Shown piece by piece: positions 1 to 64,000 of a stretch of 64,000 nucleotides of DNA (position 1 is its first letter; each line of letters starts with the position of its first letter). The translations under genes and the position numbers were made by a program. The stretch is from Actinomycetota bacterium. GTDB lineage: Bacteria > Actinomycetota > Actinomycetes > Propionibacteriales > Propionibacteriaceae. The notes beneath the pieces were generated by a model. That model worked only from the letters and a program-made list of their open reading frames with translations. It did no database searches and was not told the origin of the DNA. Location of the stretch: NCBI GenBank assembly GCA_020161795.1, contig JAIUOR010000028.1:1-64000 (forward strand), in the 5' to 3' direction.

Positions 1-99
1 TACAACCACCGCCGGCTCAACGAGTACGCCGGGGACATGCCACCGGCCGTCCTCGAGCAGGTCCACTACGCTCAGCAACAACCCGCAGCAGCAAGCTGA
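1..99 (+). CDS. IS3-family transposase (OrfB), C-terminal end only
   Basis: The frame open from base 1 encodes YNHRRLNEYAGDMPPAVL and ends in a QQQ-rich tail before TGA at 97-99. The YNHRRL...G..PP motif is the classic end of the DDE integrase domain (rve) of IS3-family transposases, just after the catalytic glutamate. The protein would catalyse copy-out/paste-in transposition of its own IS. The N-terminal part, including the frameshifted OrfA, is outside the window, so intactness cannot be judged. Confidence 0.85.
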   Translation, partial: YNHRRLNEYAGDMPPAVLEQVHYAQQQPAAAS

Positions 100-113
100 G
101 GAGTCAACAAACC

Positions 114-141
114 GAGTCTCCGGACATGCCGGGGCGGTTCA
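114..141 (+). repeat. Right terminal inverted repeat of the IS3-family element
   Basis: The stretch from GAGTCTCCGGACATGCC to GGGGCGGTTCA lies 14 bases after the transposase stop. Read inward it starts TGAACCGCCCCGGCATGTCC, which resembles ends I know from actinobacterial IS3 members (TGA...CCGGAGAC). It marks the IS boundary at 141. The matching left end and target duplication are outside the window. Confidence 0.7.
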
Positions 142-287
142 GGGGTAGGTCTGGCAAGGGGTTTTGCGGAGCGAGTCTTCTGTTGAGGTAGCAATTGCTC
201 GCGCCTGAGCATGGGACGGACAGCCTCGGGGAGGGGGTGACCTGTTGATCCTTGTTCGTAGTGATGGAGCTGCGAAGGAGGTGCCTG

Positions 288-527
288 ATGGTCGAGGTTG
301 TGTGGGACAGAACCCTCAAGGCTGATGGTGTTCGCGCCCGACTCCTTCCTCGTAGGACTGGGAAGCACGCGGCGTCCGTCGCCGACAGTGGATGTGCAGA
401 TGTCGACGTCGAGTCCACTGGATCCATGTCTATTTGGCGTTCGAGTCGGCTTGCCGGTCGACTCCACCCGGATGAGCCCGCAGTCGAGGCGCTGGGCGAC
501 TGGCTCCCAGGAAGCCGCGCGGCATGA
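288..527 (+). CDS. Small protein of unknown function in the integrated element
   Basis: 79 codons from ATG at 288. The start is chosen because a perfect Shine-Dalgarno sequence AAGGAGGT (275-282) sits five bases upstream. The product is basic in its first half (LLPRRTGK) with an acidic stretch in the middle, and has no membrane segment or motif I recognise. Its stop overlaps the start of the next gene in an ATGA junction, so the two are probably translationally coupled. Small genes next to an integrase are sometimes directionality factors or regulators, but nothing here shows that. Moderate confidence that it is a real gene, none on function. Confidence 0.5.
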   Translation: MVEVVWDRTLKADGVRARLLPRRTGKHAASVADSGCADVDVESTGSMSIWRSSRLAGRLHPDEPAVEALGDWLPGSRAA

Positions 528-751
528 GTACCCATGGTGAGGCCTGCTACTCCGGCGTGCAAGCCGACTCTCGGGGTGTGATCCTCCCGGCGGTCTGCCC
601 TGATCCGGGCTCTCATCAGTATGGGCCCCAAGCCCGCTATATCAATGACCAGGCGTGGGTGCGACACCAAGTGTCGTTAGCACCGCCCGTGCCGGAGGTG
701 GTAGTCCGCCGAGTACGCAAAGCCCTTCGGCGGATCGCGGACGCGGCTTAG
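524..751 (+). CDS. Small basic-tailed protein, coupled to the preceding small gene
   Basis: 75 codons from ATG at 524, overlapping the previous stop as ATGA. The C-terminal third (PEVVVRRVRKALRRIADAA) looks like a basic amphipathic helix, which could bind nucleic acid or a partner; this is inference only. The stop codon overlaps the convergent end of the recombinase by four bases, a compact arrangement typical of mobile-element gene pairs. No family recognised. Confidence 0.45.
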   Translation: MSTHGEACYSGVQADSRGVILPAVCPDPGSHQYGPQARYINDQAWVRHQVSLAPPVPEVVVRRVRKALRRIADAA

Positions 752-2307
752 GGTCTGATCCAATCCAGCGTGACCCGATCGCGTGTCCCGCCGCGCACGC
801 CGAGCTTGGGTGCCCGGTGCACCACGGGTACTACGAGGTCGGCAATCACGCCGCGCTTCTCCAGGAGCGTGTAGCTCTGCCACCGCGTTTCGGCGTTGGA
901 GCCTGCCAACTGGAGTACCCGCTGACTGTATCCGGACGTCTGCCTCAGACGTCGCTCGAGGCGGTCAATCTCTGGCTGAACCTGATCGCGTGCGGTTCTC
1001 AGGATGCTCATGTCCAGCTGAGTTGCAGACTCACGGCGCGCCTCATCCATGTACGCCTTGGCCTTTGCCAGCCTTTCTTGTAGTGCTGCGCGAGAAGCCG
1101 ATACCTCCATATCTCGCTCGTCCGCGCGTGCCAGGAACTCCGGGTCCGAAAGCCGGGCTATCACCGCCTGCTCGACCAGGTCATCTAGATGCTTCATGGA
1201 CACAGTCACATGCCCCATTCCACTGCGCTGGCCGGTACGGTAACCCTTGCACACATAGATGTTGTAGAACGTGGTCGGATCGTCGGGATTTCGGCGCTGG
1301 CGGCCCCTGTTCTGCTTCGCACGGATCAGTTTTGCTCCGCATGGCGTCAACTCCCCGTCTGGGCCAGGAACGACTGCGCCGCACTCGGCGATCCCTGACA
1401 AGAGGTAGGCGATCTTCCACTCGTTTGGATCGCGCCGCGGCCGCGCCTCATGGCGTGCGCGAAACTCCCACCATCGCGTGCGATCAACGAGTGCTGGCCA
1501 CTGGGCTTCCACTCCGTCCAACACCTCGCCACGGAACTCCCGTAGCCCGGCGTACGCAGGTTTAAGCGCGACCTCAAGGATCATCTCGGTGGTCCATCCG
1601 GCATTTGCGCGTTTCGGGTTTCGGACCGGTCGGCGAGGCGGTACTCCGCGCCGGTTCCAGTCCGCTGCGACCTGGTATGCGCTCTCGCCGTCATAAAGTC
1701 TGTGGAACGCTTCCTTGACCAGCCCGGCCGGAGTGTCACCGGCGTCAGTGACCGGCTTCTCGTCCGGTTCGATCGATTCAAGCCGTCCCGTTTCGATCGA
1801 TCGGCGGTAGCTATAGCCCCACAGGTTCTTGCCGTGCTTAGCCCCCTTCAATGCCTGGCGTTCTACGTCACGGAGGATCCTGGCCCTGGTCTGTGCTGCT
1901 TCTTGCTCGGCAAGGAGGGCGTCCAGTCCAGTGCGGAACTGATCGGACGGCTTGGACAGGTCGAACACTTGGCCGCTGTATGCCCAAAGGACACCAGGAT
2001 CACCGGAGCCGGTCGGAGCGCAGGCGAGACGCAGATCGAGGTACGCCTGCAAGTCACGGGTTGAACGTGACGCCTCCCAGCACATGATCGCATCCATGGC
2101 GCGCGCCCGGATACCGTCCATCACCTCGACCCACTCTTGCCGCTCCTTACGGGCGTACTTGGATGCTGACGCGGTCTCCGACAGAATGCGGGTCACGGTC
2201 CAGCCTTCTCTGGCTGCCCACTCCAGCCCTAGCTCCTCTTGTTGAGCGACAGAACGTGACACACCTTTTGGATCTCTCGAGACCCGGTTGTACAGCCACA
2301 CTTCCAT
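748..2307 (-). CDS. Large serine recombinase (integrase) of the mobile element
   Basis: 519 residues from ATG at 2307, chosen because GAGGTGAG lies just upstream and the first residues MEVWLYNRVSRDPKG match the resolvase fold. Tyr5-Asn-Arg-Val-Ser9 is the catalytic serine motif and RSTRD in the MCWEASRSTRD segment supplies catalytic arginines. After the resolvase domain come a Recombinase domain (about residues 185-290, GLVKEAFHRLYDGES to LKPAYAGLREF), a Cys-containing zinc-ribbon region (SGIAECG ... YVCKG) and a C-terminal coiled-coil stretch ending in conserved basic residues. Such enzymes integrate and excise elements at short attP/attB cores. A longer frame to 2406 crosses the junction and is not needed. 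Position beside the broken comEC makes it the likely integrase of this element. A -10-like TATCCT is at 2328-2333 (minus). Confidence 0.93.
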   Translation of the reverse strand: MEVWLYNRVSRDPKGVSRSVAQQEELGLEWAAREGWTVTRILSETASASKYARKERQEWVEVMDGIRARAMDAIMCWEASRSTRDLQAYLDLRLACAPTGSGDPGVLWAYSGQVFDLSKPSDQFRTGLDALLAEQEAAQTRARILRDVERQALKGAKHGKNLWGYSYRRSIETGRLESIEPDEKPVTDAGDTPAGLVKEAFHRLYDGESAYQVAADWNRRGVPPRRPVRNPKRANAGWTTEMILEVALKPAYAGLREFRGEVLDGVEAQWPALVDRTRWWEFRARHEARPRRDPNEWKIAYLLSGIAECGAVVPGPDGELTPCGAKLIRAKQNRGRQRRNPDDPTTFYNIYVCKGYRTGQRSGMGHVTVSMKHLDDLVEQAVIARLSDPEFLARADERDMEVSASRAALQERLAKAKAYMDEARRESATQLDMSILRTARDQVQPEIDRLERRLRQTSGYSQRVLQLAGSNAETRWQSYTLLEKRGVIADLVVPVVHRAPKLGVRGGTRDRVTLDWIRP

Positions 2308-2385
2308 CCGACTCACCTCACCGCAGTAGGATAAGCCCGCCTCGTAGGCTGCGGAAGCCCTCGGGGACTCACCCTGACATTCAAC

Positions 2386-2404
2386 ATTGACTGGTAGCAA
2401 CCTC
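2386..2404. other. Inferred attachment junction (element/comEC)
   Basis: The conserved ComEC motif (normally A-V-S-G-x-N) resumes here as T-G-S-N-L-T. The codons ACT GGT at 2390-2395 are AT-rich for this genome, whereas AGC AAC CTC ACC onward has host-like codon use. The crossover therefore most likely lies within about 2391-2400. An in-frame stop at 2375-2377 closes the host frame on the element side. Confidence 0.55.
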
Positions 2405-3952
2405 ACCCTGCTCCTGGCGAGCCTGCTGTGGTTGGCCGCACGGCTCGGTGTACGTGGTTGGTGGCTGCGCGGTCTGGCCGTGATCGGAGTCGCCGGGTTC
2501 GTCGTGCTCTGTCACGGCGAGCCGAGCGTGGTGCGCGCGGCCGCGATGGGCTGCGTCGGCCTGGCCGCGCTGGGGTTCGGTGGTCGCCAGCGGGGGCTGC
2601 GCCAGCTGTCGTGGGCGGTGATCGCGCTGCTCCTGATCGATCCCTGGCTGGCCTCGTCGGCGGGTTTCGCGCTGTCGGTCACGGCCTCGGCCGGGATCAT
2701 CTGCTGGGCGCGGGCCTGGGCCGGTGCCCTGGCCGGCTGGATGCCGCGCGGTCTGGCGGAGGCGATCGCCGTGCCGATCACCGCGCAGCTCGCCACCCAG
2801 CCGATCGTGGTTGCGATCTCGGGCCAGCTCAGCCTTGTGGGAGTGCTGGCCAATCTGGTGGCCGGACCGCTGGTCGGCCCCACGACGGTTCTCGGTTTCG
2901 CCTGCGCGGCGGTCGGCCCGGTGTGGCCGGCGGGTGCGACCGCGCTGGGGTGGCTGGCCGGCTGGGGCGCCCAGGCGCTGTGCTGGATAGCGAATCTGGG
3001 CGCGCTGCTTCCGGCGGCGGCGATCCCGTGGCCGGCCACGCCGGCCGGGATAGCGGTGTTGATCGGGTTGAGCGCGGCGGGCTTCCTCCTGGGTGGCCGG
3101 TTGCTGCTGAGGCGTTGGCTCGCGGTTCTGGCGGGTCTCGGGCTGATGGCGGCGCTGCTGCGTCCGGCCACCGCACCGGGCTGGCCTCCGGCCGACTGGG
3201 TGGTGGTCCAGTGCGATGTCGGCCAGGGATCGGCCAGCATCGTCGCGGTGGCACCCGGGGAGGCGATCGTGGTCGACACCGGACCGGATCCGCCCGCGCT
3301 GGAGCGCTGCCTGAGCGCGCTGGGCATCCGGCGGGTGCCACTGCTGGTGCTCACGCACTTCCACGCCGATCATGTCGGCGGGCTGGGGGCGCTGGCGGGA
3401 CGTGCGGTGGACGTGGTGCTGGCGCCGGCCGGCCACGCCGGTGCCGAGCGGGTTCCGCTCGTCCTGCCCGATGCCGAACCGATCGCGGCCGCGCCGGGCC
3501 TGGGGATGCGAATCGGGGACGTGCGGGTGGACGTGGTGTCGGCCCTGCCGGTTTCCGCGCCGCCGATCGCCGGGGAAGGGGAATCCAGCGGTGAGAACGA
3601 CGGCTCGGTGGTGACCCGGATCGACACCGGGCGCGTGGTCGTCCTTGCCACCGGCGACATCGAGACCGCCGGCCAGGCGGCCGTCCTTGGCTCGGGCCAG
3701 CCGATCGTCGCCGACGTCCTGATCGTCCCCCACCACGGCTCCGCTCGCCAGACCGCGGAACTGTTCGCGGCCGTCGGTGCCCCGGTCGCCCTGATCGGCG
3801 TGGGGGAGAACACCTACGGACACCCCTCGGACAGCGCGCTGCGCCAGCTCTCCCAGGCGGGCAGCGCGGTCTTCCGCACCGACACCCAGGGGTCCCTCGC
3901 CGTGACCGTTGCGGAGGCAGGCCTCCAGGTGACAACCGAACGCCCGGGATGA
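2387..3952 (+). pseudogene. comEC: comEC 3' fragment (DNA uptake channel), 5' part displaced by the element
   Basis: ComEC/Rec2 is the inner-membrane channel for single-stranded DNA in transformation. Full-length actinobacterial proteins are about 750-850 residues; only some 520 remain. Present are the second part of the Competence domain (many hydrophobic segments, residues 1-260) and the C-terminal metallo-beta-lactamase domain with THFHADH at residues 323-329 and VPHHGS at 447-452. The N-terminal OB-fold, first membrane segments and the start codon are missing. The apparent TTG at 2387 has no ribosome site and is only where the open frame begins. The sequence downstream of the junction is otherwise undamaged, so precise excision of the element could restore the gene. 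Confidence 0.9.
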
Positions 3953-3982
3953 CCCGTCTGCGTCCACCTTCATGCCGGCCGC

Positions 3983-3996
3983 GCCCCGAGCGGGGC
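3983..3996. terminator. Possible hairpin after comEC
   Basis: GCCCCGAGCGGGGC forms a five-base stem with a four-base loop 30 bases after the comEC stop. There is no T-run, so termination activity is uncertain. The rest of 3953-4094 shows no gene. Confidence 0.35.
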
Positions 3997-4094
3997 CGGG
4001 TCGCGTTCAGCATCCCGGGCATGGCGGATACCTCCGCCGTCTTGAGGTTGCCGGCTGAGGCCACGGTGCTTCGCGAAAGCGGCCCAACCGCCTC

Positions 4095-4125
4095 CTGTCA
4101 AAGGTATGGCAGGTTCTGTTAGGCT
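4095..4125 (+). promoter_or_regulatory. Operator and leaderless promoter of the GH32 gene
   Basis: CTGTCAAAGGTATGGCAG (4095-4112) matches 13 of 18 positions of the perfect palindrome before the PTS gene. A -10-like TAGGCT (4120-4125) ends six bases before the GTG start at 4132, so the mRNA should begin at or next to the start codon. The operator covers the expected -35 region, which fits repression by the LacI-family protein encoded at 7697-8701. Confidence 0.65.
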
Positions 4126-4131
4126 CCCCGC

Positions 4132-5598
4132 GTGGCATCCCGAGAGGAATTCATGGACGCGGCGCAGCGGGCCATCGGCGAGTCCCGAGCGAGCCTTGAT
4201 CCCGACTATCCCCGCTTCCACATCGCACCCCCGGTGGGCCGGCTGAACGATCCCAACGGGCTGGTGGTGATCGACGGCGTCTACCACGTCTTCTACCAGT
4301 TCGGGCCGTTCTTCCCTCGCGACAAGGCCATCTACTGGGGGCACGCGTCCTCGGCCGATCTGGTCACCTGGCGCTCCCATGCCCCGGCGATTGCGCCCGC
4401 CGACTGGTACGACCGCAATGGGGTGTATTCCGGTGGCGCGGTGGTGCACGACGGCAGGGTCTGGCTGCACTACACCGGCAACGTCAAGGACGCCGAGGGG
4501 CGGCGCGAGGCCTACCAGTGTGCGGTCACCACCACCGACTTCGAGCACTTCACCAAGCTGGAGGCCAACCCGCTGATCTCCGGGCCGCCGGAGGGCTACA
4601 CCGCCCACCTCCGCGATCCCTACGTGGTGCCCGACGGCGAGGGTTTCGCGATGTACCTGGGTGCCCAGCGGGCTGACAACACCGGCTGCGTCCTCGCCTA
4701 TCACTCCGACGATCTGGTCGAGTGGCGGTTGGTGGGCGAGCTCACCTTCCCCGACGAGCGGTACGCCTCCTACGGCTACATGTGGGAGTGCCCGAACCTG
4801 CTGCGGTTGCCGGACGCGGACACCGGCGAGGAGTACGACGTCCTGATCGTCTGCCCCCAGGGCGTGGGCCCGCGCGGCGACGAGTTCCGCAACATCTTCC
4901 CTTGTGGATACCTGGTCGGACACCTGGACGGGACGCGGTTCACCCCGATCGGCGAGTTCGCCGAACTCGACAGCGGCTTCGAGTTCTACGCGCCGCAGGT
5001 CTTCACCGTCGCGCCGGGCGAGCCCGAGCAGCCCCCGCTGCTGGTGGGTTGGCTGGGCAACGGCTCGGAGGACGGGCAGCCCTCCCTGGCCGAGCACGGC
5101 TGGGTGCACGCGCTGAGCGTCCCGCGCGATCTCACCCTGCGGGGCGGACGGCTCCACCAGCTGCCGCGGCGGATCGCCGGGGAGCCGACCCTCCTGGAGA
5201 TCGCCGGATCCGAGCTGGCCGGGGAGGCCCGTGAGCTGCCCGAACTGGCGGGCGTCCGGTCGTTCATCCTCGACCTCTCCGTCGACCAGCGGGATGCGTG
5301 GAGTCTCCGGCTCGGCAAGCGGGACGGTGCCCACGTGACGCTGGCCTTCGAGCGCGGCGCTCTCACCGTCGACCGCAGCACCACCCGCTACCCGCACGGT
5401 GGCGTGCGTCGGCTCGCCGTCCCCGATCTCGACCGGCTCGACGTGACCGTCGTTCACGACCGCTCGGTGACCGAGGTCTTCCTGGCCGCGGGGCACACCG
5501 CCTTCAGCCTGCGCAGCTACCTGGATCCCGATGGCTTCAGCGTCGCAGTCGCCGGTGACGCGGCCGTGGCCAACGCGGCTGCGGCCGTCCTGGAATAG
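4132..5598 (+). CDS. GH32 beta-fructofuranosidase (sucrose-6-phosphate hydrolase type)
   Basis: 488 residues. Members of glycoside hydrolase family 32 cleave the fructose bond of sucrose, sucrose-6-phosphate or fructans. The three catalytic signatures are visible: LNDPNG with nucleophile Asp40, RDP at 161-163 (transition-state stabiliser), and WECPN with acid/base Glu219. A beta-sandwich domain follows from about residue 345. There is no signal peptide, so the enzyme is cytoplasmic. With a PTS permease next door, the natural substrate is probably sucrose-6-phosphate. GTG is taken as the start because it sits at the predicted transcription start; no Shine-Dalgarno sequence is needed. It shares an operator sequence with the PTS gene. 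Confidence 0.93.
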   Translation: MASREEFMDAAQRAIGESRASLDPDYPRFHIAPPVGRLNDPNGLVVIDGVYHVFYQFGPFFPRDKAIYWGHASSADLVTWRSHAPAIAPADWYDRNGVYSGGAVVHDGRVWLHYTGNVKDAEGRREAYQCAVTTTDFEHFTKLEANPLISGPPEGYTAHLRDPYVVPDGEGFAMYLGAQRADNTGCVLAYHSDDLVEWRLVGELTFPDERYASYGYMWECPNLLRLPDADTGEEYDVLIVCPQGVGPRGDEFRNIFPCGYLVGHLDGTRFTPIGEFAELDSGFEFYAPQVFTVAPGEPEQPPLLVGWLGNGSEDGQPSLAEHGWVHALSVPRDLTLRGGRLHQLPRRIAGEPTLLEIAGSELAGEARELPELAGVRSFILDLSVDQRDAWSLRLGKRDGAHVTLAFERGALTVDRSTTRYPHGGVRRLAVPDLDRLDVTVVHDRSVTEVFLAAGHTAFSLRSYLDPDGFSVAVAGDAAVANAAAAVLE

Positions 5599-5623
5599 GT
5601 GCGCAGCACGGCATGTCCATCCC

Positions 5624-5653
5624 TTGACACACCTGTCAATCGATTGACAGACT
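5624..5653 (+). promoter_or_regulatory. PTS promoter with perfect palindromic operator
   Basis: A consensus -35 TTGACA (5624-5629) is followed after 18 bases by CAGACT (5648-5653). Lying between and over them is the perfect palindrome CTGTCAATCGATTGACAG (5633-5650), with the central CG typical of LacI-family operators. Binding would block RNA polymerase directly. A strong ribosome site GGAGGAAC precedes the ATG at 5706. Confidence 0.75.
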
Positions 5654-5705
5654 ACTGCCAGCTCAACTCCCGCAGAGTGGCTCAGTTCGAGGAGGAACAT
5701 CCCGC

Positions 5706-7676
5706 ATGGATCACAGCCGCGTAGCCCGGACGGTCCTCGATGCCGTCGGCGGTCCCGCCAACATCTCCGCAGCCGCGCACTGCGCGACCCGACTGCGCCT
5801 GGTGCTGAACGACCAGGAGAAGGTCGATCAGGCCGCGCTCGACAACGACCTCGACATCAAGGGCACCTTCTCGGCGGCCGGAATGTTCCAGATCATCGTC
5901 GGCCCCGGCGACGTGGACGTGGTCTACGACAAGCTGATCGCCTCCGGGGTCAAGGAGGCGAGCAAGGCCGAGGCCGCCCAGGAGGCCGCCAAGCAGGGCA
6001 ACCTCTTCACCCGTTTCATCAAGATGGTCGCCGACATCTTCGTCCCGGTGCTGCCCGCCCTGGTCGCCGGCGGTCTGATGATGGCGCTCAACAACATCCT
6101 CACCGCCCGCGGGCTGTTCGGAGCCGAGTCGCTGGTCGACCGCTGGCCGGCGATCACCGACATCGCCGCGCTGGTGAACATGCTGTCGGCCGCACCGTTC
6201 GCCTTCCTGCCGGTGCTCATCGGCTTCTCGGCCACCAAGCGGTTCGGTGGCAATCCCTACCTCGGCGCGACGATGGGCGCCGCGATGGTGATGCCGGAGC
6301 TGGTCAACGGCTGGGGTGTCGCCGCGGCGATCGCCGACGGCACAATGCCGTACTGGGAGATCTTCGGCATCGCGGTCGCCCAGGCCGGCTACCAGGGCCA
6401 GGTCATTCCGGTGCTGTTCGTCAGCTTCCTGCTGGCGACCATCGAGAAGCAGCTGCACAAGCGGCTCAAGGGCACCACCGACTTCCTGCTCACGCCGCTG
6501 ATCACCATCCTGGTCACCGGCTTCCTCACCTTCATGCTGGTCGGTCCGCTCACCCGCCAGCTCGCCGACGCGATCTCCTTCGGCCTGCTCTGGCTGTACG
6601 AGTCGACCGGCTTCGTCGGTGGCCTGATCTTCGGCCTGCTCTACTCGCCGATCGTGGTCACCGGCCTGCACCAGAGCTTCCCGGCACTGGAGTTGACGCT
6701 GCTCCCGCCGGGCGGGCCCGGGTCGTTCATCTTCCCGGTGGCGTCCATGGCCAACATCGCCCAGGGCGGCGCGACGCTGGCGGTGTTCCTGGCCGCTCGG
6801 GACGCCAAGCTGAGGGGCATGTCGGGCGCGGCATCCGCCTCGGCTCTGATGGGCATCACCGAACCGGCGATCTTCGGTGTCAACCTGCGGCTGCGCTGGC
6901 CGTTCTTTATCGCCATCGGCTCGGCCGCCATCGGGTCGGCGCTGATCAGCATCTTCGACGTACGGGCGGTCGCACTGGGCGCCGCCGGCCTGATCGGCTT
7001 CGTCTCGATCGATCCGGTCGACATCCCGATGTTCATCGTCAGCGCGCTGGTGACCCTGGGCCTCTCCTTCGGCGTGGGCACCGTCTACGCCCGGAGCCGG
7101 GGACGGGCGTCGATCGCCGGTACCCACGTCGACGAGACGATCGAGGAGGAGGCCGTCGAGAACGCAGCGGCCGCCGCGGTCGTCCTTCCAGCCGGTGACG
7201 TGGAGGACTTCACGGTGACCGCACCCTTGGCAGGTGAGGCCATCCCGCTCGCCGAGGTGAAGGATCCGATGTTCTCCGGCGGGATGCTCGGCCCGGGTGC
7301 GGCGATCGTCCCCTCGGTGGGACGCGTGGTCGCGCCGTTCGACGGCGAGGTGATCGTCGCCTTCCCCACCGGCCACGCCTACGGACTGCGTTCGGCCAGT
7401 GGCGTGGAGGTCCTGATCCACGTCGGCATGGACACCGTTCAGCTGGACGGCAAGCACTTCACCGCCAAGGTGGGCGTCGGGCAGCAGGTGCGCCGTGGCG
7501 ACCTGCTGGCGGAGGTCGACCTGGCAGCGGTCGCAGCGGCCGGTTACGACACCACCACGCCGGTGGTGGTCACCAATGCCACCGCCTACGAACGGGTGGA
7601 CGCCGCCGTGAGCGGGCCGGTCGCGACCGGCGACCCCCTCCTGACAGCGGTCGTCCCGGTAACCGAGGCGGTCTAG
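5706..7676 (+). CDS. Sucrose-type PTS permease EIIBCA (fused domains)
   Basis: 656 residues. The protein takes up and phosphorylates a sugar at the expense of phosphoenolpyruvate via HPr. Domains in order: EIIB (residues 1-85) with phospho-accepting Cys26 in AAHCATRLRL; EIIC (about 95-460), hydrophobic with the GITEPAIFG loop; a linker; and EIIA of the Crr type (about 500-656) with the phospho-histidine at 572 in EVLIHVGMDTV. The EIIB motif DLDIKGTFSAAG is typical of the sucrose/trehalose group. Together with the GH32 enzyme this indicates sucrose; trehalose is less likely because no trehalose-6-phosphate hydrolase is present. Confidence 0.93.
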   Translation: MDHSRVARTVLDAVGGPANISAAAHCATRLRLVLNDQEKVDQAALDNDLDIKGTFSAAGMFQIIVGPGDVDVVYDKLIASGVKEASKAEAAQEAAKQGNLFTRFIKMVADIFVPVLPALVAGGLMMALNNILTARGLFGAESLVDRWPAITDIAALVNMLSAAPFAFLPVLIGFSATKRFGGNPYLGATMGAAMVMPELVNGWGVAAAIADGTMPYWEIFGIAVAQAGYQGQVIPVLFVSFLLATIEKQLHKRLKGTTDFLLTPLITILVTGFLTFMLVGPLTRQLADAISFGLLWLYESTGFVGGLIFGLLYSPIVVTGLHQSFPALELTLLPPGGPGSFIFPVASMANIAQGGATLAVFLAARDAKLRGMSGAASASALMGITEPAIFGVNLRLRWPFFIAIGSAAIGSALISIFDVRAVALGAAGLIGFVSIDPVDIPMFIVSALVTLGLSFGVGTVYARSRGRASIAGTHVDETIEEEAVENAAAAAVVLPAGDVEDFTVTAPLAGEAIPLAEVKDPMFSGGMLGPGAAIVPSVGRVVAPFDGEVIVAFPTGHAYGLRSASGVEVLIHVGMDTVQLDGKHFTAKVGVGQQVRRGDLLAEVDLAAVAAAGYDTTTPVVVTNATAYERVDAAVSGPVATGDPLLTAVVPVTEAV

Positions 7677-7696
7677 GCCAACGGCTCGTCGTCGCC

Positions 7697-8701
7697 CTAG
7701 GTGGTGGCACCCTCGATGAGGGTGACCGGGAACTCCACCGGGGCTACGGCGGGCCGTCCGTCATCGCCCGAGCCGGCCTCGATGCGCTCCAGCAGCACCT
7801 CGACCGCGGCCCGGCTGATCTGCCGGATCGGTTGCTGGACGGTGGTCAGCCAGGGTGCGGCGGCTCGCAGCGCGTTGGTGCCGTCGAAGCCCACCACCCG
7901 CAGGTCGTCCGGCACCTTCCGGCCGGTCCGCCGGGCCCAATCCACCACCGCGCAGGCGGTGAGGTCATCGGTGGCGAACACGCCGTCGATCTGGTCCCGG
8001 AGGCGATCCAGCGCGGCGTCGATCAACCGGGTGCGCTCCGGTTCGGGGGTGCCGAACGCCACCGTGACGATCGTCGGCTCGATGCCGGCCGCGGCGAGCA
8101 CCGCGCGATAGCCCGCCTCGCGGAGGTTCCGCGGGCCCGAGGTCGAGGTGAACAGCGCCGGACGGCGGCAGCCCCGCTGCACGAGCAACTCGGTGGCCAT
8201 CCGGCCCCCGGTGGTGTTGTCGGCCCGGACGTTGGGGATGTGGTCGGCGAGCTCGCGGTCGATGGTGACCACCGGCAGGCGGGTGGTGGCGTACTCGGGG
8301 ATGCTGTCGTTGTGCGCGCCGGAGATCAGGCCGTCGACCCGGTTGCTCTCCAGCTGCAGCAGGTAGTCGCGCTCGATCTCGCTGCGACCCAGGCTGTTGC
8401 ACAGCAGCGTCCGGTAGCCCCGCTCGGCCAGGGCGTGCTCGAGCGAGACCGCGACCTCGCCGAAGAAGGGCAGCGCGACAGTGGGCAGGATGACGCCCAC
8501 CGTCCGGGTGCGCTGGCCGAGCAGCGCGCGCGCCACCTCGTTGGGACGGTAGTGCAACTCGGCCATCGCCTGGGCGACGCCGTCCTTGGTGGACTGGCTG
8601 AGATAGCCGCGGTTGTTCAGCACCCGGGAGACGGTGGTGGGGGAGACCCCGGCCAATGCGGCGACATCGGCGATGGTGGGTTCGCGGCCCTGTCGTGCCA
8701 C
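7697..8701 (-). CDS. LacI-family repressor, probably of the sucrose cassette
   Basis: 334 residues. An N-terminal helix-turn-helix (TIADVAALAGVSPTTVSRVLN, residues about 9-29) includes the hinge-helix region that follows in LacI proteins, and a periplasmic-binding-protein-like effector domain makes up the rest. GTG at 8701 is preceded by AGGAGG. It is convergent with the PTS gene and the two stops are only 20 bases apart, with no obvious terminator. The two 18-bp palindromes at 4095 and 5633 are its likely operators; none is seen in front of the gene itself, where a -10-like TAGGAT lies at 8739-8744 (minus). Effector is inferred to be a sucrose or fructose phosphate. Confidence 0.9.
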   Translation of the reverse strand: MARQGREPTIADVAALAGVSPTTVSRVLNNRGYLSQSTKDGVAQAMAELHYRPNEVARALLGQRTRTVGVILPTVALPFFGEVAVSLEHALAERGYRTLLCNSLGRSEIERDYLLQLESNRVDGLISGAHNDSIPEYATTRLPVVTIDRELADHIPNVRADNTTGGRMATELLVQRGCRRPALFTSTSGPRNLREAGYRAVLAAAGIEPTIVTVAFGTPEPERTRLIDAALDRLRDQIDGVFATDDLTACAVVDWARRTGRKVPDDLRVVGFDGTNALRAAAPWLTTVQQPIRQISRAAVEVLLERIEAGSGDDGRPAVAPVEFPVTLIEGATT

Positions 8702-8919
8702 CGATGCCTCCTGACGCTGGACGGATGTCGTCCCCCGAATCCTAGTGTCAGCCGCTCCACAGCCGGTGTCGCGGGTCGTCGAGTCCTCAGGAGACGAGAC
8801 GGGCGGCCGGGCTCGCCCGTGATGTGGGTGGGGCCGACGGCACCGGAGCGGCCCGATCCACAGCCGGGCGGATCGCCCCGTACCCTGGTCGCTGGAAGAG
8901 GATCGGAAGGGGAACGCGC

Positions 8920-9954
8920 ATGGAACTGGGCCTGACCGGCATCTTCGCGGTGCTGTTCGCGGTCAGCTACGCGCGCGAACCGCGGCGCATGCGCTGTGCG
9001 ATCTTCCTGTTCGGTGCGGTCTCCAGCCTGACGCTGAGCGTGATCGGTGCGCTGGGCACCGCGGTAGCCCGGCGTTCGGACGTGGCGGGGGCCTGGGCCC
9101 TGCTCGCTGTGCTGATCCTGATCATCGCCATGGTGGTGCTGGTGGCGGTGATGCTGGTGCTGAACGGGCTCACCATGGTGCGCAAGGAGGGCCGGCGGCT
9201 GTCCAACCTGTTGTCCCTGCTGCTCGGCCTGGGGATTCTGGGGGCGGTCGCCGCCGCGGTCGGCGCGGTCTCCGCCTCGGTCGTCACCGACTCCGTCCCG
9301 CTCGTACTGGGGGTGATCCTGCTCAGCCTGCCGATCGGCTTCCTCTCCTACGGCTTCCTCGCCTACCTGCTGTACTCGGCTGTCTACCAGGCCATCACCC
9401 GCCGCCGGAGCCGTCAGGTGGCAGCCGTCGTCGCTCTCGGATCCGGCCTGATCGAGGGCGAGGTCCCGCCGCTGCTGGCCAGCCGGCTGGACGGAGCGCG
9501 CCAGGCCTACGATGCCGCGGTCGCCACCGGCGGGCACCCGGTCATCGTCACCTCCGGCGGGCAGGGCGAGGACGAGCCGCGCCCGGAGGCCGAGGCCATG
9601 GCGGAGTACCTGCGCGAACGCGGCGTTCCCGCAGCGGCGATTCTGGCGGAGGCCGAATCCCGCACCACGCAGGAGAATCTGGCGAACACCGCCGCCCTGC
9701 TCGCCGAACGCGGCGTGGTCGGTCCGGTCGCGGTGGTGACCAACAATTTCCACGCGTTCCGGGCGGCAATGATGATGCGCAAGGCCGGCGTGGCCGGGTA
9801 CGTCCTGGGGGCTCCCACCGCCGACTACTACTGGCCCAGCGCGACCATCCGGGAGTACCTGGCCATCCTGCGAGATCACCTCTGGTTCGTGGTGATCTCG
9901 GTGGGTCTGCTCTCGCTGCCGGCCGCCTGGTTCGCGTACAGCCTGCTGAGTTGA
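8920..9954 (+). CDS. YdcF/DUF218 family membrane protein
   Basis: 344 residues from ATG at 8920, chosen over a longer frame because GGAAGGGGAA precedes it and the first residues form a membrane segment. The N-terminal half has four or five hydrophobic helices. The C-terminal part is a DUF218 domain with VVALGSGLIEGE, SGGQGEDE and TTQENLANTA motifs, and one more membrane helix closes the protein. Members such as SanA and YdcF influence the cell envelope, but the biochemical role is unsettled. Upstream, an inverted repeat (ACGGGCG/CGCCCGT, 8799-8820) lies between lacI and this gene; its function is unknown. Confidence 0.85.
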   Translation: MELGLTGIFAVLFAVSYAREPRRMRCAIFLFGAVSSLTLSVIGALGTAVARRSDVAGAWALLAVLILIIAMVVLVAVMLVLNGLTMVRKEGRRLSNLLSLLLGLGILGAVAAAVGAVSASVVTDSVPLVLGVILLSLPIGFLSYGFLAYLLYSAVYQAITRRRSRQVAAVVALGSGLIEGEVPPLLASRLDGARQAYDAAVATGGHPVIVTSGGQGEDEPRPEAEAMAEYLRERGVPAAAILAEAESRTTQENLANTAALLAERGVVGPVAVVTNNFHAFRAAMMMRKAGVAGYVLGAPTADYYWPSATIREYLAILRDHLWFVVISVGLLSLPAAWFAYSLLS

Positions 9955-9979
9955 GCGGACGGATGTCGGCACCCGCTGG

Positions 9980-9992
9980 CATGCTGTAGCCC
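9980..9992 (+). promoter_or_regulatory. Leaderless promoter of holA
   Basis: CATGCT (9980-9985) followed by seven bases and GTG at 9993. There is no ribosome-binding site before the GTG, consistent with a leaderless message. No clear -35 element is seen. Confidence 0.5.
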
Positions 9993-10961
9993 GTGGAGTC
10001 ACCTTTCGGCAGCACCCTGCTGGTCATCGGCCCGGAGTCGCTGCTGGCCGGGCGCGCGGTCACCGAGCTGATCGCCGCCGGGCTCGCGCAGCGTCCGGAG
10101 GCTGCGGTCAATCGGATACCCGCCGGCGAGCTGACCGTCGGCGGCCTGACCGAGGCCACCGGGGGCTCCCTGTTCGCCGACGCCAGCGTGGTGGTGGTGG
10201 AGGAGTTGCCCGAGCTGCCTACCGACGTGGCCGATGCGCTGGTCCTGCTCGCGACGGATCCTGGGCCCGACCTGGCACTGGTTCTCGTCCACCCCGGGGG
10301 AGTGAAGGGCAAGGCCCTGCTCGACCGGCTGCGCAAGGCCGGCGTCCGCTCGGCGGACTTCCCTTCGCTGAAGGCATGGGAGTTGCCCCAGTTCGTGATC
10401 GCGGAGGCCCGCCGGGCCGGCGGCCGGATGGAGAAGCCGACCGCCGAAGTTCTGGTCAATGCCGTAGGCACCGACCTGAACGCCTTGGCGTCGGCGGTGC
10501 GGCAGTTGATCGATGACGGCGAGGACCAGTTGCTCACCGAGGCCGCCGTTCGCCGCTACTTCGGCGGCCGGGCCGAGGTGCGCAGCTACGAGATCGCCAC
10601 CGATGCGTTGGCCGGCCAGACCGGCTCGGCGCTGGAGAAGCTCCGGTGGGCGTTGGCGACCGGAGTCGGGCCGCCGCAGGTCACGGCGGCGCTGGCCGCG
10701 AACCTGCGCGAACTCGGGAAGTACCTGGATGCTCGTGACGACGGCCTGCGCGATGCCCAGATCGCCCAGCGGATCGGCGTCCCGCCCTGGAAGCTGAAGT
10801 CGCTGGGCCCACTGTCACGGCAGTGGCAGGCGGCGGGTGTGGCGCGGGCAATCGGGGCGGTGGCCCGGGCCGACGCCCAGGTGAAGGGGGCCAGCAGCGA
10901 TGCCGGTTTCGCGCTGGAGCAGATGGTGCTGACCATCATCGGCTGCCGCGGCCGGAACTGA
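9993..10961 (+). CDS. holA: DNA polymerase III subunit delta
   Basis: 322 residues. The delta subunit opens the sliding-clamp ring within the clamp loader. The sequence has the family layout: an N-terminal P-loop-like region without a true Walker A (LLVIGPESLLAGRAV), a middle domain with SLFADASVVVVEE and the KAWELPQFVIAEARRAG segment, and a helical C-terminal collar domain. Length and order fit actinobacterial HolA. It normally follows comEC and faces rpsT; here rpsT is in place but the sucrose cassette and ydcF separate it from comEC. Confidence 0.93.
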   Translation: MESPFGSTLLVIGPESLLAGRAVTELIAAGLAQRPEAAVNRIPAGELTVGGLTEATGGSLFADASVVVVEELPELPTDVADALVLLATDPGPDLALVLVHPGGVKGKALLDRLRKAGVRSADFPSLKAWELPQFVIAEARRAGGRMEKPTAEVLVNAVGTDLNALASAVRQLIDDGEDQLLTEAAVRRYFGGRAEVRSYEIATDALAGQTGSALEKLRWALATGVGPPQVTAALAANLRELGKYLDARDDGLRDAQIAQRIGVPPWKLKSLGPLSRQWQAAGVARAIGAVARADAQVKGASSDAGFALEQMVLTIIGCRGRN

Positions 10962-10984
10962 GCCGACGCCGCGGGCAAACAGAA

Positions 10985-11007
10985 ACGCCGCCCGGAGCGG
11001 GCGGCGT
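10985..11007. terminator. Bidirectional terminator between holA and rpsT
   Basis: ACGCCGCCCG and CGGGCGGCGT form a perfect ten-base stem around a GAG loop, between two convergent genes. Flanking A-rich (AAACAGAA) and T-containing sequence fits use from both sides. Confidence 0.85.
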
Positions 11008-11023
11008 CACGTTGTGGCTGGGC

Positions 11024-11284
11024 TCAGAGAGCGGCAGCCTTGGAGGCGATGGCCGACTTGCGGTTCGCCGCCTGGTTCTTGTGGATGACGCCCTTGGACG
11101 CGGCCTTGTCGAGCTGGCGGTTCGCGGCCTTCGCGTACTCCTGCGCCTTCTCGGTGTCACCTGCGGCGACGGCCTCGTTGAACCGGCGCACGTGAGTGCG
11201 CAGGGAGGACTTCACAGCCTTGTTGCGGAGACGAGACTTCTCGTTGGTCAGAATCCGCTTCTTCTGGGACTTGATGTTCGCCAC
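11024..11284 (-). CDS. rpsT: 30S ribosomal protein S20
   Basis: 86 residues starting at GTG 11284 ([18 protein letters not shown] after initiator), with AAGAAGG eight bases upstream. An upstream ATG at 11323 would add a non-conserved extension. S20 binds 16S rRNA early in assembly of the small subunit. The protein is lysine- and arginine-rich and helical, and the length is normal for the family (about 86-88). Confidence 0.95.
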
Positions 11285-11344
11285 AGGGCTTGCCTTCTTG
11301 GTCGGTGATCGTGCTGGTGGCATCCGGAACGGACGCGACCACCA

Positions 11345-11374
11345 ACCCTACCAAAGCCACCCGTTACCCACCAA
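11345..11374 (-). promoter_or_regulatory. rpsT promoter
   Basis: On the minus strand TTGGTG (11369-11374) and TAGGGT (11345-11350) are separated by 18 bases, giving a recognisable -35/-10 pair about 60 bases before the rpsT start. The 324-base gap 11285-11608 otherwise holds a G-rich tract and the lepA promoter area and no gene that I can support. Confidence 0.55.
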
Positions 11375-11517
11375 GTTGCGCCGTGACCCCGACGATCGGG
11401 TGCACTTTCTGCCAAATAGCGCACCTGCGGCGACAGATTCGTCGCGCGCAGCGATTATGTGGCAATTACTGCACCGGCGGGGTTGCGTGGGGCGGCCCGG
11501 GGAGCCGGGGGTGGAGT

Positions 11518-11534
11518 GGGAGGGGAGGGATGGG
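11518..11534 (+). other. Short-loop G-quadruplex motif before lepA
   Basis: GGGAGGGGAGGGATGGG consists of four G-runs joined by loops of one, one and two bases, inside a longer purine-rich tract (about 11491-11556). It lies 40 bases upstream of a -10-like TAAGGT (11573-11578) on the coding strand of lepA. Folding potential is inferred from the pattern. Confidence 0.6.
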
Positions 11535-11608
11535 AGGAGCGAGGCGGGGGCGGGCGACCGAGCGCGACACGGTAAGGTATGACGTCGGTCCCCAACCAGG
11601 AAAGCTGC

Positions 11609-13444
11609 ATGCCCGCACCACGCCCCGGCGCGACGCCGTCGGAGATCATTCGCAACTTCTGCATCATCGCCCACATCGACCACGGTAAGTCGACGCTGGC
11701 CGATCGGATGCTGCAGCTGACCGGCGTCGTGGACGAGCGCTCGATGCGCGCCCAGTACCTGGACCGGATGGACATCGAGCGCGAGCGCGGCATCACCATC
11801 AAGTCCCAGGCGGTCCGGATGCCGTGGACGAAGGACGACACCACCTACGTCCTCAACATGATCGACACCCCTGGCCACGTCGACTTCACCTACGAGGTCT
11901 CCCGCTCGCTGGCCGCCTGCGAGGGCGCCATCCTGCTGATCGACGCCGCGCAGGGCATCGAGGCCCAGACCCTGGCCAACCTGTATCTCGCCCTGGAAGC
12001 CGATCTGCACATCATCCCGGTGCTGAACAAGATCGACCTGCCCAGCGCCCAGCCCGAGAAGTACGCCGCCGAGATCGCGCACCTGGTGGGCTGCGAGCCG
12101 TCCGACGTCTTCCAGGTCTCGGCCAAGACCGGCGAGGGCGTCCGGGAACTCCTCGATCACATCGTGGCCGACATCCCGCACCCGGTCGGCGACCCCAAGG
12201 CCCCGGCGCGGGCGCTGATCTTCGACTCGGTCTACGACACCTACCGGGGCGTCGTCACCTACGTGCGGGTCGTCGACGGCGAGTTGAATCACCGCGAGCG
12301 CGTCCTCATGATGTCCACCAAGGCCACCCACGAGACCCTGGAGGTCGGGGTGATCTCGCCGGAACCGATCAAGGCGGCCGCCCTCGGCGTCGGCGAGGTG
12401 GGCTACCTGATCACCGGTGTGAAGGAGGTGCGCCAATCCCGGGTCGGCGACACGGTGACGGTCGCCTCGCGTCCGGCCGGTACCAGCCTGGGCGGCTACC
12501 GGCAGCCGCACCCGATGGTGTACGCCGGGCTCTACCCGATCGACGGCGCCGACTTCCCCGAACTCCGGGAGGCGCTCGACAAGCTGCAGCTCAACGACGC
12601 CGCCCTGGTCTACGAGCCGGAGACCTCCGGCGCCCTCGGCTTCGGCTTCCGGGTGGGCTTCCTGGGTCTGTTGCACATGGAGATCGTCCGGGAGCGGCTG
12701 GAGCGCGAGTTCAACCTCGATCTGATCTCCACCGCCCCCAACGTCGTCTACCGGGTGGTGATGGAGGATGGCACCGAGCACACCGTCACCAACCCGTCGG
12801 AGTACCCCGACGGCAAGATCGCCGAGGTGCACGAGCCGGTGGTGCGAGCGACGATCCTCACCCCGACCGAGTTCATCGGAACCGTGATGGAGCTGTGCCA
12901 GAATCGCCGCGGCGTTCAGACCGGCATGGACTACCTCAGCGAGGATCGGGTCGAGATCCGTTACCTACTGCCGCTGGCCGAGATCGTCTTCGACTTCTTC
13001 GATGCCCTGAAGAGCCGGACGAAGGGCTACGCCTCGCTCGACTACGACGAGGCCGGCGAGCAGGTCGCCAAGCTGGTCAAGGTGGACATCCTGCTGCACG
13101 GCGATCCGGTGGACGCCTTCAGCTCGATCGTCCACAACGACTCGGCGTACAGCTATGGCGTCGCGATGGCGAAGAAGCTGAAGGAACTGATCCCCCGGCA
13201 GCAGTTCGAGGTGCCGATCCAGGCGGCCATCGGGGCCCGGGTGATCGCCCGCGAAACCGTGCGTGCGATGCGCAAGGACGTGCTGGCCAAGTGCTACGGC
13301 GGCGACATCAGCCGTAAGCGCAAGCTGCTGGAGAAGCAGAAGGAAGGCAAGAAGCGGATGAAGATGGTCGGCCGGGTCGAGGTGCCGCAGGAGGCCTTCG
13401 TCGCCGCGCTGTCGACCGGCGAGACCAAGTCCGACAAGAAGTAG
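11609..13444 (+). CDS. lepA: Elongation factor 4 (LepA), ribosomal back-translocase GTPase
   Basis: 611 residues from ATG at 11609, which has AGGAAAG five bases upstream; an ATG at 11579 would overlap the -10-like element and is less likely. G motifs are clear: AHIDHGKST (P-loop), RGITIKSQ (switch I), DTPGH (switch II), NKIDLP. EF-G-like domains II, III and V follow, then the LepA-specific C-terminal domain ([12 protein letters not shown] ... [22 protein letters not shown]). LepA acts on stalled or mis-translocated ribosomes. It is followed after three bases by hemW, a conserved bacterial pairing. Confidence 0.95.
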
Positions 13445-13447
13445 GTC

Positions 13448-14653
13448 ATGGCGCCGTCGGCACCGCCGCCGGGCGATCCGGCACCCTCGGACGGATCCCT
13501 GCCCGCCAGTGCCCTAGCCGCCCGAGCGCCGCTCAGCCTCTACCTGCACGTCCCGTTCTGCGCGACCCGCTGCGGGTACTGCGACTTCAACACCTACACC
13601 GCCGCCGAACTCGGATCGGCTCCCGGCGCCAGCCAGCGGGCCTACCTGGACGCGGTGCGCTCCGAGCTCGACCTCGCCGCGCGCGTTCTCGGCCCGCGGC
13701 CGGTTCAGACGGTCTTCTTCGGAGGAGGCACGCCCACCCTGCTGCCGCAGGCCGAACTGGCCGGTCTGCTGGCCGCCGTGCGAGCCGCGTTCCCGCTGGC
13801 CGCCGACGCCGAGATCACCACGGAGGCCAACCCGGAGTCGGTCGACCCCGGCTATCTCGCGGCGCTCACCGAGGCAGGCTTCAACCGGCTCTCGCTGGGG
13901 ATGCAATCCAGCGTGGGGCACGTCCTGTCCGTGCTCGACCGGCGTCACACGCCGGGCCGGGTCGGTCAGGTGGTCGGCTGGGCGCGGGCGGCCGGATTCG
14001 GATCGATCAGCCTCGACCTGATCTACGGCAGCCCCGGTGAGACCGCCGACGACTGGCGGACGAGCCTGCGAGCCGCCCTCGGGCTGGAGCCCGACCATCT
14101 CTCGGCTTATTCGCTGATCGTCGAGCCCGGCACCCGCCTGGCCGCGCGGATCAAGCGCGGTGAGTTGCCGGGTGTCGACGACGACGTGCACGCCGACTAC
14201 TACCTGATCGCCGAGCAGGAAATCGCGGCCGCCGGCCTGGAGTGGTACGAGGTGAGCAACTGGGCGCATCCCGGACACGCCTGCCGCCACAACCTGGCCT
14301 ACTGGCGCAGCCGCGACTGGTGGGGGATCGGGCCGGGGGCCCACTCCCACGTCGGCGGGGTGCGCTGGTGGAACCTGCGCCACCCGGCCCGCTACAGCGC
14401 CCGGTTGGCGGCCGGGGAGAGCCCGGCCGAGGCCCGGGAGATCCTCGACGCCGGTGACCGCCGGGTCGAGCGCGTGCTGCTGGAGCTCCGGCTGGCGGAG
14501 GGTCTCGACCTGGCCGTGCTCACCCCCTCCGAGCGGGCCAGGGTGCCGGCGATCCTGGCCTCAGGCTGGGGCAACGTCGCCGACAACCGGCTGCGACTGA
14601 CCCTGGAGGGCCGCCTGCTGGCCGACGGGATCGTGCGCGACCTGCTCGACTGA
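13448..14653 (+). CDS. hemW: HemW, radical SAM heme chaperone
   Basis: 401 residues. The radical-SAM cluster motif CX3CX2C is at Cys38, Cys42 and Cys45 (FCATRCGYCDF), followed by the FFGGGTPTLL and TTEANPESV signatures of the HemN/HemW group and the HemW C-terminal domain. The fourth cysteine present in true coproporphyrinogen dehydrogenase HemN is absent (FNTY follows), so the heme-trafficking role of HemW is the better call. Probably co-transcribed with lepA. Confidence 0.92.
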   Translation: MAPSAPPPGDPAPSDGSLPASALAARAPLSLYLHVPFCATRCGYCDFNTYTAAELGSAPGASQRAYLDAVRSELDLAARVLGPRPVQTVFFGGGTPTLLPQAELAGLLAAVRAAFPLAADAEITTEANPESVDPGYLAALTEAGFNRLSLGMQSSVGHVLSVLDRRHTPGRVGQVVGWARAAGFGSISLDLIYGSPGETADDWRTSLRAALGLEPDHLSAYSLIVEPGTRLAARIKRGELPGVDDDVHADYYLIAEQEIAAAGLEWYEVSNWAHPGHACRHNLAYWRSRDWWGIGPGAHSHVGGVRWWNLRHPARYSARLAAGESPAEAREILDAGDRRVERVLLELRLAEGLDLAVLTPSERARVPAILASGWGNVADNRLRLTLEGRLLADGIVRDLLD

Positions 14654-14684
14654 GCGCGCTCCGAACCCCGACCTGGGCAGTTGT

Positions 14685-14760
14685 GGGAGCATTTGCACCC
14701 GGTATGCCTGGAATCCAGGCGATCGGTGCCGTTTCGGGCGAGTTCGGTGCGAATCCCCCC
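14685..14760. repeat. Long-hairpin repeat, copy 1 (after hemW)
   Basis: Imperfect 15-base arms (GGGAGCATTTGCACC and GGTGCGAATCCCCCC, 12 of 15 pairing) enclose about 46 bases. The right end GCGAGTTCGGTGCGAATCC closely matches the right end of the copy at 47771-47841. It lies between convergent hemW and the quinone reductase gene and may end transcription. Confidence 0.6.
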
Positions 14761-14772
14761 GGGCTGCCGTGG

Positions 14773-15756
14773 CTAGGGAACCAGGAGCACCTTGCCCGTG
14801 GTGTGGCGCCCCTCCAGTGCGCGATGCGCCTCGGCTGCCTCGGCCAGCGGATAGCGGGCGCCGATCCGCACCTGCAACGTGCCGGCCAGTACGGCATCGA
14901 ACAGGTCGCCCATCCGCCATTCGATCTCGGTGCGGGTGGCGGTGTAGTGCGCCAGGGTTGGGCGGGTCACGTACAGCGACCCGCCGGAGTTGAGCCGCTG
15001 CAGGTCGAACGGGGGCACCTGGCCGGAGGCGCCACCGAAGAGCACCAGCAAGCCGCGGCGGTGCAGCGAGGCCAGCGAGGCGTCGAAGGTGGCCCGCCCC
15101 ACGCCGTCGTAGACCACGTGGACGCCTGCGCCCGCGGTGAGTTCCCGAACCAGTGGCGGCAGCTCGGCGGTCAGGTCGGCCAGGGCCGAGTAGTCGATCA
15201 CCTCCGCCGCGCCGGCGGCCCGGGAGAGCTCGGCCTTCTCGGCCGAGCCGACGGTGGTGATCACGCTTCCGCCCCGCGCCGTCGCCAGCTGGGTGGCCAG
15301 CAACCCGACGCCGCCCGCACCGGCATGCAGCAGCACGTCGTGCCCTGGACGAACCTCGAAGGTGGAGTTCACCAGGTAGTGGGCGGTCATTCCCTGCAGG
15401 GGCAGCGCCGCTGCCTGAACCACGTCGATCCCATCCGGCAGCCGCACCGCGTCGGAGGCGTCGACCGACACGAACTCGGCGTAGGAGCCGGGAGCGTTGT
15501 CCCAGGAGACCCGGTCACCGACTGAGAAGCCGTCGACGTCCTCGCCCAGGGCCACGACCTCGCCCGCCCCCTCGGAGCCCACTACGTGCGGGAAGGCCAT
15601 GGGGTAGACACCGGAGCGTCGATAGGTGTCGATGAAGTTGACCCCTGCCGCCGCCACCTTGACCAGCACCTGACCCGACCCCGGTTGGGGTTCGGGCAGC
15701 TCGACGTAGTCCAGTACTTCCGCTCCGCCCGGCTCCCGGGCCACCACCGCACGCAT
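14773..15756 (-). CDS. Quinone oxidoreductase, zinc-independent MDR family
   Basis: 327 residues. The medium-chain dehydrogenase/reductase fold shows the GroES-like N-terminal part (VAAAGVNFIDTYRRSG), then the NADPH-binding Rossmann motif AGAGGVGLLATQLA. Zinc ligands of alcohol dehydrogenases are missing and the VNFIDTYxRxGxY signature is that of quinone reductase (QOR/Qor1), which reduces quinones with NADPH. Alone in its transcription unit, convergent with hemW. Confidence 0.9.
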   Translation of the reverse strand: MRAVVAREPGGAEVLDYVELPEPQPGSGQVLVKVAAAGVNFIDTYRRSGVYPMAFPHVVGSEGAGEVVALGEDVDGFSVGDRVSWDNAPGSYAEFVSVDASDAVRLPDGIDVVQAAALPLQGMTAHYLVNSTFEVRPGHDVLLHAGAGGVGLLATQLATARGGSVITTVGSAEKAELSRAAGAAEVIDYSALADLTAELPPLVRELTAGAGVHVVYDGVGRATFDASLASLHRRGLLVLFGGASGQVPPFDLQRLNSGGSLYVTRPTLAHYTATRTEIEWRMGDLFDAVLAGTLQVRIGARYPLAEAAEAHRALEGRHTTGKVLLVP

Positions 15757-15904
15757 GAAACGAGCCTACGCCTCCCGGACTGTCACCGGTCATCGGCGCA
15801 AACCCGGAAGCCGGCGCCAGGCACGACCGCGCCGGCATGCCCCGCGCGGATCACCCGGCGGTCTCACCCTTCACTACGGTCCGGGGGCCGGTCCGCGGCG
15901 GACT

Positions 15905-15916
15905 TAGGGTGCTGCC
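15905..15916 (+). promoter_or_regulatory. Leaderless promoter of the DUF3097 gene
   Basis: TAGGGT (15905-15910) with six bases to GTG at 15917 and no ribosome site. A -35 element is not apparent. Confidence 0.55.
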
Positions 15917-16750
15917 GTGACCCGCTACTCCCGTGATGTGCTGGCGCCTGGCTGGCAGCAGGCGAACCGGAAGGTGTCGGTGGAGAAGCCGGTCGAGCTG
16001 GGCCTGGTGGTCGAGGATCCCACCTCGGGGTTCGTGGGCGCGGTGGTGCGCTGGGAGAACGGCCTGGTGGTGCTGGAGGACCGTAAGGGAGCTCGTCGCA
16101 GCTTCCCCTTCGGCCCCGGTTTCTGGGTGGACGGCGAACCGGTCGCGTTAACGCCGCCGCGGCGCTCTCGTCCGGCCGCGCCGACGCACAATGCCTCCGG
16201 ATCCCGGGTTGCCGCCGCGGCGCCGGCCAAGGTCGCCCGCGCGTCCCGGATCTACGTCGAGGGACGACACGACGCCGAACTGGTAGAGCGAATCTGGGGC
16301 GACGATCTGCGAGTCGAAGGAGTCGTGGTCGAGTACCTCGGCGGGATCGACGACCTGCCGGCGATCGTCGCCGAGTTCCGGCCCGCGCCGGGCCGGAGGC
16401 TGGGCGTGCTGGTGGATCACCTGGTGGCCGGCACCAAGGAGACCCGGATCGTCCAGCAGGTGCAGGGCGAGCATGTGCTGGTGACCGGCCACCCGTTCAT
16501 CGACATCTGGGCGGCGATCCGGCCGCAGCAGGCAGGGCTGGAATCCTGGCCTGAGGTGCCGCGCGGGCAGGACTACAAGGCCGGCCTCAGCCGCGCGTTG
16601 GGCCGCCCGGCCCGCAGCCAGGCCGACATCGCCGCCACATGGCAGTGGCTGCTGGGACGGGTGCGCAGTTGGCGTGACCTCGACCCGGCGCTGCCGCGCG
16701 AGGTGGAACGGCTGATCGACTTCGTGACCACAGACGAGCTGGAGCAGTGA
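15917..16750 (+). CDS. DUF3097 family protein
   Basis: 277 residues, recognised as the actinobacterial DUF3097 family from YSRDVLAPGW near the start and the segments RASRIYVEGRHDAELVERIW, GVLVDHLVAGTKE and RGQDYKAGLSRALGR. The YVEGRHDAELVE and VDHL segments resemble a Toprim-like core, suggesting a nucleic-acid-related function; this is inference and no role is established that I know of. The next gene starts two bases after the stop, so they form an operon. Confidence 0.85.
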   Translation: MTRYSRDVLAPGWQQANRKVSVEKPVELGLVVEDPTSGFVGAVVRWENGLVVLEDRKGARRSFPFGPGFWVDGEPVALTPPRRSRPAAPTHNASGSRVAAAAPAKVARASRIYVEGRHDAELVERIWGDDLRVEGVVVEYLGGIDDLPAIVAEFRPAPGRRLGVLVDHLVAGTKETRIVQQVQGEHVLVTGHPFIDIWAAIRPQQAGLESWPEVPRGQDYKAGLSRALGRPARSQADIAATWQWLLGRVRSWRDLDPALPREVERLIDFVTTDELEQ

Positions 16751-16751
16751 C

Positions 16752-17522
16752 GTGCAGACCGAATGGGTGTCTCAGCAATTGCAGGACGTGGCCGAGCGGG
16801 TCATCCTGCCGCGATTCGGCGCCCTCGCCGAGGGGGAGATCGAAGAGAAGAAGCCGGGCGATGTGGTGACGATCGCCGATCGCGAGGCCGAACTGGAACT
16901 GGTCCGGATCCTCTCGGTGGCCGACCCCGGCTCGCTGGTCGTGGGGGAGGAGGGCGTGTTCGCCGACCCGGTCCGGCTGGAGGCCCTGCCGGAGGCGGAC
17001 CGCGCCTGGGTGATCGACCCCGTCGACGGCACGAAGAACTTCTCCCGCGGGTCGGCCGACTTCGCCGTGATGCTGGCCGAGGTGCGGCGCGGCGTGACGG
17101 TGCGCGGCTGGATCTGGCAGCCGGTCCACCAGCGGATGTACATCGCCGAACTGGGGGCAGGGGTGCGCTGCAACGATGAGCCGGTGCACCGCGAGCCGGT
17201 CGACCGCGCGGTGCCGCTGGGCGCCAGCTACGTCCCGTTGCGCGGCGAGGATGCGGCGCGGATCGATGTGCGCCGTTCCTGGGGATCCTGCGGCATCGAC
17301 TACCCCAAGCTGATCGCCGGCGAGGTCGACTTCCTCACCTACCGCTCGATGTTCCCGTGGGATCACCTGCCTGGCGGGCTGATGGTGGCCGAGTTCGGCG
17401 GCCGGGTCGCCAGCGAGGACGGAACCGAGTTCCGGGCCGGCGTGATCGGACGCCGGCTGATCGCAGCGATGCGGCCGCAGACCTGGACGACCGTTCGCGA
17501 CGCGCTGGCCGACACCCATTGA
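16752..17522 (+). CDS. Inositol monophosphatase family phosphatase
   Basis: 256 residues. Metal-binding motifs of the IMPase/FIG superfamily are complete: GEEG (65-68), DPVDGTKNF (89-97) and PWDHLPGGLMVAEFGG near the C-terminus. Members dephosphorylate inositol-1-phosphate, histidinol phosphate or sugar bisphosphates. In actinobacteria several such paralogues exist, one serving as histidinol phosphatase (HisN); the sequence alone does not settle which substrate is used here. GTG start two bases behind the DUF3097 stop. Confidence 0.88.
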   Translation: MQTEWVSQQLQDVAERVILPRFGALAEGEIEEKKPGDVVTIADREAELELVRILSVADPGSLVVGEEGVFADPVRLEALPEADRAWVIDPVDGTKNFSRGSADFAVMLAEVRRGVTVRGWIWQPVHQRMYIAELGAGVRCNDEPVHREPVDRAVPLGASYVPLRGEDAARIDVRRSWGSCGIDYPKLIAGEVDFLTYRSMFPWDHLPGGLMVAEFGGRVASEDGTEFRAGVIGRRLIAAMRPQTWTTVRDALADTH

Positions 17523-17553
17523 GGCTTGCTGCGCGGCATGGCACAGTGAGGCC

Positions 17554-17721
17554 ATGACCGACAACGACGACATCAAGGCCAAGATGCGCGAAGCACTGAC
17601 CAAGAAGCAGGCAGGACACGAGTCGAACGTCGGCGACGAGGGCCACCACAAGGAGAAGGGCCCGCAGTCCCGCGGCCGTCAGGGCGGTGCCCGTGAGTTC
17701 CGCCGCAAGGCCGGCGGATAG
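17554..17721 (+). CDS. DUF5302-like small protein
   Basis: 55 residues beginning MTDNDDIKAKMREALTKKQ and ending in an Arg/Gly-rich tail (SRGRQGGAREFRRKAGG). The length, the KMREAL.KK segment and the basic end fit the small actinobacterial DUF5302 family, whose function is unknown. Lysine- and glycine-rich, no membrane segment, probably disordered or nucleic-acid associated. It follows the phosphatase gene by 31 bases on the same strand. The gap to the next gene (17722-17766) shows no strong terminator. Confidence 0.75.
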   Translation: MTDNDDIKAKMREALTKKQAGHESNVGDEGHHKEKGPQSRGRQGGAREFRRKAGG

Positions 17722-17766
17722 GCCGAACCGGCCGACGGAGTCGCGTCCCGATCCCGCCGGGCCTGC

Positions 17767-18603
17767 CTAGAGCAAGGGAATGGTCCGTCCGGGGTGGATG
17801 CCGTCGGCTGCCAACTGCTCGTAGATGATCGGCAACGCCTCGTGGACGACCTCCTCGGGGAAGGGCCATTCCCCGGCCGCGTAGGCGTCGGCGAGCTTCA
17901 CTCCCCGGCGAGCGAGGTGCTCGGCCTGGCCGTAGAGCCCGGAGATCCGGGCCCGCTGGTCGAAGGCGTACATCCGGTCGATGGTGCGCCCGTGGCCGGG
18001 AACCAGGATGGTGTGCTCGTTCACCAGGCCGAGGATGCCGTCCACCGCGCTGGGCCATTCCTTGGGATAGCAGTCCGGGCCGAAGGCCGGTGGGCCGGAT
18101 TCCTCCAGCAGGTCGCCGGCGAAGATCACGTCGGCATCGGGAACCACCGCCACCGTGTCACCGTCGGAGTGCCCCCGTCCGAAGTGGACGAGTTCGACGC
18201 GGCGGTCGCCCAGGTCGATCACCCGCGCCAGGGTGAAGGGATGGGTGGGCGCGGTCAGCGCGGTGACCGGGACGCCGGCCTCGGCGGCGCTGGCCGCCAG
18301 CCCGTCTGACCGCAGCCAGTCGGTGAGGGTGCGATGGCCGTAGCTGGGCACGCCGTCGAATCCGGCCAGCCCGAAGAAGTGATCCCAGTGCCAGTGCGTC
18401 ACCAGCACGGCCCGGACGGGTACCCCGGCGGCCGCCTCGGCGGCGCGCCGGATCGCCGCTCCCTGGGCCGGTGAGGAGCCGGTGTCGATCACCAGTGCGG
18501 CGTCGCGGCCCACGACCAGGCCGATATTGACCGATGCCGGTTCTGCGACCGCCACGAATACGTGATCGGCGATCGGCTCGAAGGCTGCCAGGCTGGTCTG
18601 CAT
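17767..18603 (-). CDS. Metallo-beta-lactamase-fold hydrolase
   Basis: 278 residues. THWHWDH provides the first zinc ligands, with HSDGDT, the Asp of FAGDLLEE and VPGHG supplying further ligands, so a binuclear hydrolase of the MBL superfamily (class B-like or quinoprotein-relay type) is expected. There is no signal peptide. Substrate cannot be inferred. It lies 29 bases downstream of the CAP-domain gene on the same strand. Confidence 0.85.
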   Translation of the reverse strand: MQTSLAAFEPIADHVFVAVAEPASVNIGLVVGRDAALVIDTGSSPAQGAAIRRAAEAAAGVPVRAVLVTHWHWDHFFGLAGFDGVPSYGHRTLTDWLRSDGLAASAAEAGVPVTALTAPTHPFTLARVIDLGDRRVELVHFGRGHSDGDTVAVVPDADVIFAGDLLEESGPPAFGPDCYPKEWPSAVDGILGLVNEHTILVPGHGRTIDRMYAFDQRARISGLYGQAEHLARRGVKLADAYAAGEWPFPEEVVHEALPIIYEQLAADGIHPGRTIPLL

Positions 18604-18632
18604 GGAGCCAGCGTAACGGGACGATCCGGAAT

Positions 18633-20174
18633 TCAGCCGACCTTCTTTGTGGGCTTCGACGAGGCGGACCTGGTGGCGTAGCCGGGTGCCTTACCGGTCA
18701 CCTTGAGCTTGATCTTCTTCCCCTTGTCCTTGGCGGTCAGGGTGTAGGTCGGGCCGGTGGCCTTGCTGATCTTCTTCTTTCCCCGGTACCACTGGTAGGA
18801 CATCACGATCGCGGAACCGCCGCGCACCGCCACTGCCTTCACGGTCAGGGTCTTGCCGACCTTGGTCAGGCCGTCGATCTTCGGCTTGGGGATACTCAGC
18901 GTGCCGGCGGCGACCTTCTTGGTGGCCTTCGACTTCTTGGTGGTCTTGGCGTAGCCGTCCTTGGTGCCGGTGACCTTGACGGTGATCTTCTTGCCCTTGT
19001 CCTTCGGCACCAGGGTGTAGGTGGACTTGGTGGCGCCCACGATCTTCGTGCTGCCCCGGTACCACTGGTAGACCAGCTTCACCCCGGTCGGCTTCCACTT
19101 CCCGGCCTTCGCGGTGAGCGTCTTGCCGACCTTCACGGTGCCGGTGATCTTCGGCTTGGGCGTGGTCGAGAGGTCTTCGGGGGTGACCCGGAAGACCTTC
19201 ACCTCGTAGCTGATCGGATCGGACGACACCCCCTTGATGGTCACCCGGTAGGTGTCGACCGCTCCGGGCTTGGGAGCCGTGAGCTTCGCGGTCTCCCAGA
19301 CCAGCGCGGGGTCGCCGATGTAGTCACCGCTGTTGATGAGGTTGTCGATCTTGAGCGGGGCACCGTTGCGGGTCATCGTCACGGTCGCGTTGGCGCACCA
19401 TTCGGCACCCGAGCCCTTGCAGGCTTCGTCGGGCAACCCGTACGACCAGCGCCGACTGGTGGGCATGGCCTCCCAGGGGAAGTACCCCGCGGACGGCCAT
19501 GCCGTTCCGCCGTCGGGGCGTGAGTTGGCCTGTTCGGCCTCCTCGCCGTTGACCAGGACGGCGTTGGTCCGGTTGGTCGAACCGGTCCCGAACTCGGAGG
19601 CGGGCGGGTAGAGCAGCCACCGCCGATGTCCGACCTCCTCGTTCCCGACGTAGGGATCGTCCATGTAGAGCGCGATGGATCGAGCCGAGGCGCCGTCGGC
19701 GCTGCCCCAGCTGATGGCGATGTTGGAGCGGGCTGCGGCGTCGGCGCCCTGTTCGCTGTAGCACTCCCAACTCGGATCCGGCTCATGGGTGAGATCGTCG
19801 TTGGCGAGCATGATCAGCGCGGCCTGGCGGGCGAGGGCGGAGTACGACGTGTTCTCGGTGACCGGTTGTAGCCCGGCCATGGCGCGGTAGTAGTTGATGG
19901 CCGCGAAGGTCGCCTTCCGGGAGGCCTTCGACTCCTCGCCAACCGCCTGCTTGGGCTGGGCCTCGGGCTCGCCGTCCTGGCACTTCTTCGGATCCCCGGT
20001 CCACCCCGACGGGGTGTCCAGCGCGGGGAGGAGCCAGTTGGTGTAGGCGTCGGCGACGGCCTTGCGGGAGTCGGTGTCGATGGTGTCAGCGGCCGCCGCG
20101 GGCGCAACGAAAAGACCCGCGATGAGGACGACCAGGCTCAGGAGCAGCCTGCCGGCGGTCAGCAACCCCTTCAT
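18633..20174 (-). CDS. Secreted CAP-domain protein with two beta-sandwich repeats
   Basis: 513 residues from ATG 20174 (GGGGGG just upstream; a GTG at 20189 is the alternative). A signal peptide (KGLLTAGRLLLSLVVLIAGL, cleavage after AAA) directs export. Residues about 85-255 form a CAP/SCP-like domain (AINYYRAMAGL, NSYSALARQAALIMLAN..THEP, HRRWLLYP). Two tandem repeats of about 75 residues at the C-terminus share PKPKI.G..KVGKTLTAKA, YQWYRG..KI and YTL..KDKGKKI.VKVTG, a bacterial surface-repeat type rich in lysine that may attach to the envelope. No sortase signal is visible. Role in the envelope is inferred. Confidence 0.85.
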   Translation of the reverse strand: MKGLLTAGRLLLSLVVLIAGLFVAPAAAADTIDTDSRKAVADAYTNWLLPALDTPSGWTGDPKKCQDGEPEAQPKQAVGEESKASRKATFAAINYYRAMAGLQPVTENTSYSALARQAALIMLANDDLTHEPDPSWECYSEQGADAAARSNIAISWGSADGASARSIALYMDDPYVGNEEVGHRRWLLYPPASEFGTGSTNRTNAVLVNGEEAEQANSRPDGGTAWPSAGYFPWEAMPTSRRWSYGLPDEACKGSGAEWCANATVTMTRNGAPLKIDNLINSGDYIGDPALVWETAKLTAPKPGAVDTYRVTIKGVSSDPISYEVKVFRVTPEDLSTTPKPKITGTVKVGKTLTAKAGKWKPTGVKLVYQWYRGSTKIVGATKSTYTLVPKDKGKKITVKVTGTKDGYAKTTKKSKATKKVAAGTLSIPKPKIDGLTKVGKTLTVKAVAVRGGSAIVMSYQWYRGKKKISKATGPTYTLTAKDKGKKIKLKVTGKAPGYATRSASSKPTKKVG

Positions 20175-20380
20175 GAACCCCCCGATCACGCCGGTCTGCC
20201 TGAATGAAACTTAAATCAACAGGGGGGTCCGGGGCAAGTCGCACGGGTCACCCAGCTCTCCTGCCAGGGTTGGCCTTCCCCGGTGGCTTGGCGGAGCCTC
20301 GGAGAGGTGTCCGTCTTGCTTACCCGGAGATCCGCCGGCGTGGCGCCGAGTGGTGGAATGCGGGGGATTCGCCGGGCGGA

Positions 20381-20411
20381 TAGACTGGCACTCAACCCTG
20401 GAGAGTGCCAA
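20381..20411 (+). promoter_or_regulatory. hrcA promoter with CIRCE operator
   Basis: CTGGCACTC-N9-GAGTGCCAA (20385-20411) is a CIRCE element with the canonical nine-base spacer and two changes from TTAGCACTC. It overlaps a -10-like TAGACT (20381-20386). HrcA binding here would autoregulate hrcA-dnaJ. The remainder of 20190-20380 shows no gene. Confidence 0.9.
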
Positions 20412-20431
20412 GCAGCGTGGGAAGGACGGCC

Positions 20432-21448
20432 ATGCTTGACGACCGCAAGCTCGCGATCCTGCGGGCGATCGTCACCGACTACGTCTCCATGCGCGAACCG
20501 GTCGGCTCGCGAGCCCTGGTCGAGCGGTACCAGCTGGACGTCTCGCCGGCGACCGTCCGCAATGACATGGCGGTGCTGGAGGAGGAGGGCTACATCACCC
20601 AGCCGCACACCTCCGCCGGACGGATTCCCACCGACAAGGGCTACCGGTTGTTCGTCGACCGGCTGGGTACGGTGAAGCCGCTCTCGCCCTCCGAACGGCG
20701 TGCGATCGAGACCTTCATGACCGGCGCCCTGGATGTCGACGACCTGGTGCGGCGCACCGTACGGCTGCTCGCCCAGATCACCCAGCAGGTCGCGATCGTG
20801 CAGTACCCGATCGACCTGGGCTCGTCCATTCGCCATATCGAGCTGGTCACCCTGGGCGGCGGCCGGGGGCTGGTGATCGTGGTCACCTCGGCCGGACGCG
20901 TGGATCAGCGGGCGATCGAGACCGGTGGCGCCGGCGAGGAGACCGTCGCCGACCTGCGCGGACGGCTGAACGCCGCCCTGATCGGCCTCTCCTCCGAACG
21001 CGCCGCGTCGAAGGCCGGAGCGCTGCTGGACGAGCTTCCGCCCGAGTTGCACCCGCTCGGCGCGGTGGCGATAGCCGCGATCCTGGACGTCCTGGGCACC
21101 CGGGAGACCGGACGGGTGGTGGTCGGCGGCGTGCCCAACCTCACCCGGTTCGCCGATCAGTTCGAGACCACCGTCAAGCCGGTGCTGGAGGCCCTCGAGG
21201 AGCAGGTCATCCTGCTGCGGCTGCTCGGCGAGGCCGTCGGCGAGGACGACGTCACCGTCCGGATCGGTCACGAGAACCCCTATGCCTCGCTGCAGTCGAC
21301 CTCGGTGGTGGCCAGCAGTTACGGAACCGCGCCGGAGGCGTGGGCGACCCTGGGTATCGTCGGTCCGACGCGGATGGACTACCCCTCGACCATGGCCGCG
21401 GTCCGCGCGGTCGCCCGGTACGTCGGGCGCTTCCTGGCTGAAGGATGA
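20432..21448 (+). CDS. hrcA: Heat-inducible transcription repressor HrcA
   Basis: 338 residues from ATG 20432, preceded by GAAGGA; an in-frame GTG at 20405 lies inside CIRCE and is rejected. The winged-helix DNA-binding domain (RKLAILRAIVTDYV, SPATVRNDMAVLEEEGYI, SAGRIPTDKGYR) is followed by the GAF-like HrcA domain ending in VGPTRMDYP. HrcA represses chaperone genes by binding CIRCE; two such sites are in the window, here and before hsp20 at 43115. dnaJ starts three bases after the stop. Confidence 0.96.
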   Translation: MLDDRKLAILRAIVTDYVSMREPVGSRALVERYQLDVSPATVRNDMAVLEEEGYITQPHTSAGRIPTDKGYRLFVDRLGTVKPLSPSERRAIETFMTGALDVDDLVRRTVRLLAQITQQVAIVQYPIDLGSSIRHIELVTLGGGRGLVIVVTSAGRVDQRAIETGGAGEETVADLRGRLNAALIGLSSERAASKAGALLDELPPELHPLGAVAIAAILDVLGTRETGRVVVGGVPNLTRFADQFETTVKPVLEALEEQVILLRLLGEAVGEDDVTVRIGHENPYASLQSTSVVASSYGTAPEAWATLGIVGPTRMDYPSTMAAVRAVARYVGRFLAEG

Positions 21449-21451
21449 TGA

Positions 21452-22605
21452 GTGAGCACTGACTACTACCAGGTGCTGGGCGTGTCCCGCGATGCCAGCG
21501 CCGAACAGATCAAGAAGGCCTACCGCCGGCTGGCGATGAAGTACCACCCGGACGTGGCCGACACCCCCGACGCCGCGGACAAGTTCAAGCAGATCGGTGA
21601 GGCCTACGAGGTGCTGCACGATCCGCACAAGCGGTCGGTCTACGACCGCGGCGGCGATCCGCTGGGCAACGCGACCGGTGGCTTCGGCGGGTTCGGCGGC
21701 GGTGCCTTCGACTTCACCAACCTGGTGGACGCGATGTTCGGCGCCCAGGCCTCCAGCCGCGGCCCTCGCTCGCGCACCCGACGTGGCCAGGACGCCCTGG
21801 TGCGGCTGAACCTGACCCTGGCCGAGGCCGCCTTCGGCGTGACCAAGCCACTGCGGGTGGACACCGCTGTGGTCTGTCCCAAGTGCAACGGTGGGGGCGC
21901 CAACCCCGGCAGCTCGCCGGTCACCTGCACCACCTGTCACGGCCAGGGCGAGGTCACCCAGATCCAGCGCTCCTTCCTGGGCGACATCCGCACCTCGCAG
22001 ACTTGCCCGGCCTGCCGCGGCTACGGCACCGTGATCCCCGATCCGTGCGGGGAGTGCTCCGGTGAGGGACGGGTGCGCAGCAGCCGGACGATCAACGTCA
22101 AGATCCCGGCCGGGGTGAACACCGGTAACCGGATCCACCTGGACTCCCAGGGCGAGGTCGGCCCCGGCGGAGGCCCGGCCGGCGACCTCTACGTGGAGCT
22201 CACCGTGGCCGGACACGACACCTTCCGGCGTAACGGCGACGATCTCGAAGTGGTCGTGAAGGTGCCGATGGCCGCTGCGGCGCTGGGCACCGAGGTCGAG
22301 ATCGCCACCCTGGAAGCCGAGCGAGAGGATCTGGCGGCCGAGCAGGGCACCGTCTCGGTGACGATTCCGGCAGGCACCCAATCCGGCACCCGGGTAGCGG
22401 TGCCGGGGCGGGGCGTGCCCAAGCTGCGCGGCGGAGGCCGGGGCGAGCTGGGCGTGACGCTGCTTGTCCAGACGCCGATCAAGCTCGACGATGAGCAGCG
22501 CGAGCTGCTGCGGCAGTTCGCCGAACTGCGCGACGAGAGCCGTCCCGAGGTGGCTGCGGCCAAGCACAAGGGCGGCGTCCTGGGGTGGTTGAAGGAGGCC
22601 TTCTC

Positions 22606-22609
<4 letters not shown>
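21452..22609 (+). CDS. dnaJ: Chaperone DnaJ (DnaJ2 type)
   Basis: 385 residues. The J domain ([24 protein letters not shown], with the HPD motif YHPDV) is followed by a Gly/Phe-rich region, then four zinc-binding repeats [24 protein letters not shown] and CGECSGEG, and the C-terminal substrate-binding domain. It stimulates DnaK ATPase. Linkage to hrcA rather than dnaK-grpE is typical of the second DnaJ of actinobacteria. GTG start; the stop overlaps the next gene as ATGA. Confidence 0.95.
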
Positions 22610-24664
<2,055 letters not shown>

Positions 24665-24740
24665 GCGCGCTGTCCGTCGAGGCTCGGGCGGCGTCACCGC
24701 TGAAGCGCCCCTGACTCCGGATCTCTCGGACCGGCCGGCC

Positions 24741-24965
24741 TCAACTGCCCAGCCGGGGGAACGGTCGCAGCGAGAAGATCACCTCGACGCCGACTCCGAA
24801 GTAGTCGGCCAGCTGCAGGGCCAACTGCAGCGAGGGGGAGTACTCGCCGCGCTCCAGATAGCCGATGGTCTGGTAGTGGACGCCGAGAGCTTCGGCCAGT
24901 TGGCGCCGGGAGATGCCTCGTTCTGCGCGCAACATCGCGATCCGGTTGTGCACGTTCTCGGTCAT
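24741..24965 (-). CDS. XRE-family transcriptional regulator
   Basis: 74 residues consisting of little more than a Cro/CI-type helix-turn-helix (MLRAERGISRRQLAEALGVH, QTIGYLERGEYSPSL). Such small regulators commonly control the transport operon in which they are the last gene. It begins directly after the stop of the ABC permease, so it is co-transcribed with it. The palindrome at 26726-26743 is a candidate target. The 76-base gap to tgt holds only a weak stem (TCCG/CGGA). Confidence 0.9.
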   Translation of the reverse strand: MTENVHNRIAMLRAERGISRRQLAEALGVHYQTIGYLERGEYSPSLQLALQLADYFGVGVEVIFSLRPFPRLGS

Positions 24966-25829
24966 CTAGTAGCCCTGCGACAGCATGCGCTCGCGGCTCT
25001 CGGCCACCTTCGAGCCCGATACCCCCCGGATCATCTTGCGCAGTGCGATCGGTGCGCCGACGACCCCGATCACCAGCCAGATGCCCAGCACCACGACCAT
25101 CTCGACGGTTCGCCAGGTGCCGCCGAGCTCGAGCAGGGCCGCCTCCGCCGGCAGCATGGCGTGCCGGAAGCCGAGCCCGAGCCAGTACATCGGGAAGATC
25201 TGGCCGACCACCTGGAGCCACGCGGGAAGAGCCGCCAACGGGTAGAAGATGCCCGAGATCACGGAGAGCCCGTAGGCGCCCAGCATGCCGACGCCAAGTT
25301 GCCCGTAGCCCCGCAGAGCGGCGCCGAGGAGCGCGCCGAGCGGGATGGTGACGACCACGGCGACCACGAAGATCGTCAGCAGGCCGAGCCAGCTGGCCGG
25401 ATTCGCCGGAGCGGCATCAGGGAACACGATCGCCGCCGGGATCACGATCAGCGCCGCGGAGACCAGGTTCAGCAGCAGGTGGGTGAGCGTCTTGCCGGCC
25501 AGGAAGCCCTGCAGGCCGTGGGGCACCGCCTTCATGCGAAGCAGCGTGCCGTCCTCCCGCTCCATCATGAGTTCGCTCGCGACTCCCATGACGCCGCCGA
25601 TCACCAGACCGAAGGCCAGCATGCCGGGCAGCAGGTGCTGGGCGGCGCTGATCGTCGACTCCATGATCGTCGAGTCGCGCAGGAAGATCATCACGGCGAT
25701 CGTGATGACGGGAGTGATCAGGTAGCTGATCCCGGCGCCGGTGAGCAGGTTGGTGCGCAGATCGATCCGGGTCTGGCGGCGGGCGGCTCGCCAGGCGGTG
25801 CGGGGGAGGGCAGCCAGGGGTGTGCTCAT
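24966..25829 (-). CDS. ABC-2 type exporter permease
   Basis: 287 residues with six hydrophobic segments and the ABC-2 pattern: a long first loop with MEREDGTLLRMKAVP and the IFYPLAALPAWLQVVGQIFPMYW segment before the last helices. It forms the membrane channel for the ATPase encoded upstream; the start overlaps the ATPase stop by four bases. Natural or antibiotic peptides and drugs are common substrates, but none is indicated here. Confidence 0.88.
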   Translation of the reverse strand: MSTPLAALPRTAWRAARRQTRIDLRTNLLTGAGISYLITPVITIAVMIFLRDSTIMESTISAAQHLLPGMLAFGLVIGGVMGVASELMMEREDGTLLRMKAVPHGLQGFLAGKTLTHLLLNLVSAALIVIPAAIVFPDAAPANPASWLGLLTIFVVAVVVTIPLGALLGAALRGYGQLGVGMLGAYGLSVISGIFYPLAALPAWLQVVGQIFPMYWLGLGFRHAMLPAEAALLELGGTWRTVEMVVVLGIWLVIGVVGAPIALRKMIRGVSGSKVAESRERMLSQGY

Positions 25830-26710
25830 CGTTCGACCGCCTTCAGGTAGACGTCTTCGAGGGAGTTGCGCCGCACTTCGAGTTCTTCGATGGTCGCTTC
25901 GGGGTCGGTTAGCAGCCCGCGGAGGAATGCCACCGGATCGTCGGTGGGATGCACCAGGTGCTGCTCCCCGTCGAACCAGCGCACCTCGGCCTTCCCGAAG
26001 TCCTGGCGGCGTAGCGTGTCCGGTGAGCCGTCGGCGATGATTCCGCCGTCGACGAGCAGCAGGATGCGGGAGGCCACCTTCTCGGCCTCGTCAAGGTCGT
26101 GGGTGGTCATCAGGATCGTCGTCTCCAGATCCGACAGCGACGCCAGCAGATCGTGGAAGTCACGCCGGGCCTGTGGGTCGAAGCCGGCGGTCGGCTCGTC
26201 CAGGAAGAGCAGCTCGGGCCGTCCGATCAATCCCGAGGCCACGTCGAGGCGGCGCCTCCGGCCACCGGAGAGCTTGCCTATCGGAGTGTCCGCGTCGTCG
26301 GCCAGGCCGACCGCGGCCAGCAACTCGTCGATCGGCCAGGGACGGGCTACCGCCCCCGAGTAGGGGACGTAGAACCCGCCCAGGTACTCGAGCAGCTCGC
26401 GCACCCGCCACTTGGCATGGTCGCGCCAGGATTGCAGGACGATTCCGACCCGGGCGCGCCAGGCATGGCCGGCATCGGCCGGATCGGCGCCGAGCACCTC
26501 CACACTGCCTGCCGAGGGGTGACGGAACCCTTCCAGGATCTCGACGGTGGTCGTCTTCCCGGCGCCATTGGGGCCGAGCAGGACGACAACCTCGCCGCGG
26601 GCGATCTCCAGGTCGATACCGCGCAGCACCCGATTGGTGCCGTAGCTCATCTGCAGTCCGCGGGTGCGGATCGCCGGTGGGGCATTGCCGGTGGTGGTGC
26701 TGTCGATCAT
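25826..26710 (-). CDS. ABC transporter ATPase (ABC-2 exporter)
   Basis: 294 residues from the ATG at 26710, which has GAGGG six bases upstream; the ATG at 26716 lies against that site and is less likely. Walker A GPNGAGKT, signature LSGGRRRRLDVA and Walker B LLFLDEPTAGFDP are intact. The Q-loop region reads IVLQSWRDH. The C-terminal region (about 60 residues) resembles drug-exporter ATPases. First gene of an operon ATPase-permease-XRE regulator. Confidence 0.92.
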   Translation of the reverse strand: MIDSTTTGNAPPAIRTRGLQMSYGTNRVLRGIDLEIARGEVVVLLGPNGAGKTTTVEILEGFRHPSAGSVEVLGADPADAGHAWRARVGIVLQSWRDHAKWRVRELLEYLGGFYVPYSGAVARPWPIDELLAAVGLADDADTPIGKLSGGRRRRLDVASGLIGRPELLFLDEPTAGFDPQARRDFHDLLASLSDLETTILMTTHDLDEAEKVASRILLLVDGGIIADGSPDTLRRQDFGKAEVRWFDGEQHLVHPTDDPVAFLRGLLTDPEATIEELEVRRNSLEDVYLKAVER

Positions 26711-26725
26711 GCTCATCCCTCGATT

Positions 26726-26743
26726 TGTAGCATACCTACTACA
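26726..26743. promoter_or_regulatory. Candidate operator of the ABC exporter operon
   Basis: TGTAGCATACCTACTACA has TGTAG/CTACA arms and spans the AT-rich promoter area 16 bases before the ATPase start; minus-strand TATGCT within it can act as -10. GntR (YtrA)-type and XRE-type regulators use such sites; here the XRE protein of the same operon is the simplest candidate. Confidence 0.45.
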
Positions 26744-26797
26744 TTCCGATCAAGGGTTGCTGTGTCGTCCCACGTGGTTGGAAGAGCCTGGCGATGC

Positions 26798-27496
26798 CTA
26801 ACCGGGGGTGGACTCGTGGCGCTTGACGGTCTTGATCACCCAGTAGGTGACCGGGAGCATCACGATCTCGACCAGCACCTTGTAGACCCACCCGACCGCG
26901 ATGTAGTTGAGCAGGGTGTCCCAGGGGATCGACTGGCCGTCGAAGATCGCGCCCAGCGGGCCGAAGGCGATCAGGCAGAAGACGACGGTGTCGGCGAACT
27001 CGCCGACCAGCGTCGAGGTGATCAGGCGAACCCACAGCCGCTTGGTTCCCCAACGCTGCTTGATCCACACCAGCACGTAGGCATTCAGCAGCTGACCGAC
27101 CAGGTACCCCAGCAGGCTGGCCACCACGATCCGCGGGACGAAGCCGAGCACGGCGTTCCAGGCCTCGTTGTTCGGCCAGTCGGGGGAGGCCGGGGCGGCG
27201 CCCACCGCCAGGAAGGTGAGCGACATCAGCAGCGCCAGCCCGAAGCCGGTGAAGATCGCCCGGTGCGCCTTCCGCAGTCCGTACACCTCGGCGAGGATGT
27301 CGCCCAGGATGTAGGTCAGCGGGAACAGGAAGGCGCCGCCGTCGGTGATGATCGGCAGGATCGGGAATCCGCCGAGTTCGACCCGCGGGCCGAAGGCGAT
27401 CAGCTTGGTGGCGCCGATGTTCGAGATGAGCAGCAGCCCCACGAACGCGGCCAGCACCAGGTCGTAGTAGCTGCGAGTGCGCACGGGTTCAGACAT
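26798..27496 (-). CDS. Queuosine precursor transporter (YhhQ/ECF-like)
   Basis: 232 residues with about six membrane helices. VVLISNIGATKLI-like start (LLISNIGATKLIAFG), PLTYILGDILAEVYG and the TLVGEFADTVVF segment are the YhhQ/COG1738 signature. The family imports preQ0, preQ1 or queuine. With Tgt encoded 2 kb away, the cell probably salvages the base instead of making it; none of the de novo queCDEF genes are in this window. An independent minus-strand unit. Confidence 0.92.
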   Translation of the reverse strand: MSEPVRTRSYYDLVLAAFVGLLLISNIGATKLIAFGPRVELGGFPILPIITDGGAFLFPLTYILGDILAEVYGLRKAHRAIFTGFGLALLMSLTFLAVGAAPASPDWPNNEAWNAVLGFVPRIVVASLLGYLVGQLLNAYVLVWIKQRWGTKRLWVRLITSTLVGEFADTVVFCLIAFGPLGAIFDGQSIPWDTLLNYIAVGWVYKVLVEIVMLPVTYWVIKTVKRHESTPG

Positions 27497-27540
27497 CGGT
27501 AGCGAATCCTATGCCGAGTTGCTCCCTTCTTCGCCACCAG

Positions 27541-27603
27541 CGCACGGATTGCGGGACGATTCGACAACCGTGCGGGCCGGTGGGGAGAGTTCCCACGGCA
27601 ATC
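27541..27603. other. Two tandem hairpins before the DUF5709 gene
   Basis: CGCACGG/CCGTGCG (27541-27574) and GTGGG/CCCAC (about 27580-27596) could fold in the 154-base gap between divergent genes. No T-run follows. This could be a short RNA, an operator region or chance in GC-rich DNA. Confidence 0.3.
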
Positions 27604-27650
27604 CGGGCTTGTCGGGTGCCACATCGGTTCGGCCGTGGCAGGCTAGGGCC

Positions 27651-28088
27651 ATGAGCACCGAGTACGACGAGGTTGTCCCTGAGGAGTCGGAGCAACTCGA
27701 CCAGTTGCAGCCGGACGATTCCCTGGTGGACCGCGGCGTGGCGGACGTGCTCGATGAGGGTTACGTGACCCCCGAGCGGTGGTCGACGGCCCAGGGCTTC
27801 GGCAACACGCCGGCTGAGATGCAGCGTGGCGAGAGCCTCGATCAGAAGCTGGCCCAGGAGGCGCCCGAGGTGGTGCGGGACGACACTCCCTGGAATCCGG
27901 ACCCCGACGAGCAGCGCGAGGTGGGCCGGCATCGGGCCGGCAGGCTCGTGGACGCCAACGGTGGCTACCCGGGCGAGGATGCGGAGCCCGAGAGCGTCGG
28001 GCGCGATGTGGGAATCGACGGTGGCGCGGCCAGCGCCGAGGAGGCGGCGATGCACATCATCGACGACCTCGACGACGATGACGACTGA
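27651..28088 (+). CDS. DUF5709 family acidic protein
   Basis: 145 residues from ATG 27651; in-frame sequence upstream is not conserved-looking. Very acidic (ends in EAAMHIIDDLDDDDD), with YVTPERWSTAQGFGNT, GESLDQKLAQE and AGRLVDANGGYP segments typical of the actinobacterial DUF5709 family of unknown function. No membrane or catalytic motif. The last 11 bases overlap the start of the peptidase gene, so the two are coupled. Confidence 0.8.
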   Translation: MSTEYDEVVPEESEQLDQLQPDDSLVDRGVADVLDEGYVTPERWSTAQGFGNTPAEMQRGESLDQKLAQEAPEVVRDDTPWNPDPDEQREVGRHRAGRLVDANGGYPGEDAEPESVGRDVGIDGGAASAEEAAMHIIDDLDDDDD

Positions 28089-29082
28089 CCCCTCGCAGGC
28101 CTCGCGGAACCCACCGCTGTATCCCCCGATCGAGCCCTACGCCAGTGGATGGCTGGCGGTGGGCGACGGCCAGGAGCTCTACTGGGAGGAGTGCGGCAAC
28201 CCGGAGGGCAGGCCGGCGGTCTTCGTCCACGGCGGCCCGGGCGGCGGGATCATCGCGAACTACCGGCGCTACTTCGATCCCGAGCGCTACCGGATCGTGC
28301 TGTTCGACCAGCGTGGTTGCGGCCGGTCCAGGCCGCACGCCAGTGAGCCGAACGCCGATCTCGCCACGAACACCACCTGGCACCTGGTCGACGACCTGGA
28401 GAGGCTGCGCGCCGACCGCGGCATCGACTCCTGGCTGGTCTTCGGCGGATCCTGGGGCAGCGCGCTGGCGCTGGCCTACGCAGAGACCCACCCCGGCCGG
28501 GTCACCGAACTGGTGCTGCGGGGCATCTTCACGCTGCGCCGCAGCGAACTCGACTGGTACTACAACGGCGGCGCCGCCAACCTGGCGCCGGCCTGGTGGC
28601 GCTCCTTCGAGGCCCCGCTGGGGGAGGGGTTCACCGGCGACCGGATCGCTGCCTACAACCGCCTGCTGTTCGATCCGGATCCGGCCGTCCACCTCCCGGC
28701 CGGAGTCGCCTGGACGACCTGGGAGGCGGCCACCTCGACGCTGGAGTTCTCCCAGGCCCTGGTCGACGAGTTCTCCGACCCGGCCTTCGCGCTGGCCTTC
28801 GCCCGCATCGAGAACCACTACTTCATCAGTGCCGGCTGGCTCGCCGAAGGCCAGCTCATCGCCGACGTGAACCGGATCCGGCACATCCCCGGCGTGATCG
28901 TCCAGGGGATCTACGATCTGCCCTGCCCGCAGGTGACCGCCGACGACCTGCACCGCGCCTGGCCCGAGGCCGACTACCGCCTGGTGCTGGCCGGACACTC
29001 CGCCTCCGAGCCCGCGATCGCCGCCGAACTTGTGGCCGCCACCGATCGCTTCGCGAGGGGTTCGGAGAACTCGGTAGACTGA
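28078..29082 (+). CDS. pip: Proline iminopeptidase, alpha/beta hydrolase
   Basis: 334 residues from ATG 28078, overlapping the DUF5709 stop. Oxyanion motif HGGPGGG, DQRGCGRSRPH and nucleophile elbow GGSWGSALAL (catalytic Ser in GxSxGS) are the signature of family S33 prolyl aminopeptidases, which remove N-terminal proline from peptides. Catalytic Asp is likely in GIYDLPCP and His in AGHSASEP. Length is normal (about 320). Confidence 0.92.
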   Translation: MTTDPSQASRNPPLYPPIEPYASGWLAVGDGQELYWEECGNPEGRPAVFVHGGPGGGIIANYRRYFDPERYRIVLFDQRGCGRSRPHASEPNADLATNTTWHLVDDLERLRADRGIDSWLVFGGSWGSALALAYAETHPGRVTELVLRGIFTLRRSELDWYYNGGAANLAPAWWRSFEAPLGEGFTGDRIAAYNRLLFDPDPAVHLPAGVAWTTWEAATSTLEFSQALVDEFSDPAFALAFARIENHYFISAGWLAEGQLIADVNRIRHIPGVIVQGIYDLPCPQVTADDLHRAWPEADYRLVLAGHSASEPAIAAELVAATDRFARGSENSVD

Positions 29083-29106
29083 GCGTTCTCATTCACAGGA
29101 GGACCG
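29075..29106 (+). promoter_or_regulatory. phoH promoter and ribosome-binding site
   Basis: TAGACT (29075-29080) is a good -10; the expected transcription start is near 29087. AGGAGG (29097-29102) follows, four bases before CTG at 29107. No Shine-Dalgarno sequence precedes the first ATG of the frame at 29170, so the position of this site decides the start. Confidence 0.6.
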
Positions 29107-30108
29107 CTGAACCAGCCGCAATCAGTCGCCACGGCCGAACGCCGGGTAGCCGTACCCGCGTCCATCAACATGGTGTCGGTGCTCGGGCCGCGCGACGAGT
29201 TCCTGAAGATCCTGGAGACCGCGCTCGACGCCGACGTGCACGTGCGCGGCAATGAGATCACCCTGGCGGGCGATCCGGCTGCCGTGACCGCGGGCGCCGA
29301 TGTGCTCACCGAGCTGATCACGATCGTCCGCACCGGCCAGGGCCTGACCGCCGACGCCGTCGAGCGGGTGGTCGGCATGGTCAACCACGATGTCCCGGCC
29401 GCGGAGGTGCTCACCGCGAACATCCTTTCCAGCCGCGGCAAGACGATCCGGCCCAAGACGCTCAACCAGAAGCGCTATGTGGACGCCATCGACGCCCATA
29501 CCGTTGTTTTCGGTATCGGCCCGGCCGGCACCGGCAAGACCTATCTGGCGGTCGCCAAGGCGGTCCAGGCCCTGCAGGACAAGCAGGTCAACCGGATCAT
29601 TCTCACCCGCCCCGCCATCGAGGCCGGCGAGCGGCTGGGCTTCCTGCCCGGCACGCTGAACGACAAGATCGATCCCTATGTTCGTCCGCTCTACGACGCC
29701 CTGCACGACATGCTCGACCCGGAGAGCATCCCGAAGCTCCTGACGGCCGGGACGATCGAGGTCGCGCCCTTGGCCTACATGCGCGGCCGGACCCTCAACG
29801 ACGCGTTCATCATCCTGGACGAGGCGCAGAACACCTCGATGGAACAGATGAAGATGTTCCTCACCCGGCTCGGGTTCAACTCCCGGATGGTGGTGACCGG
29901 GGACGTGACCCAGGTGGACCTGCCGACCGGGACGCGGAGCGGTCTGCGGGCGGTCACCGAGATCCTGGACGGGGTGCAGGACATCGCCTTCTGCACGCTG
30001 ACCAGCCACGATGTCGTCCGCCACAAGCTGGTGGGAAGGATCGTCGCGGCCTACGACCGCTACGAGGCGACCACGCAGCCCAAGCCCGCGCGGGGGAAGA
30101 AGCGATGA
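29107..30108 (+). CDS. phoH: PhoH-like ATPase, probable CTG start
   Basis: 333 residues if translation begins at CTG 29107; the first ATG (29170) would give 312. Residues encoded before that ATG (RRVAVPASIN) align in type with the N-terminal region of mycobacterial PhoH1, supporting the longer form. The ATPase core shows GIGPAGTGKTYLA (Walker A), RPAIEAGERLGFLPG, IILDEAQNT (Walker B) and TGDVTQVDLP. PhoH proteins are linked to RNA metabolism and form an operon with ybeY; the stop overlaps the ybeY start as ATGA. Confidence 0.92.
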   Translation: MNQPQSVATAERRVAVPASINMVSVLGPRDEFLKILETALDADVHVRGNEITLAGDPAAVTAGADVLTELITIVRTGQGLTADAVERVVGMVNHDVPAAEVLTANILSSRGKTIRPKTLNQKRYVDAIDAHTVVFGIGPAGTGKTYLAVAKAVQALQDKQVNRIILTRPAIEAGERLGFLPGTLNDKIDPYVRPLYDALHDMLDPESIPKLLTAGTIEVAPLAYMRGRTLNDAFIILDEAQNTSMEQMKMFLTRLGFNSRMVVTGDVTQVDLPTGTRSGLRAVTEILDGVQDIAFCTLTSHDVVRHKLVGRIVAAYDRYEATTQPKPARGKKR

Positions 30109-30560
30109 TCGATCTGAACAACGAATCCGGGGTGGAGGTCGACACCGAGCGGCTCGCCGGACTCGCCCGGTTCGCCCTCGAACTGCTGCGGATCCATCCG
30201 CAGGCGGAGCTGTCCATCCTGCTGGTCGACCCCGACACCATGAGCGCCTACCACGAGAAGTACATGGACGAGCCCGGGCCCACCGACGTGCTCAGCTTCC
30301 CGATGGACGAGCTGCGGGCTCCCGCCGCGGACGAGGAACCGCCGCTGGGGCTGCTCGGCGACATCGTGCTCTGCCCGGAGGTGACCGCGGCCCAGGCCGC
30401 CGAGAACAACCGGACCGCCGAGGAGGAGGCCGACTACCTGCTGATCCACGGCCTGCTGCATCTGCTCGGTCACGATCATGCCGAGCCGGGGGAGAAGAAG
30501 GTCATGTTCGACCTCAACGACCAGATCATCGCCGCCTGGGCGGCGCACCGACGATCGTGA
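30105..30560 (+). CDS. ybeY: Endoribonuclease YbeY, rRNA maturation factor
   Basis: 151 residues. The zinc-binding motif HGLLHLLGHDH (H-x3-H-x5-H) near the C-terminus and the GPTDVLSFPMDE segment identify the family, which processes the 3' end of 16S rRNA and takes part in ribosome quality control. Placement between phoH and the CNNM/era genes is the classic bacterial arrangement. Confidence 0.95.
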   Translation: MIDLNNESGVEVDTERLAGLARFALELLRIHPQAELSILLVDPDTMSAYHEKYMDEPGPTDVLSFPMDELRAPAADEEPPLGLLGDIVLCPEVTAAQAAENNRTAEEEADYLLIHGLLHLLGHDHAEPGEKKVMFDLNDQIIAAWAAHRRS

Positions 30561-30567
30561 GCCGGCG

Positions 30568-31899
30568 ATGACCCAGAGCCAGTGGATCGCGATCGCGGTC
30601 GCGATCGCCTGCGTGCTGCTCGCCTCGCTGATGGTGGCGGCCGAGGCCGCCTTCGCCTCGGTCTCCAAGGCCCGCGCGGAGTCGCTGGCGGCCGACGGCA
30701 GCCGGGCCGGCAAGCGGCTGCAGCAGATGGTGGCCGACCGGGCACCCTTCCTGAACACCCTGCTGTTCGTCCGGATCCTGCTCGAGGTCACCGCGACGGT
30801 GCTGGTCACCATCGTCTACATCGAGCACGTCACCCAGCTGTGGCAGCAGATCCTGTTCCCGGTGCTCACCATGGTGGCGGTCTCGTTCATCGTGCTCGGC
30901 GTCGCCCCGCGGACGCTCGGCCGCCAGCACGTCGACAAGGTGGCGCTGGCCGCCAGCGGCCCGGTCAACCTGCTGGCCACCGTGCTGGGCCCGATCCCGC
31001 AGTTGATGATCGTGATCGGCAACGTCCTCACCCCCGGCCGCGGCTTCGCCGACGGACCGTTCTCGTCCGAGGCCGAGCTGCGCGAACTGGTCGACATCGC
31101 CGAGGCCTCCGATGTCATCGAGGCCGGCGAGCGGAAGATGATCCACTCGGTGTTCGACCTGGGCGACACGATCGTCAAGGAAGTCATGGTGCCGCGCACC
31201 GAGATGGTCTACATCGAACGGACGAAATCGCTGCGGCAGGGTGTCTCGCTGGCGCTCCGCTCGGGCTTCAGCCGTATTCCGGTGATCGACGACGACGTGG
31301 ACGATGTGGTGGGCATCCTCTACCTGAAGGACGTCATCCGCCGGATGTACGACAATCCGAAGGCGCAGACCTCGGAGACCGTCGAGTCCCTGATGCGTCC
31401 GCCCACCTTCTGCCCGGATTCCAAACCGGTGGATGAACTGCTGCGGGAGATGCAGCTCAACCGCAGCCACGTCGTGATCGTGATCGACGAGTTCGGCGGC
31501 ACCGCCGGCCTGGCGACGATCGAGGACGTGCTGGAGGAGATCGTCGGCGAGATCGTGGACGAGTACGACCAGGAGGTGCCGCCGGTCACCGAACTCGGTG
31601 AGCAGCGGTTCCGGGTCTCGGCGCGGCTGCCGATCGACGACCTGGGCGAGTTGTTCGGCCTCAAGGTGGACGACGAGGACGTGGACACGGTGCTCGGGCT
31701 GATGGCCAAGGTGCTGGACAAGGTGCCGATCCCCGGATCGGTCGTGCAGTGGGAGGGCATCGAATTGGTCGCTGAACGGGGCGCCGGGCGCCGCCACACC
31801 ATCGCGACCGTGCTGGCGTCGCTGGTGGACGACGAGATCGACGTGGCTGCCGACGCGGCCACCAAGCTGACCGAGGAATCCGCCCGGAGGGCGTCATGA
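30568..31899 (+). CDS. CNNM/CBS-domain membrane protein (hemolysin C family)
   Basis: 443 residues from ATG 30568. An N-terminal CNNM (DUF21) domain with about four membrane helices (residues 1-185) is followed by two CBS domains (about 205-325; VPRTEMVYIER, DFGGTAGLATIEDVLEEIVGEI-type motif) and a C-terminal CorC/HlyC transporter-associated domain (FRVSARLPIDDLGELFGL). The family (CorB/C, MpfA) handles magnesium or cobalt efflux. Seven bases behind ybeY, and overlapping era by four. Confidence 0.9.
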   Translation: MTQSQWIAIAVAIACVLLASLMVAAEAAFASVSKARAESLAADGSRAGKRLQQMVADRAPFLNTLLFVRILLEVTATVLVTIVYIEHVTQLWQQILFPVLTMVAVSFIVLGVAPRTLGRQHVDKVALAASGPVNLLATVLGPIPQLMIVIGNVLTPGRGFADGPFSSEAELRELVDIAEASDVIEAGERKMIHSVFDLGDTIVKEVMVPRTEMVYIERTKSLRQGVSLALRSGFSRIPVIDDDVDDVVGILYLKDVIRRMYDNPKAQTSETVESLMRPPTFCPDSKPVDELLREMQLNRSHVVIVIDEFGGTAGLATIEDVLEEIVGEIVDEYDQEVPPVTELGEQRFRVSARLPIDDLGELFGLKVDDEDVDTVLGLMAKVLDKVPIPGSVVQWEGIELVAERGAGRRHTIATVLASLVDDEIDVAADAATKLTEESARRAS

Positions 31900-32810
31900 T
31901 CCGCTCCGGTTTCGCCTGCTTCGTCGGACGTCCCAATGCCGGCAAGTCGACCCTGCTGAACGCCCTGGTGGGCACCAAGGTCGCGATCGCCTCGTCGAAG
32001 CCACAGACCACCCGGCACGTCATCCGCGGCATCGTGAACCGCCCGGACGCCCAGCTGATCCTGGTGGACACCCCCGGTCTGCACCGGCCGCGCACCCTGC
32101 TGGGGGAGCGGCTGAACGATCTGGTGTACACCACCTGGTCTGAGGTGGACGTGATCGGGGTCTGCCTGCCCGCGAACCAGCGGATCGGCCCCGGAGACGA
32201 GTTCCTGGTGGGCGAGATCGCCAAGCTCCCCAAGCCGCCGGCGCTGGTCGCGCTGGCCACCAAGTCCGACCTGGTCAAGCCGACCCGGATGGCCGAGCAC
32301 CTACTGAAGATCGCCTCCCTGGAGGAGAAGCTCGGTATCCGCTGGGCATCGGTCATCCCGGTCTCAGCCCTCACCGACGACCAGGTGGACGTGGTCGCCG
32401 ACGAGCTGATCAAGTTGCTCCCGGAAGGCCCGCGGTTCTACCCGGACGGCGAGATCACCGACGAACCCACCGAGACCCGGATCGCCGAGCTGATCCGCGA
32501 GGCGGCGCTGGAGGGCGTCCAGGACGAGCTCCCGCACTCGCTGACCGTGACCATCGACGAGATGGGCCCGCGCGAGGGCCGTCCGGCGAACCGCCCGCTG
32601 ATGGACATCTACGCCTCGATGGTGGTCGAACGCGACTCGCAGAAGGGCATCGTGATCGGCCACCGCGGCCAGCGGCTGCGCGACGTGGGCACCGCCGCCC
32701 GCAAGCAGATCGCCGACCTCGTCGGTATGCCCGTCTACCTCGATCTCAAGGTCAAGGTGGTCAAGGACTGGCAGCGCGATCCCAAGAAGCTCAATCGCCT
32801 GGGGTTCTGA
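31896..32810 (+). CDS. era: GTPase Era
   Basis: 304 residues. G1 GRPNAGKST, G3 DTPGLH, and G4 in the form TKSD are present; the C-terminal KH domain (GIVIGHRGQRLRDVGTAARKQI) binds the 3' end of 16S rRNA during small-subunit maturation. It starts in an ATGA overlap with the CNNM gene, so phoH-ybeY-CNNM-era form one unit dedicated mainly to ribosome assembly. Confidence 0.95.
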   Translation: MIRSGFACFVGRPNAGKSTLLNALVGTKVAIASSKPQTTRHVIRGIVNRPDAQLILVDTPGLHRPRTLLGERLNDLVYTTWSEVDVIGVCLPANQRIGPGDEFLVGEIAKLPKPPALVALATKSDLVKPTRMAEHLLKIASLEEKLGIRWASVIPVSALTDDQVDVVADELIKLLPEGPRFYPDGEITDEPTETRIAELIREAALEGVQDELPHSLTVTIDEMGPREGRPANRPLMDIYASMVVERDSQKGIVIGHRGQRLRDVGTAARKQIADLVGMPVYLDLKVKVVKDWQRDPKKLNRLGF

Positions 32811-32893
32811 CCGGGATCTCGGATTGCCCCCGCGACCTGCGACTGCGGTCGTCTCAAAATGAGCACGGGCTTTCGCGATCGGTGATCCAGTGG

Positions 32894-32906
32894 CATGATG
32901 TCCGAC
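32894..32906 (+). promoter_or_regulatory. leuA promoter, leaderless with respect to the leader peptide
   Basis: CATGAT (32894-32899) is followed after seven bases by the ATG of the leader peptide at 32907. Transcription should therefore begin at that ATG. A -35 element is not obvious. Confidence 0.55.
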
Positions 32907-32935
32907 ATGTCGTGGGCGACGATTCTGCTTGTTCG

Positions 32936-32951
<16 letters not shown>
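32907..32951 (+). CDS. leuL: leuA leader peptide
   Basis: A 14-residue frame reading MSWATILLVRRSEA with consecutive Ile-Leu-Leu-Val codons, ending inside the first arm of a strong hairpin. Slow translation at these codons when branched-chain amino acids (chiefly leucine) are scarce would alter folding of the downstream RNA. The arrangement matches ribosome-mediated attenuation of leucine genes known in actinobacteria. Confidence 0.75.
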
Positions 32952-34805
<1,854 letters not shown>

Positions 34806-34816
34806 TCACAACGAAC

Positions 34817-34855
34817 CGAAGCAGGGCTCTTCCCACCGCGAAGGGCCCTGCTTCG
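34817..34855 (+). terminator. leuA terminator
   Basis: CGAAGCAGGGC and GCCCTGCTTCG form a perfect 11-base stem, 12 bases after the leuA stop. Confidence 0.8.
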
Positions 34856-34911
34856 CGTTGCATGCCCCGCGTCCCGACTCGACCGCGATCCCCGGCCTCC
34901 AGAACATCGAG

Positions 34912-34942
34912 AGCCAGCCCTACGCGTCGATGAAGGCTGGCT
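34912..34942. repeat. Inverted repeat between leuA and argG
   Basis: AGCCAGCC and GGCTGGCT (34912-34919, 34935-34942) make a perfect eight-base stem around 15 bases. It carries the same GCCAGC/GCTGGC core as the larger element just downstream. Confidence 0.5.
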
Positions 34943-34994
34943 GTCGGACGCCAATGTCCTGATTCGCCAAGCCATGGCGCGGCGCTCCCACTGA

Positions 34995-35061
34995 GGGCCA
35001 CCCCGAGCTGTCGAGGGCCAGCACTGAAGGGTGGCCCCGGGTCACCAAGGCTGGCCCTCGA
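34995..35061. repeat. Interleaved perfect inverted repeats (pseudoknot-like element)
   Basis: Arm A GGGCCACCC (34995-35003) pairs with A' GGGTGGCCC (35029-35037). Arm B TCGAGGGCCAGC (35011-35022) pairs with B' GCTGGCCCTCGA (35050-35061). The order A-B-A'-B' is that of an H-type pseudoknot. Because A and B share GAGGGCCA, nested pairings A-B' and B-A' are also possible. No gene is found in 34806-35144; this element and the hairpin at 34912 are what it holds. Confidence 0.75.
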
Positions 35062-35132
35062 TGGGAGATCGTGGTGAAGGCGGCCATGACATCGGACGGC
35101 GGGCGTGGTCGGGTGCTCGATGGCCGAGCCGA

Positions 35133-36566
<1,434 letters not shown>

Positions 36567-36575
36567 CCGCTCTAC

Positions 36576-37097
36576 TCAGCCTTCCGGGCCCGCTGCTTTG
36601 AGGATGCCTCCCTTGACGCAGTCGGCGACCAGCTTCATCGGTGAGCTCCGAACTTCGCCGCGTTCTTCGATGGAGATGCCCACCCCGTAGACCGACCAGT
36701 CGGGCAACCCGGTGTCGCCGCCGGGCGGGTTGATCTGGTCGACGCTCCACTGGATGCCGCCTTCCTGCAGGGCCAGCAGGAACGCCTCGACCTGCCCCTC
36801 GGAGCGGAGCTCGCCACCACCGGGCAGGCCCAGGTACACGTCCCAGTGGACCTGCGTCGTGAACTGCTCGACGACGGCGGCGGCGTCGGCGGTGTTGACC
36901 GCGTCGATCAGGCGGTGAGCCGATGCCTCCACGGCCTCGGGCCGGCACAGATCCTGCCCGGCCGGGCCGGGCGTCGCGGTGGTGCTGGCTGGTGCGCCGG
37001 CCCCGGTTCCGCCCGGGTCGCCGCCGGACGGACCGGTGCAGGCCGCGGTCAGGAGCAGCACCACCGCAAGCCGGGAGACCAGCCGGGAACCGTCCAT
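36576..37097 (-). CDS. Putative lipoprotein
   Basis: 173 residues from ATG 37097; sequence upstream in frame is not a plausible signal. A type II signal peptide (RLVSRLAVVLLLTAAC, lipobox LTAAC) is followed by a Gly/Pro/Thr-rich linker and a domain of about 120 residues (EAVEASAHRLIDAVNTADAAAVVEQF) that looks like an NTF2/SnoaL-like alpha+beta fold. The fold is inferred; no active site is visible. Third gene behind the ABC exporter and kinase genes. Confidence 0.75.
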   Translation of the reverse strand: MDGSRLVSRLAVVLLLTAACTGPSGGDPGGTGAGAPASTTATPGPAGQDLCRPEAVEASAHRLIDAVNTADAAAVVEQFTTQVHWDVYLGLPGGGELRSEGQVEAFLLALQEGGIQWSVDQINPPGGDTGLPDWSVYGVGISIEERGEVRSSPMKLVADCVKGGILKAAGPEG

Positions 37098-37135
37098 GGC
37101 GCTCCTGCCAACATCGGCGTCAGGTGCTCGACAGC

Positions 37136-37858
37136 CTACGCCCGGCCTACTCCGGGCACAGTGCCCCGCCCGGGTCCGGGAGCTACCACAACGTGGCCCG
37201 GCGGGACGGGGTCGGACGGGGTGCCGAGCGCGATGACGTCCGACCGCTCCCAGGGGCGCTGATCGGCCAGGTAGCCGCGTTCGTGCTGATCCCATTCGTC
37301 CCAGAAGGCGATCGACTGGGCGCGGTCGCCGTTCTCTCCGGAGGCGACGTCGCGCTCGATGCCGCGGTGACGCGCCGCGGTGCCGTCGGATTGCACCCAG
37401 ACGGCGGCGTCGTACAGCTCGGCTACCGCTCGATCGTTGGCTCCCACGCCCTCGACGAGGATCAGGTCGAGACCGGACGGCACCTCGATCGCGCCGGCGC
37501 GGCCGTGCCGGGGCCAGGCCGGCGGCCGGAAGCGCACCGCCTCTCCGCTCCGCACCTGCTTCAGCAGCGCCTCCAGGAGGTGGGCCCAGCCGAAGAACGG
37601 CTCGTGCCAGGCCAGGTCGTCGGTGTGCAGCACGGCGGCGGAAGGGGTCACGTCGGTCAGTGCTGCGGCCAGGGTGCTCTTGCCGCCGGCGCTTCGTCCG
37701 TCGATCGCCACCAGGCAGGGTCGATCGGCCGATGGGCGAGACGTCATCAGCCGGCTGGCCAGCTCGCCGGCCGGAAGGTGGCGCCAGCCACTGGCCGCGG
37801 GTTCGATCGATTCCAGCGGACGGAGGCGCGGCGCGGGGCCGGCCTCTCCGCTACTCAC
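37136..37858 (-). CDS. P-loop kinase, uridine-kinase-like
   Basis: 240 residues. Walker A is GRSAGGKST, followed by LHTDDLAWHEPFFGW, VEGVGAND and a helical lid region with RDVASGENGDRAQSIAFWDEWDQHE. The arrangement resembles uridine kinase/phosphoribulokinase-type nucleoside or small-molecule kinases, but the substrate is unknown. GTG start overlaps the exporter stop (GTGA), so it is co-translated with it. Confidence 0.8.
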   Translation of the reverse strand: MSSGEAGPAPRLRPLESIEPAASGWRHLPAGELASRLMTSRPSADRPCLVAIDGRSAGGKSTLAAALTDVTPSAAVLHTDDLAWHEPFFGWAHLLEALLKQVRSGEAVRFRPPAWPRHGRAGAIEVPSGLDLILVEGVGANDRAVAELYDAAVWVQSDGTAARHRGIERDVASGENGDRAQSIAFWDEWDQHERGYLADQRPWERSDVIALGTPSDPVPPGHVVVAPGPGRGTVPGVGRA

Positions 37859-40800
37859 TGCGCAGCGCCTCGACCGGATCCTTGCGGGACGCGGCGGAGG
37901 CGGGGATCAGGCCGGCGATGAAGGTGAGCACCATGCTGATGCCCACCAGGGCGAGCGCCGGCTGCCAGGCGAGCTGGGCGATGTTCGGCACGTCGAACTG
38001 GGCGAGCACGATCGCATTGGCCGGGATCGTCAGCAGCAGGGTCACTGCTATGCCGAGCAGGCCGGCGATGAAGCCGACGATCAGGGTCTCGGCGTTGAAC
38101 ACCCGCCGGATGTCGCGCTTGGAGGCGCCGATCGACCGCAGGATGCCGATCTCCTTGCGCCGTTCCAGCACCGAGATGTAGGTGATCACCCCGATCATGA
38201 TGGACGAGACCACCAGTGAGATCGCCACGAAGGCCGTGAGCACATAGCTGATCATGTTCACGATGTCGGTCACCGACGACATCAGGGTGCCGACGATGTC
38301 GGTGTAGGTGATCACCTTGTCGTCGTTGCCCTCGGCACGCATCTGGTCGTTGTAGCCGTCCAGGATCTCGATGACCCGGCCCTTGCTCTCGAAGTCGATC
38401 GGGTAGATGTCGATCCGCGAGGGCTTGGCGAAGTCGGCGTAGCCGAGCTTGACCAGGTTGGCGTCGAAGGAGGTGGCGCTGGTCGACATCATCGATGCCA
38501 GGAGTTCGGCGAGTTCGTCGGAATCCATCTTGAACTTGAAGGCGTCAGCGAAGGTGTCCTGATCGATCTGCATGACCTCCGACATGGTGTCGGCCAGCTG
38601 GCTCATGGATTTCTCCATCGCGGCACCGAGCTGGGACTTCAGCGCCTTGCCGAGTTGCGCCGAGATCTGTTTGGAGACCGCCTTCATGGCCTTCTCCATG
38701 TAGCCCGCCATGCTCTTCTGCAACTGCGCCTGGATCTTGTCGGTGCTGGCAGCCAGCTGCTTGGCCACCGCGTCCCCGATGCCGACCGTGAGCTTCTCCA
38801 CCAAGACGGTCTGCTGCTTGCCGAGGTTCTCCTGCACCTGGGTGAGTGCGGCGCCCGCCTCGGCGGCGATGGCCTGGCCGGATTCGGATTCGAGGAAGAG
38901 CGGGAAGTTCGCCTCGGTGTCGGCCGGGTCGAGCCCGCCGGCCAGGCTGAACTCCAGATAGCCCTGCAGGAGCCGGGTGGCGAGGTCGGTGACCGCCTCC
39001 GAATCCAGCCCGAGATCGACCCCGGCCAGCAGGTCCGCCGGATCGACGCCGGCGATGATCTCGGCCGGGTCGATGTCGGCGACCAGGTCGGCGACGTCGA
39101 TTCCGCCCAGCAGGTCACCCAGGTCGAGCGACGGCATCACGGACGGATCGATCTTCAGCCCGGGCATCTTCAAATCCAGCCCCGACAGGTCGAGCTTCAA
39201 CTGGGATGAGTCGAAGGTGAAAGCCTTCGCGATGGCGTCGGAATCGATCTCCATCAGCGAGCTCAGATCGAAGTCGTCGCGCTGCGGGTTCTCCTCCTCG
39301 TCGGCGAAGGTGCGGCCGGTGAAGATGTTCACCTCCGGCCGGGCGAGCTGGCTCTGCACGATCGGTGCGGTGGCCGCCTGCTCGATCAGGTGGTGGGTGA
39401 GGGCGGGGGTGTAGTAGATCCCGGAGGTCAGTGCGGTGGCATTGGCATCCTCCTTGGGCGCGACGATGCCCACGATCCGGAGTTCCGCACCGTCGTCCAC
39501 CAGACTCCGCAGGTACTTCTCGTCGCCGCTGCGGTCCGTCCAGACGTCGAACTCCGCGTCGTGCGTGTAGTACTCGGTGGCGTCGACCAGCTTGAAGGTG
39601 ACCGCCATCAGCTCGTCATAGCTGAACGAGCGGGAATCGCCCGGGGTGACGATCTCCTCGTCCTCGGCCATCTGCTTGACCATGGCGTCGAGTTCGGCCG
39701 GGTCCCGCAGCCCCATCGTGTAGAGGATGAAGTCGCTGATCCGCCCGGAGGGGCTGAGCACCAGCACCGTCTCGTCGTAGCGGGCAGGCCAGTGTCCCGC
39801 CCGCACGTCGTACTGCTCCTCGACCAGCCGGGTGTCGTCCGGCATCTCGGCGAACACGTTGGTGTTCATGGACGAGGCCAGCAGCGCGTTCGTCGATCCG
39901 GCCGAGCCGAAGCCGAGCGGGCTGAACGAGGAATCCGGATTGACCTGGCGTACCTGGTCGTCGGTGATGCTGAAGATCTGCGGCGTGACGTTGTAGGAGT
40001 ACTGGATCGAGTTCACGTAGCCGGCGATGCCGCTGTCGCCGTCCAGGAACCGCTTCAGCGAGGCGAGGTCGTTGGAGCCCACGCTGGAGAACATCCGTTT
40101 CAGTTGCCGCGCCTCCCGTACCCTCCCGTCCTCCGGGTCGGGCGACGTCGATTCGGTCGTATCGTCGTCCTGGCCGCCGGTCGAGGTCGCCAGCATCGAC
40201 GCGATGTCGAAGCCCTGGCTCTGGATGGTCAGGGGATAGACCGAGAGGGTGTCCTCCTCGACATGCTTGATATAGGCGTTCACGCCGTTGGCCAGCGCGA
40301 GGATGGCGGCGATGCCGATGATCCCGATGCTGCCGGCGAAGGCGGTCATCAGGGTGCGGCCCTTCTTGGTCATCAGGTTGCTGAAGGACAGCGCGATCGC
40401 GGTCAGGAAGGACATGGCGGTGCGGCGGGCGGGCTTCTCGCTGGCACCTTCCTCGATCGGGAAGTACGGATCCGAGTCGGCGGCGACCGCCCCGTCCTTC
40501 AGTTGCACGACGCGGGTGGCGTACCGTCCGGCGAGCTCGGCGTTGTGGGTGACCATGATCACCAGCCGGTCGGCGGCGATCCGGGTGAGCAGGTCCATGA
40601 TCTGCACGCTGGTCTTGGAATCCAGCGCGCCGGTCGGTTCGTCCGCCAGCAGGATCTCGGGATCGTTGATGAGCGCGCGGGCGATCGCCACCCGCTGCAT
40701 CTGCCCGCCGGAGAGCTGACTGGGCAGCTTGTGGGCGTGATCGGCCAGCCCGACCTGGTCGAGGGCTGCCAGCGCGCGCTGCCGCCGCTCCGCGCGGGAC

Positions 40801-41138
40801 ACTCCCGAGAGGGTGAGCGCGAGTTCGACATTGGCCACCACGCTCTGGTGGGGGATCAGGTTGTAGCTCTGGAAGACGAAGCCGACCCGGTTGTTGCGGT
40901 AGCTGTCCCAGTCGCGGTCGCGGTAGCTCTCGGTGGGGATGCCGTCGATCACCAGATTGCCGGAGTCGTAGTGATCCAGGCCGCCGACGATGTTCAGCAG
41001 GGTCGTCTTGCCGGAACCGGAGGGGCCGAGGATCGCGACGAACTCGTTGTCGCGGAAGGAGATCGAGGCATCGTCCAGTGCCACCTGGGTGAAGCCCGCC
41101 GTCGTATACGACTTACGGACATCCTGCAGCGTGAGCAT
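37851..41138 (-). CDS. Fused ABC exporter: MacB-type ATPase plus FtsX permease with very large external domain
   Basis: 1095 residues. ATPase domain (1-235): Walker A GPSGSGKT at 39-46, signature LSGGQMQRVAIARAL, Walker B LLADEPTGALDS. A first membrane helix near 265-285 (TAFAGSIGIIGIAAILALANG) is followed by an external region of about 640 residues, then three C-terminal helices of an FtsX-like permease (about 950-1085; ERRKEIGILRSIGASKRDIRRVF). The external region contains Asp-rich tandem units like DPADLLAGVD and long helical stretches rich in Gln/Lys. Lipoprotein or peptide export or envelope sensing is likely; no substrate is shown. First gene of a three-gene operon. ATG preceded by GGAGAGG. 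Confidence 0.88.
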   Translation of the reverse strand: MLTLQDVRKSYTTAGFTQVALDDASISFRDNEFVAILGPSGSGKTTLLNIVGGLDHYDSGNLVIDGIPTESYRDRDWDSYRNNRVGFVFQSYNLIPHQSVVANVELALTLSGVSRAERRQRALAALDQVGLADHAHKLPSQLSGGQMQRVAIARALINDPEILLADEPTGALDSKTSVQIMDLLTRIAADRLVIMVTHNAELAGRYATRVVQLKDGAVAADSDPYFPIEEGASEKPARRTAMSFLTAIALSFSNLMTKKGRTLMTAFAGSIGIIGIAAILALANGVNAYIKHVEEDTLSVYPLTIQSQGFDIASMLATSTGGQDDDTTESTSPDPEDGRVREARQLKRMFSSVGSNDLASLKRFLDGDSGIAGYVNSIQYSYNVTPQIFSITDDQVRQVNPDSSFSPLGFGSAGSTNALLASSMNTNVFAEMPDDTRLVEEQYDVRAGHWPARYDETVLVLSPSGRISDFILYTMGLRDPAELDAMVKQMAEDEEIVTPGDSRSFSYDELMAVTFKLVDATEYYTHDAEFDVWTDRSGDEKYLRSLVDDGAELRIVGIVAPKEDANATALTSGIYYTPALTHHLIEQAATAPIVQSQLARPEVNIFTGRTFADEEENPQRDDFDLSSLMEIDSDAIAKAFTFDSSQLKLDLSGLDLKMPGLKIDPSVMPSLDLGDLLGGIDVADLVADIDPAEIIAGVDPADLLAGVDLGLDSEAVTDLATRLLQGYLEFSLAGGLDPADTEANFPLFLESESGQAIAAEAGAALTQVQENLGKQQTVLVEKLTVGIGDAVAKQLAASTDKIQAQLQKSMAGYMEKAMKAVSKQISAQLGKALKSQLGAAMEKSMSQLADTMSEVMQIDQDTFADAFKFKMDSDELAELLASMMSTSATSFDANLVKLGYADFAKPSRIDIYPIDFESKGRVIEILDGYNDQMRAEGNDDKVITYTDIVGTLMSSVTDIVNMISYVLTAFVAISLVVSSIMIGVITYISVLERRKEIGILRSIGASKRDIRRVFNAETLIVGFIAGLLGIAVTLLLTIPANAIVLAQFDVPNIAQLAWQPALALVGISMVLTFIAGLIPASAASRKDPVEALRSE

Positions 41139-41258
41139 CGTGACCTCTCCGGATCGTGCCCGCCGGATCCAGACGACCGCGCGGGTCGCCCACCGCGCCT
41201 GACGGGCACCGATTCAGGCTACCCGTTGGCCTCAACGCCGGCCCCGATCACCCCCAAG

Positions 41259-41288
41259 TCGTGATGCCCGCTTTCGCGGGAATGACGA
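41259..41288. repeat. REP-like repeat between uppS and the ABC exporter
   Basis: TCGTGATGCCCGC / GCGGGAATGACGA form a hairpin around TTTC. One frame reads VMPAFAGMTK, a peptide seen where this common repeat family is translated. Same CCCGCGAA core as the copy at 23412. The remainder of 41139-41306 shows no gene. Confidence 0.75.
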
Positions 41289-41306
41289 AGAGGTGCGGGA
41301 GCGACC

Positions 41307-42089
41307 TCAGGCGACCGGGTTGGGTTGAGCGCCGCCATAGCGCCGATCCCGGCGGACGTACGCCTCCACGGCCCGCCACAGATCTCGGCGATCGAAGTCC
41401 GGCCACAGCGTGTCGAGGAAGACCAGTTCTGCGTAGGCCGACTGCCACAGCAGGAAGTTCGAGGTGCGCTGCTCGCCGGAGGAGCGCACGAAGAGGTCGA
41501 CGTCGGGGATCTCCGGTTCGTCCAGGAAGCGCCGGAACCGCTCCTCGGTGAGCCGGGACGGATCCAGCTCACCGCGTACCGCCGCCTCGGCGATCGCCCG
41601 GGCGGCGTCGGCGATCTCGGCCCGGCCGCCGTAGTTCACGCAGAACTGCAGGGTGAGCACGGTGTTGTCCTTGCTCTGCTCCTCTGCTTCCTGCAGTTCC
41701 CGGATGACCGACTTCCACAGCTTCGGGACGCGTCCTGCCCAGCGGATCCGGACCCCCATCGCGTCCAACTGGTCGCGGCGTCGATGGATCACGTCACGGT
41801 TGAAGCCCATCAGCCAGCGCACCTCGTCGGGGGAGCGTCGCCAGTTCTCGGTGGAGAAGGCGTAGGCCGACAGGTAGGGGATGCCGATCTCGATCGCCCC
41901 CTCGATCACGTCGAAGAGGGCGTCCTCGCCCCGGGCGTGACCCTCGGTGCGCGGCAGATTGCGTGCCTTGGCCCAGCGCCCATTGCCGTCCATCACGATC
42001 GCCACGTGGCGAGGGAGAAGCTTGCGATCCAGCGTCGGCGGCTGGGCCCCGGAGGGGTGTGGCGTCGGGGGACGAGGCGTCTTGGGCAC
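41307..42089 (-). CDS. uppS: Isoprenyl transferase / undecaprenyl diphosphate synthase
   Basis: 260 residues. The cis-prenyltransferase signature is complete: [24 protein letters not shown] with the metal-binding Asp, [28 protein letters not shown], and [28 protein letters not shown] near the C-terminus. It makes the polyprenyl carrier for cell-wall synthesis. GTG start is leaderless. In relatives it adjoins recO; here recO is 5 kb away. Confidence 0.93.
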
Positions 42090-42102
42090 GACCGGAATCC
42101 TA
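42090..42102 (-). promoter_or_regulatory. Leaderless promoter of uppS
   Basis: Minus-strand TAGGAT (42097-42102) lies seven bases before the GTG start; no ribosome site is present. Confidence 0.55.
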
Positions 42103-42123
42103 CCGGCGTGGGCCGGGGAGCAG

Positions 42124-43023
42124 TCAGGAGCGCCGGTCGTCGCCGTGGACCGCGCGCCGGATCTCTTCGCGTCGCAGCATCGAAACGCACCAGTGGAAGT
42201 GACCCTCGACGCCGGCCGGGTCGAAGTAGGAATTCGTGATCACCGCGTAGGCGGCCCGATATCGAAGGTAGGTCTGGGGATCGTCCCGGAATCGGGCGCA
42301 GAAGGCATCGGTGAGAAGCGACTCAGACGCCCGGGCATGTGGGCCGTACATGTCGAAGATGCTGGCGGTGATCGCGGCGTCGAACTGGGGGTCGCCCATC
42401 GTGGTCAGGAAGCCGAAGTCCACCACTCCGGCGACCGCCCCATTCTCAACCAGCACATTGGCCGGGATCAGGTCGCCGTGCAGTAGACAGGGCGAAGGTG
42501 AATCGGGCCTGTTGCGCAGCCAGCGCGACAGGCTGAGCACCAGGTCGTCGACGCCGGCGACTTCCTGGCGCAAGCGGTTCGGGTGCGCCGCGAAGCGGCG
42601 TTCGACGAGTTCAGCGAGAGCGATGGGGAATCGCGTACCGGTGGCGGGTGGTTCGCCGGGAAGGAGGGGCAGGACGTCGAGACCCGCCGTGGTTGCGCGG
42701 GCCAACCCCGCAAGTGCGTCGCCCATGAGTCGGGCCTCGCGGTCGCTGACCACCGGAGCATCGGGTGATGAGTCGAGGCGAAGCGGTCGTCCGTTCACCT
42801 TTGCTTCGATGGTGATGGTGACTCCGTCGGCTTCGAGGATCTCGATCACCCGGGAGGTCCGGAACGGGATCGGGGCTCGCCTCAGCGCAGTACCGAAGCG
42901 CAGCAGATCCTGCAGGTCCATGGCCGTGCCTTCCACGCCGGTGCTGAGCACGTCGCCGGGCTTCCACCCGTGCCTTTCAAGCACCTGCACTGCGCGCTCG
43001 TCCACGGGTGGAAGTGTAGGCAT
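42124..43023 (-). CDS. Aminoglycoside phosphotransferase-fold kinase
   Basis: 299 residues from ATG 43023 (GTG 43029 possible). [23 protein letters not shown] is the catalytic loop of APH/choline-kinase-like enzymes (HGDL...N...IDFG). Substrate is unknown: the family includes antibiotic, homoserine, choline and sugar kinases, and nothing here points to resistance. It is divergent from hsp20 and shares the regulatory region with it. Confidence 0.85.
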
Positions 43024-43052
43024 GGACACCGCCGTCGGGTCCAGATCACGGG

Positions 43053-43073
43053 GTTGAGCCTGATCGACTCAAC
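43053..43073. promoter_or_regulatory. HAIR-like (HspR) operator
   Basis: GTTGAGC-N7-ACTCAAC closely resembles the HspR site CTTGAGT-N7-ACTCAAG, with the exact seven-base spacer and changes only at outer positions. It lies just upstream of the hsp20 -35 region and 30 bases from the divergent phosphotransferase start. Confidence 0.6.
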
Positions 43074-43078
43074 TTGCT

Positions 43079-43141
43079 TGAAGGAATCGGGAATGCGATG
43101 CAGAATGGTGGTTGTTAGCACTCGTATAGGCAGAGTGCTAA
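43079..43141 (+). promoter_or_regulatory. hsp20 promoter with perfect CIRCE operator
   Basis: TTGAAG (43079-43084), 17 bases, CAGAAT (43101-43106) form the promoter. The CIRCE element TTAGCACTC-N9-GAGTGCTAA (43115-43141) matches the consensus at all 18 arm positions and occupies the transcription start. HrcA from 20432 should bind it. Confidence 0.9.
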
Positions 43142-43166
43142 AGAACTACCCAAGGAGTGATGACTG

Positions 43167-43601
43167 ATGGCACGCACCTTCGATCCGTTCCGTGAGATGG
43201 ATCGCTTCCTCGCCGACGCGGTTCGGACCCCCGCCTCGCTGGCGATGCCGATGGATCTGTACCGCGAGGGAGAGGCCTTCCTCGCCCGGATCGACCTGCC
43301 CGGCGTGGAGCCCGGCACGATCGATATCGACGTGGAGGATCGCACCCTCACCATCCGCGCCGAGCGCAAGAGCACGAACGGCCAGGCCGAGCAGAAGTGG
43401 CTGGTCCACGAGCGCCCCAGCGGTACCTTCGCCCGCCAGCTGACGCTGGGCCACGGGCTCGCCCTGGATCAGATCACCGCCGACTACTCCGACGGTGTGC
43501 TGAGCCTGACCATCCCGGTGGCCGAGGAGGCCAAGCCGCGCAAGATCGCGGTCGCTCACACCAGTGGGCGGACCCAGATCGAGGGTTCGGTCGAGTCCTG
43601 A
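43167..43601 (+). CDS. Hsp20 family small heat-shock protein
   Basis: 144 residues. An alpha-crystallin domain (about 25-130; LARIDLPGVEPGTIDIDVEDRTL, GVLSLTIPVAEEAKPRKIAV with the conserved G-V-L motif) is present, with the N-terminal FDPFREMDRFLADAVR typical of Hsp18/Hsp20. It holds unfolding proteins in an ATP-independent way. A ribosome site AAGGAG precedes the ATG. Double heat-shock control is suggested by CIRCE and HAIR-like sites upstream. Confidence 0.95.
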   Translation: MARTFDPFREMDRFLADAVRTPASLAMPMDLYREGEAFLARIDLPGVEPGTIDIDVEDRTLTIRAERKSTNGQAEQKWLVHERPSGTFARQLTLGHGLALDQITADYSDGVLSLTIPVAEEAKPRKIAVAHTSGRTQIEGSVES

Positions 43602-43610
43602 CCGAGGCAG

Positions 43611-43649
43611 ACGAACGCCCCGCTCGCGCTGTGCGGGCGGGGCGTTCGT
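43611..43649. terminator. Bidirectional terminator between hsp20 and the aldo/keto reductase
   Basis: ACGAACGCCCCGC and GCGGGGCGTTCGT make a perfect 13-base stem; genes converge on it from both sides. Confidence 0.85.
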
Positions 43650-43670
43650 TCGTCCGTGGACGCGTGCCGC

Positions 43671-44603
43671 CTACAACCCAGCCGAGACCTTGTTCAGCCG
43701 GTTCAGCTGCGCGCGGCTCAGCTTGAGGGTCATGGACGCCAGCAGCGCCGGCAGCTGGTCCGGATCGCTGACGCTGGCGATCGGCGCGGTCACTCCGGGC
43801 TGCTGACGCAGCCAGGCCAGCGCGATCGTGGCCGGTTCGGTGCCGAGTTCGTCGGCGAGCGCGAGCACGGCATCCAGCACGGCGAACCCCGGCTCGGTTG
43901 CGAAGCCCTTGACCCGCGCCGCGCGGGCGCCGTGAATCACCTCGTCGCGGGCGTACTTGCCGGTGAGGAAGCCGGCCGCCAGGCCGTAGTACGGAACCAG
44001 GGCGAGCCGGTGCTGCTGGACGAGTTCGCGCAGCCCGCTGGTCTCGACCTCGCTGCGATGCACGAGGTTGTAGTGCGGCTGCAGCGCCACCGGCGGGGTC
44101 AGCCCTTCGGCGGCGACGATCTCGAGCACCTCGGCCACCCGCTCGGCGGTGAAGTTCGACAGCCCCCAGTGCCGGATGGCTCCCTGCTTCACCATCGCGT
44201 CGAAGGCACCCGCCCACTCCGCGGTCGGCACGTGCGGGTCGTCCGCGTGGGCGTAGTACAGATCGATCGTCTCCACGCCCAGCCGGCGGCGGGAGCCGTC
44301 CAGGCAGATCCGCAGGTTGGCGGGCCGCAGCCCGCGATGGACCGGATGCTTGGCCGCCTTGGTCGCGATCACCACCTGGTCACGATTGCCACGGCTGCGC
44401 AACCAGCCGCCGATCACGCTCTCCGACTCGCCGCCGCGATGGCCGGGCACCCAGGTCGAGTAGGAGTCGGCGGTGTCGATGAAGTTGCCGCCGCCCTCGC
44501 AGTAGGCGTCCAGAATGCGTTCGGAGGTGCTCGCGTCCGCCGTCCAGCCGAAGACATTCCCGCCCAGGCACAACGGTGCCACCCTCAACGTTGAGATGCG
44601 CAT
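43671..44603 (-). CDS. Aldo/keto reductase
   Basis: 310 residues with a TIM-barrel AKR pattern: catalytic Asp and Tyr in FIDTADSYS, Lys in VIATKAAK, His in LYYAHADDP, and the NADPH-binding C-terminal segment PIASVSDPDQL. Substrate unknown. It starts nine bases after the SIMPL-domain gene and is probably co-transcribed. Confidence 0.9.
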   Translation of the reverse strand: MRISTLRVAPLCLGGNVFGWTADASTSERILDAYCEGGGNFIDTADSYSTWVPGHRGGESESVIGGWLRSRGNRDQVVIATKAAKHPVHRGLRPANLRICLDGSRRRLGVETIDLYYAHADDPHVPTAEWAGAFDAMVKQGAIRHWGLSNFTAERVAEVLEIVAAEGLTPPVALQPHYNLVHRSEVETSGLRELVQQHRLALVPYYGLAAGFLTGKYARDEVIHGARAARVKGFATEPGFAVLDAVLALADELGTEPATIALAWLRQQPGVTAPIASVSDPDQLPALLASMTLKLSRAQLNRLNKVSAGL

Positions 44604-44612
44604 GGCAACACC

Positions 44613-45230
44613 TTAGGCCAGCTCGAAGTCCACTGTGAGATGGATGTGCAACTCCTGCGTGGCGTTGATCTCGATCCCCAGGTCGATCGGCGCCGACGCC
44701 TTCGCGGAGCGGAACACCGCCGCGTCCTCGGCGGCGAACGCCACCCGGGGTGCCGGAAGGCTCCACGAGTCGCTGATCATCGCGATCCCGGCCACCGAAC
44801 CGCCGGCCGCGGCCGCCACGGCGTCGGCCTTGCGACGGGCCTTCGCCAGGGCCGTGGCGGTGGCTCCGATGCTGGCCTCGAAGGAGTCGAACACCCACTC
44901 CAGCTCGGTGAGCGTGAGATTCGACTGGTCGGCGAGCGTGCCCAGCACGCCGGGCAGCTGGTCGGGGGTGGCGGCCACCGCCAGCAGGTACTCCGCGTGG
45001 CTCTTGCCCAGCATGCCGCTGCGGGAGTCGATCCGGACTCCGGTGACCTCGATGGCGTCCTCGCCCATCCCGATGGCGGCCAGCGCAGCCACCAGCGCGC
45101 GGACCTCGGCCGCCTGCTTGCTCGCGGCGTTGCCGAAGACTGTCGAACTGCCCTTGACGACCAGGTGGACCCGGGCCGACTCGGCCTCCACCCGGATTGA
45201 GTCATCGATCGTGATGCGCAGGATTCCCAT
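44613..45230 (-). CDS. SIMPL-domain (DUF541) protein
   Basis: 205 residues. VHLVVKGSSTVFGNAA, VTGVRIDS and the LTLTELEWVFDSFE segment fit the SIMPL/DUF541 domain, usually of unknown function and linked to signalling or stress in the few studied members. Unlike most bacterial members it has no signal peptide or membrane anchor, so it should be cytoplasmic. It is 63 bases behind the FGGY kinase gene on the same strand. Confidence 0.8.
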   Translation of the reverse strand: MGILRITIDDSIRVEAESARVHLVVKGSSTVFGNAASKQAAEVRALVAALAAIGMGEDAIEVTGVRIDSRSGMLGKSHAEYLLAVAATPDQLPGVLGTLADQSNLTLTELEWVFDSFEASIGATATALAKARRKADAVAAAAGGSVAGIAMISDSWSLPAPRVAFAAEDAAVFRSAKASAPIDLGIEINATQELHIHLTVDFELA

Positions 45231-45293
45231 CGCCCAAGCCTAGCGAGCAGCTCGGCGATCGTCCGCGTCGCGGTTCCGGTCCGATAACTCGGC

Positions 45294-46895
45294 TCAGAGG
45301 TTCTCCACCGCTGCGCGCTCGGTGGCCAGCCCTCGGACCCAGCGCTCCATGTACGCATCGAAGCCGGCGACGTCGGCCGGATCGGGTTCCAAGGTCGTCA
45401 GCTGCGCGGTGGCGAACACCTCGGTGGCCAGGAAGTCGCCCAGTCGCTGCCCTGGGGTTCCGTTGATCGAGAAGGTGGCGAGCAGGGCGATACCCCAGGC
45501 ACCACCCTCACCGGCGATCTCGCCCACCGACACCGGGGCGTCGATCGCCGCGGCCAGGAACCGCTGCGCGACCCCCTCGGTCTTGAACAGGCCGCCGTGG
45601 GCGAACATCGACTCGAGCGCGACACCCTCGTCCTGCCGCAGCACGTCCATCCCGATTCGCAGCGTGGCCAACGAGGCGAACAGGTGGGCACGCATGAAGT
45701 TGCCCAGCGAGAAGCTGCTCTCCGGGGTGCGGACGAACAGCGGGCGCCCCTCGGTCAGGTGCGTGAGGTGCTCGCCCGACAGGTAGTTGTAGGAGACCAG
45801 GCCACCGGCGTCCGGTTCGCCGGCCAGCGCGGCGGTGAACAGGGCGCGGAAGACCTGGGACGAATCGGCCTCCGAGCCCAGGGCCCGGGCGAACTCGCCG
45901 AACAGCCCCGCCCAGGCGTTGAGCTCGCTGGCACCGTTGTTGCAGTGCACCATCGCCACCAGGTCGCCGGCCGGGGTGGTGAGCAGGTCGAGTTCGGCGT
46001 GCCGGCGGGACAGCGCGCCCTCCAGCACCACGCCGGCGAAGATGCTCGTGCCGGCCGAGACATTGCCGGTACGGGGGACGACCGAGTTGGTGGCGACCAT
46101 GCCGGTGCCCGCGTCGCCCTCGGGCGGGCAGAACGGAATCCCGGCCTGCAGCGTGCCGCTCGGATCCAGCAGCGCCGCACCCGCCGGGGTGAGCCGTCCG
46201 GCCTCCGCTCCGGCGGAGAGCACCGTGGGCAGGATGCCGGCCGTCCGCCAGCCGAAGCCGCGGTCGGCGATCAACTCGTCGAACTTGCCGAGCATGGTTG
46301 CGTCGAAGTCGCCGGTGGCGATGTCGATCGGGAACATGCCGGAGGCATCGCCGACGCCGAGCACCCGCTCGCCGGTGAGCCGCCAGTGCACGTAACCGGC
46401 AAGCGTGTTCAGGTGCGCGATCCGCGCGACGTGCTCCTCGCCGTTCAGGATCGCCTGATACAGGTGGGCGATGCTCCATCGCTGCGGGATGGTGTGGTCG
46501 AAGAGTTCCGACAGCTCATCGGCCGCCTGGCCGGTGATGGTGTTGCGCCAGGTGCGGAACGGCGCCAGCAGTTCTCCGTCCGCGTCGAAGGCCAGATAGC
46601 CGTGCATCATCGCCGAGACGCCGATCGCACCCACCGTGGACAGGGTCACGCGGTGCCTGGCCTGGACATCGGCGGCCAGGGAGGCGAAGCAGGCCCGCAT
46701 GCCCTCCCAGACCGCGTCGAGTGAGTAGGTCCAGATCCGGTTCACGAACTGGTTGTCCCAGTCGTGGCTGCCGGTGGCCACCGGGGTGTTGTCCGGATCG
46801 ATCAGAACCGCCTTGATCCGGGTGGAGCCCAGTTCGATCCCCAGTGCGGTTCGGCCTGCTTCGATGGCTGCGCGGGGCGACGATTCGATCGTCAT
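45294..46895 (-). CDS. FGGY-family carbohydrate kinase
   Basis: 533 residues from ATG 46895, with AGGAGG five bases upstream. The sugar-kinase fold is seen from [18 protein letters not shown] (phosphate-1 motif) and [15 protein letters not shown] to [14 protein letters not shown] and [19 protein letters not shown] in the C-terminal half. The sequence is nearest in style to xylulokinase/ribulokinase-type members, but no isomerase or transporter adjoins it, so the substrate is open. No frame upstream of 46895 is plausible. Confidence 0.88.
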
Positions 46896-46991
46896 CGATC
46901 CTCCTGCTGATGGCACGGTTGCGGACATCGCCGCGTAAGTTGAACGGTAACACGATCCGCATGGCTGCGCGCCGCGGTGCGAGGAAGCAGC

Positions 46992-47003
46992 CACAATGGG
47001 GGG
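46992..47003 (+). promoter_or_regulatory. Leaderless promoter of recO
   Basis: CACAAT (46992-46997) followed by six G residues and GTG 47004. The position favours this GTG over in-frame codons upstream. Confidence 0.5.
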
Positions 47004-47744
47004 GTGCCTACCTATCGTGACCAGGCGGTCGTGCTGCGCACCCACAAGCTGGGTGAAGCCGACCGGATCGTCACGATGCTCTCGCGCGAGCACGGCAAGC
47101 TCCGCGCGGTGGCGCGCGGCGTGCGCCGCACCTCGTCGAAGTTCGGTGCCCGGCTGGAGCCGTTCACCCATGTCGACCTGCAGTTCGCCACCGGACGCTC
47201 CCTGGACGTGATCACCCAGGCGGTCACCCTCAACCCCTATTCGGAGCCGCTGGGGCAGGACTATCAGCGCTACACCTCGGGCCAGGTGATTGTCGAGACC
47301 GCCGATCGGCTGGTCGTCGAGGAGGGCGAGCCCGCCCGGCAGCAGTACCACCTGCTGGTGGGCGCCCTGCACGCCCTCACCAGCGGCACCAATGACGGAG
47401 CCCGCCCGGCGGCGATGGTGATGGATTCCTATCTGCTGCGCGCGCTGGCGCTGGCCGGCTACGCGCCCAGCCTGACCGACTGCGCACGCTGCGGCGCCGC
47501 CGGCCCCCACGAGGCGTTCTCGCCGGCCGTCGGCGGGATGGTCTGCCTGCGCTGCCGGCCGCCCGCCTCCGCCCGCCCGGGTCCGGCGACGATCGGCTAC
47601 CTGACCGCCCTGCTTACCGGCGACTGGCCGGCCACCCGTGAGGTCGACGACCCGGTCGTCCGGGAGGGGAGTGGCCTGGTGGCCGCCTTCACCGCCTGGC
47701 ACCTGGAGCGCGGCCTGCGCTCGCTGACCCACGTGGAGCGCTGA
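47004..47744 (+). CDS. recO: DNA repair protein RecO
   Basis: 246 residues from GTG 47004; the sequence [23 protein letters not shown] is the conserved start of the OB-fold. A zinc-finger region [25 protein letters not shown] lies in the C-terminal half. RecO helps load RecA at gaps together with RecR and RecF. The long repeat element starts 27 bases after the stop. Confidence 0.94.
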
Positions 47745-47770
47745 GCGCCGGCGCGCGCGGCGGTCGGCGA

Positions 47771-47841
47771 GAGGATTTGCGCGCTGGTTCGCGGATTCCG
47801 GCCGATTCGGGCTGCTCGCAGCGAGTTCAGTGCAAATCCTC
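47771..47841. repeat. Long-hairpin repeat, copy 2 (after recO)
   Basis: GAGGATTTGCGC and GTGCAAATCCTC (11 of 12 paired) enclose 47 bases. Arms and right end match the copy at 14685-14760. It lies between recO and the promoter of the next gene, a position suited to termination. Confidence 0.65.
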
Positions 47842-47868
47842 CCGCCGGCCGGGCGAAGGCGGGCTGGC

Positions 47869-47881
47869 TATCATGACGGGC
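47869..47881 (+). promoter_or_regulatory. Leaderless promoter of the monooxygenase-fold gene
   Basis: TATCAT (47869-47874) and seven bases before ATG 47882; no ribosome site. Confidence 0.55.
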
Positions 47882-48202
47882 ATGCTCGCGATCAGCCGGT
47901 TCCGGGTGGCCGGGGACAGCGCCTCCTTCGAGGCTCGGGCGTCCGCGGTGGTGGCACACTTCGCCGCTGCGCCCGGTTGTCTGGGCGCGCGGTTGGTGCG
48001 GAATCTCGACGAGCCCGAGTTGTGGGCGATCGTCTCCGACTGGGCCGATGTCGGCTCGTACCGTCGCTCCTTCAACGGCTATGAGGCCAAGATGGTGCTG
48101 GTCCCGCTGCTCAGCGAGGCGATCGACGAGCCCAGCGCCTACGCCGACCCCGGCGACGTGGGGGAGAACGTTCCGCGGTCGGGATCCTGGCTCGGGCAGT
48201 AA
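47882..48202 (+). CDS. ABM-fold (antibiotic biosynthesis monooxygenase-like) protein
   Basis: 106 residues from ATG 47882, set by the leaderless promoter. The pattern LAISRFRVAGDSASFEARASAVVAHFAAAPGC, then LWAIVSDWADVGSYRRSF, fits the dimeric alpha+beta barrel of the ABM superfamily. Many members are small oxygenases or simple ligand-binding proteins; the role here is unknown. The same pair of hydrophobic strands recurs in actinobacterial proteins encoded next to glyS. Confidence 0.75.
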   Translation: MLAISRFRVAGDSASFEARASAVVAHFAAAPGCLGARLVRNLDEPELWAIVSDWADVGSYRRSFNGYEAKMVLVPLLSEAIDEPSAYADPGDVGENVPRSGSWLGQ

Positions 48203-48259
48203 GCGCGCGGGGTCCGGCCGTATCCGGGGCCTGGCACGCGGAAGCCGGACGATCCCGGC

Positions 48260-48318
48260 TAGGCTAGGCCGAGTTTGTGCGTTGCCAGCCGGGCAACGCC
48301 GTGCGACAAGGAGCACAC
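48260..48318 (+). promoter_or_regulatory. glyS promoter and leader
   Basis: TAGGCT (48260-48265) is the likely -10. The short leader holds a hairpin GTTGCC/GGCAAC (48280-48296) and the ribosome site AAGGAG (48308-48313) five bases before GTG 48319. It is too short for a T-box. Confidence 0.5.
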
Positions 48319-49698
48319 GTGGCCAGCCGCCTCGACAATGTCATCGCCCTCACCAAGCGCCGCGGGTTCGTCTACCCGTGCGGCGAGATCTACGGGGGCA
48401 CCCGCGCCGCCTGGGATTACGGTCCCTACGGTGTCGAACTCAAGGAGAACATCAAGCGCCAGTGGTGGCGCCAGGTGGTGCAGGGCCGCGACGACGTGGT
48501 GGGCATCGACTCCTCCATCATCCTGCCGCGACAGGTCTGGGTGGCCTCCGGCCACGTCGGCGTCTTCTCCGACCCGCTGACCGAGTGCCTCTCCTGCCAC
48601 AAGCGGTTCCGGGCCGACCAGCTCGAGGAGAACTTCGAGTTCAAGAAGGGCCGCAAGCCCGCCGGGCTGGAGGAGATCAACTGCCCCGAGTGCGGCAACC
48701 TCGGCCAGTTCACCACCCCGCGCGACTTCAACATGATGCTGAAGACCTACCTCGGCGTGATCGAGGACGAGTCCGGGCTGCACTACCTGCGTCCGGAGAC
48801 CGCGCAGGGCATCTTCATCAACTTCAAGAACGTCGAGAACACCTCGCGGATGAAGGTGCCGTTCGGCATCGGCCAGGTGGGCAAGAGCTTCCGCAACGAG
48901 ATCACCCCGGGCAACTTCATCTTCCGCACCCGTGAGTTCGAGCAGATGGAAATGGAGTTCTTCGTCAAGCCGGGGACGGACGAGGAGTGGCACCAGCACT
49001 GGATCGACGCCCGCACCGACTGGTACGTCGGGCTCGGCATCGAGCGCGACAACCTGCGCCTCTACGAACACCCCAAGGAGAAGCTCTCGCACTACTCCAA
49101 GCGGACCGTCGACATCGAGTACAACTTCGGCTTCGCCGGCGGCGACGGATGGGGTGAGCTGGAGGGCATCGCGAACCGCACCGACTTCGACCTCGGCACC
49201 CATTCCGAGCACTCCGGAACCGACCTGTCCTACTTCGAGCAGGCCACCGGCGAGCGCTACACGCCGTACGTCATCGAGCCGGCGGCCGGCCTCACCCGTT
49301 CGCTGATGGCCTTCCTGGTGGAGGCCTACACCGAGGATCAGGCGCCCAACACCAAGGGCGGCATGGACACCCGGACGGTGCTCAAGCTCGACCCGCGGCT
49401 GTCGCCGGTCAAGGCGGCGATCCTGCCGCTGTCGCGCAACGAGGCCCTGTCGCCCAAGGCGCGCGACCTGGCCAGGGAGTTGCGCCAGTACTGGAACGTG
49501 GAGTTCGACGACGCCCAGGCGATCGGACGCCGCTACCGCCGCCAGGACGAGATCGGCACGCCGTTCTGCATCACCGTCGATTTCGACACCCTGGACGACC
49601 AGGCGGTCACGATCCGGGAGCGGGACACGATGAGCCAGGAGCGAGTGGCGCTGGATCAGGTCAGGAGCTACCTGGCGCAGCGCCTGATCGGCTGCTGA
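48319..49698 (+). CDS. glyS: Glycyl-tRNA synthetase, homodimeric class II
   Basis: 459 residues from GTG 48319, set by AAGGAG upstream. Class II motifs: [16 protein letters not shown] (motif 1 region), [28 protein letters not shown] (motif 2) and a C-terminal [24 protein letters not shown] with the anticodon-binding domain following. Zinc-type cysteines CLSCHK and CPECGN are visible. The archaeal/eukaryal-like alpha2 form, normal for actinobacteria. Confidence 0.95.
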
Positions 49699-49699
49699 C

Positions 49700-49745
49700 G
49701 ACGAGGCGGGATGCCGGGATCCGTCCCGGTGTCCCGCTCCTCGTC
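49700..49745. terminator. Bidirectional terminator between glyS and the methyltransferase
   Basis: GACGAGG/CCTCGTC arms enclose inner pairs CGGGA/TCCCG and CCGGGA/TCCCGG, one long hairpin between convergent genes. Confidence 0.8.
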
Positions 49746-49753
49746 CATCGGGC

Positions 49754-50326
49754 TCAGACCAGCGGGACGAAAGCGAAGCGGTAGCCCATCACGGGTTCGC
49801 GGTGCCAACCCTCGTGATCCCGGTCCACGACCCACATCACACCGTCGGCGGGTATCACCAGCCGGCCGCCGGCCGCGAGTTGTTGCTCCAGTTCGGCCGG
49901 AATGTCGCCGGGGTCGGCCGAGACCAGGATCCGGTCGTACTCCGCCTCCGGGGTTCCGAAGACACCCGGTTGCGACGGTTCGATCCGTGCCCAGTCCATG
50001 CCGAACGGCGCCAGGTTCGCCCGTCCCATCTCGACCAGTTCCGGGACGATCTCCACGCCGAGCACCGATCCCTTCGGCCCGGTGAGCCGGGCGAGCAGGG
50101 CGGTCGTCCAGCCCGAGCCGCTGCCCACGTCCAGCACCCTCGCTCCGTCGGGCACGTGCAGCAACTCCAGCATGAACTGCACCGTCCAGGGCTGGGAGTT
50201 GGTGGCACCGTGGCCGATCGGCAGCGGTTGGTCGGCATTGGCCAGGTGCTGGAGCGAAGCGGGCAGGAAGCTGCGTCGGGGGACGGCGTCGAGGGCGGCC
50301 ATCACGCGGCTGTGGTCGATGGTCAT
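49754..50326 (-). CDS. Protein-L-isoaspartate methyltransferase-like protein
   Basis: 190 residues from ATG 50326. The SAM-binding motif VLDVGSGSGWTTALLARL and the preceding PLPIGHGATNSQPWTVQFMLELL (resembling PIG..QTIS.P of PCMT) place it in the PCMT family. It is shorter than true PIMT (about 210), and several variants of unknown substrate exist, so repair of isoaspartate is likely but not certain. Confidence 0.8.
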   Translation of the reverse strand: MTIDHSRVMAALDAVPRRSFLPASLQHLANADQPLPIGHGATNSQPWTVQFMLELLHVPDGARVLDVGSGSGWTTALLARLTGPKGSVLGVEIVPELVEMGRANLAPFGMDWARIEPSQPGVFGTPEAEYDRILVSADPGDIPAELEQQLAAGGRLVIPADGVMWVVDRDHEGWHREPVMGYRFAFVPLV

Positions 50327-50411
50327 AGCCCTAGCGCACACTGTGCGCGCGACGGATGCAAGCCCCGGAACGGACTCGGACTAGGCTGGGCCGTCGCGCA
50401 GGAGGTGAACC

Positions 50412-51557
50412 ATGGTCGAGCCGCTACGGCTGGCGGCACCCGGCGGTGACCCCGTCGAGGTGTCGACGCCGGTGGTGTTGGCGCCCATGGCCGGGATCAC
50501 CAACGCCGCCTACCGGCAGCTCTGCCGCGAGCAGGGTGCGGGCCTCTACGTCTGCGAGATGATCACCTCCCGCGGCATCGTGGAGCGGATTCCCAAGACC
50601 TTCGACATGCTCGCCTTCGACCCGGGCGAGACGGTGCGCTCCGTCCAGCTGTACGGGGTCGACCCGCAGGTGATGGCGAAGGCGGCCGCGATCCTGTGTG
50701 AGGAATTCGGGGTCGGCCACATCGATCTGAACTTCGGCTGCCCGGTGCCCAAGGTGACCCGGAAGGGCGGCGGGGGAGTGCTGCCCTGGAAGCGGGATCG
50801 GCTGGCCGCGATCCTGCGGGCCACGGTCGCGGCCGCAGCGCCCTACGGCGTACCGGTGACGATGAAGACCCGGCTCGGGATCGACGACGAGCATCTCACC
50901 TACCTCGACGCCGGCCGGATCGCCCAGGACGCCGGATGCGCGGCGATCGCCCTGCACGCCCGCACGGTCAAGCAGGCCTACGCCGGCCAGGCGGCCTGGG
51001 AGACGATCGCCGCCCTCGTCAAGGCGGTGGACATCCCGGTGCTCGGCAACGGCGACATCTGGGAGGCCTCCGACGCGGTGGCGATGGTGCGCGAGACCGG
51101 CTGCGCCGGGGTGGTGATCGGCCGCGGCTGCCTGGGCCGTCCCTGGCTGTTCCGTGATCTGGCCGATGCCTTCGCCGGCCGAGACACCCAATTGCTGCCG
51201 GCGCTGGGCGAGGTGGCGGCCATGGTCTACCGGCACGGCGAGCTGCTGGCGGGGCTGTACGGCGAGAAGCACGGGCTGACCGACCTGCGCAAGCACATGG
51301 CGTGGTACTTCAAGGGGTTCGGAGTGGGCGGTGACCTGCGCCGGCAGCTGGCGATGGTCTCGTCGCTGGCCGAGCTGGCCGAACTCCTGGGCCACCTCGA
51401 TCCCGGCCTGCCCTACCCGGTCGGTGAACTGCACAGCCCGCGCGGCCGGCAGGGCACCCCGCGGGAGAAGGTCGTGCTTCCCTACGGTTGGCTGGACAGC
51501 ACCAATCTCGGCGACGCCGATCTCAGCGCCGCCGAATCCGACGCCTCCGGAGGCTAG
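50412..51557 (+). CDS. dusB: tRNA-dihydrouridine synthase
   Basis: 381 residues; reduces uridines in the tRNA D-loop with FMN. LAPMAGITNAAYRQLC, DLNFGCPVPKVTRKGGGG with catalytic Cys, and VIGRGCLGRPWLF are the DusB-type motifs. A ribosome site AGGAGGT precedes the ATG. The stop codon shares a CTAG with the convergent gene below, so both use one palindromic TAG. dgt and dnaG follow, as usual in actinobacteria. Confidence 0.93.
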   Translation: MVEPLRLAAPGGDPVEVSTPVVLAPMAGITNAAYRQLCREQGAGLYVCEMITSRGIVERIPKTFDMLAFDPGETVRSVQLYGVDPQVMAKAAAILCEEFGVGHIDLNFGCPVPKVTRKGGGGVLPWKRDRLAAILRATVAAAAPYGVPVTMKTRLGIDDEHLTYLDAGRIAQDAGCAAIALHARTVKQAYAGQAAWETIAALVKAVDIPVLGNGDIWEASDAVAMVRETGCAGVVIGRGCLGRPWLFRDLADAFAGRDTQLLPALGEVAAMVYRHGELLAGLYGEKHGLTDLRKHMAWYFKGFGVGGDLRRQLAMVSSLAELAELLGHLDPGLPYPVGELHSPRGRQGTPREKVVLPYGWLDSTNLGDADLSAAESDASGG

Positions 51558-52213
51558 AAGCCCAACCCCGCGACCAGGCCCATGGCCATCACGAAGTACT
51601 CCGCGATCGGCGCGACGACCCCCAGCACGATGCCGGTGATCGCCAGTGGACGGGCGGAACGCTTCACCGTCGCGATGATGCAGATCACCCAGCCGACGAT
51701 GCCGACCAGGGAGGCGAACAGCGCCGGCATCGCCGCCGCGGTGAAGGCGGCCAGATCGGCCTCGCTGAAGATCGTCGGGTCGAATTGCGGCGAACCGGTG
51801 ATCGGAACGTTGTTGCGCAGCATGAGTTCGCCGAAGGCGACCCCGGCCATCCACGCACCCCACAGGGCGACCACCGTCGCCACCGCCACGATGGCGAAAC
51901 CGATGATGCCCAGCCGCTTGCTCGGCAGCGGCTGCGGCGCGGGCGCCTGGTAGGCGGGCGGGTAGCCGTAGGCGGGCTGGCCGGCGTAGGGCCCCTGGTT
52001 CCAGCCCTGGGGCGGCTGTCCGTACGGCTGGGCGGGTTGCCCGTAGGGCTGCGCGGGTTGTCCGTAAGGCTGGGCAGGATGACCGTAGGGCTGCACCGGC
52101 TGGCCGCCGTAGGGCTGGGCCGGCGGACGGTAGGGCGGCGCCGGCTGGGACGGCGGGGTCGGCTGACCCTGCGGCGGCTGATCGGAACTGGTGCCCTGCG
52201 GTGGCTGCGACAT
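51554..52213 (-). CDS. Membrane protein with Pro-Tyr-Gly-Gln repeats (DUF4190-like)
   Basis: 219 residues from ATG 52213. The N-terminal half is low-complexity, with repeated AQPYGQP heptads (about 30-75) and tyrosine/proline-rich tail. Two or three membrane helices follow (LGIIGFAIVAVATVVALWGAW and GIVGWVICIIATV, ITGIVLGVVAPIAEYFVMAMG). Proteins with this layout are common on actinobacterial membranes; function unknown. Confidence 0.75.
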   Translation of the reverse strand: MSQPPQGTSSDQPPQGQPTPPSQPAPPYRPPAQPYGGQPVQPYGHPAQPYGQPAQPYGQPAQPYGQPPQGWNQGPYAGQPAYGYPPAYQAPAPQPLPSKRLGIIGFAIVAVATVVALWGAWMAGVAFGELMLRNNVPITGSPQFDPTIFSEADLAAFTAAAMPALFASLVGIVGWVICIIATVKRSARPLAITGIVLGVVAPIAEYFVMAMGLVAGLGF

Positions 52214-52249
52214 GGTCTCAGCGTACCGAGCGCAACCGACGACCAGTGA

Positions 52250-52262
52250 CAGGATGGGAAGT
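52250..52262 (+). promoter_or_regulatory. Leaderless promoter of dgt
   Basis: CAGGAT (52250-52255) with seven bases to ATG 52263. It fixes the start 24 codons inside the longest open frame. Confidence 0.5.
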
Positions 52263-53378
52263 ATGTCCCAACTGACTCCTCGCGCGGTGGCCTGGGCCGA
52301 CACCATGGCCGGTCACCAGCGTGCCGGGGTGGTCAGCGCCCACGCCGAGTCGACGGCCCGGATCGCGGGTGGGGAGCCGGTCGGGCGTGAGGCCCGGGAG
52401 GCCGCCGAGGCGGCCCGGCTGCGACCCGGCGCGGCGCTGGCCAACGGCGCCGGCCAGCGGGCGATCGACGAGGAGCCGGACGTCGAGCGCACCTGCTTCG
52501 AACGCGACCGGGACCGGATCGTCCACTCCACCGCCTTTCGCCGGCTGGCCGGCAAGACGCAGGTGGTGGTCTTCCCGACCGATCACCAGCGCACCCGGCT
52601 CACCCACGCCCTCGAGGTGGCGCAGGTGGCCACCTCGATCGCCCGCGGCGTCGGCGCCAATGCCACCCTCGCCGAGGCGATAGCGCTCGGCCACGACTGC
52701 GGCCACGGCCCCGGTGGGCATGCCAGCGAGGATGCCTTCGACCCCTTCCTGCCCGACGGTTACGACCACGGGCCGTGGGGCGCCGACGTGGTGCTGACCT
52801 CGCTCAACCTGTGCGCCGAAACCCTGGACGGCATCCGCAACCACTCCTGGTCGCGCCCGGCGCCGGCCACCATCGAGGGCGAGATCGTCAGCTGGGCAGA
52901 CCGGATCGCCTACTGCGCCCACGACCTGGAGGACGCCGTCGGCGCCGGCATCGTGAGCCTCGACGAACTGCCCGCTGAAGTGACCGAGGTCGCTGGAGGC
53001 GGCCGGCGCGAGCAGCTGGCGACCTTCGTCCGAGCGGCGGTCTCCGCCACCTGTGCCACCGGCCAGGTGGCGATGGCTCCGGAGCCCGCGGCCGCGCTGG
53101 CGGCATTGCGTGCCTTCAATTACGAGCGGATCTACACCCGGGAGGAGTCCCTGGCCCAGTCGCGGGCGGTGGTGAGCGTGCTCACCGCGCTGGTCGAGTA
53201 CTACGCCGCGCATCCCGCGGCGCTGCCGGCCAATCTGCGGGCCGGCGATCCGGTGCGCTCCGCGGTGACCTATGTCGGCGGTATGACCGACCGGTTCGCC
53301 TTCGACGCCGCACTGAGCCTGCTGGGCTGGGATCCCGCCCGGCTGCCGGCCAGTAGTATGCCGGGGTGGCCGGGCTGA
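52263..53378 (+). CDS. dgt: Deoxyguanosinetriphosphate triphosphohydrolase-like protein
   Basis: 371 residues from ATG 52263. The HD-domain metal motif GHDCGHGPGGHASED and the histidine in RLTHALEVAQVA are those of dNTP triphosphohydrolases, which convert dGTP to deoxyguanosine and triphosphate and limit dNTP pools. The stop at 53378 overlaps the dnaG start, the usual actinobacterial dgt-dnaG pair. Confidence 0.93.
   Translation: MSQLTPRAVAWADTMAGHQRAGVVSAHAESTARIAGGEPVGREAREAAEAARLRPGAALANGAGQRAIDEEPDVERTCFERDRDRIVHSTAFRRLAGKTQVVVFPTDHQRTRLTHALEVAQVATSIARGVGANATLAEAIALGHDCGHGPGGHASEDAFDPFLPDGYDHGPWGADVVLTSLNLCAETLDGIRNHSWSRPAPATIEGEIVSWADRIAYCAHDLEDAVGAGIVSLDELPAEVTEVAGGGRREQLATFVRAAVSATCATGQVAMAPEPAAALAALRAFNYERIYTREESLAQSRAVVSVLTALVEYYAAHPAALPANLRAGDPVRSAVTYVGGMTDRFAFDAALSLLGWDPARLPASSMPGWPG
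53354..53365 (+). promoter_or_regulatory. Leaderless promoter of dnaG inside dgt
   Basis: TAGTAT (53354-53359), six bases, GTG 53366. It lies within the last codons of dgt and would give dnaG a supply of its own. Confidence 0.5.
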
Positions 53379-55201
53379 TCAACGAGGAGGATCTGGCGAC
53401 CGTCCGGGAGCGCTCCCGGATCGAGGAGGTCGTCGGTTCCTACGTCACCCTGCGCAATGCCGGGGGCGGCTCGCTGACCGGGCTGTGCCCGTTCCACGAG
53501 GAGAAGACCCCGAGTTTCCGGGTCACCCCTGCGCGCGGCTTCTACCACTGCTTCGGCTGTGGCGAAGGCGGGGACGTGATCAGCTTCGTCCAGAAGATCA
53601 ACAACGTCACCTTCGTCGAGGCCGTGGAATGGCTGGCCGACCGGGCCGGCATCCACCTGCGCTTCACCGAAGGCGGGGGACGGGACCGTCCCGAGCCCGG
53701 GCTGCGGCTGCGGATTCTGGAAGCCAACCGGGAGGCCGCCGACTTCTTCGCCGGGCAGCTGGGCACTCCGGATGCCCTGGCCGGACGCCAGTTCCTCGAC
53801 CAGCGCGGCTTCGACCGCGACGCCGCCGCGCACTTCGGCGTCGGCTTCGCCCCGTTGGGCGGCAAGGCGCTGGGCGCCCACCTGCGCGCCCGGGGCTTCA
53901 CCGATGCCGAGTTGGTGCGGGCCGGGCTGATCCGGGAATCCGGCTGGGACTTCTTCCAGGCCCGCCTGATCTGGCCGATCCGGGACGCCGGACGCTCGGT
54001 GCTGGGCTTCGGCGCCCGCCGGCTCTTCGACGACGACCGGATGCCCGCCAAGTACCTCAACACCCCCGAGACCCCGGTCTACCGCAAGTCGCAGGTGCTC
54101 TACGGGCTCGATCTGGCCCGCACCCACATCGCCAAGAAGAACCAGGCGGTGATCGTCGAGGGGTACACCGACGTGATGGCCGCCCACCTGGCGGGGGTGG
54201 ACACCGCGGTCGCCTCCTGCGGGACGGCCTTCGGCGACGACCATGCTCGGCTGCTGCAGCGCCTGATCGGCACCTCCGACGTCCAGTCCGGCGAGGTGAT
54301 CTTCACCTTCGACGGCGACGCGGCAGGGCAGGCGGCGGCGCTGAAGGTGTTCAAGGGCGACCAGCATTTCGTCTCCCAGACCTACGTCGCGATCGAGCCG
54401 ACCGGGCTCGACCCGTGCGATCTGCGGCTGCAGTCCGGGGACGCGGCCGTGCGCGAGCTGGTCGGGCGGCGGGTGCCGCTGTACCGGTTCGTGATGCGCA
54501 ACACCATCGCCGGCTTCGATCTCGACCGGGTGGACGGCCGGTTCGCGGCGCTGCGTGCGGCGGCGCCGCTGGTGAGCAGCATCCGCGATGCCGCCCTGGT
54601 TCCAGGCTACGTCCGCGAACTCGCCCAGCTGCTCGGTATGGATCCCGAGGAGGTGCGGGTCGAGGTGAAGCGGGCGCGCGGCCGCCGCAGCGCCGAACCC
54701 GCGCCGGAGCCGCCCCGCGAACCCGTCGAACAGCCGGCGATGGAACTGCCCGACCCGCGTGATCGGCGCTGGGAGGCCGAACGTGGCACCCTGCGGTTGC
54801 TGCTGCGGGCTCCCCAGGCTTTCACCGAGACCCTGGGCGACCTGACCCCGGAGGACTTCGTCCAGCCCGCCTACCGGGCGCTCTTCGAGCGGATTCAGGC
54901 GACGGCCGACCGTACCGGTGACTGGGCCGCCGGGCTGGCCACGGACGAGCCGACGCTGCGCCAGCTGGTGATCACGCTGGCGGTGGAGCCGGTGCTTCGC
55001 GAACCCTCGGCCGGCTACGCCGCCGAGTACGTGGCCGGGGTCCGGCTGCTGTCCGTCGCGCGGCGGATCGAGGCGCTGAAGTCGAAGCTGCAACGTACCA
55101 ACCCGGTCGACGACCAGCCTGCCTACAACCGGATGTTCGCCACCCTGGTCGACCTGGAGGCCCGTCGCAAGGAGCTGCTGGCGCAGGCCACCGCCTCCTG
55201 A
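53366..55201 (+). CDS. dnaG: DNA primase
   Basis: 611 residues. CHC2 zinc finger Cys41, His44, Cys62 and Cys65 (CPFHEEK...FYHCFGCGEGG), Toprim catalytic motifs VIVEGYTDVMA and TFDGDAAGQ, and a C-terminal helicase-binding domain of about 130 residues (from EAERGTLRLLLR). It lays RNA primers on the lagging strand. Residues 425-455 are a Pro/Glu-rich linker. The upstream dgt overlaps by 13 bases, and a sigma-factor gene follows after 78 bases. Confidence 0.95.
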   Translation: MAGLINEEDLATVRERSRIEEVVGSYVTLRNAGGGSLTGLCPFHEEKTPSFRVTPARGFYHCFGCGEGGDVISFVQKINNVTFVEAVEWLADRAGIHLRFTEGGGRDRPEPGLRLRILEANREAADFFAGQLGTPDALAGRQFLDQRGFDRDAAAHFGVGFAPLGGKALGAHLRARGFTDAELVRAGLIRESGWDFFQARLIWPIRDAGRSVLGFGARRLFDDDRMPAKYLNTPETPVYRKSQVLYGLDLARTHIAKKNQAVIVEGYTDVMAAHLAGVDTAVASCGTAFGDDHARLLQRLIGTSDVQSGEVIFTFDGDAAGQAAALKVFKGDQHFVSQTYVAIEPTGLDPCDLRLQSGDAAVRELVGRRVPLYRFVMRNTIAGFDLDRVDGRFAALRAAAPLVSSIRDAALVPGYVRELAQLLGMDPEEVRVEVKRARGRRSAEPAPEPPREPVEQPAMELPDPRDRRWEAERGTLRLLLRAPQAFTETLGDLTPEDFVQPAYRALFERIQATADRTGDWAAGLATDEPTLRQLVITLAVEPVLREPSAGYAAEYVAGVRLLSVARRIEALKSKLQRTNPVDDQPAYNRMFATLVDLEARRKELLAQATAS

Positions 55202-55279
55202 TCCGTCGTGCTGTCCGGGTGTTGCCGCGGCCTTCCCGACTGCTGACGCGGGCCTGGCCGACGCGTGAGGGTGGGCGTC

Positions 55280-56116
55280 ATGATGCACAGCACCCAGCTA
55301 CCGGAGCCGCTCGGCGCCGCCCGCGAGACCGAACTGGCCCGCCGTATCGAAGCGGGGGTGATCGCCGACCACGCCCTGGCCCACCCCTGGCCGACCGATG
55401 CCAGCCCCGCCGAGTTACGGCGGATCAGCGCGGAGGGTCACGCGGCCCGGCAGGAGTTCCTGGCAGCGAATCTGCGACTGGCCGCGATGTTCGCCCGTAG
55501 CGCGGCCCGGCGCTCGGGGATGGACTTCGACGAGGTGTTCCAGGAGGCCGTGGTCGCGCTGGGGCACGCCCTGCAGCGGTTCGATCCGGCGCGCGGCCGG
55601 TTCACGACCTACGCCTTCCCGATCGTCGGCCAGCGCCTGGTGCGCGTGACCTGTTCGCTGGCCGGTCAACTGGGCGTCACCGCCAGCCGGGCGGTGGCAC
55701 TGCGGCGGGCGCAGAGCCTCTCCCACCGGCTCACCCAAGAGCTGGGCCGCGTCCCGGGGCCGGCCGACATCTCGGCCGCGCTCGGCCGCGACCTCGCCTG
55801 GACCACCCGGCTGCTGCACCACCGTCCGCCGCTGTCACTGGACGAGATCGACGACCATCCGGCCGCCGCCTCGGCCTACGAGCAACGCGAGAACGCCCTC
55901 GTGGCGGCCCTGGTGAGGCGGGACGTGGCCCGGTTGCCCGGTGACCAGCGGGAGGTGATCGTGCTCCGGTTCGGCCTGGCCGGCGGCGGCTGCCGCGGCT
56001 ACGGCGAGATCGCCGACGGCCTGGGCCTGTCGGTCACCTCGGTGCGCCGGATCGAACGGCGGGGTCTGGCCACGTTACGGCGGTGGCAGCAGTCGACGCA
56101 GGATCTCTCAGCGTAG
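55280..56116 (+). CDS. Atypical sigma-70-family factor
   Basis: 278 residues from ATG 55280, preceded by GAGG. Region 2 is present (ANLRLAAMFARSAARRSGMD, DEVFQEAVVALGHALQRFDPARGRFTTYA) but the usual TYATWWIRQAI of region 2.4, which recognises the -10 element, reads TYAFPIVGQRLVRVT. A short linker carries a region 3-like segment (LTQELGRVPGPADISAALG), and region 4 (LPGDQREVIVLRFGLAGGG...YGEIADGLGLSVTSVRRIERRG) is intact. It is short for a primary factor and lacks regions 1.1/1.2 of one. Located behind dnaG where some lineages keep the primary sigma gene. Confidence 0.75.
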   Translation: MMHSTQLPEPLGAARETELARRIEAGVIADHALAHPWPTDASPAELRRISAEGHAARQEFLAANLRLAAMFARSAARRSGMDFDEVFQEAVVALGHALQRFDPARGRFTTYAFPIVGQRLVRVTCSLAGQLGVTASRAVALRRAQSLSHRLTQELGRVPGPADISAALGRDLAWTTRLLHHRPPLSLDEIDDHPAAASAYEQRENALVAALVRRDVARLPGDQREVIVLRFGLAGGGCRGYGEIADGLGLSVTSVRRIERRGLATLRRWQQSTQDLSA

Positions 56117-56263
56117 GCCGCCCACCAGGCCGACGGGCTGGGTGTCGGCGTGGCCGGCGCAGCGCTGATCCTCCGGAACGCCGGCGAGCGCCTGCTCGAT
56201 GTGCTGGCCGCAGCCGGCCCAGGTGGTCTTGCCGCAGATCCGGCAGATGACGGGGGAGCACAT
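56108..56263 (-). CDS. Small cysteine-rich (zinc-binding) protein
   Basis: 51 residues, MCSPVICRICGKTTWAGCG at the start and RCAGH later. The CxxCGKTTWAGCGQH pattern with a second C.GH is a widespread tiny conserved protein, presumably a zinc fold, of unknown function. AAAGGAA precedes the ATG. It is 11 bases behind the disulfide-reductase gene on the same strand and converges with the sigma gene (nine-base overlap). Confidence 0.75.
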   Translation of the reverse strand: MCSPVICRICGKTTWAGCGQHIEQALAGVPEDQRCAGHADTQPVGLVGGLR

Positions 56264-56274
56264 GGTGGTTCCTT

Positions 56275-57972
56275 TCAGACGGGGAGTGCGGTGGTGAGCA
56301 GATCCCCCGCACGGTCGCCCAGGTAGGCGCGCAAGGTCAGGATGCCACCTGAGAGGGTCGCGGAGTCGAAGCCGTGGCTGGCGAGCACCCGGTGCGCGAG
56401 GTAGGAGCGCATGCCCGAGGCGCACATCACCCGTACCGGCCGCCCGGCGGCCGCCGCGGCCACCTCGTCGAGTCGTTCGCGCAACGCGGTGTGGGCGATG
56501 TTGAGCGCCCCCGGCAGGTGGCCGGTGGCGAACTCGGCTGGGCTACGGGTGTCGAGCACCAGGGCGGTATCCAGGGTGGCGTCGAGCTCCCACGGGTACC
56601 ACAGGGCCGTGGTGCCGTCGAGCACGTTCAGGCCGAACATGCCTGCCAGGTTCACCGGATCCTTGGCGTTGCCGTAGGGCGGGGAGTAGGAGAGATCCAG
56701 ATCGACCAGGTCGCCGATCGAGGCATGCCCGCGCAGCGCGGTGGCGATCACGTCGATCCGCTTGTCGACGCCGTCGGGGCCGACCGCCTGGGCGCCCAGC
56801 AGCAGCCCGTCCGTGGCGCGGAAATGCACCACCAGGTGCAGCTGGCTCGCGCCCGGGAAGTAACCGGCGTGCTGGTTGGGGTGGAGGTGGAGGCTGCGAT
56901 GGTCGATGCCCTGGGCGGTCAGGGTGGCCCGGTTGGCACCGGTGAGCGCCGCGGTGAGACCTCCCACCCGGACGATGGCGGTGCCCAGCGGGGCCGGGAT
57001 GGGCCGTGCCGACCCCGGGCGCAGGATGTCATCGGCAACCTGCCTACCGGCCCGGTTGGCGGGCCCCGCCAGGGCGACCGGCCGCCGCAGCCCGGTGACC
57101 GGATCGGTGCTGATCGTGGCGTCGCCGACCGCCCAGATGCCGGGCAGGTTGGTTCGTCCGTGCTCGTCGGTGACGATCGCGCCACGTTCGCAGGCCACCC
57201 CGGCCTGTTCGAAGACGGCGGTATCGGGCCGTACTCCCACCGAGAGCACCACCAGATCGGCCTCCAGGCGGGTGCCGTCGGCCAGCAGCACCACGTCGTG
57301 GGCGGGGCCCGACTCGATGGCGGTCGCGGCGACGGAGGTGCGCACCTCGATGCCCAGGTTCGTCAGTTCCGCCGTGACGAGGGCGGCCAGCTCCGGCTCC
57401 AGCGGTGGCAGGACGTGCTCGGCCAGTTCGACGATCGTCACGGCCAGCCCCCGGCCGGCCAGCGCTTCTGCGGCCTCCAGTCCGATGAAGCCGGCTCCCA
57501 GCACGACGGCCCGTCGGGCGCCGTCGGAGACCAGCCGCTCCAGCGTGAGCGCGTCCTCCACGCTGCGCAGGGTGTGCACGCGCGCCGAATCCAGGCCGGG
57601 GATCGGCGGTCGCAGCGGGGCTGCGCCGGGGGAGAGCACGAGGGCGTCGTAGCCCAGTGTGGTCACGCCGTCGACGGTGTTCACCATCACCGTCCGTCGT
57701 TCCGGATCGAGCCCGATCACGTCATGCCGGGTGCGCACGTCCAGGTCCAGCGCCGCCTTGAGGGAATCGGGGGTCTGCACCAGCAGCCGGGCCGGATCGG
57801 TGATCTCACCGCCCACGTAATAGGGCAGGCCGCAGTTCGCGAACGAGACGTGCTCACCCCGGTCGAGCACGACGATCTCAGCGTTCTCGTCGAGCCGGCG
57901 GGCCCGGGCGGCACAGCTCATGCCGCCGGCGACACCACCGACGATCACGAGACGGGTAGGGGCTTCATTCAT
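56275..57972 (-). CDS. CoA-disulfide reductase fused to a rhodanese domain
   Basis: 565 residues. The flavoprotein part (1-445) has FAD motif VIVGGVAGGMSCAARARR, active-site Cys47 in SFANCGLPYY, NAD(P) motif VVLGAGFIGLEAAEALA and ATISTD-type FAD motif. A C-terminal rhodanese domain (about 460-565) carries Cys517 in CASGMRS. Such CoADR-Rhd fusions reduce CoA-persulfide/polysulfide and handle reactive sulfur species. It starts at ATG 57972 under a CstR/CsoR-like operator, with the small zinc protein as second gene. Confidence 0.9.
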   Translation of the reverse strand: MNEAPTRLVIVGGVAGGMSCAARARRLDENAEIVVLDRGEHVSFANCGLPYYVGGEITDPARLLVQTPDSLKAALDLDVRTRHDVIGLDPERRTVMVNTVDGVTTLGYDALVLSPGAAPLRPPIPGLDSARVHTLRSVEDALTLERLVSDGARRAVVLGAGFIGLEAAEALAGRGLAVTIVELAEHVLPPLEPELAALVTAELTNLGIEVRTSVAATAIESGPAHDVVLLADGTRLEADLVVLSVGVRPDTAVFEQAGVACERGAIVTDEHGRTNLPGIWAVGDATISTDPVTGLRRPVALAGPANRAGRQVADDILRPGSARPIPAPLGTAIVRVGGLTAALTGANRATLTAQGIDHRSLHLHPNQHAGYFPGASQLHLVVHFRATDGLLLGAQAVGPDGVDKRIDVIATALRGHASIGDLVDLDLSYSPPYGNAKDPVNLAGMFGLNVLDGTTALWYPWELDATLDTALVLDTRSPAEFATGHLPGALNIAHTALRERLDEVAAAAAGRPVRVMCASGMRSYLAHRVLASHGFDSATLSGGILTLRAYLGDRAGDLLTTALPV

Positions 57973-57978
57973 GGTCCA

Positions 57979-58009
57979 ATAATACCCCCAGGGGTATCGA
58001 GTCGAGCAA
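57979..58009 (-). promoter_or_regulatory. CstR/CsoR-like operator and leaderless promoter
   Basis: ATACCCCCAGGGGTAT (57982-57997) has perfect seven-base arms ATACCCC/GGGGTAT around CA, the operator type bound by CsoR-family repressors, including the persulfide sensor CstR. It overlaps a consensus minus-strand -10 TATTAT (57979-57984) six bases before the ATG, and TTGCTC (58004-58009) may be the -35. Confidence 0.75.
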
Positions 58010-58050
58010 ATCGGGTCTCAGATCCCGGGCTCGTCGGTTGGCGCCCTGCA

Positions 58051-58063
58051 TACCATGGGCCTC
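58051..58063 (+). promoter_or_regulatory. Leaderless promoter of the penicillin-binding protein gene
   Basis: TACCAT (58051-58056) and seven bases before GTG 58064. The ATG at 58055 overlaps this hexamer and is less likely as the start. Confidence 0.5.
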
Positions 58064-60403
58064 GTGAGCCTGTGGAAGCGGTTCTACTCGCTACTGATCT
58101 TCGTGGTGGTCGCTGTTCTAGGGGGAGCGTTGACCGCCGGTCTGGTGATCCCTGCGGTCAGCATGCTCACCAGCAGCGGAAGCGGCGTCGCCACCGCGAT
58201 GCAGGCGCTGCCGATCGAGTTGGAGACACCGCCGTTGGCCGAACGCTCCCGACTGCTCAATGCGGACGGTTCGGTGCTGACCTACTTCTACACCGAGAAC
58301 CGTTACTCGGTCCCGCTGGAGAAGATCTCCCCGATCATGCGCAAGACGCAGGTGGCGATCGAGGATCATCGCTTCTACGAGCACGGTCCGATCGACGTCC
58401 AGGCCACCATCCGCGCGCTGGTCAGGACCTCCAGCGGCATCACCCAGGGCGCTTCCAGCATCACCCAGCAGTACGTGCGGATGGTGCTGGTCAACACCGC
58501 CGAGCGCTCGAAAGACCCGCTCGCCCGGGCCAAGGCCACCGAGAACACGATGGCCCGCAAGATTCGCGAACTGCGGTTCGCGGCCGCCCTGGAGCGGCGA
58601 TTCTCCAAGGACGAGATCCTGGAGCGCTACTTCAACATCTCCTACTACGGCGACGGCGCCTACGGCATCGAGGCCGCCGCGCGTCACTACTTCGGGGTCT
58701 CGGCCGCCGATCTCGACCTCGCCCAGTCGGCGATGCTGGCGGGCCTGGTGCGCAACCCGGTGACCACCAATCCGGTCAGGTTCCCCAAGATGGCGATCGA
58801 GCGCCGCAACGACGTGCTCGACCGGATGGTCGAGTTGAAGCTCGTCACCGAGGCCGAGGCCGCCGAGGCCAAGGCGCAGGGGTTCGATGTCAAGAAGGTG
58901 CGCAAGTACAAGCTCGGGTGCGCGAACGCCGAGTTCCCCTTCATCTGCGACTACGCCTGGCGCACCCTGATGAAGACCGAGAGCCTGGGCGCCACCGAGG
59001 CCGAGCGCGAGGATCGGGTGCTGCGCGGCGGGTTGACGATCAAGACCCAGATCGACCCGAAGGCGCAGCGCAAGGCGGAGAAGACGATCAAGAAGCTGAT
59101 CAGCGCCAAGGATCCGGTGGTCTCGGTGATCGTGATGCTGGAACCGAAGACCGGCCAGATCGTCGCGATGGCGCAGAACCGCACCAAGATGGGCAAGAAG
59201 AAGGGCCAGACCTTCTACAACTACGCGGTCTCCCACGCCATGGGCGGAGCCGAGGGCTACCAGGGCGGCTCGACCTTCAAGGCCTTCGTGGCCGCCGCGG
59301 CGCTGGAGAACGAGATGGGCGCCTACGGCATCTTCGACGCCAAGGCCCGGATGAGCTTCGGCGGAGAGACCTTCAAGTCCTGCGACGGCACGTTCAAGCA
59401 GAAGAAGTGGAACGTGGTCAACGCCAGCCCGTCGGGCAGGATGAACATGTTCCGGGGCGTGCAGAGCTCGGTGAACACCTACTTCGCCCAGTTGATCCAG
59501 GCGGTCGGGGTCTGCGAGTCGGTCAAGATGGCCAAGCGGCTCGGGCTGGAGATGTCGATGGGCGGCGATCTGGTCAAGAAGTACGGCGCCATCCCGTCCT
59601 TCACGCTGGGCGCTGTCGAGATCACGCCGCTGTCGCTGGTGGAGGCATATGCCACCTTCGCCAACCGCGGCGTGCACTGCGAGCCGTTGATCCTGAAGTC
59701 GGTGGAGGGCCGGGACGGCACGCCGTACAAGGTGCCGAGCGCGAACTGCAAGCGGGTGCTCTCCAAGGGAGTGGCCGACGCGATGAACCGGATCTTCCAG
59801 GGGCCCTACACCGGCGGCACCGCCCGTTCGGCCCAGGTGCCCGGCGTCCAGATGGCCGGCAAGACCGGCACGGTGCCGGACAACCGGGCGATCTGGACGG
59901 TGGGCTACAACCCGGAGTTGGCCGCCGCGGCGATGATCTCCTACGACAGCCACCCCGACTACAAGAAGTTCTGGAAGCGCCGGCCCAGCTACCTGCGCAA
60001 CCTCCGGCTGCCCGCCTCGCACACCTATCTCTCCGGCTTCTCGGGCGGTGACGCCGGCAACCGGCTGCTGCGCCCGGCCTTCGCCAAGGCGATCAAGGCC
60101 TATCCCAAGGCCAGGTTCTCCACGCCGCCGGAATCGGTGTTGCGCGGCGAGTGGCTCCGCGTGCCGAGCTGCACCGGGATGAGCATCGGCGGCTGCCGCG
60201 CCGCTCTGGAGCGGGCCGGCTTCAGCAGCCACCTCGACGAGGTGGAGTCGCCGGAGGAGAAGGGCACCGTGCTGGGCACCGACCCGTCCGGCAAGGCTCC
60301 CAAGCTGAGTTCGGTGGCGATCAAGATCTCCGACGGCAAGGGGAAGAAGCCGGACGAGGAGCCCGAAGGCGACCAGCCCGACGACGAGGACTCCGACGAC
60401 TGA
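58064..60403 (+). CDS. Class A penicillin-binding protein (transglycosylase/transpeptidase)
   Basis: 779 residues from GTG 58064. A signal anchor (YSLLIFVVVAVLGGALTAGLVI) is followed by a GT51 glycosyltransferase (EDHRFYEHGPID, ITQQYVRM-type motif) and a transpeptidase domain with S403-T-F-K406, S469-V-N471 and K600-TGT. A C-terminal PASTA-like segment (about 700-765) ends in a long Asp/Glu-rich tail. It polymerises and cross-links peptidoglycan outside the membrane. Length and order match actinobacterial PonA-type enzymes. Confidence 0.93.
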   Translation: MSLWKRFYSLLIFVVVAVLGGALTAGLVIPAVSMLTSSGSGVATAMQALPIELETPPLAERSRLLNADGSVLTYFYTENRYSVPLEKISPIMRKTQVAIEDHRFYEHGPIDVQATIRALVRTSSGITQGASSITQQYVRMVLVNTAERSKDPLARAKATENTMARKIRELRFAAALERRFSKDEILERYFNISYYGDGAYGIEAAARHYFGVSAADLDLAQSAMLAGLVRNPVTTNPVRFPKMAIERRNDVLDRMVELKLVTEAEAAEAKAQGFDVKKVRKYKLGCANAEFPFICDYAWRTLMKTESLGATEAEREDRVLRGGLTIKTQIDPKAQRKAEKTIKKLISAKDPVVSVIVMLEPKTGQIVAMAQNRTKMGKKKGQTFYNYAVSHAMGGAEGYQGGSTFKAFVAAAALENEMGAYGIFDAKARMSFGGETFKSCDGTFKQKKWNVVNASPSGRMNMFRGVQSSVNTYFAQLIQAVGVCESVKMAKRLGLEMSMGGDLVKKYGAIPSFTLGAVEITPLSLVEAYATFANRGVHCEPLILKSVEGRDGTPYKVPSANCKRVLSKGVADAMNRIFQGPYTGGTARSAQVPGVQMAGKTGTVPDNRAIWTVGYNPELAAAAMISYDSHPDYKKFWKRRPSYLRNLRLPASHTYLSGFSGGDAGNRLLRPAFAKAIKAYPKARFSTPPESVLRGEWLRVPSCTGMSIGGCRAALERAGFSSHLDEVESPEEKGTVLGTDPSGKAPKLSSVAIKISDGKGKKPDEEPEGDQPDDEDSDD

Positions 60404-60412
60404 GTGAGCCGG

Positions 60413-61846
60413 TCAGGCGTATCTCGCCCATGCCCGCTGCAGCCGCGCCGCCCCTTCCACCAGTTCGGCCTCGGGGAGGTGGTACGAGACGCGGATCCGG
60501 TCGGCGTAGTGGCCGCCCGCCGACAGCAGCGGCCCGGGAAGAACCGCCACTCCGGTGCGGAGCGCGTGCTGAGCGAACTGCCGCGCGTTCCCGCCGGGCA
60601 GCCTGATCCACAGCGACAGCCCGCCGGTCGGCTCCTCCCACTCCCACTCCGGCAGGCGGGTGCGCAGCTCCTCGGAGAGCAGGCGAAGTCGCCGCCAGGC
60701 GGTGTCGCGGCGCTCGGCGTCGACCTCGGCGGCCCGATCCAGGGTCCGCTGGGCCACGTACTGGCTCAACTGCGGCGTGCCGAGATCGGCGACGCTCTTG
60801 GCCCGGCCCAGTGGGCCGATCGCGCTCGGCGGGGCGACGATCCACCCGACCCGCAGGCCCGACCAGGCCCGCTTGCTCATCGAGTCGACCACGGCCATCT
60901 CGGCGGTCGACGTGAAGGAAGCCAGCGGTGGCGGCAGCGGGGAGGTGAACCCCACCGAGGAGTGGCTGCGATCCTCGATCACCGGGATCCCGGTCTCTTC
61001 GGCGAACCGGGCGATCCGGCGGCGCTCGAGCGAGCCCACCACCGCGCCGGTCACGTTGTTGTGGGTCGGGATCAGGTAGATGAGCGACGGCCGGCGGTCG
61101 GAGGCCAGCCGCAGCAGTTGGTCGATGCCGTCGCCGCGGGGCGGATCCGGAATGGTCTCAACGCGGGAGCCGACGGCCCGGAAGGCATCCAGCGCGCCCA
61201 GCGAGGTCGCGGCTTCCACGATCACCAGGTCGCCCGGGCGCAGGTAGTGCGAGGCCAGTAGCGAGAGCGCCTGCTGGGTGCCGGTCGTGACGATGATGGT
61301 GTCCTTCTCGGCGGGGACGCCTTCCAGCCGCATCTGCCGCTCGATCGAAGCGCGCAGGGAGTCGATGCCCAGTGGTTCGGGATTCTGGCTGGTCAGCAGC
61401 CGTTCCATCTCCGGGCCGGTGAGGTCGGCGAGGATCGTCCGCAGCAGGGGAGCGGCTTCGAGATGACCGGTCGTCATGTTGATCAGCGATCCGCGACTGG
61501 CGTGCAGGATGCCGCTGAGGGAGGCCAGGCTGTCGACCGCGCCCATCGTCCATCGTCTGCCGGGCGGCAGCGTGACCCAGGTTCCACTGCCCTGCCGGCT
61601 GGACAGCCAGCCGTCGGCCTTCAGGGAGTCGAAGGCCGCCAGCACGGTCTTGCGGCTCACGACCAGTTGGACGGCCAGGGCACGCTCCGGCGGCAGTTGG
61701 GTGCCCGGGCCGAGCTCGCCGCGATCGATCGCGCCCCGGAGGGCGGCGGCCAGCCGCTCGTACAGCGGGCCGTCGAAGCTGGTGGTCCAGTCGGCCAGGA
61801 CGTCGGCGATCTCCGCGCCGGTGCTGGCAGGGCGGTTCGCTGTCAT
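60413..61846 (-). CDS. MocR-type GntR regulator with aminotransferase domain
   Basis: 477 residues. A winged-helix GntR domain (YERLAAALRGAIDRGELGPGTQLPPERALA, VSRKTVLAAFDSLKADGWL) is followed by an aminotransferase class I-like domain (about 90-470) with the PLP lysine in VDSMSKRAWSGLRVGW. MocR regulators sense amino-containing ligands through PLP. Last gene of the right-edge operon, 21 bases behind the ROK gene; it probably controls that operon. Confidence 0.9.
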   Translation of the reverse strand: MTANRPASTGAEIADVLADWTTSFDGPLYERLAAALRGAIDRGELGPGTQLPPERALAVQLVVSRKTVLAAFDSLKADGWLSSRQGSGTWVTLPPGRRWTMGAVDSLASLSGILHASRGSLINMTTGHLEAAPLLRTILADLTGPEMERLLTSQNPEPLGIDSLRASIERQMRLEGVPAEKDTIIVTTGTQQALSLLASHYLRPGDLVIVEAATSLGALDAFRAVGSRVETIPDPPRGDGIDQLLRLASDRRPSLIYLIPTHNNVTGAVVGSLERRRIARFAEETGIPVIEDRSHSSVGFTSPLPPPLASFTSTAEMAVVDSMSKRAWSGLRVGWIVAPPSAIGPLGRAKSVADLGTPQLSQYVAQRTLDRAAEVDAERRDTAWRRLRLLSEELRTRLPEWEWEEPTGGLSLWIRLPGGNARQFAQHALRTGVAVLPGPLLSAGGHYADRIRVSYHLPEAELVEGAARLQRAWARYA

Positions 61847-61867
61847 GGTCGGCTCCGTGCGCTTCCG

Positions 61868-62785
61868 CTACCCTGCGCGCTCGGGGTTCCGGGCGGCAGC
61901 GAGCATCCCGGCGCCGATCACGATCGGATCCTGCTCGGCGGTGGAGAGCTCGATGATCGGGACGCCGCGGTCGTTCGGCACCCGCACCTGCCGGGCGAAG
62001 GCGGCTCGGGCGGCGGCGAGGATCTCCGGTCCGCCGCCGCGGATCAGGCCGCCGCTGAGCACGACCCGCTCGGGATCGATCACGCTGGCGATCAGCGCGG
62101 CCGCCTCGCCGATGGCCGCGCCGGCCTCCGCCAGGATCGCGCGGGCGACCTCGTCGCCGTTCCGGGCGGCGGCGACGACATCGGTCGAGGAGAGCGGACG
62201 CGTGGTGGCCCGGTCCGGCGTCCGTTCGGCGTAGCGGCGAGCCACGGATGTCCCGCTGGCGATGCTCTCCAGGCAGCCGCGGCGTCCGCAGGCGCACAAG
62301 GACTCGCCGAGGCTGACCGGAAGATGGCCGATCTCCATCGCCGCTCCCGCCCCGGTCAGCAGAACGCCGTCCGACACCGCGCCGCCGCCGACCCCCGTTC
62401 CGGCTGCGATGACGGCGACCGAGCGGCGGCGAGGATCGAGGAGATACTCGCCCCACGCGGCCACCGTGACGTCGTTCTGCACGAAGACCGGGACTCCCAG
62501 TTCGGCTTCCAGCACCGCTCGGAGCGGGAACCCGTTCCAGGCGATGAACGAGCCGAAGTGCACGGCACCCTCGGGATCGGCGGCGCCGGCCGCGCCCACG
62601 CCGACCGGAAGCGACCACTCCAGTTCGCGCGCGTAGCCGGTCACCGCCGCCACGACCCAGGCGGGGTCGCGGCGGGCGGTCTCGATCCGGGTCAGCCGGC
62701 TGCAGCTGTGGTCGTCGTGGACGACACCGAGCACGATCTTGGTGCCGCCGACGTCGACGCCGATTCCGACGGGCGTGGCGGTCAT
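61868..62785 (-). CDS. ROK-family sugar kinase
   Basis: 305 residues. IGVDVGGTKIVLGVV phosphate motif, EIGHLPV, and zinc-binding CACGRRGCLE show a ROK kinase without an N-terminal DNA-binding domain. It most likely phosphorylates a hexose or amino sugar such as glucose, N-acetylmannosamine or kanosamine. ATG overlaps the stop of the shikimate-dehydrogenase-like gene. Confidence 0.92.
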   Translation of the reverse strand: MTATPVGIGVDVGGTKIVLGVVHDDHSCSRLTRIETARRDPAWVVAAVTGYARELEWSLPVGVGAAGAADPEGAVHFGSFIAWNGFPLRAVLEAELGVPVFVQNDVTVAAWGEYLLDPRRRSVAVIAAGTGVGGGAVSDGVLLTGAGAAMEIGHLPVSLGESLCACGRRGCLESIASGTSVARRYAERTPDRATTRPLSSTDVVAAARNGDEVARAILAEAGAAIGEAAALIASVIDPERVVLSGGLIRGGGPEILAAARAAFARQVRVPNDRGVPIIELSTAEQDPIVIGAGMLAAARNPERAG

Positions 62786-63708
62786 GTGCCGCGAACCCGT
62801 GACGCCACCACGTCCATCTCCTCCAGTTCGGCGGCGGAGATCTCCCGGCCGATGATCCGGACCAGCGACTCTGCCCAGCCGTTGACGAAGAGGTGCCAGC
62901 CGTCGTGCGCGGTCACGCCGAGCTCAGCCGGTGCCTGCCGGGCGGCGTCCAGCATCAGCAACTCGCCGCGGTAGTTCAGGTCCCAGGCGTGGGCGCGCTG
63001 CGGCCACGGCGCGGGGAGGGCGAAGGGGGCCCCGGGCCGGTCCTTGCCCAGGCCGGTCGCGTTGACGATGAGCGTCCCCGGCGGGAGCCGACCGACATCG
63101 GAGAGCGAGCCGTCGCCGGTGGTGTGGTGGGTCTGGACCACCAGCGGCCGCGCGGCCCGCGTCGCGATCTCGCGGGCGTGCTGGAGCCGCTCGGCGGAGA
63201 GATCGACCAGGTGCAGAACCCGGGGCTGGTGCTCCCAGGTGGGGCTGGTGAGGCAGGCGATCAGCGAGATCGCCGTTCCGCCGGCGCCGAACACCACGAT
63301 GTCGGCATCCGGCCGGACGATCGGCGTACCGCCGCCCATCCGCTCCAGCGTCGTCGCGATGCTGTCCTGCTCGATGACCGTCCCGGTGAGCCCGTCGGCG
63401 CCGTGGAACAGCACGCTGACCTCTTCGAAGTGCCGGGCGAGCGGCTCGATGCCGCCGAGCAGATCGCCGGCGTGGCGGAAGACTGCTGTCTTGTGCGCCG
63501 TGATGACCGCGCCGAGGCAGCGGTCGTCGCCCAGGAGCGTGGTCAGGAACTCGCGGTACGGCGGAGCCGGCGCTCCGCCCGGGATGTCGAGCGGCTCGAG
63601 GGTGGCGTCGACGCCGAGGAGCTCCATCCAGGCGGGGAACACCTTGCGTACCGCGGAACCGGCGGTGGTGATGCCCAGGAAGTAGATGCGTTGCTGCGAT
63701 GACGTCAT
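62782..63708 (-). CDS. Shikimate dehydrogenase-like oxidoreductase
   Basis: 308 residues from ATG 63708 with GAGG upstream. The substrate domain retains VITAHKTAVFRHA (with the catalytic Lys) and GTVIEQDSIATTL (Asp in the SDH-type position). NAD(P) domain: VVFGAGGTAISLIACL, then NATGLGKDRPGAPF and DLNYRGELLMLDAA. Divergent from AroE: the usual NTDG and NATP(V/I)GM are altered, so it may act on a different polyol or amino-cyclitol. Lies between SIS and ROK genes, not with aro genes. Confidence 0.8.
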   Translation of the reverse strand: MTSSQQRIYFLGITTAGSAVRKVFPAWMELLGVDATLEPLDIPGGAPAPPYREFLTTLLGDDRCLGAVITAHKTAVFRHAGDLLGGIEPLARHFEEVSVLFHGADGLTGTVIEQDSIATTLERMGGGTPIVRPDADIVVFGAGGTAISLIACLTSPTWEHQPRVLHLVDLSAERLQHAREIATRAARPLVVQTHHTTGDGSLSDVGRLPPGTLIVNATGLGKDRPGAPFALPAPWPQRAHAWDLNYRGELLMLDAARQAPAELGVTAHDGWHLFVNGWAESLVRIIGREISAAELEEMDVVASRVRGT

Positions 63709-63716
63709 CTGCCGCC

Positions 63717-64000
63717 TCACTCGAAGTTCGTGTGCCGCTGATGCAGATCCTCGTCCCGCAGGCCGAGCTCCTGCTGGACGAGCCGACAGGTCGTGTCGAA
63801 GATCAGTTGCGCGGCCTGGCAGAAGGCCGTGGTGGCGTGCTGATCGCTCGCTTGGCGGGGCAGCAGTAGCGACCAGTCGGCCAGCCCGCCCAGCGGCGAA
63901 TCGCCGGGCAGCGCCACCGCGATGATCCGGGTACCGGCCGCCTTGGCCCGCTGGGCCTGGTGCACGGTGGTGGAGGTCGTGCCCGATGCCGTGATGCCGA
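63717..64000 (-). CDS. SIS-domain phosphosugar-binding protein, C-terminal end
   Basis: The frame enters from the right edge with ITASGTTSTTVHQAQRAKAAG and ends LHQRHTNFE. SGTTSTT followed by AKAAGTRIIAVA is the SIS-domain phosphosugar-binding pattern (phosphohexuloisomerase- or GmhA-like; also in RpiR regulators). About 92 residues are visible; the start is outside the window. It precedes the shikimate-dehydrogenase-like gene with a TGA/GTG overlap region and belongs to the same operon. Confidence 0.8.
   Translation of the reverse strand, partial: GITASGTTSTTVHQAQRAKAAGTRIIAVALPGDSPLGGLADWSLLLPRQASDQHATTAFCQAAQLIFDTTCRLVQQELGLRDEDLHQRHTNFE

Follow-up and report, generated by a model that had tools for sequence, protein, structure and literature searches.

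A conserved glycine codon of comEC as the probable integration site of a serine-recombinase ICE in an actinobacterium

The window, the whole 64,000-nucleotide stretch analysed here, consists of bases 1-64000 of contig C15 in a 67-contig draft genome, and its start is the contig end. The first bases (1..141, plus strand) are the right end of an insertion sequence (IS) that was placed in the IS3 family by eye, with the end of transposase orfB and the terminal inverted repeat. The right arm of an integrated element, in which no gene was recognised, lies between this IS and the integrase gene (142..747). The integrase is a large serine recombinase (LSR) of 519 amino acids encoded on the minus strand (748..2307); its full open reading frame covers 748-2406, and an alignment supports the ATG start at 2307. 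The Pfam domains follow in the order Resolvase (1e-12), Recombinase (1.8e-8) and zinc ribbon (2.5e-4, just below the cut-off), and the protein matches the phrog_95 integrase at 6.7e-59. Beyond it are the element arm of attR (2308..2392), a GG dinucleotide (2393..2394) and the 3′ half of comEC (2395..3952, plus strand). The comEC frame in the window (2387-3952, plus strand) encodes 521 amino acids, and this 3′ half of the gene is 83% identical to the intact comEC of the nearest relative, G009. It holds the rest of the Competence domain and a metallo-beta-lactamase domain, undamaged up to the stop. The Pfam Competence match (8e-36) begins at profile position 30 of 270, and the first 29 positions are absent. 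A sequence-only reading of this DNA had described a frame that resumes in an S-G-x-N motif beside a divergent LSR and runs intact to its stop, and both the Pfam matches and the junction sequence confirm that description.

The reading had also proposed a search for the 5′ part of comEC at the far boundary, and this part is present in the same genome. A profile search located Competence positions 1-31 at C48:23851-23943. On contig C48, comEA is followed by the 5′ half of comEC, which reads ..GLAHLAAVSGAN and stops after ..PK; the half ends in ..FRVTGLAHLAAVSGAN, then PK and the stop, at the same codon as the cut in the window. Joining the two halves in silico at their common GG gives an open comEC of 765 codons. 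The joined protein aligns with the intact ComEC of G009 over 757 amino acids with no gap and 78.3% identity, and it regains SGSN, the residues of G009. Precise excision, as considered in the sequence-only reading, is thus predicted to restore comEC exactly in frame. Uninterrupted homologues of the same short length, which would have spoken against an insertion, were not found among the congeners. Of 29 genomes of the genus, 25 have comEC as an unbroken frame of 731-901 codons; of the remaining four, two lack a comEC match, one has its match at the edge of a contig, and in one the match starts within the gene. A naturally short ComEC is ruled out by these 25 full-length frames.

The GG is common to attR (window 2393-2394) and attL (C48:23938-23939), and it forms the first two bases of the glycine codon in S-G-x-N. 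The left junction on C48 reads GCCGTGTCC-GG-TGCGAATCC, with GG at C48:23938, and the right junction in the window reads AACATTGACT-GG-TAGCAACC, with GG at 2393. Together, the element arms in the window and on C48 reconstruct an attP with dyad symmetry centred on GG. Twelve of 21 positions are symmetric (11 of 20 in a second scoring, shuffle p = 0.006), and GG was the best among the centres tried. The corresponding attB has 7 of 20 symmetric positions. Across five elements, reconstruction gives an attP with dyad symmetry about GG at 11-13 of 20-21 positions, compared with about 5 expected. Domain order and size, a short core dinucleotide, a dyad-symmetric attP and a dissimilar attB are the marks of an LSR system, and on sequence grounds the window element has all of them. 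Site-specific insertion into comEC, as originally suggested, is supported by the fact that both halves end at the same codon. We therefore consider it highly probable that comEC is the attB of this LSR and that an ICE integrated by attP x attB recombination at the GG of the S-G-x-N glycine codon. In the proposed mechanism, the LSR would have recombined the attP of the ICE with the attB in comEC at GG. That event would account for the observed layout, in which comEA and the 5′ half of comEC, with a stop shortly past the junction, lie at one boundary of the insertion and the integrase gene and the 3′ half lie at the other. The same recombinase together with a directionality factor would excise the element and rebuild comEC in the frame given by the in silico join.

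From the junction, C48 runs 23.5 kb to its end. The element genes on this contig encode a SAF-domain protein, a CpaE/ParA-like protein, a TadA-type ATPase, a Fic protein, an SCO6880-family protein (5.5e-123) and a VirB4-like ATPase (1e-14), and further Tad-like genes and a LysM protein were recognised by eye. C48 terminates inside an IS3-family element. A 3-base target duplication, AAG, pairs it with contig C51 in reverse orientation, and across the IS the two contigs share one continuous transglycosylase/NlpC frame. This IS3-family copy, with its AAG duplication, disrupts the element's lytic transglycosylase gene. C51 contributes genes for a TraG/VirD4 coupling protein (TraG-D_C, 6e-23) and a DnaG-like primase, then runs into another insertion sequence, and there is no closed step from it to the window contig. 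A direct join of C48 to the window through the IS is contradicted by the target duplications (AAG versus GGG), and C48 pairs with C51. The same IS has three left and three right ends in the genome; contigs C54, C29 and C32 bear other ends of it and are not assignable to the element. Because IS3 copies broke the assembly, the element is split over C48, C51 and the window. The window LSR very likely belongs to the same element as C48 and C51, and the link from C51 to the window is the one that we infer. C48 and the window could also hold the ends of two elements in one site.

Its gene content marks the element, which spans at least about 36 kb, as an ICE of the T4SS/Tad type and not as a prophage. 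It has an integrase and a specific integration site, and its sequence includes VirB4-like, VirD4-like and secretion genes. The combination of Tad pilus/secretion genes, SCO6880, VirB4-like and VirD4/TraG proteins, lytic transglycosylase and primase makes spread by conjugation very probable. The SCO6880 family, the TadA-type ATPase, the VirB4-like protein and TraG/VirD4 are shared with actinobacterial conjugative elements of the T4SS/SCO6880 type. A relaxase search of the genome found six TrwC proteins, of which one is on C48 but outside the element and the rest are on unlinked contigs. Just upstream of comEA, at C48:1-21900, is a second mobile element with this TrwC relaxase (C48:6681-7895), a tyrosine integrase-like gene and a tRNA-Lys. 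A tRNA gene was also called about 220 bases within the left end of the comEC element (L006:10155-10227) by Rfam at 36 bits, above the cut-off, and was not called by ARAGORN.

With its ComEC channel split, the carrier is expected to have lost the ability to take up DNA. This expectation from the gene anatomy agrees with results in Micrococcus luteus, an actinobacterium that has comEA/comEC together with Flp/Tad pili and in which deletion of comEC abolishes transformation (PMC4322843). The loss could be permanent, with a decaying, immobile element broken by IS3 and comEC on its way to becoming a pseudogene. The IS3-type copy within the transglycosylase gene of the element points in this direction, as does G047, a genome in which comEC is cut at the same codon, the 3′ half is partly lost and no LSR was found. 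However, the present genome retains an intact integrase, intact att sites on both flanks and two undamaged comEC halves, and selection on comEC is not relaxed. The ratio of replacement to silent changes in the 3′ half is 15:56 on the carrier branch and 14:42 on the sister branch; in the other half it is 5:19 versus 7:17. Neither half shows a surplus of replacement changes on the carrier branch. Permanent knockout is a tentative reading, to which we give somewhat less than even weight.

The unrelaxed selection is compatible with a recent insertion as well as with repeated restoration of the gene, and a recent insertion is the simpler explanation. In a regulated competence switch, precise excision under some condition would restore comEC and DNA uptake. 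For the comK prophage of Listeria, excision and its regulation are established. As in that example of active lysogeny, a competence gene is split here and exact excision would restore it, but comK encodes a regulator and is interrupted by a phage, whereas comEC encodes the channel and is interrupted by an ICE. The exactly in-frame restoration, the lack of excess amino-acid changes in both halves, and excisionase-like genes that adjoin the LSR in clade mates speak for a switch. Yet a recent insertion accounts equally well for the unrelaxed selection, and a search of this genome, made without a positive control, found no homologue of a directionality factor. A regulated switch remains unlikely because an excisionase-like gene was not found in this genome.

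The same codon is interrupted in other actinobacteria. A scan of public genome contigs with the window LSR alone as query gave no match, and a scan of viral contigs found no relative. A profile built from two LSRs and searched against public genomes recovered four LSR relatives at 32-34% identity. In Granulicoccus phenolivorans (G037), an uncultured Curtobacterium and Microbacterium oryzae, a comEC 3′ half adjoins an LSR and begins at SGAN. For Granulicoccus and Curtobacterium, matching 5′ halves with their ends at SG occur elsewhere in the genome. For M. oryzae, a pattern search did not recover the 5′ half, as the match that it gave was not comEC. In Arthrobacter terricola, the comEC pieces end at the same SG codon and the 5′ end region is present in two copies. 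The LSR there is on the same contig as the 3′ piece but at a distance of about 40 kb, and therefore either this locus underwent rearrangement or the element changed its position.

One more case came from a survey that covered 395 genomes of the class. In the closed genome G220, a 40-kb prophage (3033190-3073238) lies between the comEC halves at the same codon, with capsid, tape measure and lysin genes recognised by eye, and in two congeners of G220 one side of such an arrangement, 5′ or 3′, is present. The proposal that comEC serves as attB gains support on two sides: clade-mate LSRs occur at this codon in three other genera, and both comEC halves flank the element of another LSR lineage in a closed genome. 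These cases also bear on the idea of an assembly artefact or a naturally short ComEC. The draft state of the genome and the start of the window at a contig end would allow an artefact, but the same junction recurs in independent genomes, one of them closed, and we regard this explanation as scarcely credible.

In a tree of 59 LSRs, the window LSR joins those of Granulicoccus, Arthrobacter, Curtobacterium and Microbacterium (SH-aLRT 96), and its exact place is less sure because of its long branch. The G220 prophage LSR is a separate lineage. It is 62-63% identical to the serine integrases of Gordonia phages (CarolAnn, Utz and relatives), whereas the same phage integrases share only 32-34% identity with the window LSR. 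Since the prophage LSR lies elsewhere in the tree, the S-G-x-N codon was adopted at least twice. Two LSR lineages, one on an ICE and one on prophages, have thus settled on a single codon, across several actinobacterial families. A third LSR lineage, in G074, splits comEC at another place. There, the halves (C33:134766 and C59:48932) meet at the HHGS codons of the metallo-beta-lactamase domain with a common CAC, and these codons are a second landing site within comEC.

The S-G-x-N codon was most likely chosen because the DNA around it is highly conserved and the gene is both widespread and dispensable. An added benefit, protection of the element from removal by transformation, is plausible. In a stronger form, comEC would be favoured because blocked uptake prevents deletion of the element by transformation, and not for its conservation as such. 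The presence of at least three LSR lineages in comEC agrees with this proposal, as do published models and data for elements that occupy competence genes (PMC4774983, PMC12637031) and the general over-representation of competence genes among LSR targets (PMC10083194). However, the present data do not separate it from a simple preference for conserved DNA, and we place it slightly short of an even chance. The repeated hits at one codon are natural replicates, and the question of sabotage versus conserved target therefore becomes testable. A speculative and unlikely extension would make the S-G-x-N codon a landing site used generally in actinobacteria, with distinct integrase lineages converging on it. 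The elements would then be reversible locks on uptake that stay in place while blocked uptake benefits them and leave, with comEC restored, under conditions in which the host turns competent.

Insertions in comEC have been described before. Phi1207.3 (Tn1207.3) and Phi10394.4 of Streptococcus carry serine recombinases and integrate at a GA inside comEC/celB (PMC4260502). They resemble the window element in being serine-recombinase elements inserted site-specifically within the comEC coding sequence. The Phi1207.3 type, however, is a conjugative prophage of Firmicutes with three resolvase-family recombinases, whereas the window element is a T4SS-type ICE of Actinomycetota with one LSR. The core dinucleotides also differ, GA as opposed to the GG of the S-G-x-N codon. 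PMC4774983 cites an insertion of a macrolide cassette into pneumococcal comEC, and comEC disruption has been termed rare (PMC12955456). Our literature search found disruption of comEC by mobile elements only for streptococci and, through transposons, in Piscirickettsia; searches aimed at comEC as the attB of a serine integrase or large serine recombinase, or as an actinobacterial prophage site, returned nothing. Because comEC is already a known LSR target and competence genes are enriched among such targets, the window case is of a known kind. As far as the searchable literature shows, the actinobacterial family, the GG in the S-G-x-N codon, an ICE as carrier and the convergence of lineages are all unreported.

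The results yield predicted attB/attP pairs for new integrases. They also suggest that DNA uptake has been repeatedly silenced by mobile DNA, which precise excision could in principle reverse. Searches for comEC in draft genomes call for caution, as they may miss or misread interrupted genes. Two of the comEC insertions have further features. In G047 (C1:626281-633013), comEC is cut at the same SGAN codon by an insert of about 6.5 kb with a loss of about 190 comEC residues; no LSR was found in the insert, and a cytosine methyltransferase and a NotI-like protein were recognised in it by eye. It is perhaps a decayed element turned defence island. The Curtobacterium element (contig C51 of that genome, L115:2731-6794) has an OLD-family nuclease beside a UvrD-like helicase, a pair that is, by eye, reminiscent of the Gabija defence pair.
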